From Enterobacter asburiae (GTDB taxonomy: Bacteria; Pseudomonadota; Gammaproteobacteria; Enterobacterales; Enterobacteriaceae): 64,000 nt of DNA. Both the position numbers and the translations under genes were made by a program. The DNA lies in contig NZ_AP019632.1 in the NCBI RefSeq assembly GCF_007035645.1, positions 1,674,001 through 1,738,000 on the forward strand. Direction: 5' to 3'. A model generated the notes under the pieces. It searched no databases. It was not told the DNA's origin and saw nothing but the letters and a program-made list of their open reading frames with translations. Shown in pieces: positions 1 to 64,000 of this stretch (position 1 is the stretch's first letter; each line of letters opens with the position of its first letter).

Positions 1-1674
1 ATGTTCGTTACCCATCCACTGGCGGATGACCAGCGCCACGACGCGCGGATCGTTATCTGACATTTCGCGAATGCGCTGGCTCATGACCTCAGCGCCCATG
101 CGCTGGTTAGCACGACGCTGCTGTATCTGTTCATCTTTGCTGAGGCGCACTTCAACCGCTTCTTCCGTTTCCTGACGCGTGTTCATCTGTTCGCGAGCCG
201 CTTTCTCGGCTTCAGCACGGCGCTGGAGCTGCGGACGAACGCCCTTACGCCACAGCAGCCACGCGACAATCAGCACCAGCAGCCAGCGTCCTGCGGACAT
301 CAGCTGGTCGATAAACGCCTGCTGTTGCCAGAACGGCAGTTCACCGCCGGTCTCATCAACCGAGTTGAACGGTGAGTTCACCACGTTGAGGGTATCGCCG
401 CGCTTCTCGGAGTAACCCATCGCTTCACGGGTCAGGTTTTCAATCTGCTTCATCTGCTCGGCAGTCAACGGCAGCGGTTTGCCGTCCGCCAGCGTTTTGT
501 AATTCACCACTACCGCAACGGAAAGACGCTGAATGTCGCCCACGTTCAGTTTAGTGTGGCGAATCGTCCGATCCACTTCGTAGTTCGTGGTTTCGTTACG
601 GCTGCTGGTGCGCGGACCGGTGTTACTGGTCGTTGAGGTGGTCTGCTGATTATTTTGCTGACCGTTCTGCTGATTGGCCGGCGGCGTAGAAATCGGTGCC
701 GCGTTAGCCGGGGCAGGCTGGTTAGACAGCGCGCCCGGCACGCCGCCCGGGTAGGCACCGCCGACCTGCTCGTTCGAATTGATCTGGCGTGAACGCATCA
801 CCGCCTGAGCCGCATCGCCGTTCGGGCTGTACTGCTCTTCAGTTTGTTCTTTGTTCGCGAAGTCGATCTGTGCGGTTACCTGCGCGTGCACGTTGCTGTT
901 ACCCACCACCGGGCCGAGGATCGCTTCAATACGGCGCTGGAGACGGTTTTCGACATCGGCGGCATACTTCAGCTGCGCATCATTCAGATCGCGACCGGCG
1001 GTATTGGACTGCGTCAGCAGGTGACCGCTTTGGTCAACCAGCGTCACGTTACCCGGCGGCAGACCGGCGACGGCGCTGGAAACGAGGTGCGTCACCGCGC
1101 TGATTTGCCCTTCGTCCAGCGCGCGGCCGGGTTCAAGGTTCACGGTAACGGAAGCCGAAGGTGATTTCTGTTCGCGGACAAATAAAGAAGGTTTAGGCAT
1201 CGCCAGGTGCACGCGGGCACTCTTCACCGGGCCTAATGTTTCAATGGTGCGGGCCAGTTCACCTTCCAGCGCACGCTGGTAGTTCACCTGCTCGCTGAAC
1301 TGGCTGATACCGAATTTTTCCTGATCCAGCAGCTCAAAGCCAACCGCGCCGCCCTTCGGCAGCCCCTGCTGAGCCAGACGCAGACGCAGTTCGTGCACCT
1401 TATCAGCCGGGACCTCAAGCGCACCGCCATTATCGGCAAAGCGATAAGGGATGTTCATCTGGGTAAGCTGGGTGACGATGGCGCCGCCATCCTGATCGGA
1501 AAGGTTGCTGTAGAGCGTCCGGTAATCAGGGCTTTTCGCCCACAGGACCATCGCTACAAGGATCGCAATTGCGGCAGCGCCTGCCACGATCAACGGGATT
1601 TTAGGATTCGCGCGAAGGCGGTTCATCCACTCGAGTGATTTATTCTGCGGCGCTGTCGATGCTGTTGCACTCAT
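1..1674 (-). CDS. fliF: Flagellar MS-ring protein FliF (3' end cut by window edge)
   Basis: FliF forms the MS ring in the inner membrane, the base on which the flagellar rotor and export gate assemble. The reading frame is open from an ATG at 1674 down to base 1 (558 codons); an N-terminal membrane segment lies near residues 26-45 and a second near residues 455-475, with a long periplasmic part between them that includes a low-complexity Q/N/T stretch near residues 325-345. The visible end reads RQWMGNEH, close to the RQWMSNDHE end of E. coli FliF as I recall it, so only the stop is missing. GAGG sits 6 nt before the ATG. It is divergent from fliE, as in E. coli, and heads the fliFGHIJK operon that lies outside the window. 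Confidence 0.97.
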   Translation of the reverse strand, partial: MSATASTAPQNKSLEWMNRLRANPKIPLIVAGAAAIAILVAMVLWAKSPDYRTLYSNLSDQDGGAIVTQLTQMNIPYRFADNGGALEVPADKVHELRLRLAQQGLPKGGAVGFELLDQEKFGISQFSEQVNYQRALEGELARTIETLGPVKSARVHLAMPKPSLFVREQKSPSASVTVNLEPGRALDEGQISAVTHLVSSAVAGLPPGNVTLVDQSGHLLTQSNTAGRDLNDAQLKYAADVENRLQRRIEAILGPVVGNSNVHAQVTAQIDFANKEQTEEQYSPNGDAAQAVMRSRQINSNEQVGGAYPGGVPGALSNQPAPANAAPISTPPANQQNGQQNNQQTTSTTSNTGPRTSSRNETTNYEVDRTIRHTKLNVGDIQRLSVAVVVNYKTLADGKPLPLTAEQMKQIENLTREAMGYSEKRGDTLNVVNSPFNSVDETGGELPFWQQQAFIDQLMSAGRWLLVLIVAWLLWRKGVRPQLQRRAEAEKAAREQMNTRQETEEAVEVRLSKDEQIQQRRANQRMGAEVMSQRIREMSDNDPRVVALVIRQWMGNEH

Positions 1675-1902
1675 TGCGCACCTCTTAAATCCTGGTGGTT
1701 TACGTTATTCGTGTAGAGAAACAAAACTGACTCCCGGGTCGGCAAACACGACAAAAGTTCCATATTGATGGCCCTGCCATTATTTGATGATTCGTGATTT
1801 TCTATGCGTCAAATAACCTGGTTTTTTCATGCTATTTACCGCCATTATCTTATTGACAAGCTGTTAGTCTTGACCGCGTAAAAAACCATCCAGGGGAGAG
1901 TC
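1675..1902. promoter_or_regulatory. fliF/fliE divergent intergenic region
   Basis: This 228-bp gap separates two divergent class II flagellar genes, which in E. coli and Salmonella are activated by FlhD4C2 from this interval. It is AT-rich in the middle. I cannot place the FlhDC boxes with confidence by eye, so no exact operator is claimed. Confidence 0.5.
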
Positions 1903-2217
1903 ATGGCTATACAGGGCATTGAAGGGGTAATCAGTCAGTTGCAGGCAACGGCGATGACGGCCCGTAATCAGAATGTGGCAGATCAGCAGCCGAGCATCAG
2001 CTTCGCGGGGCAACTGCATGCCGCTCTTGACCGTATCAGTGATACCCAGACCGCAGCACGCACTCAGGCAGAAAAGTTCACCCTCGGTGAGCCGGGCGTG
2101 GCGCTGAATGATGTGATGACCGATTTGCAAAAAGCCTCGGTTTCCCTGCAGATGGGGATCCAGGTGCGTAACAAACTGGTGTCTGCGTATCAGGAAGTGA
2201 TGGGGATGCAGGTTTAA
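1903..2217 (+). CDS. fliE: Flagellar hook-basal body adaptor FliE
   Basis: FliE (104 aa, the usual length) is a small rod-assembly protein that links the MS ring to the proximal rod and is exported by the flagellar type III system. The start [14 protein letters not shown] and the C-terminal helix ending in QEVMGMQV are typical. GGGGAGAG lies just upstream of the ATG. It is monocistronic and divergent from fliF, and is expected to be a class II, FlhDC-dependent gene. Confidence 0.97.
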
Positions 2218-2291
2218 GACCTCTCGATCTTCGCTGGCAGCCGCAGCGCTTTAATGCCACAATATTTTTTTCTTCGAATGCAGGAAAGATG

Positions 2292-2705
2292 ATGAAAAAA
2301 ATAGCAATTGCTGGCGCGCTGCTGGCACTGACCGGGTGCGTTCAGGTCGATAACTATAACGACGTGATCAAGCATCCTGTCCCGGCGCATCTGGCGGGAT
2401 ACTGGCAGTCGAAAGGGCCGCAGAGCAACATGGTCAGCCCGAAGGCGATTGCCACGCTGGTGGTGACGGAAGAGGGCGATACGCTGGACTGCCGTCAGTG
2501 GCAGCGCGTGATTGCCGTGCCGGGTAAAATCATGCTGCGTTCAGACAGTTATTACAACGTGACGCGTAAGCTGGATATCTATCCGCTGGAGCGCGATGGC
2601 TCGACGCTGGAGTATGACGGCCTGGAGCTGCAGAAGGTCGACCGTCCAACGGTTGAGTGTGCCGATTACCTGAGTAAAAATCCGCTAGAGAGTAAACTAC
2701 CCTAA
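2292..2705 (+). CDS. yedD: YedD family outer-membrane lipoprotein
   Basis: A 137-aa lipoprotein of unknown function. The signal peptide ends in the lipobox LTGC (cysteine about residue 16), so the mature protein should be lipid-anchored. The body carries the YedD-type segments LDCRQWQRVIAVPGK and KVDRPTVECADYLSKNP. Two ATGs are adjacent (2289 and 2292); the second gives 6 nt from AGGA and matches the E. coli length. Position between fliE and amyA fits the E. coli order, but yedE and yedF, which sit between yedD and fliE in E. coli, are absent. Confidence 0.88.
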   Translation: MKKIAIAGALLALTGCVQVDNYNDVIKHPVPAHLAGYWQSKGPQSNMVSPKAIATLVVTEEGDTLDCRQWQRVIAVPGKIMLRSDSYYNVTRKLDIYPLERDGSTLEYDGLELQKVDRPTVECADYLSKNPLESKLP

Positions 2706-2715
2706 GGGTAAACGC

Positions 2716-2741
2716 AAAACGGCAACCTCGTTGCCGTTTTT
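2716..2741 (+). terminator. yedD rho-independent terminator
   Basis: An 11-bp stem, AAAACGGCAAC / GTTGCCGTTTT, with a 3-nt loop and a T run follows the yedD stop. The same stem sequence recurs after cheW at 45437-45464. Confidence 0.9.
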
Positions 2742-2751
2742 GGTGTTTGCG

Positions 2752-2797
2752 CCCTCTCCCTGTGGGAGAGGGACGGGGTGAGGGCATCAGGCCGCAC
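2752..2797. repeat. REP-like palindromic element, copy 1
   Basis: CCCTCTCCC-TGT-GGGAGAGGG (perfect 9-bp stem) followed by GGGGTGAGGGCATCAGG. It lies between the convergent yedD and amyA genes. A nearly identical element sits at 45475-45520, also next to the same kind of terminator. This type of GC-rich palindrome is common between enterobacterial genes. Confidence 0.8.
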
Positions 2798-2807
2798 GTT
2801 TCCCGTT

Positions 2808-4295
2808 CTACAGCGCATCCTCTATCACCCAAACGCTGACGCTTCCCCCATTACAGGTAAACGTCCCTTCGCCATCCGCCGCCGTGGTGATGGTTTCTTC
2901 GCGATTGCCGAGAAAATCCCGCCACGTTTTGTTGCCGTAGTTTTCCCCAAGACAAATCACCTTCTCGCCGTCGTCCCCGTTCGACATCACCACCACGCAG
3001 CCGGGATCGTCATCGGTGCCGCTGCGGCTGAAAGCGATGCAGTTAGGATGGTCGAAAAACAGCGTTTGCACGCCGTGGGCAAAACGCTGGCGCGCGAGGA
3101 TCAGCTCGTGAAGCTGCTCAATGACCGGCATATCAATATGGTACGTTTCACCGTCGCCTCCCGCGTCGTCATAGCTGGCGCCGAAGAGATCCGGATAAAA
3201 GACGCTCGGCACGCCATTTTCCCGCAGCAGGATCAGCGCGTACGCCAGCGGTTTAAACCAGGCTTCGACCGGTGCTTCCAGCGCCTGCAAAGGCTGGGTG
3301 TCGTGGTTCGCGACGAGGGTGACCGCATGAAACGGATCGGCTTCCACCAGGGTACCGGTGAAGATTTGGCTCATGTCGTAATCCCGGCCCTGACGTGACG
3401 CCTCGTGGAATTTCATCTGCAGAGGGGCATCAAACAGCATGGTTTTGCCTTCGACCTGGTCGATATAGGCCTGAAGTTTATCCACCTCATGGGACCAGTA
3501 TTCCGCCACGATAAACAGCGGCTGGTCGGCGACTTCCTGGACGTGCTCAATCCACTCCTTGTAAAACCAGGCGGGAATATGCTTGACGGCGTCCAGACGA
3601 AAACCGTCGCAGCGCGTCTGTTCCATGACCCAGCGGGCCCAGTATTTGATCTCCTCGGTCACGGCGTGATTGCGAAAGTCGATATTTTCGCCCATCAGGT
3701 AGTCGAAGTTGCCCATCTCATCATCAACCTGATCGTTCCAGCCTTCGCCGGTGTAGTCGTTGACGATTTTAAAGATGCCATCTTCATCGGGGTTTTCAAT
3801 ATGGTCGACGCCGCTGAAGCATTTGTAGTCCCAGATAAACTGTGAGTACTGCCCGGCCCGGGCTGGGAAGGTGTAGCGAGTCCAGGCTTCGCATTCAATT
3901 ACCTCGTCATCGATTTGCGTGCGGTCCTGTTCGTTCACGCGCTGAACGCGCACGGGCTCTTTTTCATCGGCGCCCATTTTGTGGTTGACCACCACGTCCA
4001 GCAGAACGGCAATGTCGTTGCTTTTAAGGGCATCAATAGCCTCCAGCAGCTGCGCCTTGTCGCCGTATTTCGTGGCGATACTGCCTTTCTGGTCAAATTC
4101 GCCAAGATCGAACAGGTCATAGGTGTCATAGCCGACAGAATACCCGCCGGATGCCCCTTTACAGGCGGGCGGCAGCCAGATCATGTTGATGCCGATTTCG
4201 TTAAGATTGGGAGCTAACGCCGTGACCTCTCGCCACAATTCACCGCCAGCAGGGTAGTACCAGTGAAAACATTGTAACAGGGTGGGGTTTTTCAT
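2808..4295 (-). CDS. amyA: Cytoplasmic alpha-amylase AmyA
   Basis: A 495-aa GH13 alpha-amylase without signal peptide that hydrolyses internal alpha-1,4 bonds of glucans and maltodextrins in the cytoplasm. The four GH13 regions are visible: [16 protein letters not shown] (catalytic Asp), the EYW segment (catalytic Glu) and VANHDTQ. The frame is open 7 codons further upstream, but TCTGGAG-CAAGG places the ribosome site before two tandem ATGs at 4298 and 4295; the latter yields [15 protein letters not shown] and the E. coli length. It follows fliT on the same strand, as in E. coli. Confidence 0.95.
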
Positions 4296-4346
4296 CATCC
4301 TTGCTCCAGAAGCCATTGGCAGACTTCTGGAGTATGGATGAAGAAA

Positions 4347-4721
4347 TCATAGTTGTGTGTCGCGGGTAAAACTTTCTGGATAAAGAATATTCCCTGACAG
4401 CTTTCCATAGGTAGACGTGATGGATTGCTGTTTACCGGTTTGATCAATCAGATTGCGCAGTTCGTCCATCCGGACTTTCAGCAGTGCCTTTAGCGCATTC
4501 TCATTTTCAAGGATCATTTCCAGCAGCGCACGCGCTTGCTCAACCTGAGCCGGAGGGCATGACATGATGGGTGTCTGCGAAATTTTTTCCACCAGTTGAA
4601 CGTAATGCATTTCCTGCTCGATAAGCGCATCCCATTGACCAGAATGTGCGAGATTTAGCATAGCAATGCTCTGAGCATGTAACGCCTGCCAGTGGCTAAG
4701 CGCAGCGCTGGGATTATTCAT
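4347..4721 (-). CDS. fliT: Flagellar export chaperone and FlhDC antagonist FliT
   Basis: FliT (124 aa) is the substrate-specific export chaperone of the cap protein FliD; in Salmonella, free FliT also binds FlhDC and lowers class II transcription. The product is almost all helix, starting MNNPSAALSHWQALH, with a conserved stretch RMDELRNLIDQTGKQQS near residues 85-100. The open frame extends 16 codons upstream into fliS, but the ATG at 4721 lies 5 nt after the fliS stop and matches the family start. Sequence is less conserved than fliS, which is usual for fliT. Confidence 0.92.
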   Translation of the reverse strand: MNNPSAALSHWQALHAQSIAMLNLAHSGQWDALIEQEMHYVQLVEKISQTPIMSCPPAQVEQARALLEMILENENALKALLKVRMDELRNLIDQTGKQQSITSTYGKLSGNILYPESFTRDTQL

Positions 4722-4726
4722 CAAAA

Positions 4727-5131
4727 TTATCCTGAAATAGAGGACGCATTGGGGCCGATTTGCTTCCACGCATCCGCAATGTTGTTTAATAAACCCTCGA
4801 CTTCAACAATTGCGTCTACGTCGTTACTGACATTCGCCAGCAACAAACGTCGAACCATATATTCATACAAGGAGGCAAGATTACCGGACAATTCGCTCTC
4901 AACCTCCATGTTCAGTCCTGCTTTCAAACCGTTGTCGATGATGTTGATGGCCTTGGATAAGGCTTCGCCTTTCTCTCGAATTTGTCCGGCTTCCATGAAC
5001 AAACGCGCGCGAACAAGGGCGCTATGCGCCCCGTCGAACAACATGACAATCAGCTGGTGTGGACTGGCATTCATGACTGCGCTTTCTACTCCTATCTGCT
5101 GATAGGATTGAACACCAGAGGTCTTATACAT
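4727..5131 (-). CDS. fliS: Flagellin export chaperone FliS
   Basis: FliS (134 aa) binds the C-terminal D0 segment of flagellin and keeps it unfolded for export. Conserved stretches include QQIGVESAVMNASPHQLIVM and YMVRRLL. An in-frame GTG exists at 5137, but it overlaps the GGAG ribosome site, whose 5-nt spacing points to the ATG at 5131, giving MYKTSGVQSYQQIG. Second gene of fliD-fliS-fliT, 21 nt after fliD. Confidence 0.95.
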   Translation of the reverse strand: MYKTSGVQSYQQIGVESAVMNASPHQLIVMLFDGAHSALVRARLFMEAGQIREKGEALSKAINIIDNGLKAGLNMEVESELSGNLASLYEYMVRRLLLANVSNDVDAIVEVEGLLNNIADAWKQIGPNASSISG

Positions 5132-5152
5132 ATCCACTCCTGAAGGCTACGA

Positions 5153-6577
5153 CTACTTTTGTGAGAACTGTTGGGTCAGGTAGTTGGCTGTACTGGTCAT
5201 TTTGGTGACTAATACGTCCAGACTGGTGAACTGGGTTTTGTAACGCGCCATGGTGGCTTCAATTTGAGCATCCATGGCATCGTAACGTTCGCCCAGCGTT
5301 TTCAGCGTTTTGTTGATCCCGTCTTTCGCGTTCTGGATCACCCCGGCGCTGCCGGTACTGGTGCTGAGCATGGTGGTCAGCGTGTTGTTCATCTGGGTCG
5401 CCATACCGGTTTTCTTTCCGTCACCGACAAAATACTGCTGTACGGCGTTCGGGTTGTCGGTCAGCGCTTTTTTCAGCTTATCGGTGTCGACTTTCAGGTT
5501 ACCGACGGTACCGTCCGAGCCTTTCACCGGATCCTGGGTGATCCCCAACTGGGCCATGATCTGAATGGAGCCGGCCTGCACTTCGGTCAGCAGGCCGCGC
5601 AGCTGGGACTGAACCCCGCGCACGTTCGCATCACCGACCAGCGCACCGTTGCTGGTAGACTGGCTGCCGGCGCCTGCATCAACCGGAACATACTTCGTCA
5701 GGCTGTTAATGGTGGACTGCAGCGAGTTATACGCCGTGACCCAGTCGGTGATCGCCTTCTGGTTCGCATCCGTTGCGCGAGTCACCTCCAATGTTTCATC
5801 TGCCTTGCTTTCTGCTTTCAGCGAGAAAGTCACGCCAGGCAGGGCATCGGTAATGGTATTCGTCTGGCGCTCAATCGAAATGCTGTTCACTACCACAATT
5901 GCGTTTTGAGCTCCGGTGTTCACCGTCAGCGCGCCCGTTTTGGTGGTTGAATCATAACCAATGGCGCCTTGCAGCTTGGCGTCGCCGGTAACGTTGATGG
6001 TCATCGCACCATCCGTACCGGTGGTTTTAGATGACAGCATCAGGCGGTAATCACCGTCTTTCGCTTTAATGACGCTGGCGGTGACGTTGCCGTTCGCTTT
6101 ATTAATGGCGCTCGCGATCCCGGCCAGCGACGTATCGCCATCCGCCAGGGTGACCTCTAAAGGCGTTTTCGTGCCCGGCTGGGTGATGGTGATTTTACGC
6201 GTTGTACCTGTCGTATCGCCCAGCAGATCCGTGTTGTTTGCATAAGAGCCGGTAGTGAGTGCCTGTGCCTTTGCAACCTGGTTGACGTTGACAACAAAGG
6301 AACCCACGGACGCGTCTGCCGTTGTCGTGGCGGTAAAGGCCGTGTTGGTGCTGCTAACGGACGTTGAGTTCCAGGTGGTTGCTTTACCCAGTGCAGCGGT
6401 GGCAGTCTGCAGCGATGTCATGGCGCTCTGCAGTTTGCCGTAAGCGCTTAACTGTGCGTTATACGTTGATTGCTGGGAAGTAATCGTCGTCAGCTTGGTT
6501 TTCTCTGCCGCTTCCAACTGATTATATAAATCCCCGAGTCCTGCAGAACCTATCCCGAGGTTACTGATAGTAGCCAT
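5153..6577 (-). CDS. fliD: Flagellar filament cap protein FliD (HAP2)
   Basis: FliD (474 aa) forms the pentameric cap at the filament tip that folds exported flagellin into place. The N-terminus (MATISNLGIGSAGLGDLYNQ) and the C-terminal coiled segment ending in NYLTQQFSQK are the conserved D0 parts; the middle is Thr/Ala/Gly-rich and variable, as in other FliD proteins. It heads the fliDST operon and has its own sigma-28 promoter at 6616-6642. Confidence 0.97.
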   Translation of the reverse strand: MATISNLGIGSAGLGDLYNQLEAAEKTKLTTITSQQSTYNAQLSAYGKLQSAMTSLQTATAALGKATTWNSTSVSSTNTAFTATTTADASVGSFVVNVNQVAKAQALTTGSYANNTDLLGDTTGTTRKITITQPGTKTPLEVTLADGDTSLAGIASAINKANGNVTASVIKAKDGDYRLMLSSKTTGTDGAMTINVTGDAKLQGAIGYDSTTKTGALTVNTGAQNAIVVVNSISIERQTNTITDALPGVTFSLKAESKADETLEVTRATDANQKAITDWVTAYNSLQSTINSLTKYVPVDAGAGSQSTSNGALVGDANVRGVQSQLRGLLTEVQAGSIQIMAQLGITQDPVKGSDGTVGNLKVDTDKLKKALTDNPNAVQQYFVGDGKKTGMATQMNNTLTTMLSTSTGSAGVIQNAKDGINKTLKTLGERYDAMDAQIEATMARYKTQFTSLDVLVTKMTSTANYLTQQFSQK

Positions 6578-6615
6578 GCATATTTTCCTTAAAATACGAA
6601 AGTAGTTCAGGACTC

Positions 6616-6642
6616 TTATCGGCCTCTCAACGTAAAAGTTTA
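6616..6642 (-). promoter_or_regulatory. Sigma-28 (FliA) promoter of fliD
   Basis: On the minus strand the sequence reads TAAACTTT-N11-GCCGATAA, 15 of 16 positions of the consensus TAAAGTTT-N11-GCCGATAA with exact spacing. It lies about 40 bp upstream of the fliD start. Confidence 0.92.
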
Positions 6643-6877
6643 CGATGGTGAGAAAAAAATAATCCGAAGAATAGACGCGTTCTGGCGGGGTAAATGAATG
6701 GATTGCACTTTAGGGACATTATCAGTGCATTAAAAACACGATTAAGTGTGTGCCTTTTTTGCCATCTCTTTGCGCGTTAAAAAAGCGCAAATAATAAGCC
6801 TCTGGCTGACCGTAATTGATTTTCTAAAAATAAAATGATTAATAATCAGTAGCTTGTATTTTTTTAAAAATTGATTC

Positions 6878-6904
6878 TAAAGTCTTTTGGGGACCCGTCG
6901 ATAA
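6878..6904 (+). promoter_or_regulatory. Sigma-28 (FliA) promoter of fliC
   Basis: TAAAGTCT-N11-GTCGATAA, 14 of 16 consensus positions with exact 11-nt spacing, about 75 bp before the fliC ATG. The rest of the 401-bp fliD-fliC gap (6578-6978) is AT-rich and shows no further gene. Confidence 0.93.
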
Positions 6905-6978
6905 CCTTGTTGACGGTGAGAGACGCTGTGAGTGTTAGGCACCGGACCTAAAACCCAATTTTTGAAGGAAACAAAATT

Positions 6979-7803
6979 ATGGCAGTTATCAATACTAACC
7001 TGATGTCCCTGACCACTCAGAACAACCTGAACAAATCTCAGTCTTCTCTGGGCACTGCTATCGAGCGTCTGTCTTCAGGTCTGCGTATTAACAGCGCGAA
7101 AGACGATGCTGCTGGCCAGGCGATTGCAAACCGCATGACCGCTCAGATCAAAGGGATGACCCAGGCTGCACGTAACGCCAACGACGGTATCTCCATGGCG
7201 CAGACTGCTGAAGGTTCCCTGAACGAAATCAACAGCAACTTGCAGCGTGTCCGTGAACTGGCTGTTCAGGCAAGCAACGGCACCAACAGCGCATCTGACC
7301 TGTCATCCCTGCAGGATGAAGTTAAAGCGCGTCTGGCTGAAATCAACCGCGTTGCAGGCAAAACTGACTTCAACGGCATCAAACTGCTGGACGGCACTGC
7401 TGGTACTGCTGGTAAAGTTAAAATTCAGGTTGGCGTAAACGACGGCGACACCATCGATCTGGACCTGAGCGGTGCTAAAGCTGACACCACTACTCTGGGC
7501 GTGAACGCTATCGACCTGACAGCAATGACCGCTACTGACCTGGACACCATCGACAAAGCTATTGCTAAAGTTGATACCGCTCGTTCCGGTCTGGGTGCTG
7601 TGCAGAACCGCTTCACTTCTGCAATCAACAACCTGAACAACACCTCTAACAACCTGTCTGCTGCTCAGTCCCGTATCCAGGACGCTGACTACGCAACTGA
7701 AGTTTCCAACATGTCCCGCGCGCAGATCCTGCAGCAGGCTGGTACTTCTGTTCTGTCTCAGGCAAACCAGGTTCCACAGACCGTTCTGTCTCTGCTGCGT
7801 TAA
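6979..7803 (+). CDS. fliC: Flagellin FliC, minimal D0/D1 type
   Basis: Flagellin is the filament subunit. This one has only 274 aa (E. coli K-12 has 498). The N-terminal D0/D1 helices (MAVINTNLMSLTTQNNLNKS to about residue 135) and the C-terminal part (about residues 195-274, ending in QANQVPQTVLSLLR) are intact, so the missing part is the outer D2/D3 domains; only about 60 residues rich in Thr, Asp, Ala and Lys join the two halves. The LQRVRELAVQ segment known from TLR5 recognition is present. Codon choice is strongly biased to frequent codons, as expected for a highly expressed gene. AAGGAAAC precedes the ATG. Confidence 0.97.
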   Translation: MAVINTNLMSLTTQNNLNKSQSSLGTAIERLSSGLRINSAKDDAAGQAIANRMTAQIKGMTQAARNANDGISMAQTAEGSLNEINSNLQRVRELAVQASNGTNSASDLSSLQDEVKARLAEINRVAGKTDFNGIKLLDGTAGTAGKVKIQVGVNDGDTIDLDLSGAKADTTTLGVNAIDLTAMTATDLDTIDKAIAKVDTARSGLGAVQNRFTSAINNLNNTSNNLSAAQSRIQDADYATEVSNMSRAQILQQAGTSVLSQANQVPQTVLSLLR

Positions 7804-7815
7804 TTTTACGCGTGA

Positions 7816-7841
7816 AACCCCGCTTCGGCGGGGTTTTTTTA
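7816..7841 (+). terminator. fliC rho-independent terminator
   Basis: AACCCCGC-TTCG-GCGGGGTT plus a seven-T run, 12 nt after the fliC stop. The UUCG tetraloop makes it very stable. In E. coli the fliC 3' end gives rise to the sRNA FliX; here the 3' untranslated part is only about 38 nt, so a FliX equivalent would have to include coding sequence. Confidence 0.95.
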
Positions 7842-7865
7842 TCTCTGCTATTTGAGAATCCGCCT

Positions 7866-9071
7866 GTGAAACAAATCAGTGTCACTCAACCAAAGCTGGT
7901 CGCAGATTTTTCATGTGTCGGTGGGGAATGCCGTGAACATTGTTGTCAGGGCTGGACCATCGCGTTTGATAAATCCTCCGTTAATCGCTATCTGAACAGT
8001 AAAAATGCCGCTATTCGTCAGACGGCGAAAACGGCGATAAAAGTCACCAAAAAAAACTATGACCACTGGGGTGAAGTGATTTTCCATACGGAAAGTAAAA
8101 ACTGCCCGTTTATGGATACGGAAAAACTCTGTTCTGTTCATAGCGCCATGGGCATCCAGGCCTTAAGCCCAACCTGTACGTCGTTCCCGCGGACAAACCG
8201 GGTCTATAAAAATGAAATCGAAAAATCGCTGAACCTCTCGTGTCCGGAAGTGACCCGACTTCTGTTGAACGATCGGGAGTCTATGTCGTTGATGGAATCT
8301 GTCATTGTTCAGCAGGACGTCAATAATGCGCCGATGATTGATTTGAAGGCAAAGGTCATCAATCTCTTCTGCCAGAATATTTTCAGCGTTGAGGGCGTCA
8401 GCGTTGAAGAACAGGTTTACGCCGTGGTGAAATTCCTCATGGTGGCTGAAAAGCTCGATAATCTCGAAGAGAATATCGGCACGCTCGAAACGGTCTATTT
8501 CTCGCTGGTTAACGAACTGGTGAGCGGTAAAATCAAAACGGAATTAGGCGGATTTAATCAGAACTACAGACTGAAATTCGCATTAATTTCGCTCATCCAG
8601 AGTTTCTTTACGAAGAAAACAGCCAGCCGCGGCGGCGCCGTGTTGAATCGTTATTTTTCTCAGCTTTATCAACAATTTGAGTCTGCGGGTGACACTGTGC
8701 CGGCAGAGAAAGTCATGGAGAACATCGAGTCCGTCTGGCGCGATGTGGCGGGCAGTTACCTGGCGACCAATGACCATTTGTTTAAGAACTTTTTTAAATA
8801 CAAACTCTGGGAGCAGGGCTTCCCGCAGAACAATGGCCGCAGCATGTTGAATAACCTTTATTTAATCGTTGCGGAGTTCTATTTCCTTAAAACGTTACTT
8901 GCCGGTCAGGCGATCGTGGCGGGGAAAATTGAACAAGATAATATTATTGATGTTATTTACAGCTTCCACTCCCTTAGCCAGCATAATCAGGAAGCGGGAA
9001 AGCTCTTTCATCAACATATAGATAGCGTCAAACTGGGCGACGATCTTTCATTGTTACAACTGTTAATTTAG
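7866..9071 (+). CDS. fliB: Flagellin lysine-N-methylase FliB
   Basis: A 401-aa enzyme of the Salmonella FliB family, which methylates the side-chain amino groups of lysines on flagellin. The N-terminus carries the Cys cluster CVGGECREHCC (about residues 16-26) of the CxxCxxCC family, with further Cys in CPFMD and CTSFPR. The open frame runs 18 codons further upstream but that part is the fliC terminator; the GTG at 7866 gives VKQISVTQPK, matching the Salmonella start and length. Directly downstream of fliC, as in Salmonella, separated by the fliC terminator, so expression needs read-through or its own promoter, which I could not see. Confidence 0.9.
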   Translation: MKQISVTQPKLVADFSCVGGECREHCCQGWTIAFDKSSVNRYLNSKNAAIRQTAKTAIKVTKKNYDHWGEVIFHTESKNCPFMDTEKLCSVHSAMGIQALSPTCTSFPRTNRVYKNEIEKSLNLSCPEVTRLLLNDRESMSLMESVIVQQDVNNAPMIDLKAKVINLFCQNIFSVEGVSVEEQVYAVVKFLMVAEKLDNLEENIGTLETVYFSLVNELVSGKIKTELGGFNQNYRLKFALISLIQSFFTKKTASRGGAVLNRYFSQLYQQFESAGDTVPAEKVMENIESVWRDVAGSYLATNDHLFKNFFKYKLWEQGFPQNNGRSMLNNLYLIVAEFYFLKTLLAGQAIVAGKIEQDNIIDVIYSFHSLSQHNQEAGKLFHQHIDSVKLGDDLSLLQLLI

Positions 9072-9079
9072 CCAGAAAA

Positions 9080-9100
9080 GTTGCCCCTGTTGTGGGCAAC
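9080..9100 (+). terminator. Hairpin after fliB
   Basis: GTTGCCC-N7-GGGCAAC, 8 nt after the fliB stop. There is no T run, so it may act as a weak terminator or 3' stabilising hairpin. Confidence 0.45.
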
Positions 9101-9167
9101 CTCAGAATAACCTCACTTTATCCCCCTTTTTCATCCAATTGAACGCCCTGCAGAATCGGATAATCAT

Positions 9168-9175
9168 GCCGATAA
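9168..9175 (+). promoter_or_regulatory. Possible sigma-28 -10 element upstream of fliA
   Basis: GCCGATAA, a perfect sigma-28 -10 element, 25 bp before the fliA GTG. The -35 position at the right spacing (tgcagaat) does not fit. fliA in E. coli has both FlhDC-dependent and sigma-28-dependent promoters, so autoregulation is plausible but the site is incomplete. Confidence 0.4.
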
Positions 9176-9200
9176 CTCAACTAACGCAGGGCTGTTTATC

Positions 9201-9920
9201 GTGAATTCACTCTATACCGCTGAAGGTGTAATGGATAAACACTCGCTGTGGCAGCGTTATGTCCCGCTGGTGCGTCACGAAGCATTGCGCCTCCAGGTGC
9301 GCTTGCCGGCGAGCGTGGAACTCGACGATCTGCTACAGGCGGGCGGTATCGGGTTATTGAATGCAGTTGACCGATACGACGCTCTGCAAGGAACGGCATT
9401 TACGACTTACGCAGTTCAGCGTATTCGTGGTGCGATGCTGGACGAGCTGCGCAGCCGCGACTGGGTGCCGCGCAGTGTTCGCCGCAACGCGCGCGAAGTG
9501 GCGCATGCGATGGGGCAGCTGGAACAGGAACTGGGACGTAACGCAACGGAAACCGAAGTGGCGGAGCGTCTTGGCATTGCTGTTGAAGAGTATCGTCAGA
9601 TGTTGCTCGATACCAATAATAGCCAACTCTTCTCTTATGACGAGTGGCGCGAAGAGCATGGCGATAGCATCGAGCTGGTGACGGACGAGCACCAGCATGA
9701 AAACCCGTTACACCATTTAATGGAAGGGAATTTACGCCAGCGCGTCATGGAGGCTATTGAAGCTCTGCCTGAACGCGAACAGCTGGTATTGACCCTTTAT
9801 TACCAGGAAGAGCTTAACCTCAAAGAGATTGGCGCTGTTCTGGAGGTGGGAGAGTCGCGGGTGAGCCAGCTGCACAGCCAGGCCATTAAACGCTTACGAA
9901 CCAAGCTGGGTAAGTTATAG
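9201..9920 (+). CDS. fliA: Flagellar sigma factor FliA (sigma-28)
   Basis: Sigma-28 (239 aa, the E. coli length) directs RNA polymerase to class III flagellar and chemotaxis promoters and is held inactive by FlgM until the hook is finished. Region 2 (DDLLQAGGIGLLNAVDRYD, about residues 42-60) and region 4 with its helix-turn-helix (LNLKEIGAVLEVGESRVSQL, about residues 207-226) are intact. The start is GTG, as in E. coli. fliZ follows 54 nt downstream in the same direction. Confidence 0.97.
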   Translation: MNSLYTAEGVMDKHSLWQRYVPLVRHEALRLQVRLPASVELDDLLQAGGIGLLNAVDRYDALQGTAFTTYAVQRIRGAMLDELRSRDWVPRSVRRNAREVAHAMGQLEQELGRNATETEVAERLGIAVEEYRQMLLDTNNSQLFSYDEWREEHGDSIELVTDEHQHENPLHHLMEGNLRQRVMEAIEALPEREQLVLTLYYQEELNLKEIGAVLEVGESRVSQLHSQAIKRLRTKLGKL

Positions 9921-9974
9921 GTGATTGATTCACCTTAAAAATGCCGCACAACGTATTGACAACCAGGAGTTATC

Positions 9975-10526
9975 ATGACGGTGCAGCAATCTAAAAGACG
10001 GCCTTTAAGCCGCTACCTGAAAGACTTTAAACACAGCCAGACGCATTGCGCCCACTGTAACAAGTTACTCGATCGTATCACGCTGGTTCGCCGGGGCGAA
10101 ATCGTCAATAAGATTGCGATTTCGCGTCTCGACACGTTGATGGACGAAGCAGCATGGCTCGAAGAGCAAAAAGAGTGGGTGGCGCTTTGCCGTTTCTGTG
10201 GGGATCTCCACTGCAAAGAGCAAAGCGACTTCTTCGATATTATCGGCTTCAAGCAGTTCCTGTTTGAACAAACGGAGATGAGCCACGGCACCGTTCGCGA
10301 ATATGTCGTTCGCCTGCGCCGCCTTGGGCAACATCTGACCGTAAACAACATTTCTCGCGATCTGCTGAAAACCGGTTATCTGGATGAAAATCTGGAGCCG
10401 TGGCTGCCTGCGACCAGCACCAACAACTACCGAATTGCGCTGCGCAAGTATGCTCAATACAAGGTACAAATGCCGGGTGCCATAAAGCAGAAAGCCCACG
10501 CCGGAACAACTTCTGATATATATTAA
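9975..10526 (+). CDS. fliZ: Flagellar regulator FliZ
   Basis: FliZ (183 aa) is a DNA-binding protein; in Salmonella it raises FlhDC activity, in E. coli it antagonises RpoS by binding RpoS-type promoters and so favours motility over curli. The helix with VREYVVRLRRLGQHLT (about residues 108-123) corresponds to the DNA-recognition part, resembling the core-binding fold of integrases. Cys pairs CAHC and CRFC are present near residues 27-30 and 74-77. Second gene of the fliA-fliZ operon. Confidence 0.95.
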   Translation: MTVQQSKRRPLSRYLKDFKHSQTHCAHCNKLLDRITLVRRGEIVNKIAISRLDTLMDEAAWLEEQKEWVALCRFCGDLHCKEQSDFFDIIGFKQFLFEQTEMSHGTVREYVVRLRRLGQHLTVNNISRDLLKTGYLDENLEPWLPATSTNNYRIALRKYAQYKVQMPGAIKQKAHAGTTSDIY

Positions 10527-10612
10527 AAAAGAATAAGATGTAGCGCAGTCGCCTTTGACGTTGCAGGCGATTTCTCTACACTACGTAAAAATTCCACTAT
10601 ATCGGGGTATTT

Positions 10613-11413
10613 ATGAAATTTGCACTTCTGGGTCGTCAGGCGCTGATGGGTGTTATGGCCGTTGCGCTGGTTGCGGGCATGAGCGTGAAAACGTTCGCCG
10701 CAGAAAACCTGCTGAATAAAGTAAAAGAGCGCGGTACGCTGCTGGTCGGGCTGGAAGGAACCTATCCTCCGTTCAGCTTCCAGGGCGATGACGGTAAGCT
10801 GACCGGTTTTGAAGTGGAGTTTGCTGAAGAGCTGGCGAAGCACCTCGGCGTTAAAGCGTCACTGAAACCGACCAAATGGGACGGTATGCTGGCGTCGCTG
10901 GATTCCAAACGTATTGATGTGGTGATTAATCAGGTGACCATTTCTGACGAGCGTAAGAAGAAATATGACTTCTCTACGCCGTACACCGTGTCCGGTATTC
11001 AGGCGCTGGTGAAGAAAGGCAACGAAGGCGGAATTAAAACTGCCGCGGACCTGAAAGGGAAGAAAGTCGGTGTCGGTCTGGGTACCAACTACGAAGAGTG
11101 GCTGCGCCAGAACGTGCAGGGCGTGGATATCCGCACCTATGATGATGACCCGACGAAATACCAGGATTTGCGCGTGGGCCGTATCGACGCCATTCTGGTT
11201 GACCGCCTGGCAGCGCTGGATCTGGTGAAGAAAACCAACAATACCCTGGCGGTAGCGGGTGATGCGTTCTCTCGTCAGGAATCAGGCGTTGCCGTTCGTA
11301 AAGGTAACGAAGACCTGGTCAAAGCGATTGATTCCGCGATTGCTGACATGCAAAAAGACGGCAGCCTGAAGGCGCTCTCCGAGAAGTGGTTCGGTGCAGA
11401 CGTCACCAAATAA
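10613..11413 (+). CDS. tcyJ: Cystine-binding periplasmic protein TcyJ (FliY)
   Basis: A 266-aa family 3 solute-binding protein that delivers L-cystine to the TcyLN importer. A signal peptide spans about residues 1-29 (cut after KTFAA). Ligand-binding features of the family are visible: GTYPPFSF, GFEVEFAEEL, DVVINQVTISDERKKKYDFS. It is followed by a strong terminator and then by dcyD, tcyL and tcyN, so the binding protein can be made in excess over the membrane parts. Confidence 0.96.
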   Translation: MKFALLGRQALMGVMAVALVAGMSVKTFAAENLLNKVKERGTLLVGLEGTYPPFSFQGDDGKLTGFEVEFAEELAKHLGVKASLKPTKWDGMLASLDSKRIDVVINQVTISDERKKKYDFSTPYTVSGIQALVKKGNEGGIKTAADLKGKKVGVGLGTNYEEWLRQNVQGVDIRTYDDDPTKYQDLRVGRIDAILVDRLAALDLVKKTNNTLAVAGDAFSRQESGVAVRKGNEDLVKAIDSAIADMQKDGSLKALSEKWFGADVTK

Positions 11414-11423
11414 GTCTTTGACG

Positions 11424-11457
11424 TAAAAAAAGGCGCTTTTAAAAGCGCCTTTTTTAT
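11424..11457 (+). terminator. tcyJ terminator
   Basis: A run of A, then AGGCGCTTTT-AAAAGCGCCT followed by six T. The A-rich 5' side makes it usable in both directions. It lies 11 nt after the tcyJ stop. Confidence 0.92.
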
Positions 11458-11483
11458 TTCTTTCGCGTCTGCGTGCATAATGA

Positions 11484-12506
<1,023 letters not shown>

Positions 12507-12527
12507 AAATCAGGTCGAAAAATAATA

Positions 12528-13196
12528 ATGCAAGAAAGTATTCAGCTGGTTATTGATTCTCTGCCGTATCTGCTGAAAGGTGCGGTATTTACGTTACAGC
12601 TCAGTATCGGCGGGATGTTCTTCGGGCTGGTGCTGGGATTTGTGCTGGCATTAATGCGCATGTCACCCATCCTGCCGGTACGCTGGCTGGCGCGCTTTTA
12701 TATTTCCGTATTTCGCGGCACGCCGCTTATCGCCCAGCTCTTTATGATCTACTACGGCTTGCCGCAGTTTGGTATCGAGCTGGATCCGATCCCCGCAGCG
12801 ATGATTGGTCTGTCGCTCAATACCGCGGCGTACACGTCAGAAACCCTGCGAGCGGCGATCTCCTCCATTGACAAAGGGCAGTGGGAGGCGGCGGCCAGTA
12901 TCGGGATGACGCCATGGCAGACGCTGCGTCGGGCCATTCTGCCGCAGGCTGCGCGCGTGGCGCTTCCACCGCTCAGCAACAGCTTCATTAGCCTGGTGAA
13001 AGATACGTCCCTGGCGGCAACGATTCAGGTACCGGAGCTGTTCCGTCAGGCGCAGCTCATTACTTCGCGCACGCTTGAGGTCTTTACCATGTATCTGGCC
13101 GCCTCGCTGATTTACTGGGTGATGGCGACGGTGCTGTCTGCTCTGCAAAACTACTTCGAAAACCAGCTTAACCGCCAGGAGCGTGATCCAAAATGA
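12528..13196 (+). CDS. tcyL: Cystine ABC transporter permease TcyL
   Basis: A 222-aa His/Glu/Gln/Arg/opine family permease of the cystine importer in the inner membrane. Several hydrophobic segments are seen (for example about residues 18-43), together with the EAA loop EAAASIGMTPWQTLRRAILP (about residues 120-139) that contacts the ATPase. The stop overlaps the tcyN start by 4 bp (ATGA), showing translational coupling. Confidence 0.95.
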   Translation: MQESIQLVIDSLPYLLKGAVFTLQLSIGGMFFGLVLGFVLALMRMSPILPVRWLARFYISVFRGTPLIAQLFMIYYGLPQFGIELDPIPAAMIGLSLNTAAYTSETLRAAISSIDKGQWEAAASIGMTPWQTLRRAILPQAARVALPPLSNSFISLVKDTSLAATIQVPELFRQAQLITSRTLEVFTMYLAASLIYWVMATVLSALQNYFENQLNRQERDPK

Positions 13197-13945
13197 GTGC
13201 TATCGACGTCAAAAACCTGGTGAAAAAATTCCACGGTCAAACGGTGCTCCACGGGATCGATCTTGAAGTCGAGCAGGGTGAAGTGGTGGCGATTATCGGA
13301 CCAAGCGGTTCGGGAAAAACGACGCTGCTGCGCAGTATTAACCTGCTTGAACAGCCGGAAGGCGGCACTATTCGGGTAGGGGAGATAACGATTGATACCG
13401 GGAAATCCATTAGCCAACAGAAAGGGTTAATTCGCCGCCTGCGCCAGCATGTCGGCTTCGTTTTCCAGAGCTTTAATCTCTTCCCGCACCGTACGGTGCT
13501 GGAGAACATTATTGAAGGACCGGTCATTGTAAAAGGTGAATCGAAAGAGGAAGCGACGGCGCGCGCGCGCGAACTGCTCGCTAAAGTCGGGCTCGCGGGG
13601 AAAGAGACCAGCTATCCGCGCCGTCTGTCTGGCGGGCAACAGCAGCGCGTGGCGATAGCGCGCGCGCTGGCTATGCGCCCTGACGTGATCCTTTTTGATG
13701 AACCGACCTCTGCGCTCGATCCGGAACTGGTGGGTGAAGTGCTGAACACCATTCGCCAGCTGGCGCAGGAAAAACGGACGATGGTGATCGTGACGCATGA
13801 AATGAGCTTTGCACGCGATGTGGCTGACAGAGCCATCTTCATGGATCAGGGGCGGATTGTGGAGCAGGGGCCGGCGAAAAGCCTGTTCGCTAATCCTCAG
13901 CAGCCGCGAACCCGTCAGTTCCTTGAAAAATTCCTGATGCAGTAG
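13193..13945 (+). CDS. tcyN: Cystine ABC transporter ATP-binding protein TcyN
   Basis: ATPase (250 aa) of the TcyJLN cystine importer. Walker A is GPSGSGKTT (residues 36-44), signature LSGGQQQRVAIARAL, Walker B VILFDEPTSALDP, and H-loop IVTHEMSF. Last gene of the operon; a hairpin without T run follows at 13958-13990. Confidence 0.96.
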   Translation: MSAIDVKNLVKKFHGQTVLHGIDLEVEQGEVVAIIGPSGSGKTTLLRSINLLEQPEGGTIRVGEITIDTGKSISQQKGLIRRLRQHVGFVFQSFNLFPHRTVLENIIEGPVIVKGESKEEATARARELLAKVGLAGKETSYPRRLSGGQQQRVAIARALAMRPDVILFDEPTSALDPELVGEVLNTIRQLAQEKRTMVIVTHEMSFARDVADRAIFMDQGRIVEQGPAKSLFANPQQPRTRQFLEKFLMQ

Positions 13946-13957
13946 CATTTTTGCACT

Positions 13958-13990
13958 AATTTGCTCCAGAAATTTAGGCTGGAGCAAATT
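13958..13990 (+). terminator. Hairpin at the end of the tcy operon
   Basis: AATTTGCTCCAG-N9-CTGGAGCAAATT, a perfect 12-bp stem 12 nt after the tcyN stop. No T run follows, so termination strength is uncertain. Confidence 0.55.
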
Positions 13991-14056
13991 ATTCTCCCTT
14001 CGGGGGCAGTCGTTTGTTTTTTTATTCCATCCGGCCCGGATAAACCTTATCAATAG

Positions 14057-14083
14057 TAAAGTTAATTGTGCTAATGCCGATAT
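14057..14083 (+). promoter_or_regulatory. Sigma-28 (FliA) type promoter upstream of sdiA
   Basis: TAAAGTTA-N11-GCCGATAT: 14 of 16 consensus positions with the exact 11-nt spacing, the same score as the fliC promoter in this window. Transcription would start near 14090, giving a leader of about 77 nt before the sdiA ATG at 14167. No other gene lies between. The link to FliA control is an inference from sequence. Confidence 0.75.
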
Positions 14084-14166
14084 TTTGTAGTTAGAAAAAA
14101 GTTTTATGTGTTAGGTTATATTCACCATAATAATGATTATCTTTTCAGAGGCTTCATTTAGTAAGT

Positions 14167-14889
14167 ATGAAGGATTCAGACTTTTTCACCTGGCGACGGG
14201 ATTGCTCCCTCCGGTTTCGGGAATTGACGAATACCGATGAGGTATATCGAGAGCTAGAGCGGCAAACTCAGGCGCTGGAATTCGATTATTACGCGCTCTG
14301 CGTGCGACATCCCGTGCCCTTTACGCGCCCTAAAATCTCTTTGCAGACCACTTATCCAAAGCCGTGGATGGCGCAATATCAATCCGCGAACTATTTCGCT
14401 ATCGATCCGGTTTTAAAAGCGGAAAATTTCATCCAGGGTCATTTGCCCTGGACAGACGCATTATTTGCCGAGGCGCAGGAATTATGGCATAGCGCCCAGG
14501 ACCACGGTTTACGCGCGGGAATAACGCAGTGCCTGATGCTGCCTAATCATGCGCTTGGCTTCCTGTCTGTTTCCCGTACTAGTGCACTGGAAGGGCCGTT
14601 TGCCCATGAGGAAATAGAACTGCGGCTGCAAATGCTGGTGCAAATGGCCTTAACTTCTCTGGTGCGTTTTGAAGATGAGATGGTCATGCCACCTGAAATG
14701 AAATTCAGCAAACGCGAGCGCGAAATTCTGAAATGGACTGCGGAAGGGAAGACGTCAGCGGAAATAGCGATCATTCTCTCTATCTCAGAGAATACCGTTA
14801 ACTTCCATCAGAAAAATATGCAGAAGAAATTCAACGCGCCTAACAAAACCCAGATTGCGTGCTACGCGGCGGCAACGGGACTGATCTGA
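14167..14889 (+). CDS. sdiA: LuxR-type quorum-sensing receptor SdiA
   Basis: SdiA (240 aa) is a LuxR-family receptor without a partner LuxI synthase in most enterics; it senses acyl-homoserine lactones made by other species. The N-terminal autoinducer domain (about residues 15-165) contains the YYALCVRHPVPFTRPK and DPVLKAENFIQGHLPW segments, and the C-terminal LuxR helix-turn-helix spans about residues 175-235 (FSKREREILKWTAEGKTSAE, SENTVNFHQKNMQKKF). No luxI-like gene occurs in the window. A sigma-28 type promoter precedes it. Confidence 0.95.
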   Translation: MKDSDFFTWRRDCSLRFRELTNTDEVYRELERQTQALEFDYYALCVRHPVPFTRPKISLQTTYPKPWMAQYQSANYFAIDPVLKAENFIQGHLPWTDALFAEAQELWHSAQDHGLRAGITQCLMLPNHALGFLSVSRTSALEGPFAHEEIELRLQMLVQMALTSLVRFEDEMVMPPEMKFSKREREILKWTAEGKTSAEIAIILSISENTVNFHQKNMQKKFNAPNKTQIACYAAATGLI

Positions 14890-14921
14890 CGGGATAATAC
14901 GTTCTGCGTGACAGACGAGCA

Positions 14922-14955
14922 AACGGCTGAATGCACTGCATCCAGCCGTTTTTTG
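14922..14955. terminator. Bidirectional terminator between sdiA and yecF
   Basis: AACGGCTG / CAGCCGTT stem with an A/T-flanked base and a T run toward yecF; it sits between the convergent sdiA and yecF and can serve both. Confidence 0.75.
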
Positions 14956-15180
14956 TTACTGGCGGTAGGCTTGTTTGATTTGCTTAACGGTGTTAGCAAA
15001 TACCGCAGATTCAGCCTGGTCTTCCATCTCCGCGATTTGTTTTTCCATTTTAATGATCACACGACCGGCATCCGCCTGGCCCATCGCCTGCAGCATCAGC
15101 GTCAGCAGTGCTTTCAGGCAGTTTACTTCCTGTGCCAGTTCCTGGTTATTCTCCGCAGTGGCAAATTCAGGTGTGCTCAT
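14956..15180 (-). CDS. yecF: YecF family small protein
   Basis: A 74-aa, mostly helical cytosolic protein of the DUF2594 family; function unknown. The middle (residues 45-60, [15 protein letters not shown]) looks like a short coiled coil. AGGAAAAT precedes the ATG. Convergent to sdiA and divergent from uvrY, the same neighbourhood as in E. coli. Confidence 0.88.
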
Positions 15181-15646
15181 TTATTTTCCTCATTATTTAA
15201 CGGCGCTAAAGCGCGACGACGAAAGTCAAGGCGGCGGAGTATACCACAAGCTGCAGCAAAAAATGCAGCGGTTGTTTTTCGTACTTTTACGTTGATGTTT
15301 AATTGCGTAAACAGAACGTACCGGTAAACTAAACCGCCGTTAAAGTCTATTAATTGTTTATGCCCGGTTCGCTTGCCGTTAATTATTGTTACAAAAATTT
15401 GAGATCTGTTTTTTTGCAGGAAAAGCCTGCAAGTTTTTTGTAACTTTTTGAATACAGATGCTTAAAAAAAGCTGCAAAAGCCCTGAATGCATGGTCTCTC
15501 TTTCCACGGACTGTACAGCCTAATTTCCAAAAACGAGAGCAAAATCGAATAGCCGGTTTTTTAACGTTTTAATCTTGCGAGGAAAACCGTTAATATAAAC
15601 CAAATTATCACTCAGTAGCGTTATCCCTATTCTGGAGACATTTCCT
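15181..15646. other. 466-bp yecF/uvrY intergenic region
   Basis: No coding frame is convincing here. It is AT-rich and holds one clear structure: a terminator-like hairpin with T run at 15414-15438 that points toward uvrY. Confidence 0.6.
15414..15438 (+). terminator. Hairpin with T run in the uvrY upstream region
   Basis: TTGCAGG-AAAAG-CCTGCAA followed by GTTTTTT. It has the form of an intrinsic terminator on the + strand, about 210 bp before uvrY, with no + strand gene upstream of it in this gap. It could end a small transcript or attenuate a long uvrY leader. Confidence 0.6.
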
Positions 15647-16303
15647 TTGATCAACGTCCTTCTTGTTGATGACCACGAACTGGTGCGCGCAGGGATACGA
15701 CGCATTCTTGAAGATATTAAAGGTATTAAGGTTGCCGGTGAGGCGTGCTGCGGCGAAGATGCGGTAAAATGGTGCCGCACAAACTCGGCCGATGTGGTAC
15801 TGATGGATATGAACATGCCCGGTATCGGTGGCCTTGAAGCAACACGCAAAATCGCGCGTACCTTTGTTGATACAAAAGTCATCATGCTGACCGTGCATAC
15901 CGAAAACCCACTGCCCGCGAAAGTGATGCAGGCGGGCGCAGCGGGCTACCTGAGTAAAGGTGCTGCGCCGCAGGAAGTCGTCAATGCGATCCGTTCCGTG
16001 TTTGCCGGACAGCGCTACATAGCGTCCGACATTGCCCAGCAGATGGCGCTGAGTCAGATCGAGCCCGAGAAAACCGAATCACCGTTTGCCAGTTTGTCCG
16101 AGCGTGAATTGCAGATTATGCTGATGATCACCAAAGGTCAGAAGGTGAATGAGATCTCGGAGCAGCTGAATCTCAGCCCGAAAACGGTGAACAGCTATCG
16201 TTACCGGATGTTCAGTAAACTGAACATTCATGGCGACGTTGAACTGACGCACCTGGCCATCCGGCACGGTTTGTGTAATGCGGAGACGTTGTTAAGTCAG
16301 TGA
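15647..16303 (+). CDS. uvrY: Response regulator UvrY (BarA/UvrY system)
   Basis: UvrY (218 aa) is the response regulator phosphorylated by BarA; it activates the Csr small RNAs and so affects carbon storage, motility and biofilm. Receiver domain with D8, D9 and phospho-acceptor D54 (VLMDMNMPG), then a LuxR/FixJ-type helix-turn-helix (about residues 148-205, [16 protein letters not shown]). The start is TTG at 15647, as in E. coli, preceded by TCTGGAGA. uvrC overlaps its stop. Confidence 0.96.
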
Positions 16304-18132
16304 GTGATGTGTTCGATTCAAAAGCATTTCTGAAAACCGTAACCAGCCAGCCTGGCGTCTATCGCATGTATGACGCTGGCGGTACGGTTATCTACGTGGG
16401 GAAGGCAAAAGATCTTAAAAAACGCCTCTCCAGCTATTTTCGCAGTAACCTGGCCTCCCGTAAGACCGAAGCGCTGGTCTCACTCATTCAGAATATTGAT
16501 GTCACCGTCACGCACACCGAGACAGAAGCGCTGCTGCTTGAGCACAACTATATAAAGCTCTACCAGCCGCGCTATAACGTTCTGTTGCGTGATGATAAGT
16601 CCTACCCGTTTATTTTTCTGAGCGGCGATACCCATCCGCGCCTCGCGATGCACCGCGGTGCAAAACACGCCAAGGGCGAATACTTCGGGCCGTTCCCTAA
16701 CGGCTATGCCGTGCGTGAAACGCTGGCGCTGCTGCAAAAAATCTTCCCTATCCGCCAGTGTGAAAACAGCGTTTACCGTAACCGCTCGCGCCCGTGCCTG
16801 CAGTACCAGATTGGACGCTGCCTGGGGCCTTGCGTGGAAGGGCTGGTAAGTGAAGAAGAGTATGCCCAGCAGGTGGATTATGTGCGCCTGTTCTTAGCCG
16901 GAAAAGACGATCAGGTCTTAACGCAGCTGATCGCGCGGATGGAAAAAGCCAGTGCCGCACTCGAGTTCGAAGAGGCCGCGCGTATCCGCGACCAAATCCA
17001 GGCGGTGCGCAGAGTCACTGAGAAACAGTTTGTCTCGAATACCGGTGACGATCTCGACGTCATCGGCGTAGCCTTTGACGCCGGGATGGCCTGCGTGCAC
17101 GTGCTGTTTATTCGCCAGGGCAAAGTGCTCGGCAGCCGCAGCTATTTCCCGAAAGTGCCCGGCGGTACTGAACTGGGTGAAGTGGTGGAAACCTTTGTAG
17201 GCCAGTTCTACCTGCAGGGGAGCCAGATGCGCACGCTGCCTTCTGAGATCCTGCTCGATTTTAATCTTGACGATAAAACCCTGCTGGCCGATTCGCTCTC
17301 TGAACTGGCGGGCCGTCGGGTGAATGTACAAACTAAACCGCGCGGCGATCGCGCGCGTTATCTGAAGCTGGCGCGAACCAACGCGGCGACGGCACTCACC
17401 ACTAAGCTGTCGCAGCAGTCGACGGTCAACCAGCGTTTAACGGCCCTGGCGACGCTGCTGAAGCTTCCGGAAGTGAAACGGATGGAGTGTTTCGACATCA
17501 GTCACACAATGGGAGAACAGACGGTGGCCTCCTGCGTGGTTTTTGATGCGAATGGCCCACTGCGCGCCGAGTATCGCCGCTACAACATCACCGGGATCAC
17601 GCCGGGCGATGACTATGCGGCCATGAATCAGGTGCTGCGTCGTCGCTATGGTAAAGCCATAGAAGAGAGCAAAATTCCGGATGTGATCCTGATTGACGGC
17701 GGGAAAGGGCAGCTCGGCCAGGCGAAAGCGGTATTTGAATCGCTTGATGTCAGCTGGGATAAAAACCATCCGCTGCTGCTGGGGGTCGCAAAAGGGGCCG
17801 ATCGTAAGGCCGGTCTGGAGACATTGTTCTTCGAGCCGGAAGGCGAGGGCTTCAGCCTGCCGCCGGACTCCCCGGCGCTGCACGTCATCCAGCATATTCG
17901 CGATGAATCACACGATCATGCCATCAGCGGTCACCGCAAAAAACGGGCGAAGGTGAAAAATACCAGTAGCCTGGAAACGATCGAAGGCGTGGGGCCAAAA
18001 CGTCGCCAGATGCTGCTGAAATATATGGGCGGATTGCAAGGATTACTCAACGCCAGCATGGAGGAAATTGCAAAAGTGCCGGGTATTTCGCAAGGCCTGG
18101 CAGAAAAGATCTACTACTCGTTGAAACATTGA
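16300..18132 (+). CDS. uvrC: UvrABC excision nuclease subunit C
   Basis: UvrC (610 aa, the E. coli length) makes both cuts around bulky DNA lesions. Domains in order: GIY-YIG nuclease ([18 protein letters not shown], about residues 19-36), Cys-rich part ([13 protein letters not shown]), UVR motif ([13 protein letters not shown], about 215-227), RNase H-like nuclease ([16 protein letters not shown], about 398-413), and C-terminal double helix-hairpin-helix ([15 protein letters not shown]). The GTG start lies inside the uvrY stop, so the two are translationally coupled. Confidence 0.97.
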
Positions 18133-18188
18133 GGGCTCTGTAGCAACATAGAGCTAAATTTTACTGACAACAAACAGTTACCGTCATT

Positions 18189-18737
18189 ATGCAATTTAAT
18201 ATCCCTACGTTGCTCACTCTCTTCCGTGTCGTACTCATCCCGTTCTTTGTACTGGCATTTTACCTGCCGGTCGTCTGGGCACCTTTCGCCTGCGCATTGA
18301 TCTTCCTTATCGCAGCGGTCACCGACTGGTTTGATGGCTATCTGGCGCGCCGCTGGAATCAAAGCACCCGTTTCGGTGCCTTCCTCGATCCGGTGGCAGA
18401 CAAAGTGATGGTCGCTATCGCCATGGTGCTGGTAGCCGAGCACTATCATACCTGGTGGGTGACGCTGCCCGCGGCAACCATGATCGGCCGCGAGATCATT
18501 ATCTCTGCGCTGCGCGAGTGGATGGCGGAACTGGGGAAACGCAGCAGCGTGGCGGTCTCGTGGATTGGTAAAGTCAAAACGACGGCGCAGATGGCGGCGC
18601 TGGTCTGGATGCTCTGGCGTCCGAACGCCTGGGTTGAATGGGCGGGAATTGGTCTGCTGTGGGTGGCGGCAGTGCTGACGCTGTGGTCCATGCTGCAATA
18701 TTTGAACGCTGCGCGCGGGGATTTGCTTGATCAGTGA
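18189..18737 (+). CDS. pgsA: Phosphatidylglycerophosphate synthase PgsA
   Basis: An inner-membrane enzyme (182 aa) that joins CDP-diacylglycerol and glycerol 3-phosphate, the committed step to phosphatidylglycerol and cardiolipin. The CDP-alcohol transferase motif D-G-x2-A-R-x8-G-x3-D-x3-D is present in [19 protein letters not shown] (about residues 53-72), and four or so membrane helices surround it. It follows uvrC on the same strand, as in E. coli. Confidence 0.96.
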
Positions 18738-18787
18738 TCGTTTCGCCGTAATTTTCAGCAAACGATCCAGGGATGCAAAAAATAACG

Positions 18788-18815
18788 TTGACTCATAACG
18801 TCATATCAGTAGAAT
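18788..18815 (+). promoter_or_regulatory. Sigma-70 promoter of the tRNA operon
   Basis: TTGACT-N16-TAGAAT, followed by a GC-rich discriminator-like stretch, about 75 bp upstream of the first tRNA gene. Nothing else lies in between. Confidence 0.65.
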
Positions 18816-18889
18816 GCAACGCATCGAACGGCGGCACAGCAAGCCGGACGATAATGAAATCAAGTGGTTAGATGTTTACTTGATGACAT

Positions 18890-18965
<76 letters not shown>

Positions 18966-19011
18966 GATTAAAGACATGCGCAGTAGCGGGTGTCAGTTTG
19001 AAAAGTTTTAC

Positions 19012-19085
19012 GGCGCGTTAGCAAAGCGGTTATGTAGCGGATTGCAAATCCGTCTAGTCCGGTTCGACTCCGGAACGCGCCTCCA
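19012..19085 (+). tRNA. cysT: tRNA-Cys (GCA)
   Basis: A 74-nt cloverleaf with acceptor GGCGCGT / ACGCGCC, anticodon region ATTGCAAAT with GCA, T arm GGTTCGACTCC and encoded CCA. Confidence 0.98.
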
Positions 19086-19096
19086 CTTTCTTCCCT

Positions 19097-19183
19097 GGCC
19101 GGATGGTGGAATCGGTAGACACAAGGGATTTAAAATCCCTCGGCGTTCGCGCTGTGTGGGTTCAAGTCCCACTCCGGCTACCA
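19097..19183 (+). tRNA. leuZ: tRNA-Leu (TAA)
   Basis: An 87-nt class II tRNA with a long variable arm, acceptor GGCCGGA / TCCGGCT, anticodon loop ATTTAAAAT with TAA, T arm GGGTTCAAGTCCC and encoded CCA. The block downstream (OB-fold protein plus Liv-type importer) is accessory relative to E. coli, but I saw no repeat of the tRNA 3' end that would mark an integration site. Confidence 0.97.
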
Positions 19184-19224
19184 TGGGAAACAAAGAATAA
19201 TCAAAGCAATAAGCAGTGTCGTAT

Positions 19225-19249
19225 AAACCACCGAAAGGTGGTTTTTTTA
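19225..19249 (+). terminator. tRNA operon terminator
   Basis: AAACCACC-GAAA-GGTGGTTT with a T run, about 40 nt after leuZ. Confidence 0.92.
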
Positions 19250-19470
19250 TTTTCTGATTTCGCTCTCCGATTATTATTCCAGCTTTTCGCAAGTACAGCC
19301 AGGCGATTACATCGTCGCGTCTACATATCTTTATGTTACCCCGATACTGCAACGCGATTGGCGTGTGGAATAAGGGTATTATATAAGCATATCAGGTATG
19401 GATAAGTGGCATGATGTTGGCGACAGGATGGATCGGGGGAATGGAATGGGAGGGCAACCCTCCCGATTCG

Positions 19471-19932
19471 TTATTTTGCGAATAAACAATCTCGTCCAGA
19501 AGGAGCACCCATTACTCGGATCATTTTTTTACAAATAACAGTGACCTGCTGTCCTTTTTTCATTGCTGCAGCAGTAGCCTTTTCTGAGTTTTCCATCTCC
19601 ATTCGTGCAGGCATGAACTGGTTGTCTGTTTGTAAGCCGATGATAATTGAGTCTGTAAAATCTTTATCAATGGACTGAACAACCCCCTTGACTGCGACGA
19701 GCTTACCTTTCATGTTTTCATCGGTTGCAACTTCATTTTCTTCATAAGCTTTAAAAAGCTGCCTTGCGGAGGTTGTAAACACTTCTTTTTGCGGTACTGA
19801 CTCTTGCGTATCCGCAACTGATGCAGAAGACGAAGTCGCGCCTGCTTCAGATTTGTCGTTTTTACCGACGATATATCCCAGAACCATCAAAGCAATAAAG
19901 ATATAGAAAATCCATTTAATAAATTTCTTCAT
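19471..19932 (-). CDS. Membrane-anchored OB-fold (tRNA_anti-like) protein
   Basis: A 153-aa protein with a single N-terminal hydrophobic segment (residues 5-22, no lipobox, no clear cleavage site), a Ser/Ala/Glu-rich linker (about 25-50), and an OB-fold of the tRNA_anti-like type (about residues 56-150: LFKAYEENEVATDENMKGK, VAVKGVVQSIDKDF, MKKGQQVTVICKK). Two Cys (CKK and DCLF) could pair. Such proteins are widespread, often phage- or plasmid-linked, and have no firm function. It is more AT-rich than its neighbours and lies beside a tRNA gene, which suggests acquisition. Confidence 0.75.
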   Translation of the reverse strand: MKKFIKWIFYIFIALMVLGYIVGKNDKSEAGATSSSASVADTQESVPQKEVFTTSARQLFKAYEENEVATDENMKGKLVAVKGVVQSIDKDFTDSIIIGLQTDNQFMPARMEMENSEKATAAAMKKGQQVTVICKKMIRVMGAPSGRDCLFAK

Positions 19933-20298
19933 GTAATCACCTGTTAGCTAATAGTTTTGCTGTGTAAGTAATGTGAGGTTTTCACCTTATTACTTTATCG
20001 CATAAGGACGCTTATTGCCTATAAAAAGGATTTACGCGAGTAAATTATTTTATCCTTTTTCAAGGAAAGCATTGTTGTGATATCCCAAAAAGGGGAGCTT
20101 AAGACTGCTGACAAAGTATCTTTTTGCGTTCCTCCCGCTGGAGCTACGCTTGCTCGGGCCTACAATAAATAGTGCGATTTATTGATATAGTTTTGGCTTA
20201 GAGGAGAAGAAGCGCAGCGACACACGTCATGAAAGGCAGCTGAATCGCCGATGTTAAACAGTATAAAGGTGATTCGATGGCGCATGAACATCGTGTAG
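19933..20298. other. 366-bp gap between the OB-fold gene and livF
   Basis: No gene is visible. The half next to the OB-fold gene is AT-rich and should hold its promoter; the half next to livF is of higher GC. No integrase remnant or direct repeat was found. Confidence 0.5.
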
Positions 20299-21015
20299 TC
20301 AAACCCCGCCCAAATACGCCTTCCTCACCTCCTGATTTCCCAGCAGCTCCTCGCCGCTGCCGCTCAGCCGGATCTGCCCGTTAACCATCACATACCCGCG
20401 GTCGGAAAGCTTCAGCGCGTGATGCGCATTCTGCTCCACCAGAAAGATGGTCATGCCGTTGCGGGCCAGCTCGCGCAGCGTCTGGAAGATCTGTTTCACC
20501 ACAATCGGCGCCAGACCGAGGCTCGGTTCATCCAGCAGCAGCAGCTTCGGACGGCTCATCAGCGCCCGGGCGATCGCCAGCATCTGCTGCTCTCCGCCGG
20601 ACATGGTCATCGCGCGCTGCTTGCGTCGCTCCTTGAGGCGCGGGAACAGGTCGAACATGGTTTGCATATCCTCAGCGGCAAACTGGCTGCCGATGGGGAT
20701 GGTCCCCATCAGCAGGTTCTCTTCAACGGTCATATCCGGGAAAATTCGTCTGCCTTCCGGCGCCTGCGCGATGCCGCCGGACGCGACGTAGTGGGTGGAT
20801 TTATGGCTGATATCTTCACCGCCGAAAAGGATCTGTCCGCTGCGAATGCGGGGCTGGCCAAAGATGGACATCAGCAATGTCGATTTACCCGCGCCGTTTG
20901 CGCCAATCAGCGCCACGGTTTCACCCTTATTGACCTCGAGGGAAACCTGTTTAAGCGCCTGAATGACGCCGTAAAACACATCCACCCCGCGAAATGCCAG
21001 CAGCGGTTCGCTCAT
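20299..21015 (-). CDS. livF: Branched-chain amino-acid type ABC transporter ATPase (LivF family)
   Basis: ATPase subunit (238 aa) of a hydrophobic amino-acid importer. Walker A GANGAGKST, signature MSGGEQQMLAIARAL, Walker B LLLLDEPSLGLAP, switch segment FLVEQNAHHAL. Last gene of a five-gene set (binding protein, H, M, G, F); its start overlaps livG by 4 bp. Paralogous to the standard liv genes; the true substrate is not shown by the sequence. Confidence 0.9.
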   Translation of the reverse strand: MSEPLLAFRGVDVFYGVIQALKQVSLEVNKGETVALIGANGAGKSTLLMSIFGQPRIRSGQILFGGEDISHKSTHYVASGGIAQAPEGRRIFPDMTVEENLLMGTIPIGSQFAAEDMQTMFDLFPRLKERRKQRAMTMSGGEQQMLAIARALMSRPKLLLLDEPSLGLAPIVVKQIFQTLRELARNGMTIFLVEQNAHHALKLSDRGYVMVNGQIRLSGSGEELLGNQEVRKAYLGGV

Positions 21016-21887
21016 AGGTTGACCTCGCTTTCATCCGTACCCAGGTAGGCGGCAATGACCTTTTCATCATGCTGGATCTGCTCGGGTTTTCCCCTGGCAA
21101 TAACATCCCCGTGGTCGAGCACGATAATGTCGTCCGAAATCTCCATCACCATCCCCATATCATGCTCAATCAGTAATACCGTGATGTCATGATGATCCCG
21201 CAGAAAGCGAATAATGCTGCTGAGCTTATGCGTTTCAACCGGGTTAAGTCCGGCGGCGGGTTCATCCAGACAGATCATTTCCGGGCCGGTGCACATTGCT
21301 CGCGCAATTTCCAGACGCCGCTGCTGGCCGTACGACATCTCTCCCGCCAGACGATTGGCGCACTCCACCAGATCCACCACTTCCAGCCAGTAGAAGGCCC
21401 TGTCCAGGGCGTCGCTTTCCGCCCGCCGGTATGCCGGCGTATTTAAGATCCCGGCGAGCAGATTGCGGTTAACGCGCATATGCTGCGCAACCAGCAGGTT
21501 TTCCACGACAGACATCTCGCGAAAAAGACGGATATTTTGAAACGTGCGGGCCAGCCCTGCGCGGTTGACCAGATGCGTTCCGCCAAACATTTTGTAGAAC
21601 AGACGCTGCCCGAACTGCGCGGGGTTAATCCAGTCACCCGGCTGGAATTTTTGTCCGAGCACCTGAATAACGTTGGTCGTTTTATGGCGGGTATTAAATA
21701 AAATGTTGCCGCCGGAGGCCCTGTAGAAGCCCGTCAGACAGTTAAACACGGTTGTTTTTCCCGCCCCGTTTGGCCCAATAAGGGCGGTAATTGAGCCACG
21801 CTGTACGTCCAGGTTGACGTCATTTAGCGCCTTAATTCCGCCGAAGTGCATCATCAGATGTTCAACGCGTAATATCGTTCCGTTCAT
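21012..21887 (-). CDS. livG: Branched-chain amino-acid type ABC transporter ATPase (LivG family)
   Basis: ATPase subunit (291 aa), longer than LivF because of an insert near residues 60-100 typical of LivG. Walker A GPNGAGKTT (about residues 37-45), signature MSYGQQRRLEIARAM, Walker B MICLDEPAAGLNP, H-loop LLIEHDMGMV, and the LivG C-terminal extension. Overlaps livM and livF by 4 bp at each end, indicating translational coupling. Confidence 0.92.
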   Translation of the reverse strand: MNGTILRVEHLMMHFGGIKALNDVNLDVQRGSITALIGPNGAGKTTVFNCLTGFYRASGGNILFNTRHKTTNVIQVLGQKFQPGDWINPAQFGQRLFYKMFGGTHLVNRAGLARTFQNIRLFREMSVVENLLVAQHMRVNRNLLAGILNTPAYRRAESDALDRAFYWLEVVDLVECANRLAGEMSYGQQRRLEIARAMCTGPEMICLDEPAAGLNPVETHKLSSIIRFLRDHHDITVLLIEHDMGMVMEISDDIIVLDHGDVIARGKPEQIQHDEKVIAAYLGTDESEVNL

Positions 21888-23158
21888 GGTGCGACACCCT
21901 TACGCACGGCGAACCCGCTGCGGTTAATGCGGATCAAACCGCGCGGACGCCAGATCATCATCACCACCATGAGCATGCCAAACAGCAGGACGCGGTACTC
22001 GGCAAAACTGCGCAGCAGTTCCGGCGTTACGGTGAGCACAAAAGCGGCCAGCACTACGCCAAGCGTCGAGCCCATACCGCCCAGCACCACGATGGCGAGG
22101 ATCAGTGCAGATTCAAAGAACGTGAAGGAGGTCGGGTTCACGAACCCCTGATAGGTGGCGAAGAACACCCCGGCAATCCCTGCGGTCGATGCGCCCAGCG
22201 TAAAGGCCGACAGCTTAACCAGAACATGATTTAACCCCATCGAGCGGCAGGCAATTTCGTCTTCACGCAGTGCTTCCCACGCCCGACCAATCGGCATCCG
22301 CGTCAGGCGGTGCTTGATGTAGAGCACGAGCATCACCACCAGGAACAGCACCGCGTAGATAAAAATAAACTTCATGTTCGGGTTATAGGTCAGGTGGAAA
22401 AACTCGTGGAAGGGCACGCCGCCTTCTTTCGCGCGTCGCCCAAATTCCAGACCGAAAAAGGTGGGGGGAGGGGCCGACACGCCGTTTGGTCCGCCGGTGA
22501 AGGTCAGCCAGTTGTTCAGTATCAGGCGAATGATCTCCCCGAACCCGAGTGTGACGATGGCCAGATAGTCACCGTGCATGCGCAGTACCGGGAAACCGAG
22601 CAGGGCGCCTGCGGCGGCGGCCATGATTGCCGCCAGCGGCAGCATGCTCCAGAAGCCTAAGCCGAGATACTGGTATCCCAGCGCCAGACCGTACGCCCCA
22701 ATTGCGTAGAACGCGACATATCCCAGATCCAGCAGGCCGGCCAGACCCACGACGATGTTCAGCCCCAGACCGAGAAGCACGTAGATCAGCCCGAGAATGG
22801 CGACGGTCAGCACATATTTCGTGGCGACAAACGGAAAGCAAATCGCAAGAGCAATTACCAGAGGAATAATCCAGCGCATGCGGCTTTTGTATTCCGGTGG
22901 CCGGACATATACGCCCGCGCTATCGGCTTCGAAGCGTGCCTGGAAACGGGCGCCCGCGGCGGTACCTAAAAAGGCGCTCAGCAGAAAACGCCCGAGCATG
23001 ACGATGCCGACCATCCAGGCCAGCCGCTGTCCGGCGAAGTTAAAGCTGTAACCGTCCAGCACCACGCCCGCAATGGGGCCGAAAATAACCAGCGCAATCA
23101 GCCCGGAAAAAATCGCGTCCAGCATGCAGCGTTTAAGTGAAAAACCGTGTGATGTCAT
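21884..23158 (-). CDS. livM: Branched-chain amino-acid type ABC permease (LivM family)
   Basis: Inner-membrane permease (424 aa) with about ten hydrophobic segments and the conserved loop GRAWEALREDEIACRSMGL near the C-terminal third, which couples to the ATPase. The frame is open to a GTG at 23173 that overlaps the livH stop, but AGGGAGAG places the start at one of two adjacent ATGs (23161 or 23158); the second has the better spacing. Confidence 0.9.
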   Translation of the reverse strand: MTSHGFSLKRCMLDAIFSGLIALVIFGPIAGVVLDGYSFNFAGQRLAWMVGIVMLGRFLLSAFLGTAAGARFQARFEADSAGVYVRPPEYKSRMRWIIPLVIALAICFPFVATKYVLTVAILGLIYVLLGLGLNIVVGLAGLLDLGYVAFYAIGAYGLALGYQYLGLGFWSMLPLAAIMAAAAGALLGFPVLRMHGDYLAIVTLGFGEIIRLILNNWLTFTGGPNGVSAPPPTFFGLEFGRRAKEGGVPFHEFFHLTYNPNMKFIFIYAVLFLVVMLVLYIKHRLTRMPIGRAWEALREDEIACRSMGLNHVLVKLSAFTLGASTAGIAGVFFATYQGFVNPTSFTFFESALILAIVVLGGMGSTLGVVLAAFVLTVTPELLRSFAEYRVLLFGMLMVVMMIWRPRGLIRINRSGFAVRKGVAP

Positions 23159-23169
23159 CATTCTCTCCC

Positions 23170-24084
23170 TCACACTTTGGCCACAATCGGGCGCCCAAGC
23201 AGCCCCTGGGGGCGGAAAATCAGGATCATGACCAGCAGGCCGAACGAAAAGACATCTTTATAGTCCGAGTTCACCATGCCCGAGAACTGGGCTTCCGCCA
23301 CGCCCAGGATAAGGCCACCGAGCATCGCGCCAGGGAGGGAGCCGATGCCGCCGAGTACCGCCGCGGTAAAGGCTTTAATGCCGATCACGAACCCGACGTA
23401 GAAATCAAAGGTGCCGTAATTCATGGTGATCAGCACGCCTGCCAGACCGGCCATCGCCGCGCCGATCACAAAGACCAGCGAAATAATCCGGTCGGTGTTA
23501 ATGCCCAGAATGGAGGCCATCTTACGATCCTGCTGTACCGCGCGGCACATCCGCCCCAGCCGGGTATGGTTGATAATCCAGGTGAGCACCAGCATGCCGG
23601 CAAACGAGGCAATCAGAATAAACACTTTGGTGTAGGTTATCTGTACGAACCCGTCGCCAAGATGCAGGCGAATCACGCCGTCCAGCATGGTCGGCACCCC
23701 TTGCTGGCGCGGACCCTGGCTCAGCTGCGCGTAGTTTTGCAGGATAAGCGACATCCCGATGGCGGAGATCAGCGGCGCCAGGCGCGTGGAGTTGCGCAGC
23801 GGCTTGTAGGCGATACGCTCGATGGTCCAGCCGTACACCCCGGTTACCACGATGGTGAACACCAGCGTCCCGAGGATCAGCAGCGGGAACGACTGCAGAC
23901 CGAAGAACGAGAGCAGCGCCAGGCCGATGGCGCAGAGATAGGCGGAAATCATATACACTTCGCCGTGGGCGAAATTGATCATCCCGATAATGCCGTACAC
24001 CATGGTGTAGCCGATGGCGATTAAACCGTAGACGGAGCCCAGCGTTAAGCCATTGATTAACTGTTGCAGGAAGAATGTACTCAT
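23170..24084 (-). CDS. livH: Branched-chain amino-acid type ABC permease (LivH family)
   Basis: Inner-membrane permease (304 aa) partnering LivM. Conserved parts: LINGLTLGSVYGLIAIGYTM at the N-terminus, INFAHGEVYM, and GIKAFTAAVLGGIGSLPGAM near residues 225-244. First gene after the binding protein (about 100 nt spacing), forming an operon with livM, livG and livF. Confidence 0.92.
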   Translation of the reverse strand: MSTFFLQQLINGLTLGSVYGLIAIGYTMVYGIIGMINFAHGEVYMISAYLCAIGLALLSFFGLQSFPLLILGTLVFTIVVTGVYGWTIERIAYKPLRNSTRLAPLISAIGMSLILQNYAQLSQGPRQQGVPTMLDGVIRLHLGDGFVQITYTKVFILIASFAGMLVLTWIINHTRLGRMCRAVQQDRKMASILGINTDRIISLVFVIGAAMAGLAGVLITMNYGTFDFYVGFVIGIKAFTAAVLGGIGSLPGAMLGGLILGVAEAQFSGMVNSDYKDVFSFGLLVMILIFRPQGLLGRPIVAKV

Positions 24085-24183
24085 CTTAGCGCGCTCGTTT
24101 TATAGGCTGCGCGATGCGCGCAGCCTGATGTTTATTACGCGCCGACGGGCAGGCCCGCCGACGTTGAGCGTGACTCCGTCCCG

Positions 24184-25305
24184 TTACTGCACTTCCTTAT
24201 ATTTGCCTTTGTCGTCCCACTGGTAAACCACGTAGTCAGACACTTTCAGATCGCCCTTGCTGTCCCACGCTTTTTTGCCCATCACCGTGTCGACGGAATT
24301 GGCTTTCAGCCACTCGCTGGCTTTGGCGGAGTCCTTGCCGCCGGTGGCCTTGAAGGCTGCGGCAATGGCCTGTACGGAGGCATAGGAGTAAAGGGTGTAA
24401 CCTTCCGGCTCGAATTTACCGGCGCGGAATTTCTCGATAACCGCTTTACCGTCCGGGATAAGGCGCGGATCTTTACCGAAGGTCATGTAAATGCCGTTGG
24501 TGTATTGCGGGCCCCCCGCGGCGGTCACCATCTCTTCGTTGACAATACAGTCGCCGGAGAAGAATTTCGCCTGCACGCCCTGTTCACGCATCTGGCGAAC
24601 CAGCGGACCGGCTTCCGGGTGACAGCCACCGAAGAACACGACGTCCGGTTTTTGCGCGCCGATCTTGGTCACCAGCGCGTTAAAGTCTTTCTCACCGCGA
24701 GATAACCCCTCATACATCACATCCTGAACCCCGCGTTTCGCCAGCGCCGCTTTGGTGGCGTCAGCCAGACCCTGACCATAGGTGTCTTTATCGTGAATAA
24801 TTACCACGCGCTTGGCTTTCAGCTTGTCGATGATGAAGTCGCTGGCAACCTGACCCTGCTGGTCATCGCGTCCGCACATGCGGAACATGTCGCTCATGCC
24901 GCGTTCGGTGATCAGCGGGTTAGTTGAGCCGGGGGTAATCGCAATAATGCCCGCGTCGCTATACACCTCGGAGGCGGGCATTGTGGAAGAGGAGCAGAAA
25001 TGGCCGACCACGGCGTTGACTTTATCCTGGTCAACTAAACGGTTGGCGACGGCCACGGCCTGCTTGGGCTCGCAGGCATCATCCCCCTGAACCAGTTTGA
25101 TCTTCTCGCCGTTAATGCCGCCTGCGGCATTAATGTCTTCAGCGGCCTGCGTTGCGCCGTGCCAGTACTGATCGCCATAGGTGGCATTCGGACCCGTGAA
25201 CGGCCCGGCCACGCCAATCACAATATCTGCCCGGGCGGAAAACGCCGTCACCAGGCAACCGGCCAACACAAGAGAAAGAGGAGTTCTGATTAATTTCAGC
25301 GACAT
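24184..25305 (-). CDS. Periplasmic branched-chain amino-acid type binding protein (LivJ/LivK family)
   Basis: A 373-aa solute-binding protein with signal peptide (about residues 1-25, ending SARA). The mature part matches the LivJ/LivK pattern: GDQYWHGATQAAEDINAAGG, GDDACEPKQAVAVANRLV, GHFCSSSTMPAS, ITPGSTNPLITERG, HDKDTYGQGLA and KANSVDTVMG. The frame is open 30 codons further upstream, but CTAAGGAACATAATAATG fixes the ATG at 25305. The pocket motif CSSST is conserved, favouring an aliphatic amino acid; the exact substrate is not determined. Head of the five-gene importer operon. Confidence 0.9.
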   Translation of the reverse strand: MSLKLIRTPLSLVLAGCLVTAFSARADIVIGVAGPFTGPNATYGDQYWHGATQAAEDINAAGGINGEKIKLVQGDDACEPKQAVAVANRLVDQDKVNAVVGHFCSSSTMPASEVYSDAGIIAITPGSTNPLITERGMSDMFRMCGRDDQQGQVASDFIIDKLKAKRVVIIHDKDTYGQGLADATKAALAKRGVQDVMYEGLSRGEKDFNALVTKIGAQKPDVVFFGGCHPEAGPLVRQMREQGVQAKFFSGDCIVNEEMVTAAGGPQYTNGIYMTFGKDPRLIPDGKAVIEKFRAGKFEPEGYTLYSYASVQAIAAAFKATGGKDSAKASEWLKANSVDTVMGKKAWDSKGDLKVSDYVVYQWDDKGKYKEVQ

Positions 25306-25728
25306 TATTATGTTCCTTAGCAAAGAGGTTTTTGCACCACGGCGTAAACCCGAACGCCCGACGGCGCAGCCAATCCGAAACACGAGCAAGAACAAAATGC
25401 ACTAAACGAACAAGATACAGACGGCATCCTGCATATTACGGCGAGATTTCCCTGCGCAGAGGCGCGCGAAGAACGTTAAGCAAAAACGTTGCCAGAATGG
25501 TTAACCCATTGACGAGCTTGCGACATGTTTGAGTATAGAGCGCCGCGTTATGCCGCCTTGCGGGAGGAGAAGAAATTACAGCGGAGATCACATATCGTTA
25601 ACAATAAAGCCCATAAGTTGTGCAAAGGTCACGATTTGCACGTTTTTGCAGCAATAAAGACCTAAACTTCAGCCCGGAGAGGCGTGAGTTATGTGTTAGG
25701 ATCGTTTCCTTTTGCAGGAGTGTCAGCG
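25306..25728. promoter_or_regulatory. 423-bp divergent region between the Liv-type operon and yecA
   Basis: No gene is convincing. It must hold promoters for both sides. One inverted repeat, GTGCAAA-N8-TTTGCAC at 25620-25641, about 90 bp before yecA, could be a regulator site; no known operator is recognised. Confidence 0.5.
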
Positions 25729-26397
25729 ATGACTGAAGGCCCATTGAATGAAAGCGAAATGGCGTGGCTTGAAGAGACGTTAATGTCTTACGGTCATGAT
25801 GACGCGTCCGTGATTGACGTGTCCGAACTGGACGGCATGCTTACCGCAGTGCTTTCCGGTCCTGTTGTCGTTGAGCCAGATGCCTGGCTGGTGGCGGTGT
25901 GGGGCGGCGAGAAGTACATTCCGCGCTGGAAAAACGATCGTGAGATGAACCGTTTTATCGATCTCTGCTTTAAGCATATGAACGATATTGCAGAGCGCCT
26001 GAGCGAGTACCCGGATCAGTTTGAACCGATGTTTGGTTATAACGACGTGGATGATGAGAGCTATACCGTGGTGGAAGAGTGGTGCTATGGCTATATGCGC
26101 GGCGTGGCGCTGACGGACTGGTCAGCCCTGCCGGAAGCCCTGAAGGCCGATCTTGACGTGATTGCCCTGCACGGGACGGAAGAGAACAGCGAAAAGCTGG
26201 ATGAACTGTCCGAAGAGGAGTATATCGCCAGCATCGAAAGCATCCAGCCTGCGGCACTGCGTTTATATCAATACTGGGTTAACAACCCGCAGCAGCCGGA
26301 AGTGAAGAAGCCGACGGTGAACGGCACGAAGGTCGGGCGTAACGATCCGTGTCCTTGCGGCAGCGGGAAGAAGTTTAAGAGCTGCTGTTTGCACTGA
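25729..26397 (+). CDS. yecA: YecA family UPF0149 protein with SEC-C motif
   Basis: A 222-aa cytosolic protein: UPF0149/YecA helical domain (about residues 1-185) and a C-terminal SEC-C zinc-binding motif, [20 protein letters not shown], as found at the end of SecA. E. coli YecA binds metal and has been linked to ribosomes and SecA substrates; its precise role is open. The frame opens 15 codons upstream, but AGGAG before the ATG at 25729 gives [11 protein letters not shown], matching E. coli. Confidence 0.92.
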
Positions 26398-26398
26398 T

Positions 26399-26433
26399 AA
26401 AAAAAGGGGCTGATGATAGCCCCTTTTTTATTT
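26399..26433. terminator. Bidirectional terminator between yecA and tyrP
   Basis: AAAAAAAGGGGCT-GATGAT-AGCCCCTTTTTTA, T runs on both strands, between convergent genes; it touches the tyrP stop. Confidence 0.93.
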
Positions 26434-27643
26434 AACCCACTTCCGGCAGCATCCCGGCTGCAATCAATACCTGCACCAGAATAATCACCACCCCACAGCC
26501 AAACACAACGCACAGCAGCGGTTTTCCTCCCGCCACGCGATATCCCTGCTGAGGATGCTGCTGGCGGCTCTTCCACGCCAGCAGGGAAGGGAGCAGCAGG
26601 GCCAGGATAGAGAGCGCCACCCCTGCGTAGCCCAGCGCCATCACAAACCCGCGTGGGTAAAACAGCGCAAAAGCGAGCGGCGGCAGGAAGGTTATGGCCC
26701 CCGTCTGCAACCGTCCGGCCGCGGTATTGCGACGCTGGAACAGGTCGGCCAGATAATCAAACAGGCCGAGCGCCACGCCCAGGAACGAGGTTGCCAGCGC
26801 CAGGTCGGCAAACAGGTGTACCGCCAGCTCCACGTGCGGGGAGGTGACGACTTCGCGCAGCGCCAGCAAAAAACCGTTCAGGCCAGCATGTTGCGCCATC
26901 AGCCCAATAAAGGTTGAAGAGTCAATGCTGCCCAGCGTCACCAGCTGCCAGAAGATATAGGCGATCAGCGGGATCGCGCTTCCGATAATAAAGACGCGGC
27001 GCAGCTTGCGGATATCACCGTTCATATAGCTGACGATGCTCGGCACGCTGCCGTGGAAGCCAAATGAGGTGAAAATGACCGGGATCGCGGAGAGTGCCAG
27101 CCCTTTTTCCAGCGGCAGCGTCAGCAGGTTGACCTTGTGCACGTGCGGCGCCAGCAGCACCAGCATGATAATCAGGAAGAGAATTTTGGCGCTGAACAGA
27201 AAGCGGTTAAACAGATCGACCAGCGATGTCCCCACGCAGACCACGCCGCCGCCGATGAGCGCAAAGAAGATAGCCCCCGTCGCTGGGGTGATGTCAGAGC
27301 CAAACCAGTCGTTGACGCTGGAGGCGATGAGTTCCCCGGCGCCGCTGATATAGGCGGCGGTCAGGGCGTACATCAGGAACATCATGCTAAAGCCGGTTAT
27401 CCACTGGCCGTAGCGTCCCAGATAGCGCGCCGCAAGCGAACCCAGACCGGTGTCGGCGGGCACGTGCTGGTAAACCTCAAGCAGCAGCAGGGCGGTGTAG
27501 CACATCAGCGCCCAGAGCGTACCCAGCAGCAGCAGGGTCATGCCAAATCCCACGCCCGCGGCTGCCAGGGGCATTGCCAGCATTCCTGCGCCAATCGTCG
27601 TTCCGGCGACGATAAAAATACTTCCCAGGGTTCTGTTTCTCAC
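26432..27643 (-). CDS. tyrP: Tyrosine-specific proton symporter TyrP
   Basis: A 403-aa inner-membrane transporter of the aromatic amino-acid family with about 11 membrane segments; it imports tyrosine with protons. Starts [20 protein letters not shown], with the conserved [20 protein letters not shown] near the middle. The frame opens 11 codons upstream, but AGAGGAAAG before the GTG at 27643 gives exactly the E. coli length. A TyrR-type site lies upstream at 27735-27752. Confidence 0.95.
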
Positions 27644-27734
27644 GCTTTCCTCTACAACGATGCTTAACCGCGACAAAATCTGCGGCGCAGAGTAAGGGAA
27701 AAGCCGTAACTCGTCAAATCACCGTTACAAGTGG

Positions 27735-27752
27735 TGTAATGAATAATTTACG
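27735..27752 (-). promoter_or_regulatory. TyrR box upstream of tyrP
   Basis: TGTAAT-N6-TTTACG against the TyrR consensus TGTAAA-N6-TTTACA (10 of 12). It is about 95 bp upstream of the tyrP start, where TyrR acts in E. coli (repression with tyrosine, activation with phenylalanine). Confidence 0.6.
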
Positions 27753-27872
27753 GATAGTTGGCGATCTGATCCTTTTTAGGTGGATGCCTACTTCATAAGG
27801 ACAATATTGCTGAGCGATATTCCGGCGTAACGTAAACAATAAATATAAATTATCAAATTAAGTGAGGGTTTT

Positions 27873-28214
27873 ATGGCTGGGGAGAATCCCTTCACCGCGG
27901 CATGGAGCCGGGGAGGTAACCTGTTGTGCCATGGGCACTGGATAATCAGCTGGCAGAACCAACCCCTGATACTTCCCGAGTCCCGTCGCGAAAAGGATAT
28001 GGGCACCTGGGCAATCTATTCGGTTATCGATCCTGAAGATGAAACCTTTGCGCAAGGCTTACAGGAAGATGAGTGGATCGTTGAGAATGTCGACTGGTTA
28101 ACGGATATGTTCTTCGAGGTGGGGATTCTGCTGGAGACGTCCAGCTACCGCTATTTTTACCAGGCGGTGAATCCTCATGACTGGCGCTGCACCAGCTGCG
28201 CGGGGTGTATGTAA
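27873..28214 (+). CDS. Unrecognised 113-aa protein with Cys-rich C-terminus
   Basis: I do not recognise this gene. It encodes a soluble, acidic, Trp-rich protein (8 Trp in 113 aa) with no signal peptide or membrane segment, ending WRCTSCAGCM, three Cys in a CxxCxxC pattern that could bind metal. GAGG precedes the ATG; a second in-frame ATG at 27999 also has AAGGAT before it. Because the composition is even along the frame, the longer version looks real. It occupies the place where E. coli has yecH, but is not similar to YecH as I recall it. Confidence 0.6.
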   Translation: MAGENPFTAAWSRGGNLLCHGHWIISWQNQPLILPESRREKDMGTWAIYSVIDPEDETFAQGLQEDEWIVENVDWLTDMFFEVGILLETSSYRYFYQAVNPHDWRCTSCAGCM

Positions 28215-28250
28215 ATCAGCGCGGTGCCGGAAACCGGCACCGCGCTGAAA

Positions 28251-28748
28251 TTAATTCTGCGTATCGAGAGTGGAAAGTTCTTTATCAATAAAGTAAAGAC
28301 CTTCGCCGGATTTCCCCACCAGAGATAATTTATCCAGCACGGATTTAAACAGCTTCTCTTCTTCGTGTTGCTCAGCGACGTACCACTGCAGGAAATTAAA
28401 GGTTGGATAATCCTGGCTGGTCATCGCCGCATGAACCAGTTCGTTAATTTTCTGCGTGATCAGCTGCTCGTGCTCGTAGGTGGCGCGGAACAGTTCATCG
28501 AGAGAATTATACTCAGCGAAAGGTGATGTCACGGTTTCAATGCGCGGCAGGCTGCCCGTATCCGTAAGATAATCAAACAGACGCTGCATGTGGGTCATCT
28601 CTTCCTGAGCGTGACGACGCAGAAACGCGGCCGCACCTTCGAAGCTGTGGTAGCTGCACCAGGCGCTCATCTGCTGGTAGAGCAGGGATGAAAAAAGCTC
28701 AAGGTTCATTTGTGCGTTGAGCTTGTCGATCATTTCAGTTTTCAGCAT
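28251..28748 (-). CDS. ftnA: Ferritin FtnA
   Basis: Iron-storage ferritin (165 aa, the E. coli length) forming a 24-subunit shell. Four-helix ferritin pattern with ferroxidase ligands E17 (MNLELFSS), E50 and H53 (EEMTHMQ), and further Glu in the helix [14 protein letters not shown] lies 7 nt before the ATG. Convergent with the unknown 113-aa gene. Confidence 0.96.
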
Positions 28749-28952
28749 GGTGACGCTCCGGATTATTATTTCTGGTTCACAATGAGCGACACTATAATTT
28801 GTTATTTAATTATTTGCAAAACGTAAAATTTTTATTTTATTTATTTAAAATACGAATGGGAATAAAACGCATTGGCGATTTTTATAATTTATTAATGAGA
28901 ATTGTTTTTGTTCGTAATGAAATATACTGCCAGCAAACGCTGGCAGGGTTGA

Positions 28953-29291
28953 TTAATACCAGGGGTTATTTGACTTAGGGTTAACGGCGTAACCCATACA
29001 TTTATACTGGATAGTCACGCTCTCGTTCAGGCACAAAGAGCCGCTCGTCAGGGTGCAGGTTTTGATGGGCTGACCATAGGCTGAGGCGGTGGCATACCCC
29101 ATGCTCTGACACGCTTTTGCCGCCGTGCCGTTATTCACATACTCATCGGAATACGCATTTTGCAGCGCTGCCTGGCCGTAATCGAGGCGGACGATGCCGT
29201 TCGGCGCGTCGAGGCTGCTGACTTCAGCCTGGCGGTTGATACTACACCCCGCGAGCAGCAGGATTGTGCCGGCTACAATGACTCTTTTCAT
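28953..29291 (-). CDS. yecR: YecR-like lipoprotein
   Basis: A 112-aa lipoprotein: signal peptide with lipobox LAGC (Cys about residue 16), then SINRQAEVSSLDAPNGIVRL and several Cys (KACQSMGYA, TCTL, LCLN, YKCMGY) likely disulfide-bonded. In E. coli yecR belongs to the flagellar regulon, but I saw no good sigma-28 promoter here. Function unknown. Confidence 0.85.
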   Translation of the reverse strand: MKRVIVAGTILLLAGCSINRQAEVSSLDAPNGIVRLDYGQAALQNAYSDEYVNNGTAAKACQSMGYATASAYGQPIKTCTLTSGSLCLNESVTIQYKCMGYAVNPKSNNPWY

Positions 29292-29428
29292 GGTTCGCTC
29301 TGAGTGGATGGAAATATCTTATCGTACCCGCAGATGCCCGCTGCAATGCCTGGAATAGCCGGACAATCTGCCCTCACTCTTCGCAACGGGTCAGAGGGGA
29401 GTGCTATCAGGACAACCTCTTATAAAAA

Positions 29429-29444
29429 TGTGATGAGCATCACA
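29429..29444. promoter_or_regulatory. Perfect CRP site upstream of azuC
   Basis: TGTGATGAGCATCACA, a perfect TGTGA-N6-TCACA palindrome, ending 6 bp before a TTGATT-N16-TATTAT promoter (29451-29478). Confidence 0.85.
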
Positions 29445-29450
29445 AAATGA

Positions 29451-29478
29451 TTGATTTTTGTGATAATGGTCATATTAT
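29451..29478 (+). promoter_or_regulatory. azuC promoter with a second CRP-like site inside it
   Basis: TTGATT-N16-TATTAT. A second CRP-like half-perfect palindrome, TGTGATAATGGTCATA (29459-29474), lies between -35 and -10, 30 bp (about three helical turns) from the first. Such a position fits repression by CRP, as reported for E. coli azuCR. Confidence 0.6.
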
Positions 29479-29525
29479 AAGCACGTTGACAATAAAGTTG
29501 TATAACAAGTTAATGGAGCATCATC

Positions 29526-29609
29526 GTGAAACTGCGCAAAATCCTGAAAAGCATGTGGGCCAATTACTGCCGCACGTTCAAAGACGTGCCGCCAGGCGCC
29601 ATGTTCTGA
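29526..29609 (+). CDS. azuC: Small membrane-associated protein AzuC (27 aa), within a dual-function RNA
   Basis: A tiny gene: GTG start, 27 codons, product VKLRKILKSMWANY then CRTFKDVPPGAMF, clearly the counterpart of E. coli AzuC (28 aa, MKLRKILKSMFNNY as recalled). GGAG sits 7 nt before the GTG and a strong UUCG-loop terminator follows directly. In E. coli the transcript AzuCR both encodes this inner-membrane-associated, amphipathic peptide and base-pairs with mRNAs of carbon metabolism; it is repressed by CRP. Here the transcript would run from about 29485 to 29639. Confidence 0.88.
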   Translation: MKLRKILKSMWANYCRTFKDVPPGAMF

Positions 29610-29610
29610 T

Positions 29611-29639
29611 TAAAAAAACCTGCTTCGGCGGGTTTTTTT
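29611..29639 (+). terminator. azuC terminator
   Basis: AAACCTGC-TTCG-GCGGGTTT and a seven-T run (stem with one G-T pair), 2 nt after the azuC stop. Very similar to the fliC terminator core. Confidence 0.93.
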
Positions 29640-29717
29640 GTACCTGCAGGCGATGAAGGGAAGATGTCAGGGGGGGTGTTTTGCTACTATGGCGGCCTTT
29701 AAATAAGGAGAAAGCCC

Positions 29718-29969
29718 ATGTCACAAAACCTGAGCGCCGATCAGGAACTGGTCTCTGACGTTGTCGCCTGTCAGCTGGTTATCAAACAAATCCTTGATGT
29801 TCTGGACGTGATTGCGCCGGTTGAAGTGCGCGAGAAGATGTCTACGCAGCTGAAAAACATCGATTTCGCCAGCCATCCTGCTGCCGCTGACCCGGTTACG
29901 CTTCGTGCGATCCAGAAAGCTATCGCGCTGATTGAGCTGCGATTCACGCCGCAGGGTGAGTCCCACTAA
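29718..29969 (+). CDS. yecJ: YecJ family small protein
   Basis: An 83-aa soluble helical protein of the DUF2766 family with no assigned function. The segment [20 protein letters not shown] and the end [12 protein letters not shown] match E. coli YecJ. AAGGAG precedes the ATG. Located next to azuC and yecR as in E. coli. Confidence 0.9.
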
Positions 29970-29980
29970 AGCAGGGGTAG

Positions 29981-30007
29981 GGGCGACGGCACGTGTCGCC
30001 CTTTGAA
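29981..30007. terminator. Hairpin between yecJ and the Dcu-type gene
   Basis: GGGCGAC-N7-GTCGCCC followed by TTTG, between convergent genes. The T run is short. Confidence 0.5.
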
Positions 30008-30011
30008 GCGG

Positions 30012-31355
30012 TTAAAAGAACGTCTGGACCAGCAGGTAGCTCGCCGCGCACGCGCAGCTTACCCCAATCAGCCCTGGCAGAATAAAGCTGTGGTTGATGA
30101 TAAATTTGCCGATGCGGGTGGTGCCTGAACGGTCAAAGCCGATGCAGGCCAAATCACTGGGATAGGTCGGCAGGACAAAATAGCCGTAGGACGCCGGGAA
30201 AAAGGCGATCAGCATTTTCGGGTCGATGCCGAGCATGAGACCCATTGGCGCAACGGCCGTCAGCGCAGCCGCCTGGCTGTTCACCAGTTTTGACACCAGA
30301 AACAGCACAATGGCATACGTCCACGGGTGGCTCTTCACCACGCCTTCCAGCGCCAGCTTTAACTCGTCGAGATGCGCCTGGAAAAAGGTATCGCTCATCC
30401 ACGCCACGCCGAACACCGAGAAGATCGCGACCATACCGGCCTTAAACACCGCGCCGTTGGAAATGGCCGACGCATTGACCTTACAGGCCATCAGCATCAC
30501 GGCGCCCGCAATTAACATCATCATCTGAATGACAAGGTTCATCGACAGCGCCGTCATTTTGCCTTTCACTTCAAAAGCGGGGCGCAGTTCCGGGAATGCC
30601 CCCAGCAAAACGACCACAGCAATACCGGCAAAGAAAATCCACGTGGACCAGTAGGCCTGTTTAGGGAAACGCTGATTCATTAACGTCTCGGTCCCGCCAT
30701 AGATAAATTCGCGCTGCTTAGGATCTTTCAGCTTTTCCTGAAACTCTATGTCGTCAGCCAAATCTTTCCCACGGCGTAAACTCCACAGGGCCGCAATGGC
30801 TACGCCGAAGAGCGAAGCGGGAACCGACACGGCGAGAATTTCCAGAATCCCCCACGCGTGGCCGATCCCATGCTGTGCCGCCAGGATAGACACCAGCGAC
30901 ACAACGGCAACGGAAACGGGGGAAGCCGTAATCGCCATCTGTGATGCCACCGAGGCCACGGCCATGGGGCGCTCGGGGCGGATCCCTTTTTTGAGGGCGA
31001 TATCCGCGATGATGGGGAACATGGTGTAGACCACATGGCCGGTGCCGCACAGAAAGGTCAGCATCCAGGTGGTGAAAGGGGCGAGCAGGGTGATGTGCTG
31101 CGGGTGTTTGCGCAGCAGGCGTTCAGCAAACTGCATCATGACGTTGAGGCCGCCCGCAGTCTGCAGCGTAGCCGCACAGCCAATCACCGCAAGGATGGTC
31201 AGCATAACGTCAACCGGCGGTTTACCCGGTTGCAGACCAAAGACAAAACATAAAATAAAAAGACCAATACCGCTGATTAACCCAAGCCCCATACCGCCGA
31301 AACGCGTACCCGTCAGCAGGCAGAGGAGAATGACAACAAACTCAATGGTGATCAT
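30012..31355 (-). CDS. Anaerobic C4-dicarboxylate transporter, DcuA/DcuB family
   Basis: A 447-aa inner-membrane carrier with 10-12 hydrophobic segments. Family segments: LQPGKPPVDVMLTILAVIG, LCGTGHVVYTMFPIIADIAL, IRPERPMAVASVASQMA, TASPVSVAVVSLVSILA, SKLVNSQAAALTAVAPMG and FDRSGTTRIGKFIINHSFIL. Dcu carriers exchange fumarate, malate or aspartate for succinate in anaerobic growth. Length and motifs are closer to DcuB than to DcuC. E. coli has no dcu gene at this place, so it is an accessory copy; substrate and regulator are not shown by the sequence. Confidence 0.9.
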   Translation of the reverse strand: MITIEFVVILLCLLTGTRFGGMGLGLISGIGLFILCFVFGLQPGKPPVDVMLTILAVIGCAATLQTAGGLNVMMQFAERLLRKHPQHITLLAPFTTWMLTFLCGTGHVVYTMFPIIADIALKKGIRPERPMAVASVASQMAITASPVSVAVVSLVSILAAQHGIGHAWGILEILAVSVPASLFGVAIAALWSLRRGKDLADDIEFQEKLKDPKQREFIYGGTETLMNQRFPKQAYWSTWIFFAGIAVVVLLGAFPELRPAFEVKGKMTALSMNLVIQMMMLIAGAVMLMACKVNASAISNGAVFKAGMVAIFSVFGVAWMSDTFFQAHLDELKLALEGVVKSHPWTYAIVLFLVSKLVNSQAAALTAVAPMGLMLGIDPKMLIAFFPASYGYFVLPTYPSDLACIGFDRSGTTRIGKFIINHSFILPGLIGVSCACAASYLLVQTFF

Positions 31356-31510
31356 GATGCTCCCTCGTCAATGATTATGTAACTAAATAAATCATCACAC
31401 GTTGTGTGGTTAATCATTGGGAGCCAGATCTGATTTGTTAAATTTCAGCAAAAGCAGAAGGTTGGAGATGGGAGGGGGGCCTGCTCCCCGGGACGGAAGC
31501 AGGCCAAAAC

Positions 31511-32014
31511 TCAGTGGTGCTGGACCGCCACAATGTCGAGCAGATGACGGTCGGTTTGCTCAGGACATAAACCCGCCTGCTGCGCATTATGGATCTCATC
31601 CGCCAGCGTCTTCAGCAGCATGCCATCCTGCTGCTGCTCTTTGTCCATATCGCGTAAGAATTTGAGCGTCGTAATATCCTGCTGCGCTTTGGCTTCATCG
31701 GCAAGTTTGCTGAGCGTGCTGCAGCGTTGCTCGTACTCTTCAAGCGTTTTCTGAAACAGTTCTTCCAGGCAAGAGTAGTTTTCGTTGATCCCATCAAGGG
31801 CTTTAACGACAGGATTTGCCCCTGCGGCTTTCAGGAAGTTAAAGACACGCATCATGTGGGTGACGTTACTTTGCGCCTGAGAGCGAAAGAATGTGGCAGA
31901 CCCCGTAAGACTATTCTCGGCACACCACGCGCTTAAGTGAAGGTGCAGATTCGAGGCGTAGAACTCAAGGTTCATCTGCGCGTTAAGTTTTTGCATCATC
32001 GTTTGGGTAGCCAT
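31511..32014 (-). CDS. ftnB: Ferritin-like protein FtnB
   Basis: A 167-aa ferritin homologue. It keeps the helix pattern ([20 protein letters not shown]) but, as in E. coli FtnB, several ferroxidase-region residues differ from FtnA (SNVTHMM instead of EEMTHMQ), so its centre is probably incomplete; in Salmonella FtnB has been linked to iron-sulfur repair. The frame runs 76 codons further upstream, but AAGG lies 8 nt before the ATG at 32014, giving the E. coli length. Confidence 0.92.
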
Positions 32015-32801
32015 ACTCATATCCTTATTGACTGTGGGACGTGATGTCCGTTGCGTAACCTGAGCGCCAGGCAAATACGAAGAGAAGAGCAGAAATAGAC
32101 ATTCTGCCGTGACCGAAGTCGACCGAAATTCACTTCCTGTGTTCGATATAAATAAGCATACCCTTGTATCGGGTCTAAGAAAACTCTTAATCAGACTATA
32201 TTTACCATACATTACAAAGTTTAATATAGTACAGAAATACAATTAGCTCGCCATGAATTGAATGTGACTTAATGGCCTAATAATTAACGGTTTTTATCTT
32301 AAGGACACACTGTTACTCTTTCGAAAATATTAAGTTGGAATATTACTCCGGGAAAAGGAAAAATACGGATTAATCATTTCGAATATATGATGTGTCAATA
32401 AAATTGCGCTAAATCAAATTCTGCGGAATAACGTTTTTTCAGGTGAGTTGTACATTCGTGATGAAAAACATGTTGAACCCCTTAACGCCAGGTGCCGTTT
32501 TGCCCGCTGAGAGGCATCAGGGATATCTTGGCTAATCTTATGGATAATTCTGCTTAACCCTATTCTATTTGTCTGACAAATTCTGCCTTTTTTATGTCAT
32601 TTTTCGCTGAATTTATGTACGCAATTACTGTAATTCTGCGGTGTGATGGGGCTCTCTTATGGATGATTAATTTCCCGCTAAAACTATCACCAGCAATAAC
32701 GCTTATGACGAGGTAAGCGCTAATGCCTTGTTTTAAGTCCGATTAAATAAGAAGCACGCACTTATTCCCTACAGAAAAGATTGCTAAAGCTGGAGTTTAC
32801 C
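32015..32801. promoter_or_regulatory. 787-bp divergent region between ftnB and araF
   Basis: AT-rich, no convincing gene. It contains a possible AraC half-site pair: on the minus strand AAGCAGAATTATCCATA (32539-32555), which resembles the araI1 pattern TAGC-N7-TCCATA, and a second TCCATA (minus strand) at 32659-32664. No perfect CRP palindrome was seen. Confidence 0.5.
32539..32555 (-). promoter_or_regulatory. Candidate AraC binding site upstream of araFGH
   Basis: AAGC-AGAATTA-TCCATA on the minus strand against the AraC pattern TAGC-N7-TCCATA. It is about 250 bp upstream of araF, so it would be a distal site or serve a long leader. Confidence 0.35.
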
Positions 32802-33791
32802 ATGCACAAATTTACTAAAGCGCTGGCGGCCATCGGTCTGGCTGCCGTTATGTCACAATCCGCTATCGCTGAGAATTTAAAACTCGGTTTTTTGGTAAAA
32901 CAGCCCGAAGAGCCCTGGTTCCAGACTGAGTGGAAATTCGCAGATAAAGCCGGGAAAGATTTAGGTTTTGAAGTCATTAAAATCGCCGTGCCTGACGGCG
33001 AAAAAACCCTGAACGCCATCGACAGCCTGGCGGCCAGCGGTGCAAAAGGTTTCGTTATCTGTACTCCGGATCCAAAGCTGGGGTCGGCAATCGCGGCGAA
33101 AGCGCGCGGTTACGATATGAAGGTCATCGCGGTTGACGATCAGTTCGTTAACGCCAAAGGCAAGCCGATGGACACCGTCCCGCTGGTCATGATGGCGGCG
33201 ACCAAAATCGGCGAACGCCAGGGCCAGGAACTCTATAAAGAGATGCAAAAGCGCGGCTGGGATGTCAAAGAGACCGCGGTGATGGCTATCACGGCTGACG
33301 AGCTGGACACCGCCCGTCGTCGTACTACCGGTTCAATGGATGCGCTGAAAGCGGCTGGCTTCCCGGAAAAACAGATCTATAAAGTCCCAACCAAATCCAA
33401 CGATATCCCGGGCGCTTTCGACGCCGCGAACTCTATGCTGGTCCAGCATCCGGAGGTCAAACACTGGCTGGTGGTCGGCATGAACGACAACACCGTGCTG
33501 GGCGGGGTGCGCGCGACGGAAGGCCAGGGCTTCAAAGCGCCTGACGTGATCGGGATTGGCATCAACGGCGTTGACGCCGTCAGCGAGCTGTCCAAAGCGC
33601 AGGCTACCGGCTTCTATGGTTCTCTTCTGCCAAGCCCGGACGTTCACGGCTACAAATCCAGTGAGATGCTCTACAACTGGGTAACCAAAGGGGCCGAACC
33701 GCCGAAATTTACCGAAGTGACCGACGTGGTGCTGATTACCCGCGACAACTTCAAAGAGGAGCTGGCGAAAAAAGGGCTGGGCGGTAAGTAA
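32802..33791 (+). CDS. araF: L-arabinose-binding periplasmic protein AraF
   Basis: A 329-aa high-affinity arabinose-binding protein with signal peptide (residues 1-23, ending SAIA). Mature part ENLKLGFLVKQPEEPWFQTE, with the hinge and sugar-contact segments VDDQFVNAKGKPMDTVP and GMNDNTVLGGVRA as in E. coli. The frame opens 7 codons earlier; GGAG lies 6 nt before the ATG at 32802. Head of araFGH. Confidence 0.96.
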   Translation: MHKFTKALAAIGLAAVMSQSAIAENLKLGFLVKQPEEPWFQTEWKFADKAGKDLGFEVIKIAVPDGEKTLNAIDSLAASGAKGFVICTPDPKLGSAIAAKARGYDMKVIAVDDQFVNAKGKPMDTVPLVMMAATKIGERQGQELYKEMQKRGWDVKETAVMAITADELDTARRRTTGSMDALKAAGFPEKQIYKVPTKSNDIPGAFDAANSMLVQHPEVKHWLVVGMNDNTVLGGVRATEGQGFKAPDVIGIGINGVDAVSELSKAQATGFYGSLLPSPDVHGYKSSEMLYNWVTKGAEPPKFTEVTDVVLITRDNFKEELAKKGLGGK

Positions 33792-33805
33792 TACGCTGTG
33801 ATTGT

Positions 33806-33828
33806 GCCCCTCATGCATCGTGAGGGGC
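33806..33828 (+). other. Intercistronic hairpin between araF and araG
   Basis: GCCCCTCA-N7-TGAGGGGC without T run, 14 nt after the araF stop. Such hairpins protect the upstream message and let binding protein exceed the membrane components. Confidence 0.6.
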
Positions 33829-33862
33829 CAGACGTACACACTACAGGAATCACGGAGACGTT

Positions 33863-35377
33863 ATGCGACAGTCTGATCCGTATCTCTCTTTTCGCGGCAT
33901 CGGGAAAACTTTCCCCGGTGTTAACGCGCTGACCGATATCAGCTTCGACTGCTATGCCGGCCAGGTTCACGCCCTGATGGGGGAAAACGGCGCGGGGAAA
34001 TCCACGCTGTTGAAGATCCTCAGCGGCAACTACGCGCCTACGACCGGCACGCTGGCCATTCGCGGCGAAGAGGTGGCGTTTGCCGATACCACGGCGGCGC
34101 TCAATGCCGGGGTGGCGATCATCTATCAGGAGCTGCACCTCATTCCCGAGATGACCGTGGCGGAAAACATCTATTTAGGACAGCTCCCGCACAAAGGCGG
34201 CGTGGTAAATCGTTCGCTACTTAATTATGAAGCGGGGCTGCAGCTTAAACACCTGGGTCTGGATGTCGATCCCCAGACGCCGCTGAAATATCTATCCATC
34301 GGCCAGTGGCAGATGGTTGAAATTGCCAAGGCGCTGGCGCGTAACGCCAGAATTATCGCCTTCGATGAGCCCACCAGTTCGCTCTCTGCGCGTGAAATTG
34401 AAAATCTGTTCCGCGTGCTCCGCGAATTGCGTCAGGAAGGCCGTACGATTTTGTATGTCTCGCACCGCATGGAAGAGATATTTGCCCTGAGCGACGCCAT
34501 CACCGTCTTTAAAGACGGGCGCTATGTGCGCACCTTTACCGACATGCAGCAGGTTAACCATGACCAGCTTGTTCAGGCGATGGTTGGACGCGAGCTGGGT
34601 GATATTTATCACTGGCAGCCGCGTCAGTACGGCCCTGAACGTCTGCGTCTGGACAGCGTCAAAGCGCCGGGCGTGCGCACGCCGATTTCGTTATCCGTTC
34701 GCAGCGGCGAAATTGTCGGCTTGTTTGGTCTGGTGGGGGCGGGGCGCAGTGAATTAATGAAAGGCCTGTTCGGCGGTACCCGCATTACCGATGGGCTGGT
34801 TTCTATTGATGGTGAACGGGTCGATATCCAGAAACCGGCCCACGCAATCAGGGCGGGCATGATGCTCTGCCCGGAAGACCGTAAAGCCGAGGGGATTATT
34901 CCGGTGCATTCGGTACGCGACAACATCAATATTTCCGCTCGCCGCAAGTTTATTCGCGCAGGCTGCCTGATAAACGATGGCTGGGAGTCGAGCAACGCCG
35001 ACCACCATATTCGCTCGCTGAATATCAAAACGCCGGGTCCGGAACAGCTGATCATGAATCTGTCAGGCGGAAACCAGCAGAAGGCGATTTTAGGCCGCTG
35101 GCTGTCGGAAGATATGAAGGTCATTTTGCTGGATGAGCCGACGCGCGGTATCGATGTGGGGGCAAAACACGAGATTTATAACGTGATCTATGAGCTGGCA
35201 AAACGCGGCGTGGCGGTGCTCTTCGCCTCCAGCGATCTGCCGGAGGTGCTTGGCGTGGCCGACCGCATTGTGGTGATGCGTGAAGGCGAAATTGCCGGTG
35301 AATTACTTCATGAACAGGCGAATGAACAACAGGCGTTGAACCTCGCCATGCCTAAAGTCAGCCAGGCTGTCGCCTGA
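33863..35377 (+). CDS. araG: L-arabinose ABC transporter ATPase AraG
   Basis: A 504-aa double ATPase of the arabinose importer. First half: Walker [10 protein letters not shown], signature [15 protein letters not shown], Walker [13 protein letters not shown]. Second half: degenerate Walker [12 protein letters not shown], signature [15 protein letters not shown], Walker [15 protein letters not shown], typical of sugar CUT2 ATPases where only the first site is fully active. GGAG precedes the ATG. Confidence 0.96.
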
Positions 35378-35391
35378 GTAAGGAGTTAATG

Positions 35392-36378
35392 ATGTCCTCT
35401 GTTACTACATCCGGAGCGCCGAAGTCGAAGTCGGCGCTGAGTTTTGGACGTATCTGGGATCAGTACGGCATGCTGGTGGTCTTTGCCGCACTGTTCCTCG
35501 CCTGCGCGATCTTTGTTCCTAACTTTGCCACCTTCATTAATATGAAGGGGCTGGGGCTGGCCATTTCCATGTCCGGGATGGTGGCCTGCGGGATGCTGTT
35601 CTGCCTGGCCTCCGGCGATTTTGACCTGTCGGTGGCGTCGGTGATTGCCTGTGCGGGCGTCACGACGGCAGTGGTGATCAACATGACGGAGAGCCTGTGG
35701 ATTGGCGTTCTCGCCGGTCTGCTACTCGGCGTCATCAGCGGTCTGGTGAACGGTTTTGTTATCGCACGCCTGAAGATTAACGCCCTGATCACCACGCTTG
35801 CGACGATGCAAATTGTCCGCGGGCTGGCCTATATCATCTCCGACGGTAAAGCGGTGGGGATTGAAGACGAGCGCTTCTTTACCCTGGGTTACGCCAACTG
35901 GCTGGGGCTGCCTGCGCCAATCTGGCTGACCGTGGCCTGCCTGATCCTGTTCGGCTTCCTGCTCAACCGGACCACCTTTGGCCGTAATACGCTGGCGATT
36001 GGCGGTAACGAAGAGGCCGCCCGTCTGGCCGGGGTACCGGTGGTGCGAACCAAGATTATTATCTTCGTGCTCTCAGGGCTGGTTTCTGCCGCCGCGGGGA
36101 TTATCCTGGCTTCGCGTATGACAAGCGGCCAGCCGATGACCTCTATTGGCTACGAGCTGATCGTCATTTCGGCCTGCGTTTTAGGGGGCGTTTCCCTCAA
36201 GGGTGGCATCGGAAAAATCTCATATGTGGTGGCCGGTATCCTGATTTTAGGCACGGTGGAGAATGCCATGAACCTGCTGAATATTTCGCCGTTCTCGCAG
36301 TACGTGGTTCGTGGTCTGATCCTGCTGGCAGCGGTGATTTTCGACCGTTACAAGCAAAAAGCGAAGCGTACCCTGTAA
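35392..36378 (+). CDS. araH: L-arabinose ABC transporter permease AraH
   Basis: A 328-aa CUT2 family permease with about nine or ten hydrophobic segments. Conserved parts: SGDFDLSVASVIACAGV, KINALITTLATMQIVRGLAY, IGGNEEAARLAGVPV and VLGGVSLKGGIGKI. Two adjacent ATGs (35389, 35392) follow AGGAG; the second has 6-nt spacing and the E. coli length. Last gene of araFGH. Confidence 0.95.
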   Translation: MSSVTTSGAPKSKSALSFGRIWDQYGMLVVFAALFLACAIFVPNFATFINMKGLGLAISMSGMVACGMLFCLASGDFDLSVASVIACAGVTTAVVINMTESLWIGVLAGLLLGVISGLVNGFVIARLKINALITTLATMQIVRGLAYIISDGKAVGIEDERFFTLGYANWLGLPAPIWLTVACLILFGFLLNRTTFGRNTLAIGGNEEAARLAGVPVVRTKIIIFVLSGLVSAAAGIILASRMTSGQPMTSIGYELIVISACVLGGVSLKGGIGKISYVVAGILILGTVENAMNLLNISPFSQYVVRGLILLAAVIFDRYKQKAKRTL

Positions 36379-36428
36379 CCCTTTTTCCCGTCTTTTATTG
36401 CTCAACTTATAACCATAGTTGACCCCTT

Positions 36429-36461
36429 AACCGCCCCGCCAGTAAAACTGGCGGGGCGGTT
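36429..36461 (+). terminator. Strong hairpin after araH
   Basis: AACCGCCCCGCCAG-TAAAA-CTGGCGGGGCGGTT, a perfect 14-bp GC-rich stem about 50 nt after araH. No T run, so either a terminator of poor form or an RNA-stabilising 3' hairpin. Confidence 0.6.
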
Positions 36462-36536
36462 GTCAAATGGCGAGCGACGTCACACTGTCTATACTTACAT
36501 GGCTATGAAAGAGGTAAAGGCGTTTACCTCTCGTAA

Positions 36537-38757
<2,221 letters not shown>

Positions 38758-38766
38758 TTTACTGCT

Positions 38767-38784
38767 GGGGGGCTAATGCCCCCC
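38767..38784. terminator. Hairpin shared by convergent otsA and uspC
   Basis: GGGGGGC-TAAT-GCCCCCC, a perfect 7-bp stem overlapping the uspC stop codon. No T run. Confidence 0.45.
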
Positions 38785-39201
38785 AAGCGGCACTAACAGC
38801 ACATCGACCTGGCTCGACGCGACAATAGATTTCGCCGCGCAGGCTGCCCGCGATAAAAAGCTGTGGTTATGGTTCCCGCAAATCACTAAATCTATATTTT
38901 GTCTGCGACACATATCGAGAATATGGGCGTTAAGTTCCCCGGTCGCAATAACAGTTTCATAAACAGGATATTGTGCCTTTTCCACTAATTCGCGCAGAAA
39001 TTGCTGCGTTTCTTCCTGCAGAACCTCGCGAATATCCTCCAGCATGGGGGCGGCCAGCTGATTATACATCTCCGGCTCTGCGGCGAGGGTGATGAGGCTG
39101 ATGCGGGCATTGTGGGGTCTGGCAATGGAAACCGCCCGGGCGACGAGCTGATGGCTTTCGGGGGAAACTGCAACGGAAACAAGAAGATGGGAGTAACTCA
39201 T
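38773..39201 (-). CDS. uspC: Universal stress protein UspC
   Basis: A 142-aa UspA-family protein. Pattern: SYSHLLVSVAVSPES start, VICGNHNHSFLSRAACAAKS with the nucleotide-loop region and the VDVLLVPL end. In E. coli UspC acts in osmotic and DNA-damage stress, motility, and as a scaffold for KdpD. AAGGAG lies 7 nt before the ATG. Located between otsA and flhD, as in E. coli. Confidence 0.93.
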   Translation of the reverse strand: MSYSHLLVSVAVSPESHQLVARAVSIARPHNARISLITLAAEPEMYNQLAAPMLEDIREVLQEETQQFLRELVEKAQYPVYETVIATGELNAHILDMCRRQNIDLVICGNHNHSFLSRAACAAKSIVASSQVDVLLVPLGGH

Positions 39202-39995
39202 GGCGCACTCCTTAGATGTCTGAAAGACAGCGTTTAACCACCTTTACCGCGAAATCTCCGGTTCTGCAAGAGCAGATTACGACATTAGTGTGAAGCTTAT
39301 CATAATTATTCATTAATTATTCTTATAAGAAGAATAACTGAAAAACGCGCCTAAATGAAAAAAATTAACAACTTAACGTAAATCACACAAATTCACGCCT
39401 TGACTGTTAAATCGTTCTGACCCGTTACAAACTCATCTCGAATGATCACGTCCTGAAACATCTTTTTTGTGCTACCTGCATAACTATATGTTTTTTCACG
39501 GTAAGAAAAATGTTTCCAGGAGAGGGGCCTGATGTAAATGTTTCCGCGCGGCGCTTACGGTATGAAAAGCACGTTGCATGCCAGTTCGGATCACCCTTCT
39601 GCATGAGTATTCGTCAATTAAGAATACAAAACAGTACCGATTGGCTAAATATTGAACAAATTACAAGTCATACTGATGGATTTATGGGTCATATTCACTT
39701 AAATTGTGTGACGTGGATCACATTTTTTTTAAATTTGAGGGTGGCTGGATTGTATGTGTCAAAACTGACGAGTAGAGTTTGCGTCGAATTAGGAAAAATC
39801 TTAGTTATTTGTAAGAAATGATAAATCATGTAAGAGACGCATTCGCGGTTTCTCTCTTACGGTTTCAGTGAATACAAACCTAAATTCAACTATGCATTTA
39901 GCCTTTTCTTTTTTATACCGGGTGATTTCCCGGCGACATCACGGGGTGCGGTCTTTCCGCATAAAAATAATAGTTGGTTATTCGGGATGGGAACA
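39202..39995. promoter_or_regulatory. Long uspC-flhD intergenic and flhDC leader region
   Basis: A 794-bp AT-rich interval with no convincing gene. By analogy with E. coli it carries the flhDC promoter, its many regulator sites and an untranslated leader of about 200 nt that is the target of CsrA and several small RNAs. The perfect CRP site at 39707-39722 is the one element I can place exactly. Confidence 0.8.
39707..39722 (+). promoter_or_regulatory. Perfect CRP site of the flhDC promoter
   Basis: TGTGACGTGGATCACA, a perfect TGTGA-N6-TCACA palindrome. If CRP acts about 72 bp upstream of the start site as in E. coli, transcription begins near 39787, giving a leader of about 200 nt to the flhD ATG; both distances agree with E. 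coli. Confidence 0.88.
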
Positions 39996-40346
39996 ATGCA
40001 TACATCCGAGTTGCTAAAACATATCTATGACATCAATTTGTCGTATTTACTGCTCGCGCAGCGTTTGATTAGTCAGGACAAGGCGTCCGCGATGTTTCGT
40101 CTGGGTATTAACGAAGAAATGGCAACCATGCTGGGCGGCTTAACCCTCCCGCAGATGGTTAAACTGGCTGAAACGAATCAACTGGTTTGCCAGTTCCGTT
40201 TCGATGATTCACAGACAATAACGCGTCTGACGCAGGAATCCCGTGTGGACGATCTTCAACAGATCCATACCGGTATTCTTCTTTCCACTCGCTTGCTTAA
40301 CGAAATCAGCCAGCCTGATGACGTAGCCCGTAAGAAAAGGGCCTAG
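39996..40346 (+). CDS. flhD: Flagellar master regulator subunit FlhD
   Basis: FlhD (116 aa) forms the FlhD4C2 complex with FlhC, the class I activator of all flagellar class II operons. Sequence [20 protein letters not shown], with [20 protein letters not shown], is almost that of E. coli. The frame opens 3 codons earlier (39987), but the GGGA site and the family start favour the ATG at 39996. flhC follows 2 nt later. Confidence 0.96.
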
Positions 40347-40348
40347 CA

Positions 40349-40927
40349 ATGAGCGAGAAAAGCATTGTTCAGGAAGCGCGTGACATACAGTTGGCCATGG
40401 AGCTGATTACACTGGGTGCTCGTTTACAAATGCTGGAAAGCGAGACTCAGCTGAGCCGTGGCCGTCTCATCAAACTGTACAAAGAGTTACGTGGTAGTCC
40501 CCCGCCGAAAGGCATGCTGCCGTTTTCTACCGACTGGTTTATGACGTGGGAGCAGAATATTCATGCTTCCATGTTCTGTAATGCCTGGCAGTATCTTCTC
40601 AAAACCGGTTTGTGTAGCGGCGTTGACGCCGTGATCAAAGCGTACAAACTTTACCTTGAACAATGCCCACAGCAGGAAGAAGGCCCTCTGCTGGCGCTGA
40701 CCCGCGCATGGACGCTGGTGCGTTTTGTTGAGAGCGGAATGCTTGAACTGTCGCGCTGCAACTGCTGCGACGGCAATTTTATTACCCATGCTCATCAACC
40801 TGCAGGCAGCTTCGCCTGTAGTTTATGTCAGCCTCCATCCCGCGCAGTAAAAAGACGTAAACTTTCCCGGGATGCTGCCGATATTATTCCACAACTGCTG
40901 GATGAACAGATCGAACAAGCTGTTTAA
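40349..40927 (+). CDS. flhC: Flagellar master regulator subunit FlhC
   Basis: FlhC (192 aa) carries most DNA contacts of FlhD4C2. The zinc site is visible as CNCCDGNF (about residues 137-144) and CSLC (about 157-160). The last part of the gene also contains a sigma-28 promoter that reads into motA (40858-40884). Confidence 0.96.
40858..40884 (+). promoter_or_regulatory. Sigma-28 promoter inside flhC, for MotR/motAB-cheAW
   Basis: TAAACTTT-N11-GCCGATAT: 14 of 16 consensus positions with exact spacing, located in the flhC coding sequence. In E. coli the motA promoter is also inside flhC. Predicted start near 40891. Confidence 0.88.
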
Positions 40928-40983
40928 CCCGAACGTGTGGGAAAGATTCCAGCAGCGGTAAGCAATTACCGCTGCTTTTTTTT
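40891..40983 (+). ncRNA. motR: Candidate MotR small RNA (motA leader)
   Basis: From the start expected for the flhC-internal sigma-28 promoter to the terminator hairpin after flhC, the transcript would be about 93 nt. E. coli MotR is a sigma-28-dependent, Hfq-binding RNA from the same place and of similar size, acting on flagellar timing. The T-rich 3' end fits Hfq binding. Ends are estimated, not measured. Confidence 0.65.
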
Positions 40984-40985
40984 AC
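40951..40985 (+). terminator. flhC/MotR terminator
   Basis: AGCAGCGGTAA-GCAA-TTACCGCTGCT followed by a T run. It ends flhDC transcripts and lies in the motA leader, so motA expression from the internal promoter needs partial read-through. Confidence 0.93.
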
Positions 40986-41050
40986 CCCGCAAACGGTAAA
41001 CGCTGCGAGCTGGACGTCCTTGCCATAGTCACTAGCGGAAGGATGATGTC

Positions 41051-41938
41051 GTGCTTATCTTATTAGGTTACCTGGTAGTTCTCGGTACAGTTTTCGGCGG
41101 TTACATGATGACCGGCGGGCACCTTGGAGCACTCTATCAACCGGCTGAACTTATTATCATCGGCGGTGCAGGGGTAGGGGCTTTTATCGTTGGTAACAAC
41201 GGTAAATCGATCAAGGGCACGCTGAAAGCGATTCCGTTGCTGTTCCGTCGCTCGAAATACACCAAAAGCATGTATATGGATCTGCTGGCACTGCTCTATC
41301 GCCTGATGGCGAAGTCGCGTCAGCAGGGCATGTTCTCGCTTGAACGGGATATTGAAAACCCGAAAGAGAGCGAAATTTTTGCCAGCTATCCGCGAATTCT
41401 TGCTGATGCCATGATGCTGGATTTCATCGTCGACTATCTGCGACTCATCATCAGCGGCAACATGAACACCTTCGAAATCGAAGCGCTGATGGACGAAGAG
41501 ATCGAAACCCACGAAAGCGAATCTGAAGTGCCGGCCAACAGCCTGGCGCTGGTCGGCGACTCGCTTCCGGCATTCGGTATCGTTGCCGCGGTAATGGGCG
41601 TGGTTCACGCCCTGGCCTCGGCAGACCGTCCGGCAGCCGAGCTGGGCGCGCTGATTGCCCACGCGATGGTGGGGACTTTCCTCGGTATTTTGCTGGCGTA
41701 CGGCTTCATCTCTCCGCTGGCGAGCGTTCTGCGCCAGAAGAGCGCGGAAACCACCAAAATGATGCAGTGCGTGAAGATCACGCTGCTCTCTAACCTCAAC
41801 GGTTACGCGCCACCGATCGCGGTTGAGTTTGGCCGTAAAACGCTTTACTCCAGCGAGCGTCCGTCGTTTATCGAGCTTGAAGAACACGTGCGTGCGGTGA
41901 AAAACCCAAACCAACAGACGACAACTGAGGACGCATGA
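41051..41938 (+). CDS. motA: Flagellar stator protein MotA
   Basis: MotA (295 aa) forms, with MotB, the proton channel of the stator that drives rotor rotation. Four membrane segments; the cytoplasmic loop has the charged region [20 protein letters not shown] (R90 and E98 contact FliG), and the prolines of [13 protein letters not shown] and of the fourth helix are kept. GTG start with AAGGATGATGTC upstream, as in E. coli. Overlaps motB by 4 bp. Confidence 0.96.
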
Positions 41939-42864
41939 AAAACCAGTCCCATCCGATCGTCATCGTAAAAAAACGCAAGCACAAGGGCGGCGGGCATGGC
42001 GCACACGGCTCGTGGAAAATTGCGTACGCCGACTTTATGACCGCAATGATGGCGTTCTTTCTGGTGATGTGGCTGATCTCCATCTCCAGCCCAAAAGAAC
42101 TGATCCAGATTGCCGAATATTTCCGTACGCCGCTGGCAACGGCGGTGGCCGGTGGGCCGCGTATCTCTAACAGCGAAAGCCCGATCCCGGGCGGCGGCGA
42201 TGATTACACCCAGCAGAAGGGTGAGGTGAAAAAAGAGCCGAACATCGACGAGCTGAAAAGAAAGATGGAGCAGGCGCGTCTGAAGAAACTGCGGGGCGAT
42301 CTCGATCAGCTGATTGAAGCGGATCCGAAGCTGCGCGCGCTGCGCCCGCATCTGAAGATCGACCTGGTGCAGGAAGGGCTGCGTATTCAGATTATCGACA
42401 GCCAGAACCGCCCAATGTTTAAAACCGGGAGTGCGGAAGTCGAACCGTACATGCGCGATATTCTGCGTGCCATTGCACCGGTGCTGAACGGCATTCCTAA
42501 CCGAATCAGCCTGTCAGGACACACGGATGATTTCCCGTACGCCAGTGGGGAGAAGGGATACAGCAACTGGGAGCTTTCTGCCGATCGTGCCAACGCCTCG
42601 CGTCGCGAGCTGGTGGTAGGTGGGCTTGATGATGGCAAGGTACTGCGCGTAGTCGGCATGGCCGCAACCATGCGCGTTTCCGACCGCGGGCCGGATGATG
42701 CCATCAACCGTCGTATCAGTCTTTTAGTGCTGAACCAGCAGGCGGAGCAGGCCATCCTGCATGAAAACGCCGAAAGTCAGAATGAGTCACTGGACGATTT
42801 AAAACAGCCTGGGGCCGTTCCTTCGGCTGCCGTTCCAACATCGCCACCAGCCAATCCGAGGTGA
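41935..42864 (+). CDS. motB: Flagellar stator protein MotB
   Basis: MotB (309 aa) anchors the stator to peptidoglycan. One membrane helix with the proton-carrying Asp at residue 33 ([17 protein letters not shown]), the plug region near 55-65, and a C-terminal OmpA-like domain (about 150-270; [34 protein letters not shown]) that binds peptidoglycan. Four nt separate it from cheA. Confidence 0.96.
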
Positions 42865-42868
42865 TAGC

Positions 42869-44905
42869 GTGAGCATGGATATTAGCGATTTTTACCAGAC
42901 ATTCTTTGATGAAGCCGACGAATTGTTGGCCGATATGGAGCAACACTTGCTCGATTTGGTGCCCGAAGCACCGGACTCCGAGCAGCTCAATGCCATCTTC
43001 CGTGCGGCGCACTCTATTAAAGGCGGAGCCGGAACGTTTGGATTTACCATCCTGCAGGAAACGACCCATTTAATGGAAAACCTGCTTGATGAAGCACGAC
43101 GCGGTGAGATGCAGCTCAATACCGACATTATCAACCTGTTTTTGGAAACCAAAGATATTATGCAGGAACAGCTCGACGCCTATAAAAGTTCGGCAGAGCC
43201 TGATGCCGCCAGCTTTGAATACATCTGCAATGCGCTGCGCCAGCTCGCCCTGGAAGCAAAAGGTGAAGTCGCTGCAGCCGTTGTCCCTGCGGCGAAACTG
43301 AGCGTTGTCGATGCGGTTGCTGCCGACGAGGCCGCGCCAGCCGCTGCACAATCGGGCAAACTGCGCGTTGTGCTGTCACGTCTCAAAGAGAATGAAGTTA
43401 ACCTGCTGGAAGAAGAGCTGGGTAACCTGGCGAAGTTAAGCAACGTGGTAAAAGGCAAAGACAGCCTTGCCGCGACGCTTGATGACGGTATTGGCCAGGA
43501 CGATATCGTCGCGGTGCTGTGCTTTGTGATTGAAGCTGACCAGATCGCCTTCGAAACCGAAACGGCTGCGGTTGACGCCCCTGTGGCAGTGGAAGAGGTG
43601 GCCGTTGTCGCTCAGGCCGCCGCACCGGCTGTGGCTCCTGCGGCTCCGGCGCTGAAGGCAGTGCCAAAAGAGGCCGCAGCACCTGGCCGCGGTGAGAAAC
43701 CTGCCGCGCGCTCCAGCGAGTCAACCAGCATCCGCGTTGCGGTTGAGAAGGTCGACCAGCTGATTAACCTGGTGGGCGAACTGGTGATCACCCAGTCGAT
43801 GCTTGCTCAGCGTTCTAACGAACTGGACCCGGTTACGCACGGCGATCTGATCACCAGCATGGGTCAGCTGCAGCGTAACGCCCGCGACCTGCAGGAATCG
43901 GTCATGTCCATCCGTATGATGCCGATGGAATATGTCTTCAGCCGCTTCCCGCGTCTGGTTCGCGACCTTGCCAGCAAGCTGAATAAACAGATTGAACTGA
44001 CCCTGATGGGCAGCTCAACCGAACTGGATAAGAGCCTGATCGAGCGCATTATCGACCCGTTAACGCACCTGGTGCGTAACAGCCTCGACCACGGTATTGA
44101 ACTGCCGGAAAACCGCATCGCCGCCGGAAAATCGCCGGTCGGCAACCTGATCCTCTCTGCGGAACACCAGGGCGGGAACATCTGCATCGAAGTGACCGAT
44201 GACGGCGCGGGTCTTAACCGCGAGCGCATCCTGGCAAAAGCGATTTCGCAGGGGATGGCGGTCAATGAAAACATGACCGATGAAGAAGTGGGCATGCTGA
44301 TCTTCGCGCCGGGCTTCTCTACCGCGGAGCAGGTGACCGACGTGTCCGGACGCGGTGTGGGCATGGACGTGGTGAAACGTAACATCCAGGAGATGGGCGG
44401 CCACGTTGAGATCCAGTCTAAACAGGGTTCCGGCACCACCATTCGCATCCTGCTGCCGCTGACGCTGGCGATCCTCGACGGCATGTCAGTCAAAGTGGCG
44501 GACGAAGTCTTTATCCTGCCGCTGAACGCCGTAATGGAATCCCTGCAGCCGCGTGAAGAAGATCTGCATCCGCTGGCGGGCGGCGAGCGCGTCCTAGAAG
44601 TGCGCGGTGAGTACCTGCCGCTGGTTGAGCTGTGGAAAGTGTTCGAAGTGGACGGGGCGAAGACAGAGGCCACGCAGGGCATCGTTGTGATCCTGCAAAG
44701 CGCGGGCCGTCGCTACGCGCTGCTGGTCGATCAGCTGATTGGTCAGCACCAGGTGGTAGTGAAGAACCTCGAAAGCAACTACCGCAAAGTGCCGGGTATT
44801 TCTGCCGCCACCATTCTGGGTGATGGTAGCGTGGCGCTGATCGTCGATGTGTCGGCGCTTCAGGGATTAAATCGTGAACAACGTGTGGCGTACACAGCCG
44901 CCTGA
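42869..44905 (+). CDS. cheA: Chemotaxis histidine kinase CheA
   Basis: CheA (678 aa) receives receptor signals and phosphorylates CheY and CheB. P1 with phospho-acceptor H48 ([16 protein letters not shown]), P2 (CheY/CheB docking, about 160-225), P3 dimer helices, P4 kinase ([33 protein letters not shown]), and P5 CheW-like. It is about 24 aa longer than E. coli CheA because both linkers around P2 are Ala/Val/Pro-rich and expanded. GTG start; the internal ATG for the short form CheA-S (Met98, base 43160) is kept. Confidence 0.96.
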
Positions 44906-44924
44906 TTAAGTAGAAGGTAATAAC

Positions 44925-45428
44925 ATGACCGGTATGAGTAATGTAACGAAACTGGCGGGCGAGCCATCAGGGCAGGAATTCCTGGTATTCACTTTAGGCG
45001 ATGAGGAGTACGGCATCGATATCCTGAAAGTGCAGGAAATCCGTGGTTACGACCAGGTTACCCGCATCGCTAACACGCCTGCTTTTATTAAAGGTGTCAC
45101 CAACCTGCGTGGCGTCATTGTGCCAATCGTGGACCTGCGCGTGAAGTTCAGCCAGGGCGACGTTGATTACGACGACAACACCGTGGTGATCGTTCTGAAT
45201 CTGGGGCAGCGCGTGGTAGGTATCGTGGTGGACGGCGTATCTGATGTGCTTTCCCTGACCTCTGACCAAATTCGTCCTGCGCCGGAGTTTGCGGTCACGC
45301 TGTCGACCGAATACCTGACCGGCCTGGGCGCGCTCGGCGAGCGTATGCTGATTCTGGTGAACATCGAGAAGCTGCTGAACAGCGATGAGATGGCGCTGCT
45401 GGATATCGCCGCGAGTCACGTAGCGTAG
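44925..45428 (+). CDS. cheW: Chemotaxis coupling protein CheW
   Basis: CheW (167 aa, E. coli length) links receptors to CheA in the polar arrays. Nearly identical to E. coli throughout ([40 protein letters not shown]). Last gene of motAB-cheAW. It is followed by a strong terminator, and in this genome not by tar but by the convergent DAACS gene. Confidence 0.97.
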
Positions 45429-45436
45429 GTAAATGC

Positions 45437-45464
45437 AAAACGGCAACCCAGGTTGCCGTTTTTT
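45437..45464 (+). terminator. cheW terminator
   Basis: AAAACGGCAACC-CA-GGTTGCCGTTTT plus T run, 8 nt after the stop. The stem is the same as that of the yedD terminator at 2716-2741. Confidence 0.93.
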
Positions 45465-45474
45465 GTGTTTGCTT

Positions 45475-45520
45475 CCTCTCCCTGTGGGAGAGGGCAGGGG
45501 TGAGGGCATCAGGCCTCACC
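45475..45520. repeat. REP-like palindromic element, copy 2
   Basis: CCTCTCCC-TGT-GGGAGAGG then GGGGTGAGGGCATCAGGCC, nearly identical to 2752-2797 and at the same distance from an identical terminator stem. Lies between convergent cheW and the DAACS gene. Confidence 0.8.
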
Positions 45521-45532
45521 CTTTTTTTCACC

Positions 45533-46798
45533 TTACGCTTCCTGCTTTACCAGCTCAGCTTCAGCTTCCGCTTCCCGCGCGCCTTCATTCTGTGACAGCA
45601 TCGCGGTCGCAATACCATTGCCCAGCACGTTAATTGCGGAACGGCCCATGTCCAGGAAGTGGTCGATCCCCATCAGCAGCAGAATACCCGCCACCGGAAT
45701 ATTAAAGCTCGGAATGGTTGCTGCCAGCACCACCAGTGAAGAACGCGGTACGCCGGCAATCCCTTTCGACGCCAGCATCAGGGTCAGCATCAGCACCGTC
45801 ACTTCAGAGAAGCTCAGGTGAATGTTGTACGCCTGAGCGATAAACATCGAGGCGAAAGAGCAGTACACCATCGAACCCACCAGGTTGAACGAGTAGCCAA
45901 TCGGCAGAACGAAAGAGGCGATGTTGCGCGAGCAGCCGAAGCGCTCCAGCTGTTCCAGCGTTTTCGGGTAGGCGGCTTCAGAGCTGCTGGTGGTAAAGGC
46001 CACCAGGACCGGATCTTTCAGCATGCTGACCAGGCGAAACACCTCTTTTTTCAGCACCATGTAGCCCACGGCCAGCAGCACCATGCAGGTAAGAAGAATG
46101 GCAACATAGTAGCCGCCAATAAAGGAGGCGTAGTTCAGCAGAATGCCCAGACCCTGCGTGGCAATGACGGATGAAATCGCCGCGAAAATGGCCAGCGGAG
46201 CAACGTACATCACGTAACCCGTTACCTTCAGCATGATATGGGAAACCACATCCAGCGCGGCCACCAGCGGCGCGTTGAATTTCTGCCCCAGCGACGCGCC
46301 GCCGATGCCGAAGAACATTGAGAACACCACAATCTGCAGGATCTCATTGTTCGACATCGCCCCCGCGATACTGGTCGGAATGGTGTGTGACAGGAACGCT
46401 TTCAGCGTCATGCCGCCAACGGCCAGGCCGGTATCCACCGCTTCTGTCGGAACCGTCAGGTTCAGACCGCTTCCCGGATGCTCCAGCGTGACGATGAACA
46501 GGCCAACCAGAATAGAGAGCACGGATGAGCTGATAAACCACACCATCGCTTTGCCGCCAACGCGGCCAATAGTGGAGGTTTCGCCCAGCTTCATAATGCC
46601 GACGGTGAGCGTGCTGAAGACCAAGGGTGCAATGACCATTTTGATCAGACGGAGGAAAATATCGGTCAGAAGGGTAATATTATCCGACCAGGCTTTGATG
46701 GCATCCGCAGATGCGTACTCATGAATTGCTGCCCCTGAAAGAATACCCGCCAGCATGAATATCACGATGAAGAGTGTGAGTTTGTTTGCACTTGCCAC
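45533..46798 (-). CDS. Dicarboxylate/amino acid:cation symporter (DAACS family)
   Basis: A 421-aa inner-membrane carrier of the GltP/DctA superfamily with about eight membrane helices plus re-entrant loops. Family motifs: LIKMVIAPLVFSTLTVGI, AFTTSSSEAAYPKTLEQLER (serine-rich hairpin), PIGYSFNLVGSMVYCS (TM7), SKGIAGVPRSSLVVLAA and DHFLDMGRSAINVLGNGIAT (TM8). It is not a close match to E. coli GltP, so the substrate (glutamate/aspartate or C4-dicarboxylate) is open. The frame extends 33 codons upstream; the GTG at 46798 with AGAGGG before it gives the usual start in SANKLTLFIVIF. Accessory relative to E. coli. Confidence 0.87.
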   Translation of the reverse strand: MASANKLTLFIVIFMLAGILSGAAIHEYASADAIKAWSDNITLLTDIFLRLIKMVIAPLVFSTLTVGIMKLGETSTIGRVGGKAMVWFISSSVLSILVGLFIVTLEHPGSGLNLTVPTEAVDTGLAVGGMTLKAFLSHTIPTSIAGAMSNNEILQIVVFSMFFGIGGASLGQKFNAPLVAALDVVSHIMLKVTGYVMYVAPLAIFAAISSVIATQGLGILLNYASFIGGYYVAILLTCMVLLAVGYMVLKKEVFRLVSMLKDPVLVAFTTSSSEAAYPKTLEQLERFGCSRNIASFVLPIGYSFNLVGSMVYCSFASMFIAQAYNIHLSFSEVTVLMLTLMLASKGIAGVPRSSLVVLAATIPSFNIPVAGILLLMGIDHFLDMGRSAINVLGNGIATAMLSQNEGAREAEAEAELVKQEA

Positions 46799-47227
46799 GA
46801 AAAAAGACCCTCTATGCGCTTCAGATGTAGCCCGCGTCGATACATATAAATTTTTTATTACGATGCGGGAAATTATTCGGCACATAAATTGACGCAAAGT
46901 GTAGGGGGATACAACTCCTTTTTAATTTTTATTAATTTTGTTGTTAATGCGCTGACGATATATTGTGATCGTCGTCACACTTTAATGGATATATTCTCCC
47001 CGGATAGAATGAAATTGTTGCCTGAATTAATTTAACTTGCTGTTATTTATAATAAAGTTGAGTCAATAAGACATATGCCTTATGCGTTAACGGGCTGGTG
47101 GTCGAAGCGATATCCATAAACTAAATTCTCAATAACCCCCTCAGAGGAACGTTAAGCGGGGCTAACATCTTGAACGACAAAAATAAAATGTGGCAAGGGA
47201 ACGGAGACGTCTTCTGGAGGGTGGTAA
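46799..47227. promoter_or_regulatory. 429-bp divergent region between the DAACS gene and the Csu-like operon
   Basis: AT-rich and without a convincing gene. It has a perfect CRP palindrome at 46964-46979 placed so that it could serve either side; TAGAAT at 47005-47010 is a possible -10 for the fimbrial operon. Confidence 0.6.
46964..46979. promoter_or_regulatory. Perfect CRP site between the DAACS and Csu-like genes
   Basis: TGTGATCGTCGTCACA, a perfect TGTGA-N6-TCACA palindrome, about 170 bp upstream of the DAACS start and 250 bp upstream of the first fimbrial gene. Confidence 0.8.
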
Positions 47228-47800
47228 ATGAAAAGAAAACTTCTTTTGATCTGCGCAGGCACCTTACTGGCTGCGACAACGGCCCATCAGGCGCTGGCCG
47301 TCACCAGCAGCGGCACCATCGGTGCAACGCTGACGCTGACAAACGGGTGTCTGATAAACGGCTCGCCCGCACAAAGTGGTATTAACTTCGGTACGCTCGA
47401 TTTCGGTACCCATCCGGCAACCTTTTCCACGCTTACGACGCAGCTGAGCGGCGCCAGCGGCGGAAACACCTTCACCATTCAATGTACGACCGCCAGCTAT
47501 ACGGTCGCGATCACCGGTAATACCCACTCCACCGCGCCCGGCTCGGTTGTCGGTTCGCCGGGCACGCCTGAACGCTATCTGGTGAATACGGCCAACGCGG
47601 CACAGGGCGTGGCTTACAGCCTGTACAGCGACAGCGGGTTTAACACCGTGATTGCCAATAACGCCGCGCTGCCGATCGCGTCTACGGCCGGAGGGGTGGA
47701 CAGTTACACCCTCTACGGACGGATTACCGGCGGCGGTAACAGCGTGACGGTCGTTCCGGGAACCTACACCGACACGATTAACGTCAGCGTCACCTACTAG
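47228..47800 (+). CDS. Spore-coat-U domain pilin, probable major subunit of a Csu-like fimbria
   Basis: A 190-aa secreted pilin: signal peptide (about residues 1-24, ending QALA), then a spore-coat protein U (SCPU) domain. Features: CLINGSPAQSGINFGTLDFG, paired Cys (CLI and IQC), YSLYSDSGF, and the C-terminal donor-strand pattern GTYTDTINVSVTY. GGAGGGTGG lies just before the ATG. First gene of an archaic (Csu-type) chaperone-usher operon: pilin, pilin, chaperone, usher, two-domain SCPU protein. Confidence 0.85.
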   Translation: MKRKLLLICAGTLLAATTAHQALAVTSSGTIGATLTLTNGCLINGSPAQSGINFGTLDFGTHPATFSTLTTQLSGASGGNTFTIQCTTASYTVAITGNTHSTAPGSVVGSPGTPERYLVNTANAAQGVAYSLYSDSGFNTVIANNAALPIASTAGGVDSYTLYGRITGGGNSVTVVPGTYTDTINVSVTY

Positions 47801-47812
47801 TCCCAAACCGCC

Positions 47813-48361
47813 ATGAAGGCATCTCTCACAGGTCTGCGCAAACGCGCAGAGGGACGCGTGCAGCCTTTTTTCGCGCTGATCGTCGGATTGCTCACGATGC
47901 CCACGGCGGATGCGGTGACATCCCAGTCGTTTAAGGTCAGCGCGACGATCGTACCGGGATGCGCGGTGGCCACCGGTAGCGGAGGGCTTCTCGGTACGCT
48001 GGATTTTGGCAGCCATAACGGCGTTGAGAGCGCGCCGGTGAGCACCAGCTTTGTACCGAACGGGGCGTTGTCTATTGCCTGTACGCCAGGCGTGGCGCTG
48101 AGCATGAGCATTAATGGCGGTCAAAATTATTCATCCGTTCGCCGCATGAAGCGCGCGAACGGCGTCGATATGGTGCCATACCGGCTCTACAGCAGCAGCT
48201 CGCTGGCCGCGAACAGCGAAATTGGCGTCAACCAGGCGATAGCGGTGACCTATACCAACAGCAATAACATCGCGCTGCCGCTTTTTGGCGTGGCGCTATT
48301 GACCGGGTTTAGCCCGGCGGGAACCTATTCCGATCAGCTCACCGTGACCTTGTCATGGTAA
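47813..48361 (+). CDS. Spore-coat-U domain minor pilin
   Basis: A 182-aa SCPU protein with an Arg-rich n-region and signal peptide (about residues 1-34, ending ADA). Shares the pattern CAVATGSGGLLGTLDFG, IACTPG, a RRMKRANG turn, YRLYSSSSL and GTYSDQLTVTLSW with the first pilin, so it should occupy the fimbrial stalk or adaptor position. Starts 12 nt after the first pilin. Confidence 0.82.
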   Translation: MKASLTGLRKRAEGRVQPFFALIVGLLTMPTADAVTSQSFKVSATIVPGCAVATGSGGLLGTLDFGSHNGVESAPVSTSFVPNGALSIACTPGVALSMSINGGQNYSSVRRMKRANGVDMVPYRLYSSSSLAANSEIGVNQAIAVTYTNSNNIALPLFGVALLTGFSPAGTYSDQLTVTLSW

Positions 48362-48377
48362 TAAAGGGAGAGTGTTG

Positions 48378-49133
48378 ATGAAGCCATTTTTCAGACCGGT
48401 TTGTCTGGCGGGCGCGTTGGGAATGGCGGTTGCTGGCCAGGCGCAGGCGGCGGCCACCATCCTGCTCTGGCCCATCGATCCCTGGCTTGCTGCAGACGCC
48501 AACGCCACGGAACTGTGGATCCAGAACCAGGGAAATAGTGCCACGACGATGCAGGTCCGCATTGTGCGCTGGAAGCAGGAGGACGGACACGAGCGCTATA
48601 CCGCGCAGCAGGACGTGGTCGCCAGCCCGCCCATCGTCACGATTGGCACAGGCAGCAAGCAGCTTATTCGCCTTATCAAACAGGCTTCGGTTCCCGCTGG
48701 GGTCGAACAGGCCTATCGCATTATCGTCGATGAAATTCCCCAGCCAGATGCCAAAGCCGAACCCGCCATCGGCCTGAAATTGCAGATGCGTTACTCCATC
48801 CCTCTGTTCGTATATGGACAGGGGATCCCGACCATCAAAGAGGGCGCGCATCACGCGCTGGCGGAGACCCAAAACCTGAGCTGGCGGGTGACGCAGGCGG
48901 AGGGGAAGCCTGCGCTGGAGGTCAAAAATCGGGGTGATGTTCACGTCAGGCTGAGCCAGGTGGCGCTGGAGCAGGGCGGTCAGAAACGCACGGTGGCGGA
49001 GGGATTGCTGGGTTACGTCCTGCCGGGCAGCACCCGCAGCTGGCCTATACCCGCTGGCATTCGTCAGCCAGAGCGGATCAGCGCGCAGATTAATGCCAGG
49101 GACGAACAATGGCAGTCGACGCCCGTCAACTGA
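48378..49133 (+). CDS. Periplasmic pilus chaperone of the Csu-like system
   Basis: A 251-aa PapD/FimC-type chaperone with signal peptide (about residues 1-25). It folds as two Ig domains and caps pilins before the usher. Recognisable parts: ATELWIQNQGNSATTMQVRI, TIGTGSKQLIRLIK, EQAYRIIVDEIP (conserved YRI-DE pattern) and LQMRYSIPLFV. GGAG is 8 nt before the ATG at 48378; an in-frame GTG two codons earlier is less likely. The usher start overlaps its end by 25 bp. Confidence 0.88.
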   Translation: MKPFFRPVCLAGALGMAVAGQAQAAATILLWPIDPWLAADANATELWIQNQGNSATTMQVRIVRWKQEDGHERYTAQQDVVASPPIVTIGTGSKQLIRLIKQASVPAGVEQAYRIIVDEIPQPDAKAEPAIGLKLQMRYSIPLFVYGQGIPTIKEGAHHALAETQNLSWRVTQAEGKPALEVKNRGDVHVRLSQVALEQGGQKRTVAEGLLGYVLPGSTRSWPIPAGIRQPERISAQINARDEQWQSTPVN

Positions 49134-51493
49134 AGCCGGCGATGATGATACTGCTATGCGTCAGTTCAGCGACTCTGGCCGGGCCCGGCGACGACAGTTT
49201 ACCGCCGCCTCCCCAGGCACAGGCGATAAATGATGAAGCGGTTTTCCAGCTGGCCATCGTGGTCAATCACTACGATACCGGCCTGGTCGTGCCCGTGACG
49301 CAGCGTAAAGGCGCTTTCTTTATCTCCAGCGCCGATTTGCTGCGCGCGGGGCTGCCCCCGGCGCACGTTCCCACCGGCGAGGTAAATCTCTCCTCGCTTG
49401 CTCAGGTTCGGGTGGAGTACGACAGCGCAGCGCAGCGCCTGCTGCTTAACGTTCCCCGCGACTGGGTGACGGCCCGCGTGACGCCTTTCAGCGCGCAAGC
49501 GGCGCAGGCCAAACCGCACTACGGGCGCGGGGCGCTGCTGAATTACGATCTCTACACCAACCACACGGAACATATCGGCGGTCAGGCGTCGATCTGGCAT
49601 GAGTTCCGCTACTTCAACGAGAACGGCTCGTTTTCCTCGACCGGTTACGCGCGGGAAAATTTCACCGGTAACGACGGACAGCAGGAAGGGTATGTCCGCT
49701 ATGACACGACCCTGCTGTTCACTAACGAAGATGACGCGATGAGCTGGAGCGCCGGGGACGTGATCAGCGATGCCCTGAGCTGGAGCTCCAGCGTGCGGAT
49801 GGGGGGGATAAGCGTCGGGCGGGATTTCTCCCTGCGTCCTGACCTGGTGACATGGCCGCTGCCCGAGTTCGCGGGGGAAGCCGCGGTACCCACTTCGGTC
49901 GATCTTTTTATCAACGGCTATCGCTCCGGCTCAACCCAGCTTCAGCCGGGCCCCTTCACCCTGACTAATCTGCCCTATATCAACGGCGCCGGGGATGCGG
50001 TGCTGGTCACAACGGATGCGCTGGGGCGCCAGGTAAGCACCACGCTACCGTTTTACGTCACCAGCGACCTGCTCAAACAAGGGCTGAGCGACGGCGCCGT
50101 GACGCTCGGCAGCCTGCGGCGTAATTACGGCATCAAGAATTTTGACTACGGTCCGGCAGCCGGCAGCGGCTCGTATCGCTACGGGATGACGGACTGGCTA
50201 ACCCTCGAGGGCCACGCGGAAGGGGCGCAGGAGCTGGCGCTGGGCGGCGCGGGGACGGTGATAAAACTCGGCCAGTTTGGCGTGGTGAATACCTCTTACT
50301 CGCAAAGCCGCATGCGCGGTGATGCGGGCGGGCAAATCAACTGGGGTTACCAGTACAGTACCAGCGAGTTTAGCGTCGCCACCCAGCACACGCGTCGCGA
50401 CCGCGGCTTTGGCAATCTGGCCCTTTACGATCAGCCGACGGTATATGACGAAAACAATAAGCCCATCGCCAGCTTTAGCCGTAATACGGACCAGTATTCG
50501 CTGACCTTCAATCTGGGACGGTACGGCAACATCGGTGCGGCCTGGATCGGCGTGGAGAGTTTTGACAGCCAAAAAACCGAGCTGCTCAATCTCTCCTGGA
50601 GCCGAAACCTGTGGGGAGCGAGCAGCATTTACCTGGCCGGCAGCCGGGATCGGCAGCGGGGAGACTGGACGGTCGCGCTGTCGCTGCAGGTGCCGCTGGG
50701 GGCGCGCGACAGCGCTGCCGTCACCGTTGAAAACACCCCGGATGCAGGCAGTACCCAGCGCATTAACTACAACCACTCCATGCCTTCTGACGGTGGGTTC
50801 AGCTGGAACATGGCCTGGGCCAACCAGTCAAGATCCAGTGATTATCAACAGGGTACGCTGGGCTGGCGCAATAACAACATCGAGCTGCAGGGCGGCGGCT
50901 ATGGCGAAAGGGATACCATGACCTGGTGGGGCGAGGCGATGGGCGCCGTTGTGCTGATGGACGGCGAGCTGTTCGCGGCGAATAAGATCAACGATGCGTT
51001 TGTGGTCATCAGTACCGATGGCCACCCGGATGTGCCCGTCAGCTATGAGAACCAGCCCGTCGGTAAAACCAATAACAACGGCTACCTGCTGGTCAGCGGG
51101 GTGTCGGCGTATTACCCGGCAAGCTACCGGATTGATACTTTGAATCTGCCGGCGGATACCCGTCTGAAAGAGACCGAGCGGCGGATCGCGATTCGGCGCC
51201 ACAGCGGCTATCTGGTCGATTTCCCGATGGAGCAGGAACGGGTGGCCAGCGTTATTCTGCATGACGCGCGCGGGAAGGCGTTGCCGGTGGGAAGCCAGGT
51301 TCGACGCGCCTCGCGCAGCAATGCGGTGGTGGGGTATGACGGCATCGCCTGGCTGGAAAATCTCAGCGATGTGAACCCGCTGGAGGTGATCGCACCTGAC
51401 GGGAGGCGCTGTAAGACTACCCTGACCGTGGGGGCCAATCCGGAGCACAAGCTGAAAACCTACGGGCCGCTGGTTTGCCGGGAGGAGCCATGA
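49109..51493 (+). CDS. Outer-membrane usher of the Csu-like system
   Basis: A 794-aa usher: N-terminal periplasmic domain (about residues 35-130), 24-strand pore with the plug region near 225-300 (SVDLFINGYRSGSTQLQPGP, TNLPYINGAGDAVLVTTDALG), and C-terminal domains (KTNNNGYLLVSGVSAYYPAS near 660). Shorter than FimD-type ushers, as is usual for archaic systems. The exact start is unsure: 49109 gives a Lys-containing n-region, a later ATG at 49142 gives a very short signal peptide. Overlaps the next gene by 4 bp. Confidence 0.9.
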   Translation: MAVDARQLKPAMMILLCVSSATLAGPGDDSLPPPPQAQAINDEAVFQLAIVVNHYDTGLVVPVTQRKGAFFISSADLLRAGLPPAHVPTGEVNLSSLAQVRVEYDSAAQRLLLNVPRDWVTARVTPFSAQAAQAKPHYGRGALLNYDLYTNHTEHIGGQASIWHEFRYFNENGSFSSTGYARENFTGNDGQQEGYVRYDTTLLFTNEDDAMSWSAGDVISDALSWSSSVRMGGISVGRDFSLRPDLVTWPLPEFAGEAAVPTSVDLFINGYRSGSTQLQPGPFTLTNLPYINGAGDAVLVTTDALGRQVSTTLPFYVTSDLLKQGLSDGAVTLGSLRRNYGIKNFDYGPAAGSGSYRYGMTDWLTLEGHAEGAQELALGGAGTVIKLGQFGVVNTSYSQSRMRGDAGGQINWGYQYSTSEFSVATQHTRRDRGFGNLALYDQPTVYDENNKPIASFSRNTDQYSLTFNLGRYGNIGAAWIGVESFDSQKTELLNLSWSRNLWGASSIYLAGSRDRQRGDWTVALSLQVPLGARDSAAVTVENTPDAGSTQRINYNHSMPSDGGFSWNMAWANQSRSSDYQQGTLGWRNNNIELQGGGYGERDTMTWWGEAMGAVVLMDGELFAANKINDAFVVISTDGHPDVPVSYENQPVGKTNNNGYLLVSGVSAYYPASYRIDTLNLPADTRLKETERRIAIRRHSGYLVDFPMEQERVASVILHDARGKALPVGSQVRRASRSNAVVGYDGIAWLENLSDVNPLEVIAPDGRRCKTTLTVGANPEHKLKTYGPLVCREEP

Positions 51494-52452
51494 CGCGCCT
51501 GCTGCTATTCATCCTGCTGCTGTTCTCCGGCGGCGGCTGGGCGGCGTGTACCGTCAGTACGGTTAATGCGTCGTTTGGCAGCGTCACCTCGTTCGCGCTT
51601 AGCGGAACCGGAGAAGTTCAAACCACCGGCACGCTGGTGGTGGCCTGCGATGCCGTACTGAATATGCTGACCAGCGACTCGGTAACGCTGACCTACACCG
51701 CGGCATCGGTTTCGGGCAGCAGCCGGGCCACGATGAAACGCACGGATAATGCGGCCATCACCGACGTGATCCCCACCCGGCTGTGCGGGTTATCGGGATG
51801 CGCGAGCAGCAGCGAGGTACAGATAAGTAAATCATATACCTGGAGCGGGAGTACCCTGCTGGGGTTGCTGGGGTCAAAGCAGTACAACATTCCGCTCTAT
51901 TTCCGCACCGTCGCCGGGCAAAACGTCACTGCCGGGCCATATCAGGTGCAGTTAACCTTCAGCATTAACTACAGCGTCTGCTCCGTGGGCGCGCTTGGCA
52001 TTTGCACAATCAATCAGACGGGAACCGCGACAACCACCATCCTGCTGGATATGACCGTCACCAACGACTGCAGCGCCATGACCACGCCAGATGTGAACTT
52101 CAACAGCGCGCCGCTGGTGCAAAGTTTCCCCACCGTCTCGCAGGCGATTGCCGTCACCTGTACCAAAGGAAGTTCGTATACCATCGGCATTAATAACGGT
52201 GCCAACGCGCTGAACAACGTGCGGCGGATGGTGAGCGGCAGCAACGCCATGAGCTACGACATCTATAAGGAAGCCACCGGTAACCGCTGGGGCGGCAGCG
52301 GCAGCGAGCGCTGGTCAAGCGCGGTATCGTCCCAGGTCAGTACCGACGGTTTACTGCGCACCTACAACTACACCGCGAAAGTCCTGACCAATCAGGCCAC
52401 GCCGCCCGCCGGAACCTACACCGACACGCTGATTGTCGACGTGGCGTTTTAA
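51490..52452 (+). CDS. Two-domain spore-coat-U protein, probable tip subunit (CsuE-like position)
   Basis: A 320-aa secreted protein with signal peptide (about residues 1-18, ending GGWA) and two SCPU domains in tandem (about 19-165 and 175-320). The N-terminal domain is Ser/Thr-rich and more divergent, as expected for a surface-binding tip domain; the C-terminal one ends with GTYTDTLIVDVAF like the stalk pilins. GGAGG precedes the ATG, which overlaps the usher stop (ATGA). Adhesion target unknown. No terminator lies between it and tar. Confidence 0.83.
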   Translation: MTRLLLFILLLFSGGGWAACTVSTVNASFGSVTSFALSGTGEVQTTGTLVVACDAVLNMLTSDSVTLTYTAASVSGSSRATMKRTDNAAITDVIPTRLCGLSGCASSSEVQISKSYTWSGSTLLGLLGSKQYNIPLYFRTVAGQNVTAGPYQVQLTFSINYSVCSVGALGICTINQTGTATTTILLDMTVTNDCSAMTTPDVNFNSAPLVQSFPTVSQAIAVTCTKGSSYTIGINNGANALNNVRRMVSGSNAMSYDIYKEATGNRWGGSGSERWSSAVSSQVSTDGLLRTYNYTAKVLTNQATPPAGTYTDTLIVDVAF

Positions 52453-52478
52453 CCCCGCGCTTTTCCCTTTCGCAAATG

Positions 52479-52505
52479 TAAAGTTCCTGTGGGCTGTGCC
52501 GATAA
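52479..52505 (+). promoter_or_regulatory. Sigma-28 promoter of tar-tap-cheRBYZ
   Basis: TAAAGTTC-N11-GCCGATAA: 15 of 16 consensus positions with exact spacing. It begins 27 bp after the stop of the fimbrial tip gene and about 58 bp before the tar ATG. Confidence 0.93.
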
Positions 52506-52536
52506 CACCGTTAATAAATCTATGAGAAGGTGTTGT

Positions 52537-54204
52537 ATGTTGAACCGTATCCGCGTTGTCACAATGCTCATGATGGTGCTGGTCATTTTCGCACTTCTTC
52601 AGCTCATCTCCGGCGGGCTTTTTTTCTCGTCATTAAAACAGAACCAGGACAGCTTCGCGGCCTCGAACGATCTCCGCCTGCAGCAGAGTGAACTCACGTC
52701 GACGTGGGATCTGATGCTGCAAACGCGTATCAACCTGAGCCGCTCGTCCGCGCGCATGATGATGGACCCCAACAATCAGCAGAGCAGCGCGAAAACCGAT
52801 CTGTTGAAAAATGCCCGTGCCACCCTCGCTGACGCCGCGAAACATTACGACGCCTTCAAAAAGATCGCCCCGCAGCCTGCTATGGAGCAGGTGAGCCAGA
52901 ATATCGATGAAAAATACAATGCCTACCATACCGGCCTGACAGAGCTGATTCAGTTCCTGGAGAGCGGCAACATGGACGCCTATTTCGCGCAGCCAACGCA
53001 GGGGATGCAAAACGCACTCGGCGCGGCGCTGGGGGAATACGCGAAGGTCAGTGGCGATCTCTATCACTCGGCCTTTACGGCAAGCCAGAATGACTACCGC
53101 TTTGCAAAATGGCAGATGGCCGTGATGGCGCTGGCGCTGGTCATTGTGCTGGTCGCGGTCTGGTACGGCATTCGCCATATCCTGCTGAACCCTCTCGGGC
53201 GCGTCATTGCCCACATTCGTGAAATTGCCGGCGGTGACCTGACCAAAACGCTGACCGTTTCCGGGCGCAATGAGATCACCGAGCTGGCAAACAGCGTTGA
53301 CCATATGCAGCGTTCGTTAATCGAAACCGTTGCCAACGTACGTAACGGGTCGGAGGCTATCTACACCGGCACCAGCGAAATTGCGATGGGGAATAACGAC
53401 CTCTCTTCTCGTACCGAGCAGCAGGCGTCCGCCCTGGAAGAGACGGCCGCCAGCATGGAGCAGCTCACCGCGACCGTGAAGCAGAACGCCGATAACGCCC
53501 GCCAGGCGTCTCAGCTGGCGGAAAGCGCCTCCGAGACGGCGCAGCGCGGCGGCCGCGTGGTGGATGGCGTGGTGAAAACCATGCACGAAATCGCCGACAG
53601 CTCGAAGAAAATCGCCGACATCATCAGCGTTATCGACGGCATTGCCTTCCAGACCAACATTCTGGCGCTGAACGCCGCCGTGGAAGCGGCGCGCGCGGGT
53701 GAACAGGGGCGCGGGTTTGCCGTGGTGGCCGGGGAAGTACGCAACCTGGCCAGCCGCAGCGCCAACGCGGCCAAAGAGATCAAGTCTCTGATTGAAGATT
53801 CCGTCTCCCGCGTGGATACCGGCTCCGTGCTGGTGGAAAGCGCCGGGGAGACCATGAATGACATCGTGAATGCCGTCACCCGCGTGACGGACATCATGGG
53901 TGAAATCGCCTCTGCGTCCGATGAGCAGAGTCGTGGTATCGACCAGGTTGCCCTGGCGGTATCGGAAATGGATCGCGTGACACAGCAAAACGCCGCGCTG
54001 GTGCAGGAGTCCGCTGCTGCGGCCGCTGCTCTGGAAGACCAGGCGAGCCGTCTGAAGATGGCCGTCTCGGCGTTTCGTCTCGCTTCACTCGCTGGAAATA
54101 CGGTCACCCCGCAGGCGACGTATCGTGCGCCAGCCGCTGAATCGGCTGTAAACCGTACGCGCACCGCGACGACCGGACAAGATGAAAACTGGGAAACATT
54201 TTGA
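52537..54204 (+). CDS. tar: Aspartate chemoreceptor Tar
   Basis: A 555-aa methyl-accepting chemotaxis protein. Two membrane helices (about 8-30 and 190-212) enclose the periplasmic four-helix sensor; the aspartate-contact residues of E. coli Tar, R64, R69, R73 and T154, are all in the same positions. Then HAMP and the long signalling hairpin with tip [20 protein letters not shown]. The C-terminus ends in NWETF, the tether for CheR and CheB. The frame opens 16 codons upstream in the promoter region; the ATG at 52537 gives MLNRIRVVT. Attractant range is inferred from residue identity. Confidence 0.94.
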
Positions 54205-54248
54205 CTGACAATTAAACCGCGGCTGCTTGCCGCTTGATGGGAGCGTGG

Positions 54249-55850
54249 ATGTTAAATCGTATTCGTATCTCGACCACACTGTTTTTGATTCTGATCCTTT
54301 GCGGTGTGTTGCAGGTTGGCAGTAACGGGTTGTCTTTTTGGGCGTTTCGCGATGGCTATCAGAATTTGCAGGAAGTTGAGGCGAGTAATCAGCAGCGCTC
54401 CGCACTGGCACAAACGCGTGCCGTGCTGTTGCAGGCAAGCACTGCGCTGAATAAGGCGGGAACCTTAACCGCGCTGAGTTATCCGCCGGATGACATTAAA
54501 GCGCTGATGGCGACCGCGCGCGACAGCCTGAAGCAGGCTGACGCACAGTTTAAAGCCTTTACGGCGCAGGCCGCCGACAGTGAGAAAGAGAAAGCGCTGA
54601 AGGCCGCCATGAAGACGAACTTTGAGCAGTGGTACAGCGATCTGGACCACCAGGCGACGTGGCTTGAGAACAACCAGCTTTCGGACTTTATGACTGCACC
54701 GGTTCAGGCGTCTCAGGCGGCGTTTGACGGCAGCTTTAACGCGTGGCAGCAGGATATTAACCAGTCTGTTCAGCGTGCCGGTGACCAGAGCCGTCAAAGC
54801 TATCACATGTCGGGCGTCATCTTTGCCGTGGTGGTGATTCTGGCAGGGCTGCTGACCGGCGGGGCGCTGCTCTGGTCGCGCAGAATGATTGTGCAGCCGC
54901 TGGCGATTATCAGCAGCCACTTCGACAGTATTGCGAAAGGGGACCTGGCGCGTCCGGTGGCGGTGTTCGGCAAGAACGAAATTTCGGCGATCTTTGCCAG
55001 CCTGAAGGCGATGCAGGGATCCCTGCGGGAAACGGTGAGCGACGTGCGGCAGGGCAGTTATGCCATGCACACTGGGATCTCTGAGATTGCGGCGGGGAAC
55101 AACGATCTCTCGTCCCGCACCGAGCAGCAGGCGGCCTCGCTGGCGCAGACGGCGGCCAGCATGGAGCAGTTAACCGCGACGGTAGGCCAGAACGCCGATA
55201 ACGCGCGTCAGGCGTCTGACCTGTCAAAACAGGCGGCGATGACGGCGAAGAAAGGCGGCGACCAGGCGTCCCATGTCGCCAGCACCATGCAGGAGATTGC
55301 CACCAGCTCGCAGAAAATTGGTGACATCATCAGCGTGATTGACGGTATCGCGTTCCAGACCAACATTCTGGCGCTGAATGCCGCCGTGGAAGCGGCGCGC
55401 GCCGGTGAGCAAGGGCGCGGGTTTGCGGTGGTGGCGGGGGAGGTGCGTAACCTGGCGAGCCGCAGCGCCAACGCGGCGAAAGAGATTAAGGTGCTGATCG
55501 AAGAGTCGGTTTCGCGTGTTCAGCAGGGCTCAACGCTGGTGGATACGGCGGCGAAAACCATGCACGAGATCGTCACCTCCGTGACGCGGGTGAACGACAT
55601 CATGGGCGAGATTGCCTCTGCGTCGGATGAACAGCGTCGCGGGATTGAGCAGGTTGCCCAGGCCGTCAGCCAGATGGATCAGGTGACGCAACAAAACGCC
55701 TCGTTAGTTGAGGAAGCTGCAGCGGCAACCGATCAGCTGGCCAGCCAGGCGGATCGTCTGACCGGACTGGTCGCGGTATTTAATGTGAAAGAGCACGTTG
55801 AAGCAGTAACAGAAGTCGGGCGGTCGCAGGCCGTGCCAGTTGTATCCTGA
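54249..55850 (+). CDS. tap: Dipeptide chemoreceptor Tap
   Basis: A 533-aa MCP, exactly the E. coli Tap length. Start [20 protein letters not shown] and periplasmic stretches [13 protein letters not shown] and [20 protein letters not shown] match Tap, which senses dipeptides through the dipeptide-binding protein DppA (and pyrimidines). No NWETF tail, as expected, so it relies on Tar for adaptation enzymes. About 44 nt after tar. Confidence 0.93.
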
Positions 55851-55869
55851 ATGTAATTAAGAAGGCGCT

Positions 55870-56732
55870 ATGACATCACCAATGCCCCCTGGGCAAACGT
55901 CATTATTGTTGCAGATGACACAGCGCCTCGCGCTGTCCGACGCGCATTTTCGTCGGATATGTCAGTTAATCTACCAGCGTGCGGGGATCGTGCTTGCGGA
56001 TCATAAGCGGGACATGGTCTACAACCGTCTGGTGCGGCGCTTGCGTACGCTGGGGCTGGATGATTTTGGCCGCTATCTGAGCATGCTCGAGGCGAACCAG
56101 AACAGCGCAGAGTGGCAGGCTTTTATTAACTCGTTAACCACCAACCTGACGGCGTTTTTCCGTGAAGCTCACCACTTCCCGGTCCTGGCCGAGCACGCCC
56201 GCCGTCGCACCGGGGAGTATCGCGTATGGAGCGCGGCCGCCTCGACGGGTGAAGAGCCGTACTCGCTGGCGATAACCCTTGCTGACACCCTGGGCATGAC
56301 GCCCGGACGCTGGAAAGTCTACGCCAGCGATATCGATACCGAGGTGCTGGAGAAGGCGCGTAACGGCGTGTATCGCCAGGATGAACTGAAAACGCTGTCG
56401 CCGCAGCAGCTGCAGCGTTATTTCATGCGCGGCACGGGCCCGCATGAAGGCCTGGTGCGCGTACGCCAGGAGCTGGCGAACTGCGTCGAATTCGCGCCCG
56501 TTAACCTGCTGGATAAGCAGTACAACGTGCCGGGGCCGTTCGATGCCATTTTTTGCCGTAACGTCATGATCTATTTTGATAAAACGACGCAACAGGACAT
56601 TTTGCGTCGGTTTGTTCCGTTGCTCAAGCCTGACGGTTTACTGTTTGCCGGGCACTCGGAAAACTTCAGCAACCTCGCGCGTGAGTTTAGCCTGCGTGGG
56701 CAAACGGTATATGCGCTGAGTAAGGAAAAAGC

Positions 56733-56736
<4 letters not shown>
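55870..56736 (+). CDS. cheR: Chemotaxis methyltransferase CheR
   Basis: CheR (288 aa) adds methyl groups from S-adenosylmethionine to receptor glutamates. N-terminal helical domain (about 15-85; [15 protein letters not shown] follows) and the SAM-binding domain with [17 protein letters not shown] (about 118-134) and [14 protein letters not shown]. Overlaps cheB by 4 bp. Confidence 0.96.
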
Positions 56737-58189
<1,453 letters not shown>

Positions 58190-58199
58190 GGTGATGGAA

Positions 58200-58844
58200 A
58201 TGTTGCAACCTGCTATGAAACCCGTTGAAGAACACTCGCCGAGCGATATTATCGTCCGCATCGGCAGCCTGACGCGCATGCTGCGTGACAGCCTGCGTGA
58301 GCTGGGTCTGGATCAGGCGATTGCCGAAGCGGCGGAAGCCATTCCTGATGCCCGCGATCGTCTGGACTATGTTGTGCAGATGACCGCTCAGGCCGCGGAA
58401 CGTGCGCTGAACAGCGTCGAAGCGTCACAGCCGCACCAGGATGCGATGGAAAAGGGGGCGAAAGCGCTGAGCAAACGCTGGGACGAGTGGTTTGAGAACC
58501 CTATCGAGCTGGCGGATGCCCGTGAGCTGGTGACGGATACCCGTCAGTACCTGGGTGATGTGCCGGGGCACACCAGCTTCACCAACGCCCAGCTGCTGGA
58601 CATCATGATGGCGCAGGATTTCCAGGACCTGACCGGTCAGGTGATCAAGCGCATGATGGATGTTATCCAGGAGATTGAGCGTCAGCTGCTGATGGTTCTG
58701 CTGGAGAACATCCCGGAACCGGCGGCCCGTCCAAAACGCGAGAACGAAAGCCTGCTCAATGGTCCACAGCTCGACGCCAGCAAGGCGGGCGTTGTGGCAA
58801 GCCAGGATCAGGTAGACGATCTGCTCGACAGCCTCGGCTTCTGA
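58200..58844 (+). CDS. cheZ: CheY-P phosphatase CheZ
   Basis: CheZ (214 aa) dephosphorylates CheY-P. Long helical hairpin with the catalytic Gln in [13 protein letters not shown] (about residues 138-150) and the C-terminal CheY-binding helix [15 protein letters not shown]. In-frame GTG (58191) and ATG (58194) exist, but GAGGTG lies 6 nt before the ATG at 58200, which gives the E. coli length. Last gene of the operon. Confidence 0.95.
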
Positions 58845-58854
58845 TTGTTCTGAT

Positions 58855-58886
58855 TACCCTCAGGCTGCGGCGTCAGCCTGAGGGTA
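58855..58886. terminator. Hairpin between cheZ and the fimbrial adhesin gene
   Basis: TACCCTCAGGCTG-N6-CAGCCTGAGGGTA, a perfect 13-bp stem between convergent operons. No T run on either side. Confidence 0.6.
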
Positions 58887-58892
58887 GTTCGG

Positions 58893-60056
58893 TTAGCGAA
58901 GATCCATCTTCACCGTCACGTTACCTTCAAAGCGGCCGGGGGCCGGGGAGGCATTGGTCGTGCTGACCGGTACAGCCTGAATTTTGACCACACCGTTTCC
59001 CTGCGCGTCCATCGTCACCGGAAACTCATAGGTCCCGTCCAGCGCGACGTTCTGACTGTGTTCATCATATACACGCACCCCGAGATCGTCCCTGTCCAGA
59101 AGTTTTGCAATGTACGGCGTACTGCTGTCCGCGACCCCCTGATCAGCGGTTAGCGTGAGCTTTATCCGGTCCGTGTTTCCCACTGCGTTATCATCACAGT
59201 GGTAGGCAATATCAACGTTTTTGATAGCATAACGTTTCGGCGGTTGCCCCTTAATGACGAATTGCTTGCTGACGATGCTGCCGAACTCAACCTCAATGGT
59301 GCTGCCTGCGTTGATAGTGCAGCTTAGCGGCGCAGATAACGTGCCGCTAAACCAGATATCAGAGACCTGTTCTGCCTGCCCGGGATCGCAGCTTGTCCCC
59401 GTGCCGAAATAGAGGCAGGCATAGTTTTGCGCGACGATCGTCGAAGGGATCACCTCTTGACCCAGGATGGGTTTTTTAACGTGAAGCAGGATCGCAACGA
59501 CGTTCCAGCGGAAATTACGCTTTATAACAGCGGCGTTGCTCGGCTGGGTGCTGCTATTGCAAACGTTGGCATTTCCCTCCGTTTTGGCGAGTGCATTCTC
59601 GGTAGTGCTACGCATATTACCTCTGGACGTCGGGTATTCATTGACAGGTAACGGGGTCAAAGAAGTGCCGTCCGGAGAGTTGATTGCATCCGCATAGGCG
59701 GTGATATCGGCATCGATCTTTTCGGTCAAGTAGCCGTATCCGTTTGTTCCAGGATTCAGCGGGCTTCCGGCAAACGTTTTTTCATAGACCATGCTCGAAG
59801 AAAACATATTTCCGGGACAGCTGCAGTTGGCCACTATCACCGGGCCATTGCCGACCAGATGATTTGGCACATCATAGTCATGATTGGCAATATTTTCGCT
59901 GGACGAAAACTCATGATCGAACGACGTGGTGTAGGCTTGCGGCGTACTGAAGCAGTTATGAAGTAAAGTCGCGGCCCTGCACGGGCTGGTTGCGGCCAGG
60001 CTCAATGCCGTGGCCAATGAAGCCCAGACGGCCCGTTTCGTGAGTATAGTTGTCAT
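58893..60056 (-). CDS. Two-domain fimbrial tip adhesin
   Basis: A 387-aa secreted protein: signal peptide (about residues 1-28, ending CRA), an N-terminal Cys-containing domain (about 29-225; NCFSTPQ, VIVANCSCPGNM) likely for receptor binding, and a C-terminal pilin domain (about 230-387; FSGTLSAPLSCTINAGSTIE) that joins the fimbria and ends in a donor-strand pattern GNVTVKMDLR. Last gene of a pilin-chaperone-usher-adhesin operon, the layout of Yeh/Stc fimbriae. Receptor unknown; the family is an inference from gene order and domain layout. Confidence 0.82.
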   Translation of the reverse strand: MTTILTKRAVWASLATALSLAATSPCRAATLLHNCFSTPQAYTTSFDHEFSSSENIANHDYDVPNHLVGNGPVIVANCSCPGNMFSSSMVYEKTFAGSPLNPGTNGYGYLTEKIDADITAYADAINSPDGTSLTPLPVNEYPTSRGNMRSTTENALAKTEGNANVCNSSTQPSNAAVIKRNFRWNVVAILLHVKKPILGQEVIPSTIVAQNYACLYFGTGTSCDPGQAEQVSDIWFSGTLSAPLSCTINAGSTIEVEFGSIVSKQFVIKGQPPKRYAIKNVDIAYHCDDNAVGNTDRIKLTLTADQGVADSSTPYIAKLLDRDDLGVRVYDEHSQNVALDGTYEFPVTMDAQGNGVVKIQAVPVSTTNASPAPGRFEGNVTVKMDLR

Positions 60057-60060
60057 GTGC

Positions 60061-62580
60061 TTATTCCTGCTGACAAAGCTCGCTAACCGAGCGAATACCG
60101 TTAGGGCTTTCGGTTTGGTTAGCTGACTGTTGCGTAATGCTGGCGCGGCACTGTTGGCCCGTGCCGTTACCCCATTTCACGATGAGCTGCGCGGTCTCTC
60201 CAATGCCTGCCAGATAGACTGTGCCGGTTTCATCGATAATGCCGCTCATCACCGGGTCGCTACTGGTCGCGATGGCGCCGAACGGAACGGGGAGACCGTT
60301 TGGACGCTTCAGGGTGACCAGCATCCGGTAGCCTGTGTGGGCGTCAAATCTGGCCAGAACTGCCGCGTTGCGCGAGGGAATGACGGTGATGGCGGTATCG
60401 CTGCTGTCCACATTTTCCGGCAGGCTCGAGGTATCAATACGAATATTATTCTCCTGGTACGGAGTGAGCGATGGAATGACTGCGTTACCCTGCCAGTCGG
60501 TCTGAATACCCCGCTGGTTCAGGAAACGGACGCCGGAAGCATCGTTGGCGTTGACGATAGCAAACTGGCTTCCTAAAGGTTGAGCCAGCGTGATGCCCTG
60601 AGGATGGGCAACAATACCGCCGCTAATGCCGTAGTTAAGCTGCTGAGAGTGATCGGTGGAAGCGTAATATCCGGCGGTCAGATTGGCGTACTGCGAGCGG
60701 TAGCTGCCATAGACGCTGCTGATATCTTCCCCGTCGTGGTTGGAGTGGCTCTGCTGCAACGAGTAGCTCAGACGCTCATCCTCCAGAAGCGTGCCGCTGA
60801 GGCCCACGTTTTGCCGCGTATAGCCATTTTTAGTGTTGCTGATGTTATAGCTACTCCAGGCGCGTGGCAGCCATCTGGCGAGAGGAATGCTAAATCCCAA
60901 AGAAACCATCCTGTCAGACTCGTCGCCGTTGGTTTTGCTGTACGTATAGGCAATGTGATAGCTCGTGCCGGAAACAACGGTATTGAATCCCAGAGACAGG
61001 TTGCGCTCTTTTTTAGAGGTGCCCCAGTAATCCTGCTGATAGCCGTTAAGATACAGACTTACCCCAGCAACGGTTTGGCTAACGCTGGCCTGAATGCGGT
61101 TGCGTTTATTGTAACGAAACTGCAGATCGTCTTCGTGGCCGTCATGCTTTTGGTTGGCGTCGGCAAAGCTGTAATACCCGCGGCTGGAGTATCGGTAGCT
61201 GCCGAGGCTGAAGTTGGTATCGGTCGAATCCAGCTTACCGGTATAAAGCAAACGCCATGACTGGCCGGTATGCTGGCTGTTATCGTCTAGCCGGGTGTCG
61301 GCCATGGTAACGTCAGCGGACAGCGAGCCCAGCGGCCCGAGCGCCAGACCGGCACCGGTATTGGCTGCGTTATAGTCTTTCGAGAGCGTCAGCCCTCCAA
61401 ACCAGGTGAGAAGGTTATTTAAACCGTAAATCATGCTGCCCTGGAAAAAATCGGGTTCCTTTTGGTCGCTCCCGCTTTCAGCACGATAACGGCCTGCTGT
61501 CATTTCGTACTTCATACGCCCAGGCCGCAGCATAACCGCGATACTGGAGTAGGGCTGCGTAAAGTGATGCTCGGTGCCGTCAGCTTCTTTCACCGTAACG
61601 TCCAGATCGCCGCTGTTGGTCGTGGAGTAGAGATCGTCGATTTCGAACGCGCCCGGCGCGACATTTTGCTGATAGATGAGGTAGCCATTCTGGCGCACCG
61701 AGACTTCCGCATTTGAACTGGCGATGCCGCGTATGACAGGGGCATAGCCGCGTTGGCTGTAGGGAAGCATCTCTTCATCCGACGCAAGGTTAACGCCCCG
61801 GTACTGTAAGCTATCAAATACCTCGCCCCGCGTGTTGCTTTCTCCGGCCGTGAACTGTGCCTTGAGGGCGTCAACGTCATGCTGGAGGAAGGTATTGATG
61901 TTTTCCCACAGGTTTTCATTCTCTGAATTGCTCCACGTTGAATAGTTGCGCACTCGCCAGCCACCCAGGTTGGCGCCGGTGCGCAAATTCAGATACTGAC
62001 TGGTGGCGCTGTTGTCGCCGCTCTCCTTATTTTTTGATCCTGAGAAAGCGTAGTCACTGAACAACACGGGAACACCGTCGTCCCAGCGCGAGGGATCGAT
62101 GTAATCGCGACCGGTACTTCTTAACGCGGCCTGAGGAATACTCAACGCTAATGTCATGGTTGAAAAATCAAGCCGCGCGGAGGACTGGGGGATATAGTTG
62201 CTGATATCTTTAGGCAAAGCCTTATTGGCGGGTAATGCAAGCAAGGCGGGATACTGGTCGATAGCAACCCCCCATGCCCGCAGCATATCCGGTGTGAGCT
62301 GCGGTATCAGTGACCCTTCCGGGGAGCTGACGTAAGCGATACTGGTGGTGCTCAGGCGGTGTTCGTTCACCTGCACTCGTGAAGAATAGGTGCCGGGTAG
62401 CTGAGCATTCGACTTTGAAAAGAGTGAAAGGTCGATATCCTGCTGGGCCAGCATGTCTCCTTCAAGCGATGAGGGTGAGAAACGATACTCACGGGCCAGC
62501 GTCGAGAAGCTCGCGATGAGCAAGACACCGCCAAGGCAGCGAAGTAGCGGATTCGGTCTAAAGAGCCGCTCGTATGACAT
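60061..62580 (-). CDS. Fimbrial outer-membrane usher
   Basis: An 839-aa FimD-type usher: signal peptide (about residues 1-29), N-terminal chaperone-binding domain starting YRFSPSSLEGDMLAQQDIDL, pore and plug (IASSNAEVSVRQNGYLIYQQ, GAFEIDDLY), and C-terminal domains ending in a Cys pair (QQCRASI, SELCQQE). The frame opens at ATGs 62601/62598 too; the ATG at 62580 has AGGACG at good distance and gives a cleaner signal peptide. Only 4 nt separate its stop from the adhesin gene. Confidence 0.9.
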   Translation of the reverse strand: MSYERLFRPNPLLRCLGGVLLIASFSTLAREYRFSPSSLEGDMLAQQDIDLSLFSKSNAQLPGTYSSRVQVNEHRLSTTSIAYVSSPEGSLIPQLTPDMLRAWGVAIDQYPALLALPANKALPKDISNYIPQSSARLDFSTMTLALSIPQAALRSTGRDYIDPSRWDDGVPVLFSDYAFSGSKNKESGDNSATSQYLNLRTGANLGGWRVRNYSTWSNSENENLWENINTFLQHDVDALKAQFTAGESNTRGEVFDSLQYRGVNLASDEEMLPYSQRGYAPVIRGIASSNAEVSVRQNGYLIYQQNVAPGAFEIDDLYSTTNSGDLDVTVKEADGTEHHFTQPYSSIAVMLRPGRMKYEMTAGRYRAESGSDQKEPDFFQGSMIYGLNNLLTWFGGLTLSKDYNAANTGAGLALGPLGSLSADVTMADTRLDDNSQHTGQSWRLLYTGKLDSTDTNFSLGSYRYSSRGYYSFADANQKHDGHEDDLQFRYNKRNRIQASVSQTVAGVSLYLNGYQQDYWGTSKKERNLSLGFNTVVSGTSYHIAYTYSKTNGDESDRMVSLGFSIPLARWLPRAWSSYNISNTKNGYTRQNVGLSGTLLEDERLSYSLQQSHSNHDGEDISSVYGSYRSQYANLTAGYYASTDHSQQLNYGISGGIVAHPQGITLAQPLGSQFAIVNANDASGVRFLNQRGIQTDWQGNAVIPSLTPYQENNIRIDTSSLPENVDSSDTAITVIPSRNAAVLARFDAHTGYRMLVTLKRPNGLPVPFGAIATSSDPVMSGIIDETGTVYLAGIGETAQLIVKWGNGTGQQCRASITQQSANQTESPNGIRSVSELCQQE

Positions 62581-62610
62581 ATCATTACGTCCTGTCATCA
62601 TCGCGGTTTT

Positions 62611-63303
62611 TTAATCCTGCGCCAGGGTGGCGGTGTATTTTTCGGAAGCATTGCCGTAATCGGTTATGCAGCGCCAGGTGACGCTCGTTCCCTGAGCATT
62701 GTCAGGAAGAGGAATGTCAGCGCGGGATTTAGGGGCAACCATGTCGGCTTTCTCCACTTTGTGCGCTCCCAGCGCAAGTGAATCAAAGACGCTGTAGAAT
62801 GCCCCCTCGTTGATGACAGTGAGCTGCTGACCATGACGCGCGAAGCGCAGGTTTTTGCAGGATTCATAGGGCGTACCGCTCAGTCCGACTGGGCGCCAGA
62901 ACAGTTTCAGACGCGTTTTATAGATTAACCGCAGGACGTTTTTGTCTCCCTCATCCGTAGCCGTGGCAGGAACGGTTCGTACGTTCATATAGAACAGAGA
63001 TTCTTTATCGCCTGCTAAGGTTGTCCCGTTCCAGGTAATACGCAGGCTTTGCTCTTTTTGCGGATCGAGCCGAAAGAGAGGCGGTGTCACGATAAACGGT
63101 CCGTGCGTTTTGCCATCACCTGTATCCGTCCATGACTGTATTAACCATGGAAGCTCTTTATCATTATTTTGTAAGGGCAGGGCAACTTCCTTTTTCGCGG
63201 CATCGTAGATTATGCGTGTGCGACCGATCTGAATACCTGCTGCGTGACAAAAGGTGCTTGCAATAACAGGGATGCATAATAAGACCTGGAGTAAAATGCG
63301 CAT
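62611..63303 (-). CDS. Periplasmic fimbrial chaperone
   Basis: A 230-aa PapD-like chaperone with signal peptide (about residues 1-21, ending CHA). Features: AGIQIGRTRIIYDAAKKEVA, PFIVTPPLFRLDPQKEQSLR (conserved PP.FRL motif), ESLFYMNVRTVPA and the conserved IYKTRLKLFWRP strand. Contains a Cys pair (SCKN and WRCI) typical for many of this group. AAAGG precedes the ATG. Confidence 0.92.
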   Translation of the reverse strand: MRILLQVLLCIPVIASTFCHAAGIQIGRTRIIYDAAKKEVALPLQNNDKELPWLIQSWTDTGDGKTHGPFIVTPPLFRLDPQKEQSLRITWNGTTLAGDKESLFYMNVRTVPATATDEGDKNVLRLIYKTRLKLFWRPVGLSGTPYESCKNLRFARHGQQLTVINEGAFYSVFDSLALGAHKVEKADMVAPKSRADIPLPDNAQGTSVTWRCITDYGNASEKYTATLAQD

Positions 63304-63337
63304 AGTGAAACCTTTAATAAAGGAGGTTGAAGGGAAA

Positions 63338-63367
63338 TGATAATAGTCCGAGTCCGGACTATTATCA
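63338..63367 (-). other. Intercistronic hairpin between major pilin and chaperone genes
   Basis: TGATAATAGTCCG-N4-CGGACTATTATCA, a perfect 13-bp stem without T run, in the 129-bp gap after the pilin stop. It fits the usual fimbrial arrangement in which the pilin message is more abundant or stable than the rest. Confidence 0.65.
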
Positions 63368-63432
63368 GATCATGACTCCTTAAATGTCATGACGCCTAAA
63401 TATATATATTATGAATATCAGTAATACGATTA

Positions 63433-64000
63433 TTAACGGTAAAGAATATTTACCGTCATATCAGCATCTGCCGGACCGGCGGTAACCGCATCTGCAAATG
63501 ATTTATAGCGGGCATTAAAATCAGCTTTAATCGTATCTTCGGATTTTGTCGCCAGTTCGATATAGATCTGCCCTTCAGCGCCATCCATCGTGATGAGCTT
63601 ATCATCTTTACCCGCCGGGCTGACGGCAATGCCGATACCGGTGGCCGCGGTTTCGCCCGTGGTGGTAATTTTACTGACGTCCAGTAGCGTCTTGGTCTTG
63701 GTCAGGGTCGTTGGGCCGTTAAAGGTCAGCTGAACAGCTGGAAGCCCAGCGCTTGTTAACGGGCAGTTCGCCAGCGTAATGGAGAACTCCGTAAGTGCGG
63801 TCTCCTTCCCAACGGTATTAAACAATGATGTAGGATAGGTACCCAGTGGTATAGTACTGTCCGTGCCGTCGTCACCCTGAATGGTGCAGCTTGATTCGAT
63901 AATTTCACCCGTGAAGTGAATAGTGCCAGCATTCATTTCTGCGGCGAAACCATTCATCGACAGTGTTGCAAGGGCTAAGCCCGCAATAATATTCTTTTTT
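63433..64000 (-). CDS. Major fimbrial subunit (5' end cut by window edge)
   Basis: A FimA-type pilin. The open frame continues past the internal Met to the window end: before MNGFAAEMNAGTIHFTG the frame reads KKNIIAGLALATLS, clearly the signal peptide, so the start codon lies just outside. Mature part has GEIIESSCTIQGDDGTDSTI, a second Cys in LANCPLTS, and the C-terminal penultimate Tyr (MTVNILYR). At least 189 codons are visible. First gene of the four-gene operon. Confidence 0.9.
   Translation of the reverse strand, partial: KKNIIAGLALATLSMNGFAAEMNAGTIHFTGEIIESSCTIQGDDGTDSTIPLGTYPTSLFNTVGKETALTEFSITLANCPLTSAGLPAVQLTFNGPTTLTKTKTLLDVSKITTTGETAATGIGIAVSPAGKDDKLITMDGAEGQIYIELATKSEDTIKADFNARYKSFADAVTAGPADADMTVNILYR

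Follow-up and report, generated by a model that had tools for sequence, protein, structure and literature searches.

The window analysed here is a 64,000-nucleotide stretch of the Enterobacter asburiae chromosome (contig NZ_AP019632.1). It carries sdiA, encoding a LuxR-type receptor for acyl-homoserine lactones (AHLs), with the cystine transporter gene tcyN upstream and the response regulator gene uvrY downstream (Table 1). The assignment as SdiA is supported by the NCBIfam SdiA equivalog (469 bits against a cut-off of 350) and by the position of uvrY, and solved SdiA structures match the protein over residues 1–240. Among the named loci considered, the best 80 of 196, the nearest SdiA is that of E. 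vonholyi (96%). The gene for the flagellar sigma factor FliA lies within the window and flgM is present in the genome.

A hairpin had been predicted from the sequence at the end of the gene preceding sdiA, and a strong stem of 13 bp is indeed found 3' of tcyN (13957–13991; z -3.54, whole stretch). The T-rich stretch does not follow this stem directly but is preceded by a small second stem. A simple terminator scan called no terminator after tcyN, and an Rfam search of the whole window returned three tRNAs only, with no match near sdiA. The two stem-loops and the T-rich stretch form a possible transcript end, and sdiA may well have a transcript of its own as a consequence, despite the null result of the simple scan.

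Table 1. Features of the sdiA region and other putative sigma-28 sites in the window
Feature	Position	Strand	Remark
fliD sigma-28 site	6616..6642	-	15/16, internal yardstick
fliC sigma-28 site	6878..6904	+	14/16, internal yardstick
fliA, sigma-28 factor	9231..9920	+	about 4.2 kb upstream of sdiA
tcyN, cystine transporter ATP-binding protein	13193..13945	+	gene upstream of sdiA
Two stem-loops after tcyN	13957..14006	+	followed by T-rich stretch, about 14013–14024
Sigma-28 -35 box TAAAGTTA	14057..14064	+	7/8 consensus
Spacer, 11 bp	14065..14075	+	differs between species
Sigma-28 -10 box GCCGATAT	14076..14083	+	7/8 consensus
AT-rich block with TTATGTGTTAG; TTATGTG at 14104–14110	14079..14140	+	30 chosen aligned rows
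Predicted sigma-28 transcription start	14089..14092	+	inferred
sdiA, LuxR-type AHL receptor	14167..14889	+	240 aa
uvrY, two-component response regulator	15647..16303	+	downstream of sdiA
motA sigma-28 site	40858..40884	+	14/16, within end of upstream reading frame
Sigma-28 site of methyl-accepting chemotaxis protein gene	52479..52505	+	15/16

The sequence TAAAGTTA-N11-GCCGATAT occupies positions 14057–14083 of the forward strand and is separated by 83 bases from the sdiA start codon at 14167. Scored against TAAAGTTT and GCCGATAA set 11 bp apart, which we take to be the sigma-28 consensus, it matches at 14 of 16 positions with a spacing of exactly 11. A match of this quality and spacing arose in 8 of 20,000 dinucleotide shuffles of the 250 bases upstream of sdiA. 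The two boxes described in the original prediction are thus confirmed, and its comparison with the fliC promoter is correct as judged by the number of mismatches, two in each. Across the window there are five sites with at most three mismatches, versus 0.53 expected, and none of 100 shuffles reached five.

The whole genome holds 18 sites with at most two mismatches, and a reversed control pattern gave none. Eleven of the 17 sites other than that of sdiA stand in front of fliC, fliD, motA, flgM and ycgR, five chemoreceptor genes and an EAL gene of the pdeH type; in this genome, most sites that match this well and precede a gene start are therefore sigma-28 sites. For two of the five chemoreceptor genes, the site overlaps the beginning of the longest computed frame, in which the sensor domain starts at a later position. 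No recognised flagellar gene lies in front of four of the 17; each of these overlaps a computed reading frame on the same strand as the site, and two are located deep within the frame. Outside the window, a 15/16 site is located 48 bases before a CHASE4-GGDEF gene (G000:C1:2415500-2415526, reverse strand; L208), which on sequence grounds is a candidate flagellar-controlled cyclic-di-GMP gene, and a 14/16 site precedes a gene of the SrfA family (G000:C1:3941603-3941629, forward strand; L219).

Upstream regions were compared for 80 named loci, the best of 196, and for the 124 genomes, out of 392 in the family, in which SdiA was matched. Of these 204 loci 170 were kept, the other 34 being dropped where the last 150 upstream bases were those of another locus or fewer than 150 were available. 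Scoring the best of several offsets favours boxes, and column statistics were therefore taken from a fixed anchor, an NNATGTG motif with the box placed 47 bases before it, which removes the choice of offset. A stricter first version of this anchor placed 117 loci; the wider version, its pattern extended after inspection of the deeper genera, placed 135 of the 170 and left 35 without an anchor.

Conservation of the box is concentrated in a single register. Between -116 and -106 relative to the start, a score of at least 12/16 is seen in 43 of 170 loci (per-locus shuffle chance 0.0012). Eight further stretches of equal width yield no such locus, and at one of them three loci reach 11. In the anchored set the box register holds 36 of 135 loci at 12/16 or better and 48 at 11/16 or better, with a mean of 9.2, compared with at most two and three loci, respectively, and a mean no higher than 5.81 in 50 other registers. 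With the stricter anchor the corresponding figures are 35 of 117 loci at 12/16 or better against no more than two at any of 30 shifts. For the 24 loci of the Enterobacter group, the -35 and -10 boxes carry 1.35 and 1.60 bits per column and the spacer 0.51, although the upstream flank is also fairly conserved at 0.96 bits, which counts against the promoter reading. For Citrobacter and Salmonella (24 loci) the values are 1.53 and 1.36 bits for the two boxes, 0.70 for the spacer and 0.47 for the flank. An alignment across near relatives had been proposed to see whether the boxes are kept where their flanks are; conservation is borne out in Enterobacter, most Citrobacter and Salmonella, and fails in Escherichia, Klebsiella and Kosakonia.

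Scores of at least 12/16 are found in most Enterobacter, two of four Lelliottia, most Citrobacter (others score 11, and C. amalonaticus 8) and four of the five genomes of Salmonella (genus g46, of which two genomes were identified by identical sdiA). Deeper in the family they recur in three of five genomes of genus g66 and one of two of g123, the latter one base off register, and 11/16 versions occur in the common register in two of four of g109 and two of five of g20. The aligned Escherichia sequence, AAAAGTAA-N11-AATAATAT, retains part of the -35 box and has lost the -10 box. Klebsiella/Raoultella, Kosakonia, Leclercia and Pseudocitrobacter all score below 11. Even among the 24 loci of the group closest to the window, one scores 8 and three score 11, which indicates that the box is dispensable. 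At -116 to -106, 21 of the 124 sdiA genomes score at least 12 and 97 with fliA do not; two of the 21 (genus g68) lie outside the common register and score 8–9 of 16 within it. A fliA match is lacking in six of the 124 genomes and none of the six has the box, a number too small for a test of co-loss.

In a tree of SdiA with 133 rows (two of the 135 were omitted, L202 by name and one with fewer than 200 residues) the state of the box changes at least 12 times, or 15 times at a threshold of 11, a count that gives no direction. Because Escherichia falls within the Citrobacter/Salmonella group and the register is common, the box is most likely an old site that was already present in a common ancestor with Salmonella, Citrobacter and some of the deeper genera and was lost several times; its repeated gain is possible. 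Within genus g2 (Klebsiella/Raoultella), G153, G309 and G369 have no fliA match, and G001 and G242 carry a diverged fliA, 81–84% identical and far from sdiA, as if reacquired or part of a second system. Two record titles look wrong, namely that of a 'Chryseobacterium' contig with an enterobacterial sdiA (L063) and that of 'Lelliottia nimipressuralis', whose sdiA groups with Enterobacter (L002).

The -10 box runs into an AT-rich block that is conserved also in genera without the box. The block is kept in the 30 rows chosen for alignment, which include Klebsiella and Raoultella, and in Escherichia from the nearly invariant TTATGTG onwards; it fades in the deeper genera, as seen in the loci without the anchor motif (35 of 170). 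The CGATATTTT end of the -10 box is part of the block that is found also without FliA. Since Raoultella terrigena keeps the block, and over 600 bases its sdiA does not differ from that of G309, which has no fliA match, the block must serve something besides FliA. From its conservation it is probably a FliA-independent promoter, a regulator site or a leader, and no sigma-70-type site was found at 13900–14200. Crp and LeuO are reported as further regulators of sdiA in Salmonella (PMC11619404). Together with the conserved block, these reports argue against the original proposal that the receptor is built only after the hook is complete.

Control of sdiA by FliA had been put forward as lacking an established description; the link is, however, already known from Salmonella, and the Enterobacter promoter is an extension of it. 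Direct regulation by FliA is in print (PMC11619404, PMC12086679), and the latter review cites Plitnick et al. 2020 for a FliA-dependent sdiA promoter in Salmonella enterica serovar Typhimurium and describes motility, via FliA, as an essential regulator of SdiA in Salmonella. Among the matches listed in a literature search, titles and opening abstracts contained no description of a sigma-28 promoter of sdiA in Enterobacter. SdiA activity is reported to rise in motility agar in Salmonella and not in E. coli (PMC2812512), and a term search of the main text of an E. coli flagellar network map returned no sdiA (PMC4183435). The loss of the -10 box in E. coli fits both observations and offers a simple explanation of the difference between the two species in motility agar. 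In one strain of E. cloacae, motility agar is reported to have raised the sdiA-dependent fold change of some fusions, with no such rise in the remainder (PMC4444967), a point against the promoter reading.

The explanation that we hold with considerable confidence combines FliA-driven transcription of sdiA with a second, FliA-independent input and an old box that was lost several times. The box at 14057–14083 is very probably a working sigma-28 promoter, as judged from its score and exact spacing, its position, the presence of both fliA and flgM in the genome, and boxes that are held over a variable spacer in relatives, though absent in several genera; to this extent the original prediction is supported. 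RNA polymerase carrying FliA would start near 14090, presumably about 7 nt after the -10 box as at known sigma-28 promoters, and the resulting sdiA mRNA would have a leader about 77 nt long. In the flagellar cascade, FlgM leaves the cell once the hook-basal body is complete, and FliA is freed. Freed FliA would then raise sdiA together with flagellin, chemoreceptors and the stator, and the FliA-independent input in the conserved downstream block would probably provide a basal level of SdiA.

A different balance between these inputs is conceivable. FliA may start transcription at the box and contribute a minor share of the SdiA level, with sdiA driven by a FliA-independent promoter in the downstream block. 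The conservation of that block in the 30 aligned rows, the 97 of 124 genomes that keep sdiA and fliA without the box, and the action of Crp and LeuO in Salmonella (PMC11619404) all agree with such an arrangement, but the essential role ascribed to motility via FliA in Salmonella (PMC12086679) and the null search for a sigma-70-type site do not, and we regard it as a serious though clearly less probable account. It is improbable that the box is a by-product, its -10 half kept through overlap with the FliA-independent block and its -35 half a result of chance or drift. In its favour, Raoultella and further genera that lack the box retain a sequence resembling GATATTTT. Against it, Enterobacter, Citrobacter and Salmonella preserve the -35 box jointly with the first part of the -10 box, 11 bp apart, across a spacer of varying sequence, and a single register accounts for 36 of 135 loci at 12/16 or better. 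Least credible of all is a pure chance match to the 16-position consensus; the four genomic sites with no recognised flagellar gene, all overlapping reading frames, suggest that some matches do arise by chance or are non-coding, but a frequency of 8 in 20,000 shuffles and conservation in a fixed register make this very improbable here. The by-product and chance readings were set aside on the basis of the shuffles, the fixed register and the greater conservation of boxes than spacer.

Under the preferred explanation of FliA-driven transcription with a second input, the link known from Salmonella extends to Enterobacter through a box that the sequence indicates to be old and patchily kept, and from its distribution one can predict in which genera quorum sensing is coupled to flagella and in which it is not. 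In a genome with its own AHL synthase this coupling could mean something else. A single such gene is matched in the genome of the window (PF00765, 2.7e-42, over the cut-off; G000:C1:2217544-2218050), away from sdiA and thus not beside the receptor. Located outside the window, this luxI is convergent with a luxR-type gene across a gap of 14 nt (G000:C1:2216726-2218131; L224:1127-2532), and both proteins score below the curated cut-offs of the NCBIfam families listed. Two of the five genomes searched in the genus, that of the window and one other, have an AHL synthase match. The Enterobacter of the window therefore probably makes an AHL of its own, and SdiA may encounter the signal of its own population. 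It had been suggested that SdiA serves for listening to other species; given a luxI/luxR pair in the same genome, it need not hear only others, and it differs in this from a LuxR solo in a genome without a synthase. No sigma-28 site with three or fewer mismatches was found at the luxI/luxR locus.

Taken together, published observations allow a circuit in which flagella act on SdiA and SdiA in turn on flagella, which may operate here. An easI mutant of E. asburiae AG129 is reported to show more swimming and more flagellar proteins, with the discussion of the same paper stating no difference in motility in vitro (PMC12728822); deletion of sdiA in Cronobacter sakazakii is reported to increase fliA and fliC expression and motility (PMC9120920); and SdiA is described in a review as repressing flagellar genes in E. 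coli (PMC12086679).

A direct SdiA site on the flagellar genes was sought with a box pattern that we presume to represent SdiA binding. The window contains seven matches with at most one mismatch where 5.0 are expected, which is the level of chance; none lies just upstream of flhDC, fliA or fliC, and one falls in the leader of sdiA itself. The scan thus lends no support to a feedback loop. A rather speculative extension, which we consider unlikely, is that in AHL-producing Enterobacter the sigma-28 promoter would restrict SdiA to flagellated cells, where AHL made by the population itself with an EasI-type synthase would load it and flagellar expression would be lowered, amounting to a density checkpoint on motility. 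If this were true, the wiring used for eavesdropping in Salmonella would here be put to self-sensing.

The convergent arrangement of luxI and luxR resembles that reported for easI and easR of Enterobacter asburiae L1 (PMC7585371), a comparison of layout only. In kind and spacing, and with no more than two mismatches, the sdiA box resembles the class III flagellar promoters (fliC, fliD, motA, methyl-accepting chemotaxis protein genes, flgM, ycgR and pdeH), although the product of sdiA is neither a flagellar nor a chemotaxis protein. The closest known counterpart is the sdiA promoter of Salmonella, where we assume that the reported FliA site corresponds to the aligned box. In the five Salmonella genomes this box lies at -109 to -111 before the same gene with the 11-bp spacing seen in the window; it scores 12/16 in four of the five and 10/16 in S. 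arizonae, in comparison to 14/16 in the window. On that assumption, direct control by FliA is reported for a box weaker than that of the window, which favours the promoter reading. The two systems differ on the signal side, as an AHL synthase match is found in none of the five Salmonella genomes, whereas the genome of the window has one.
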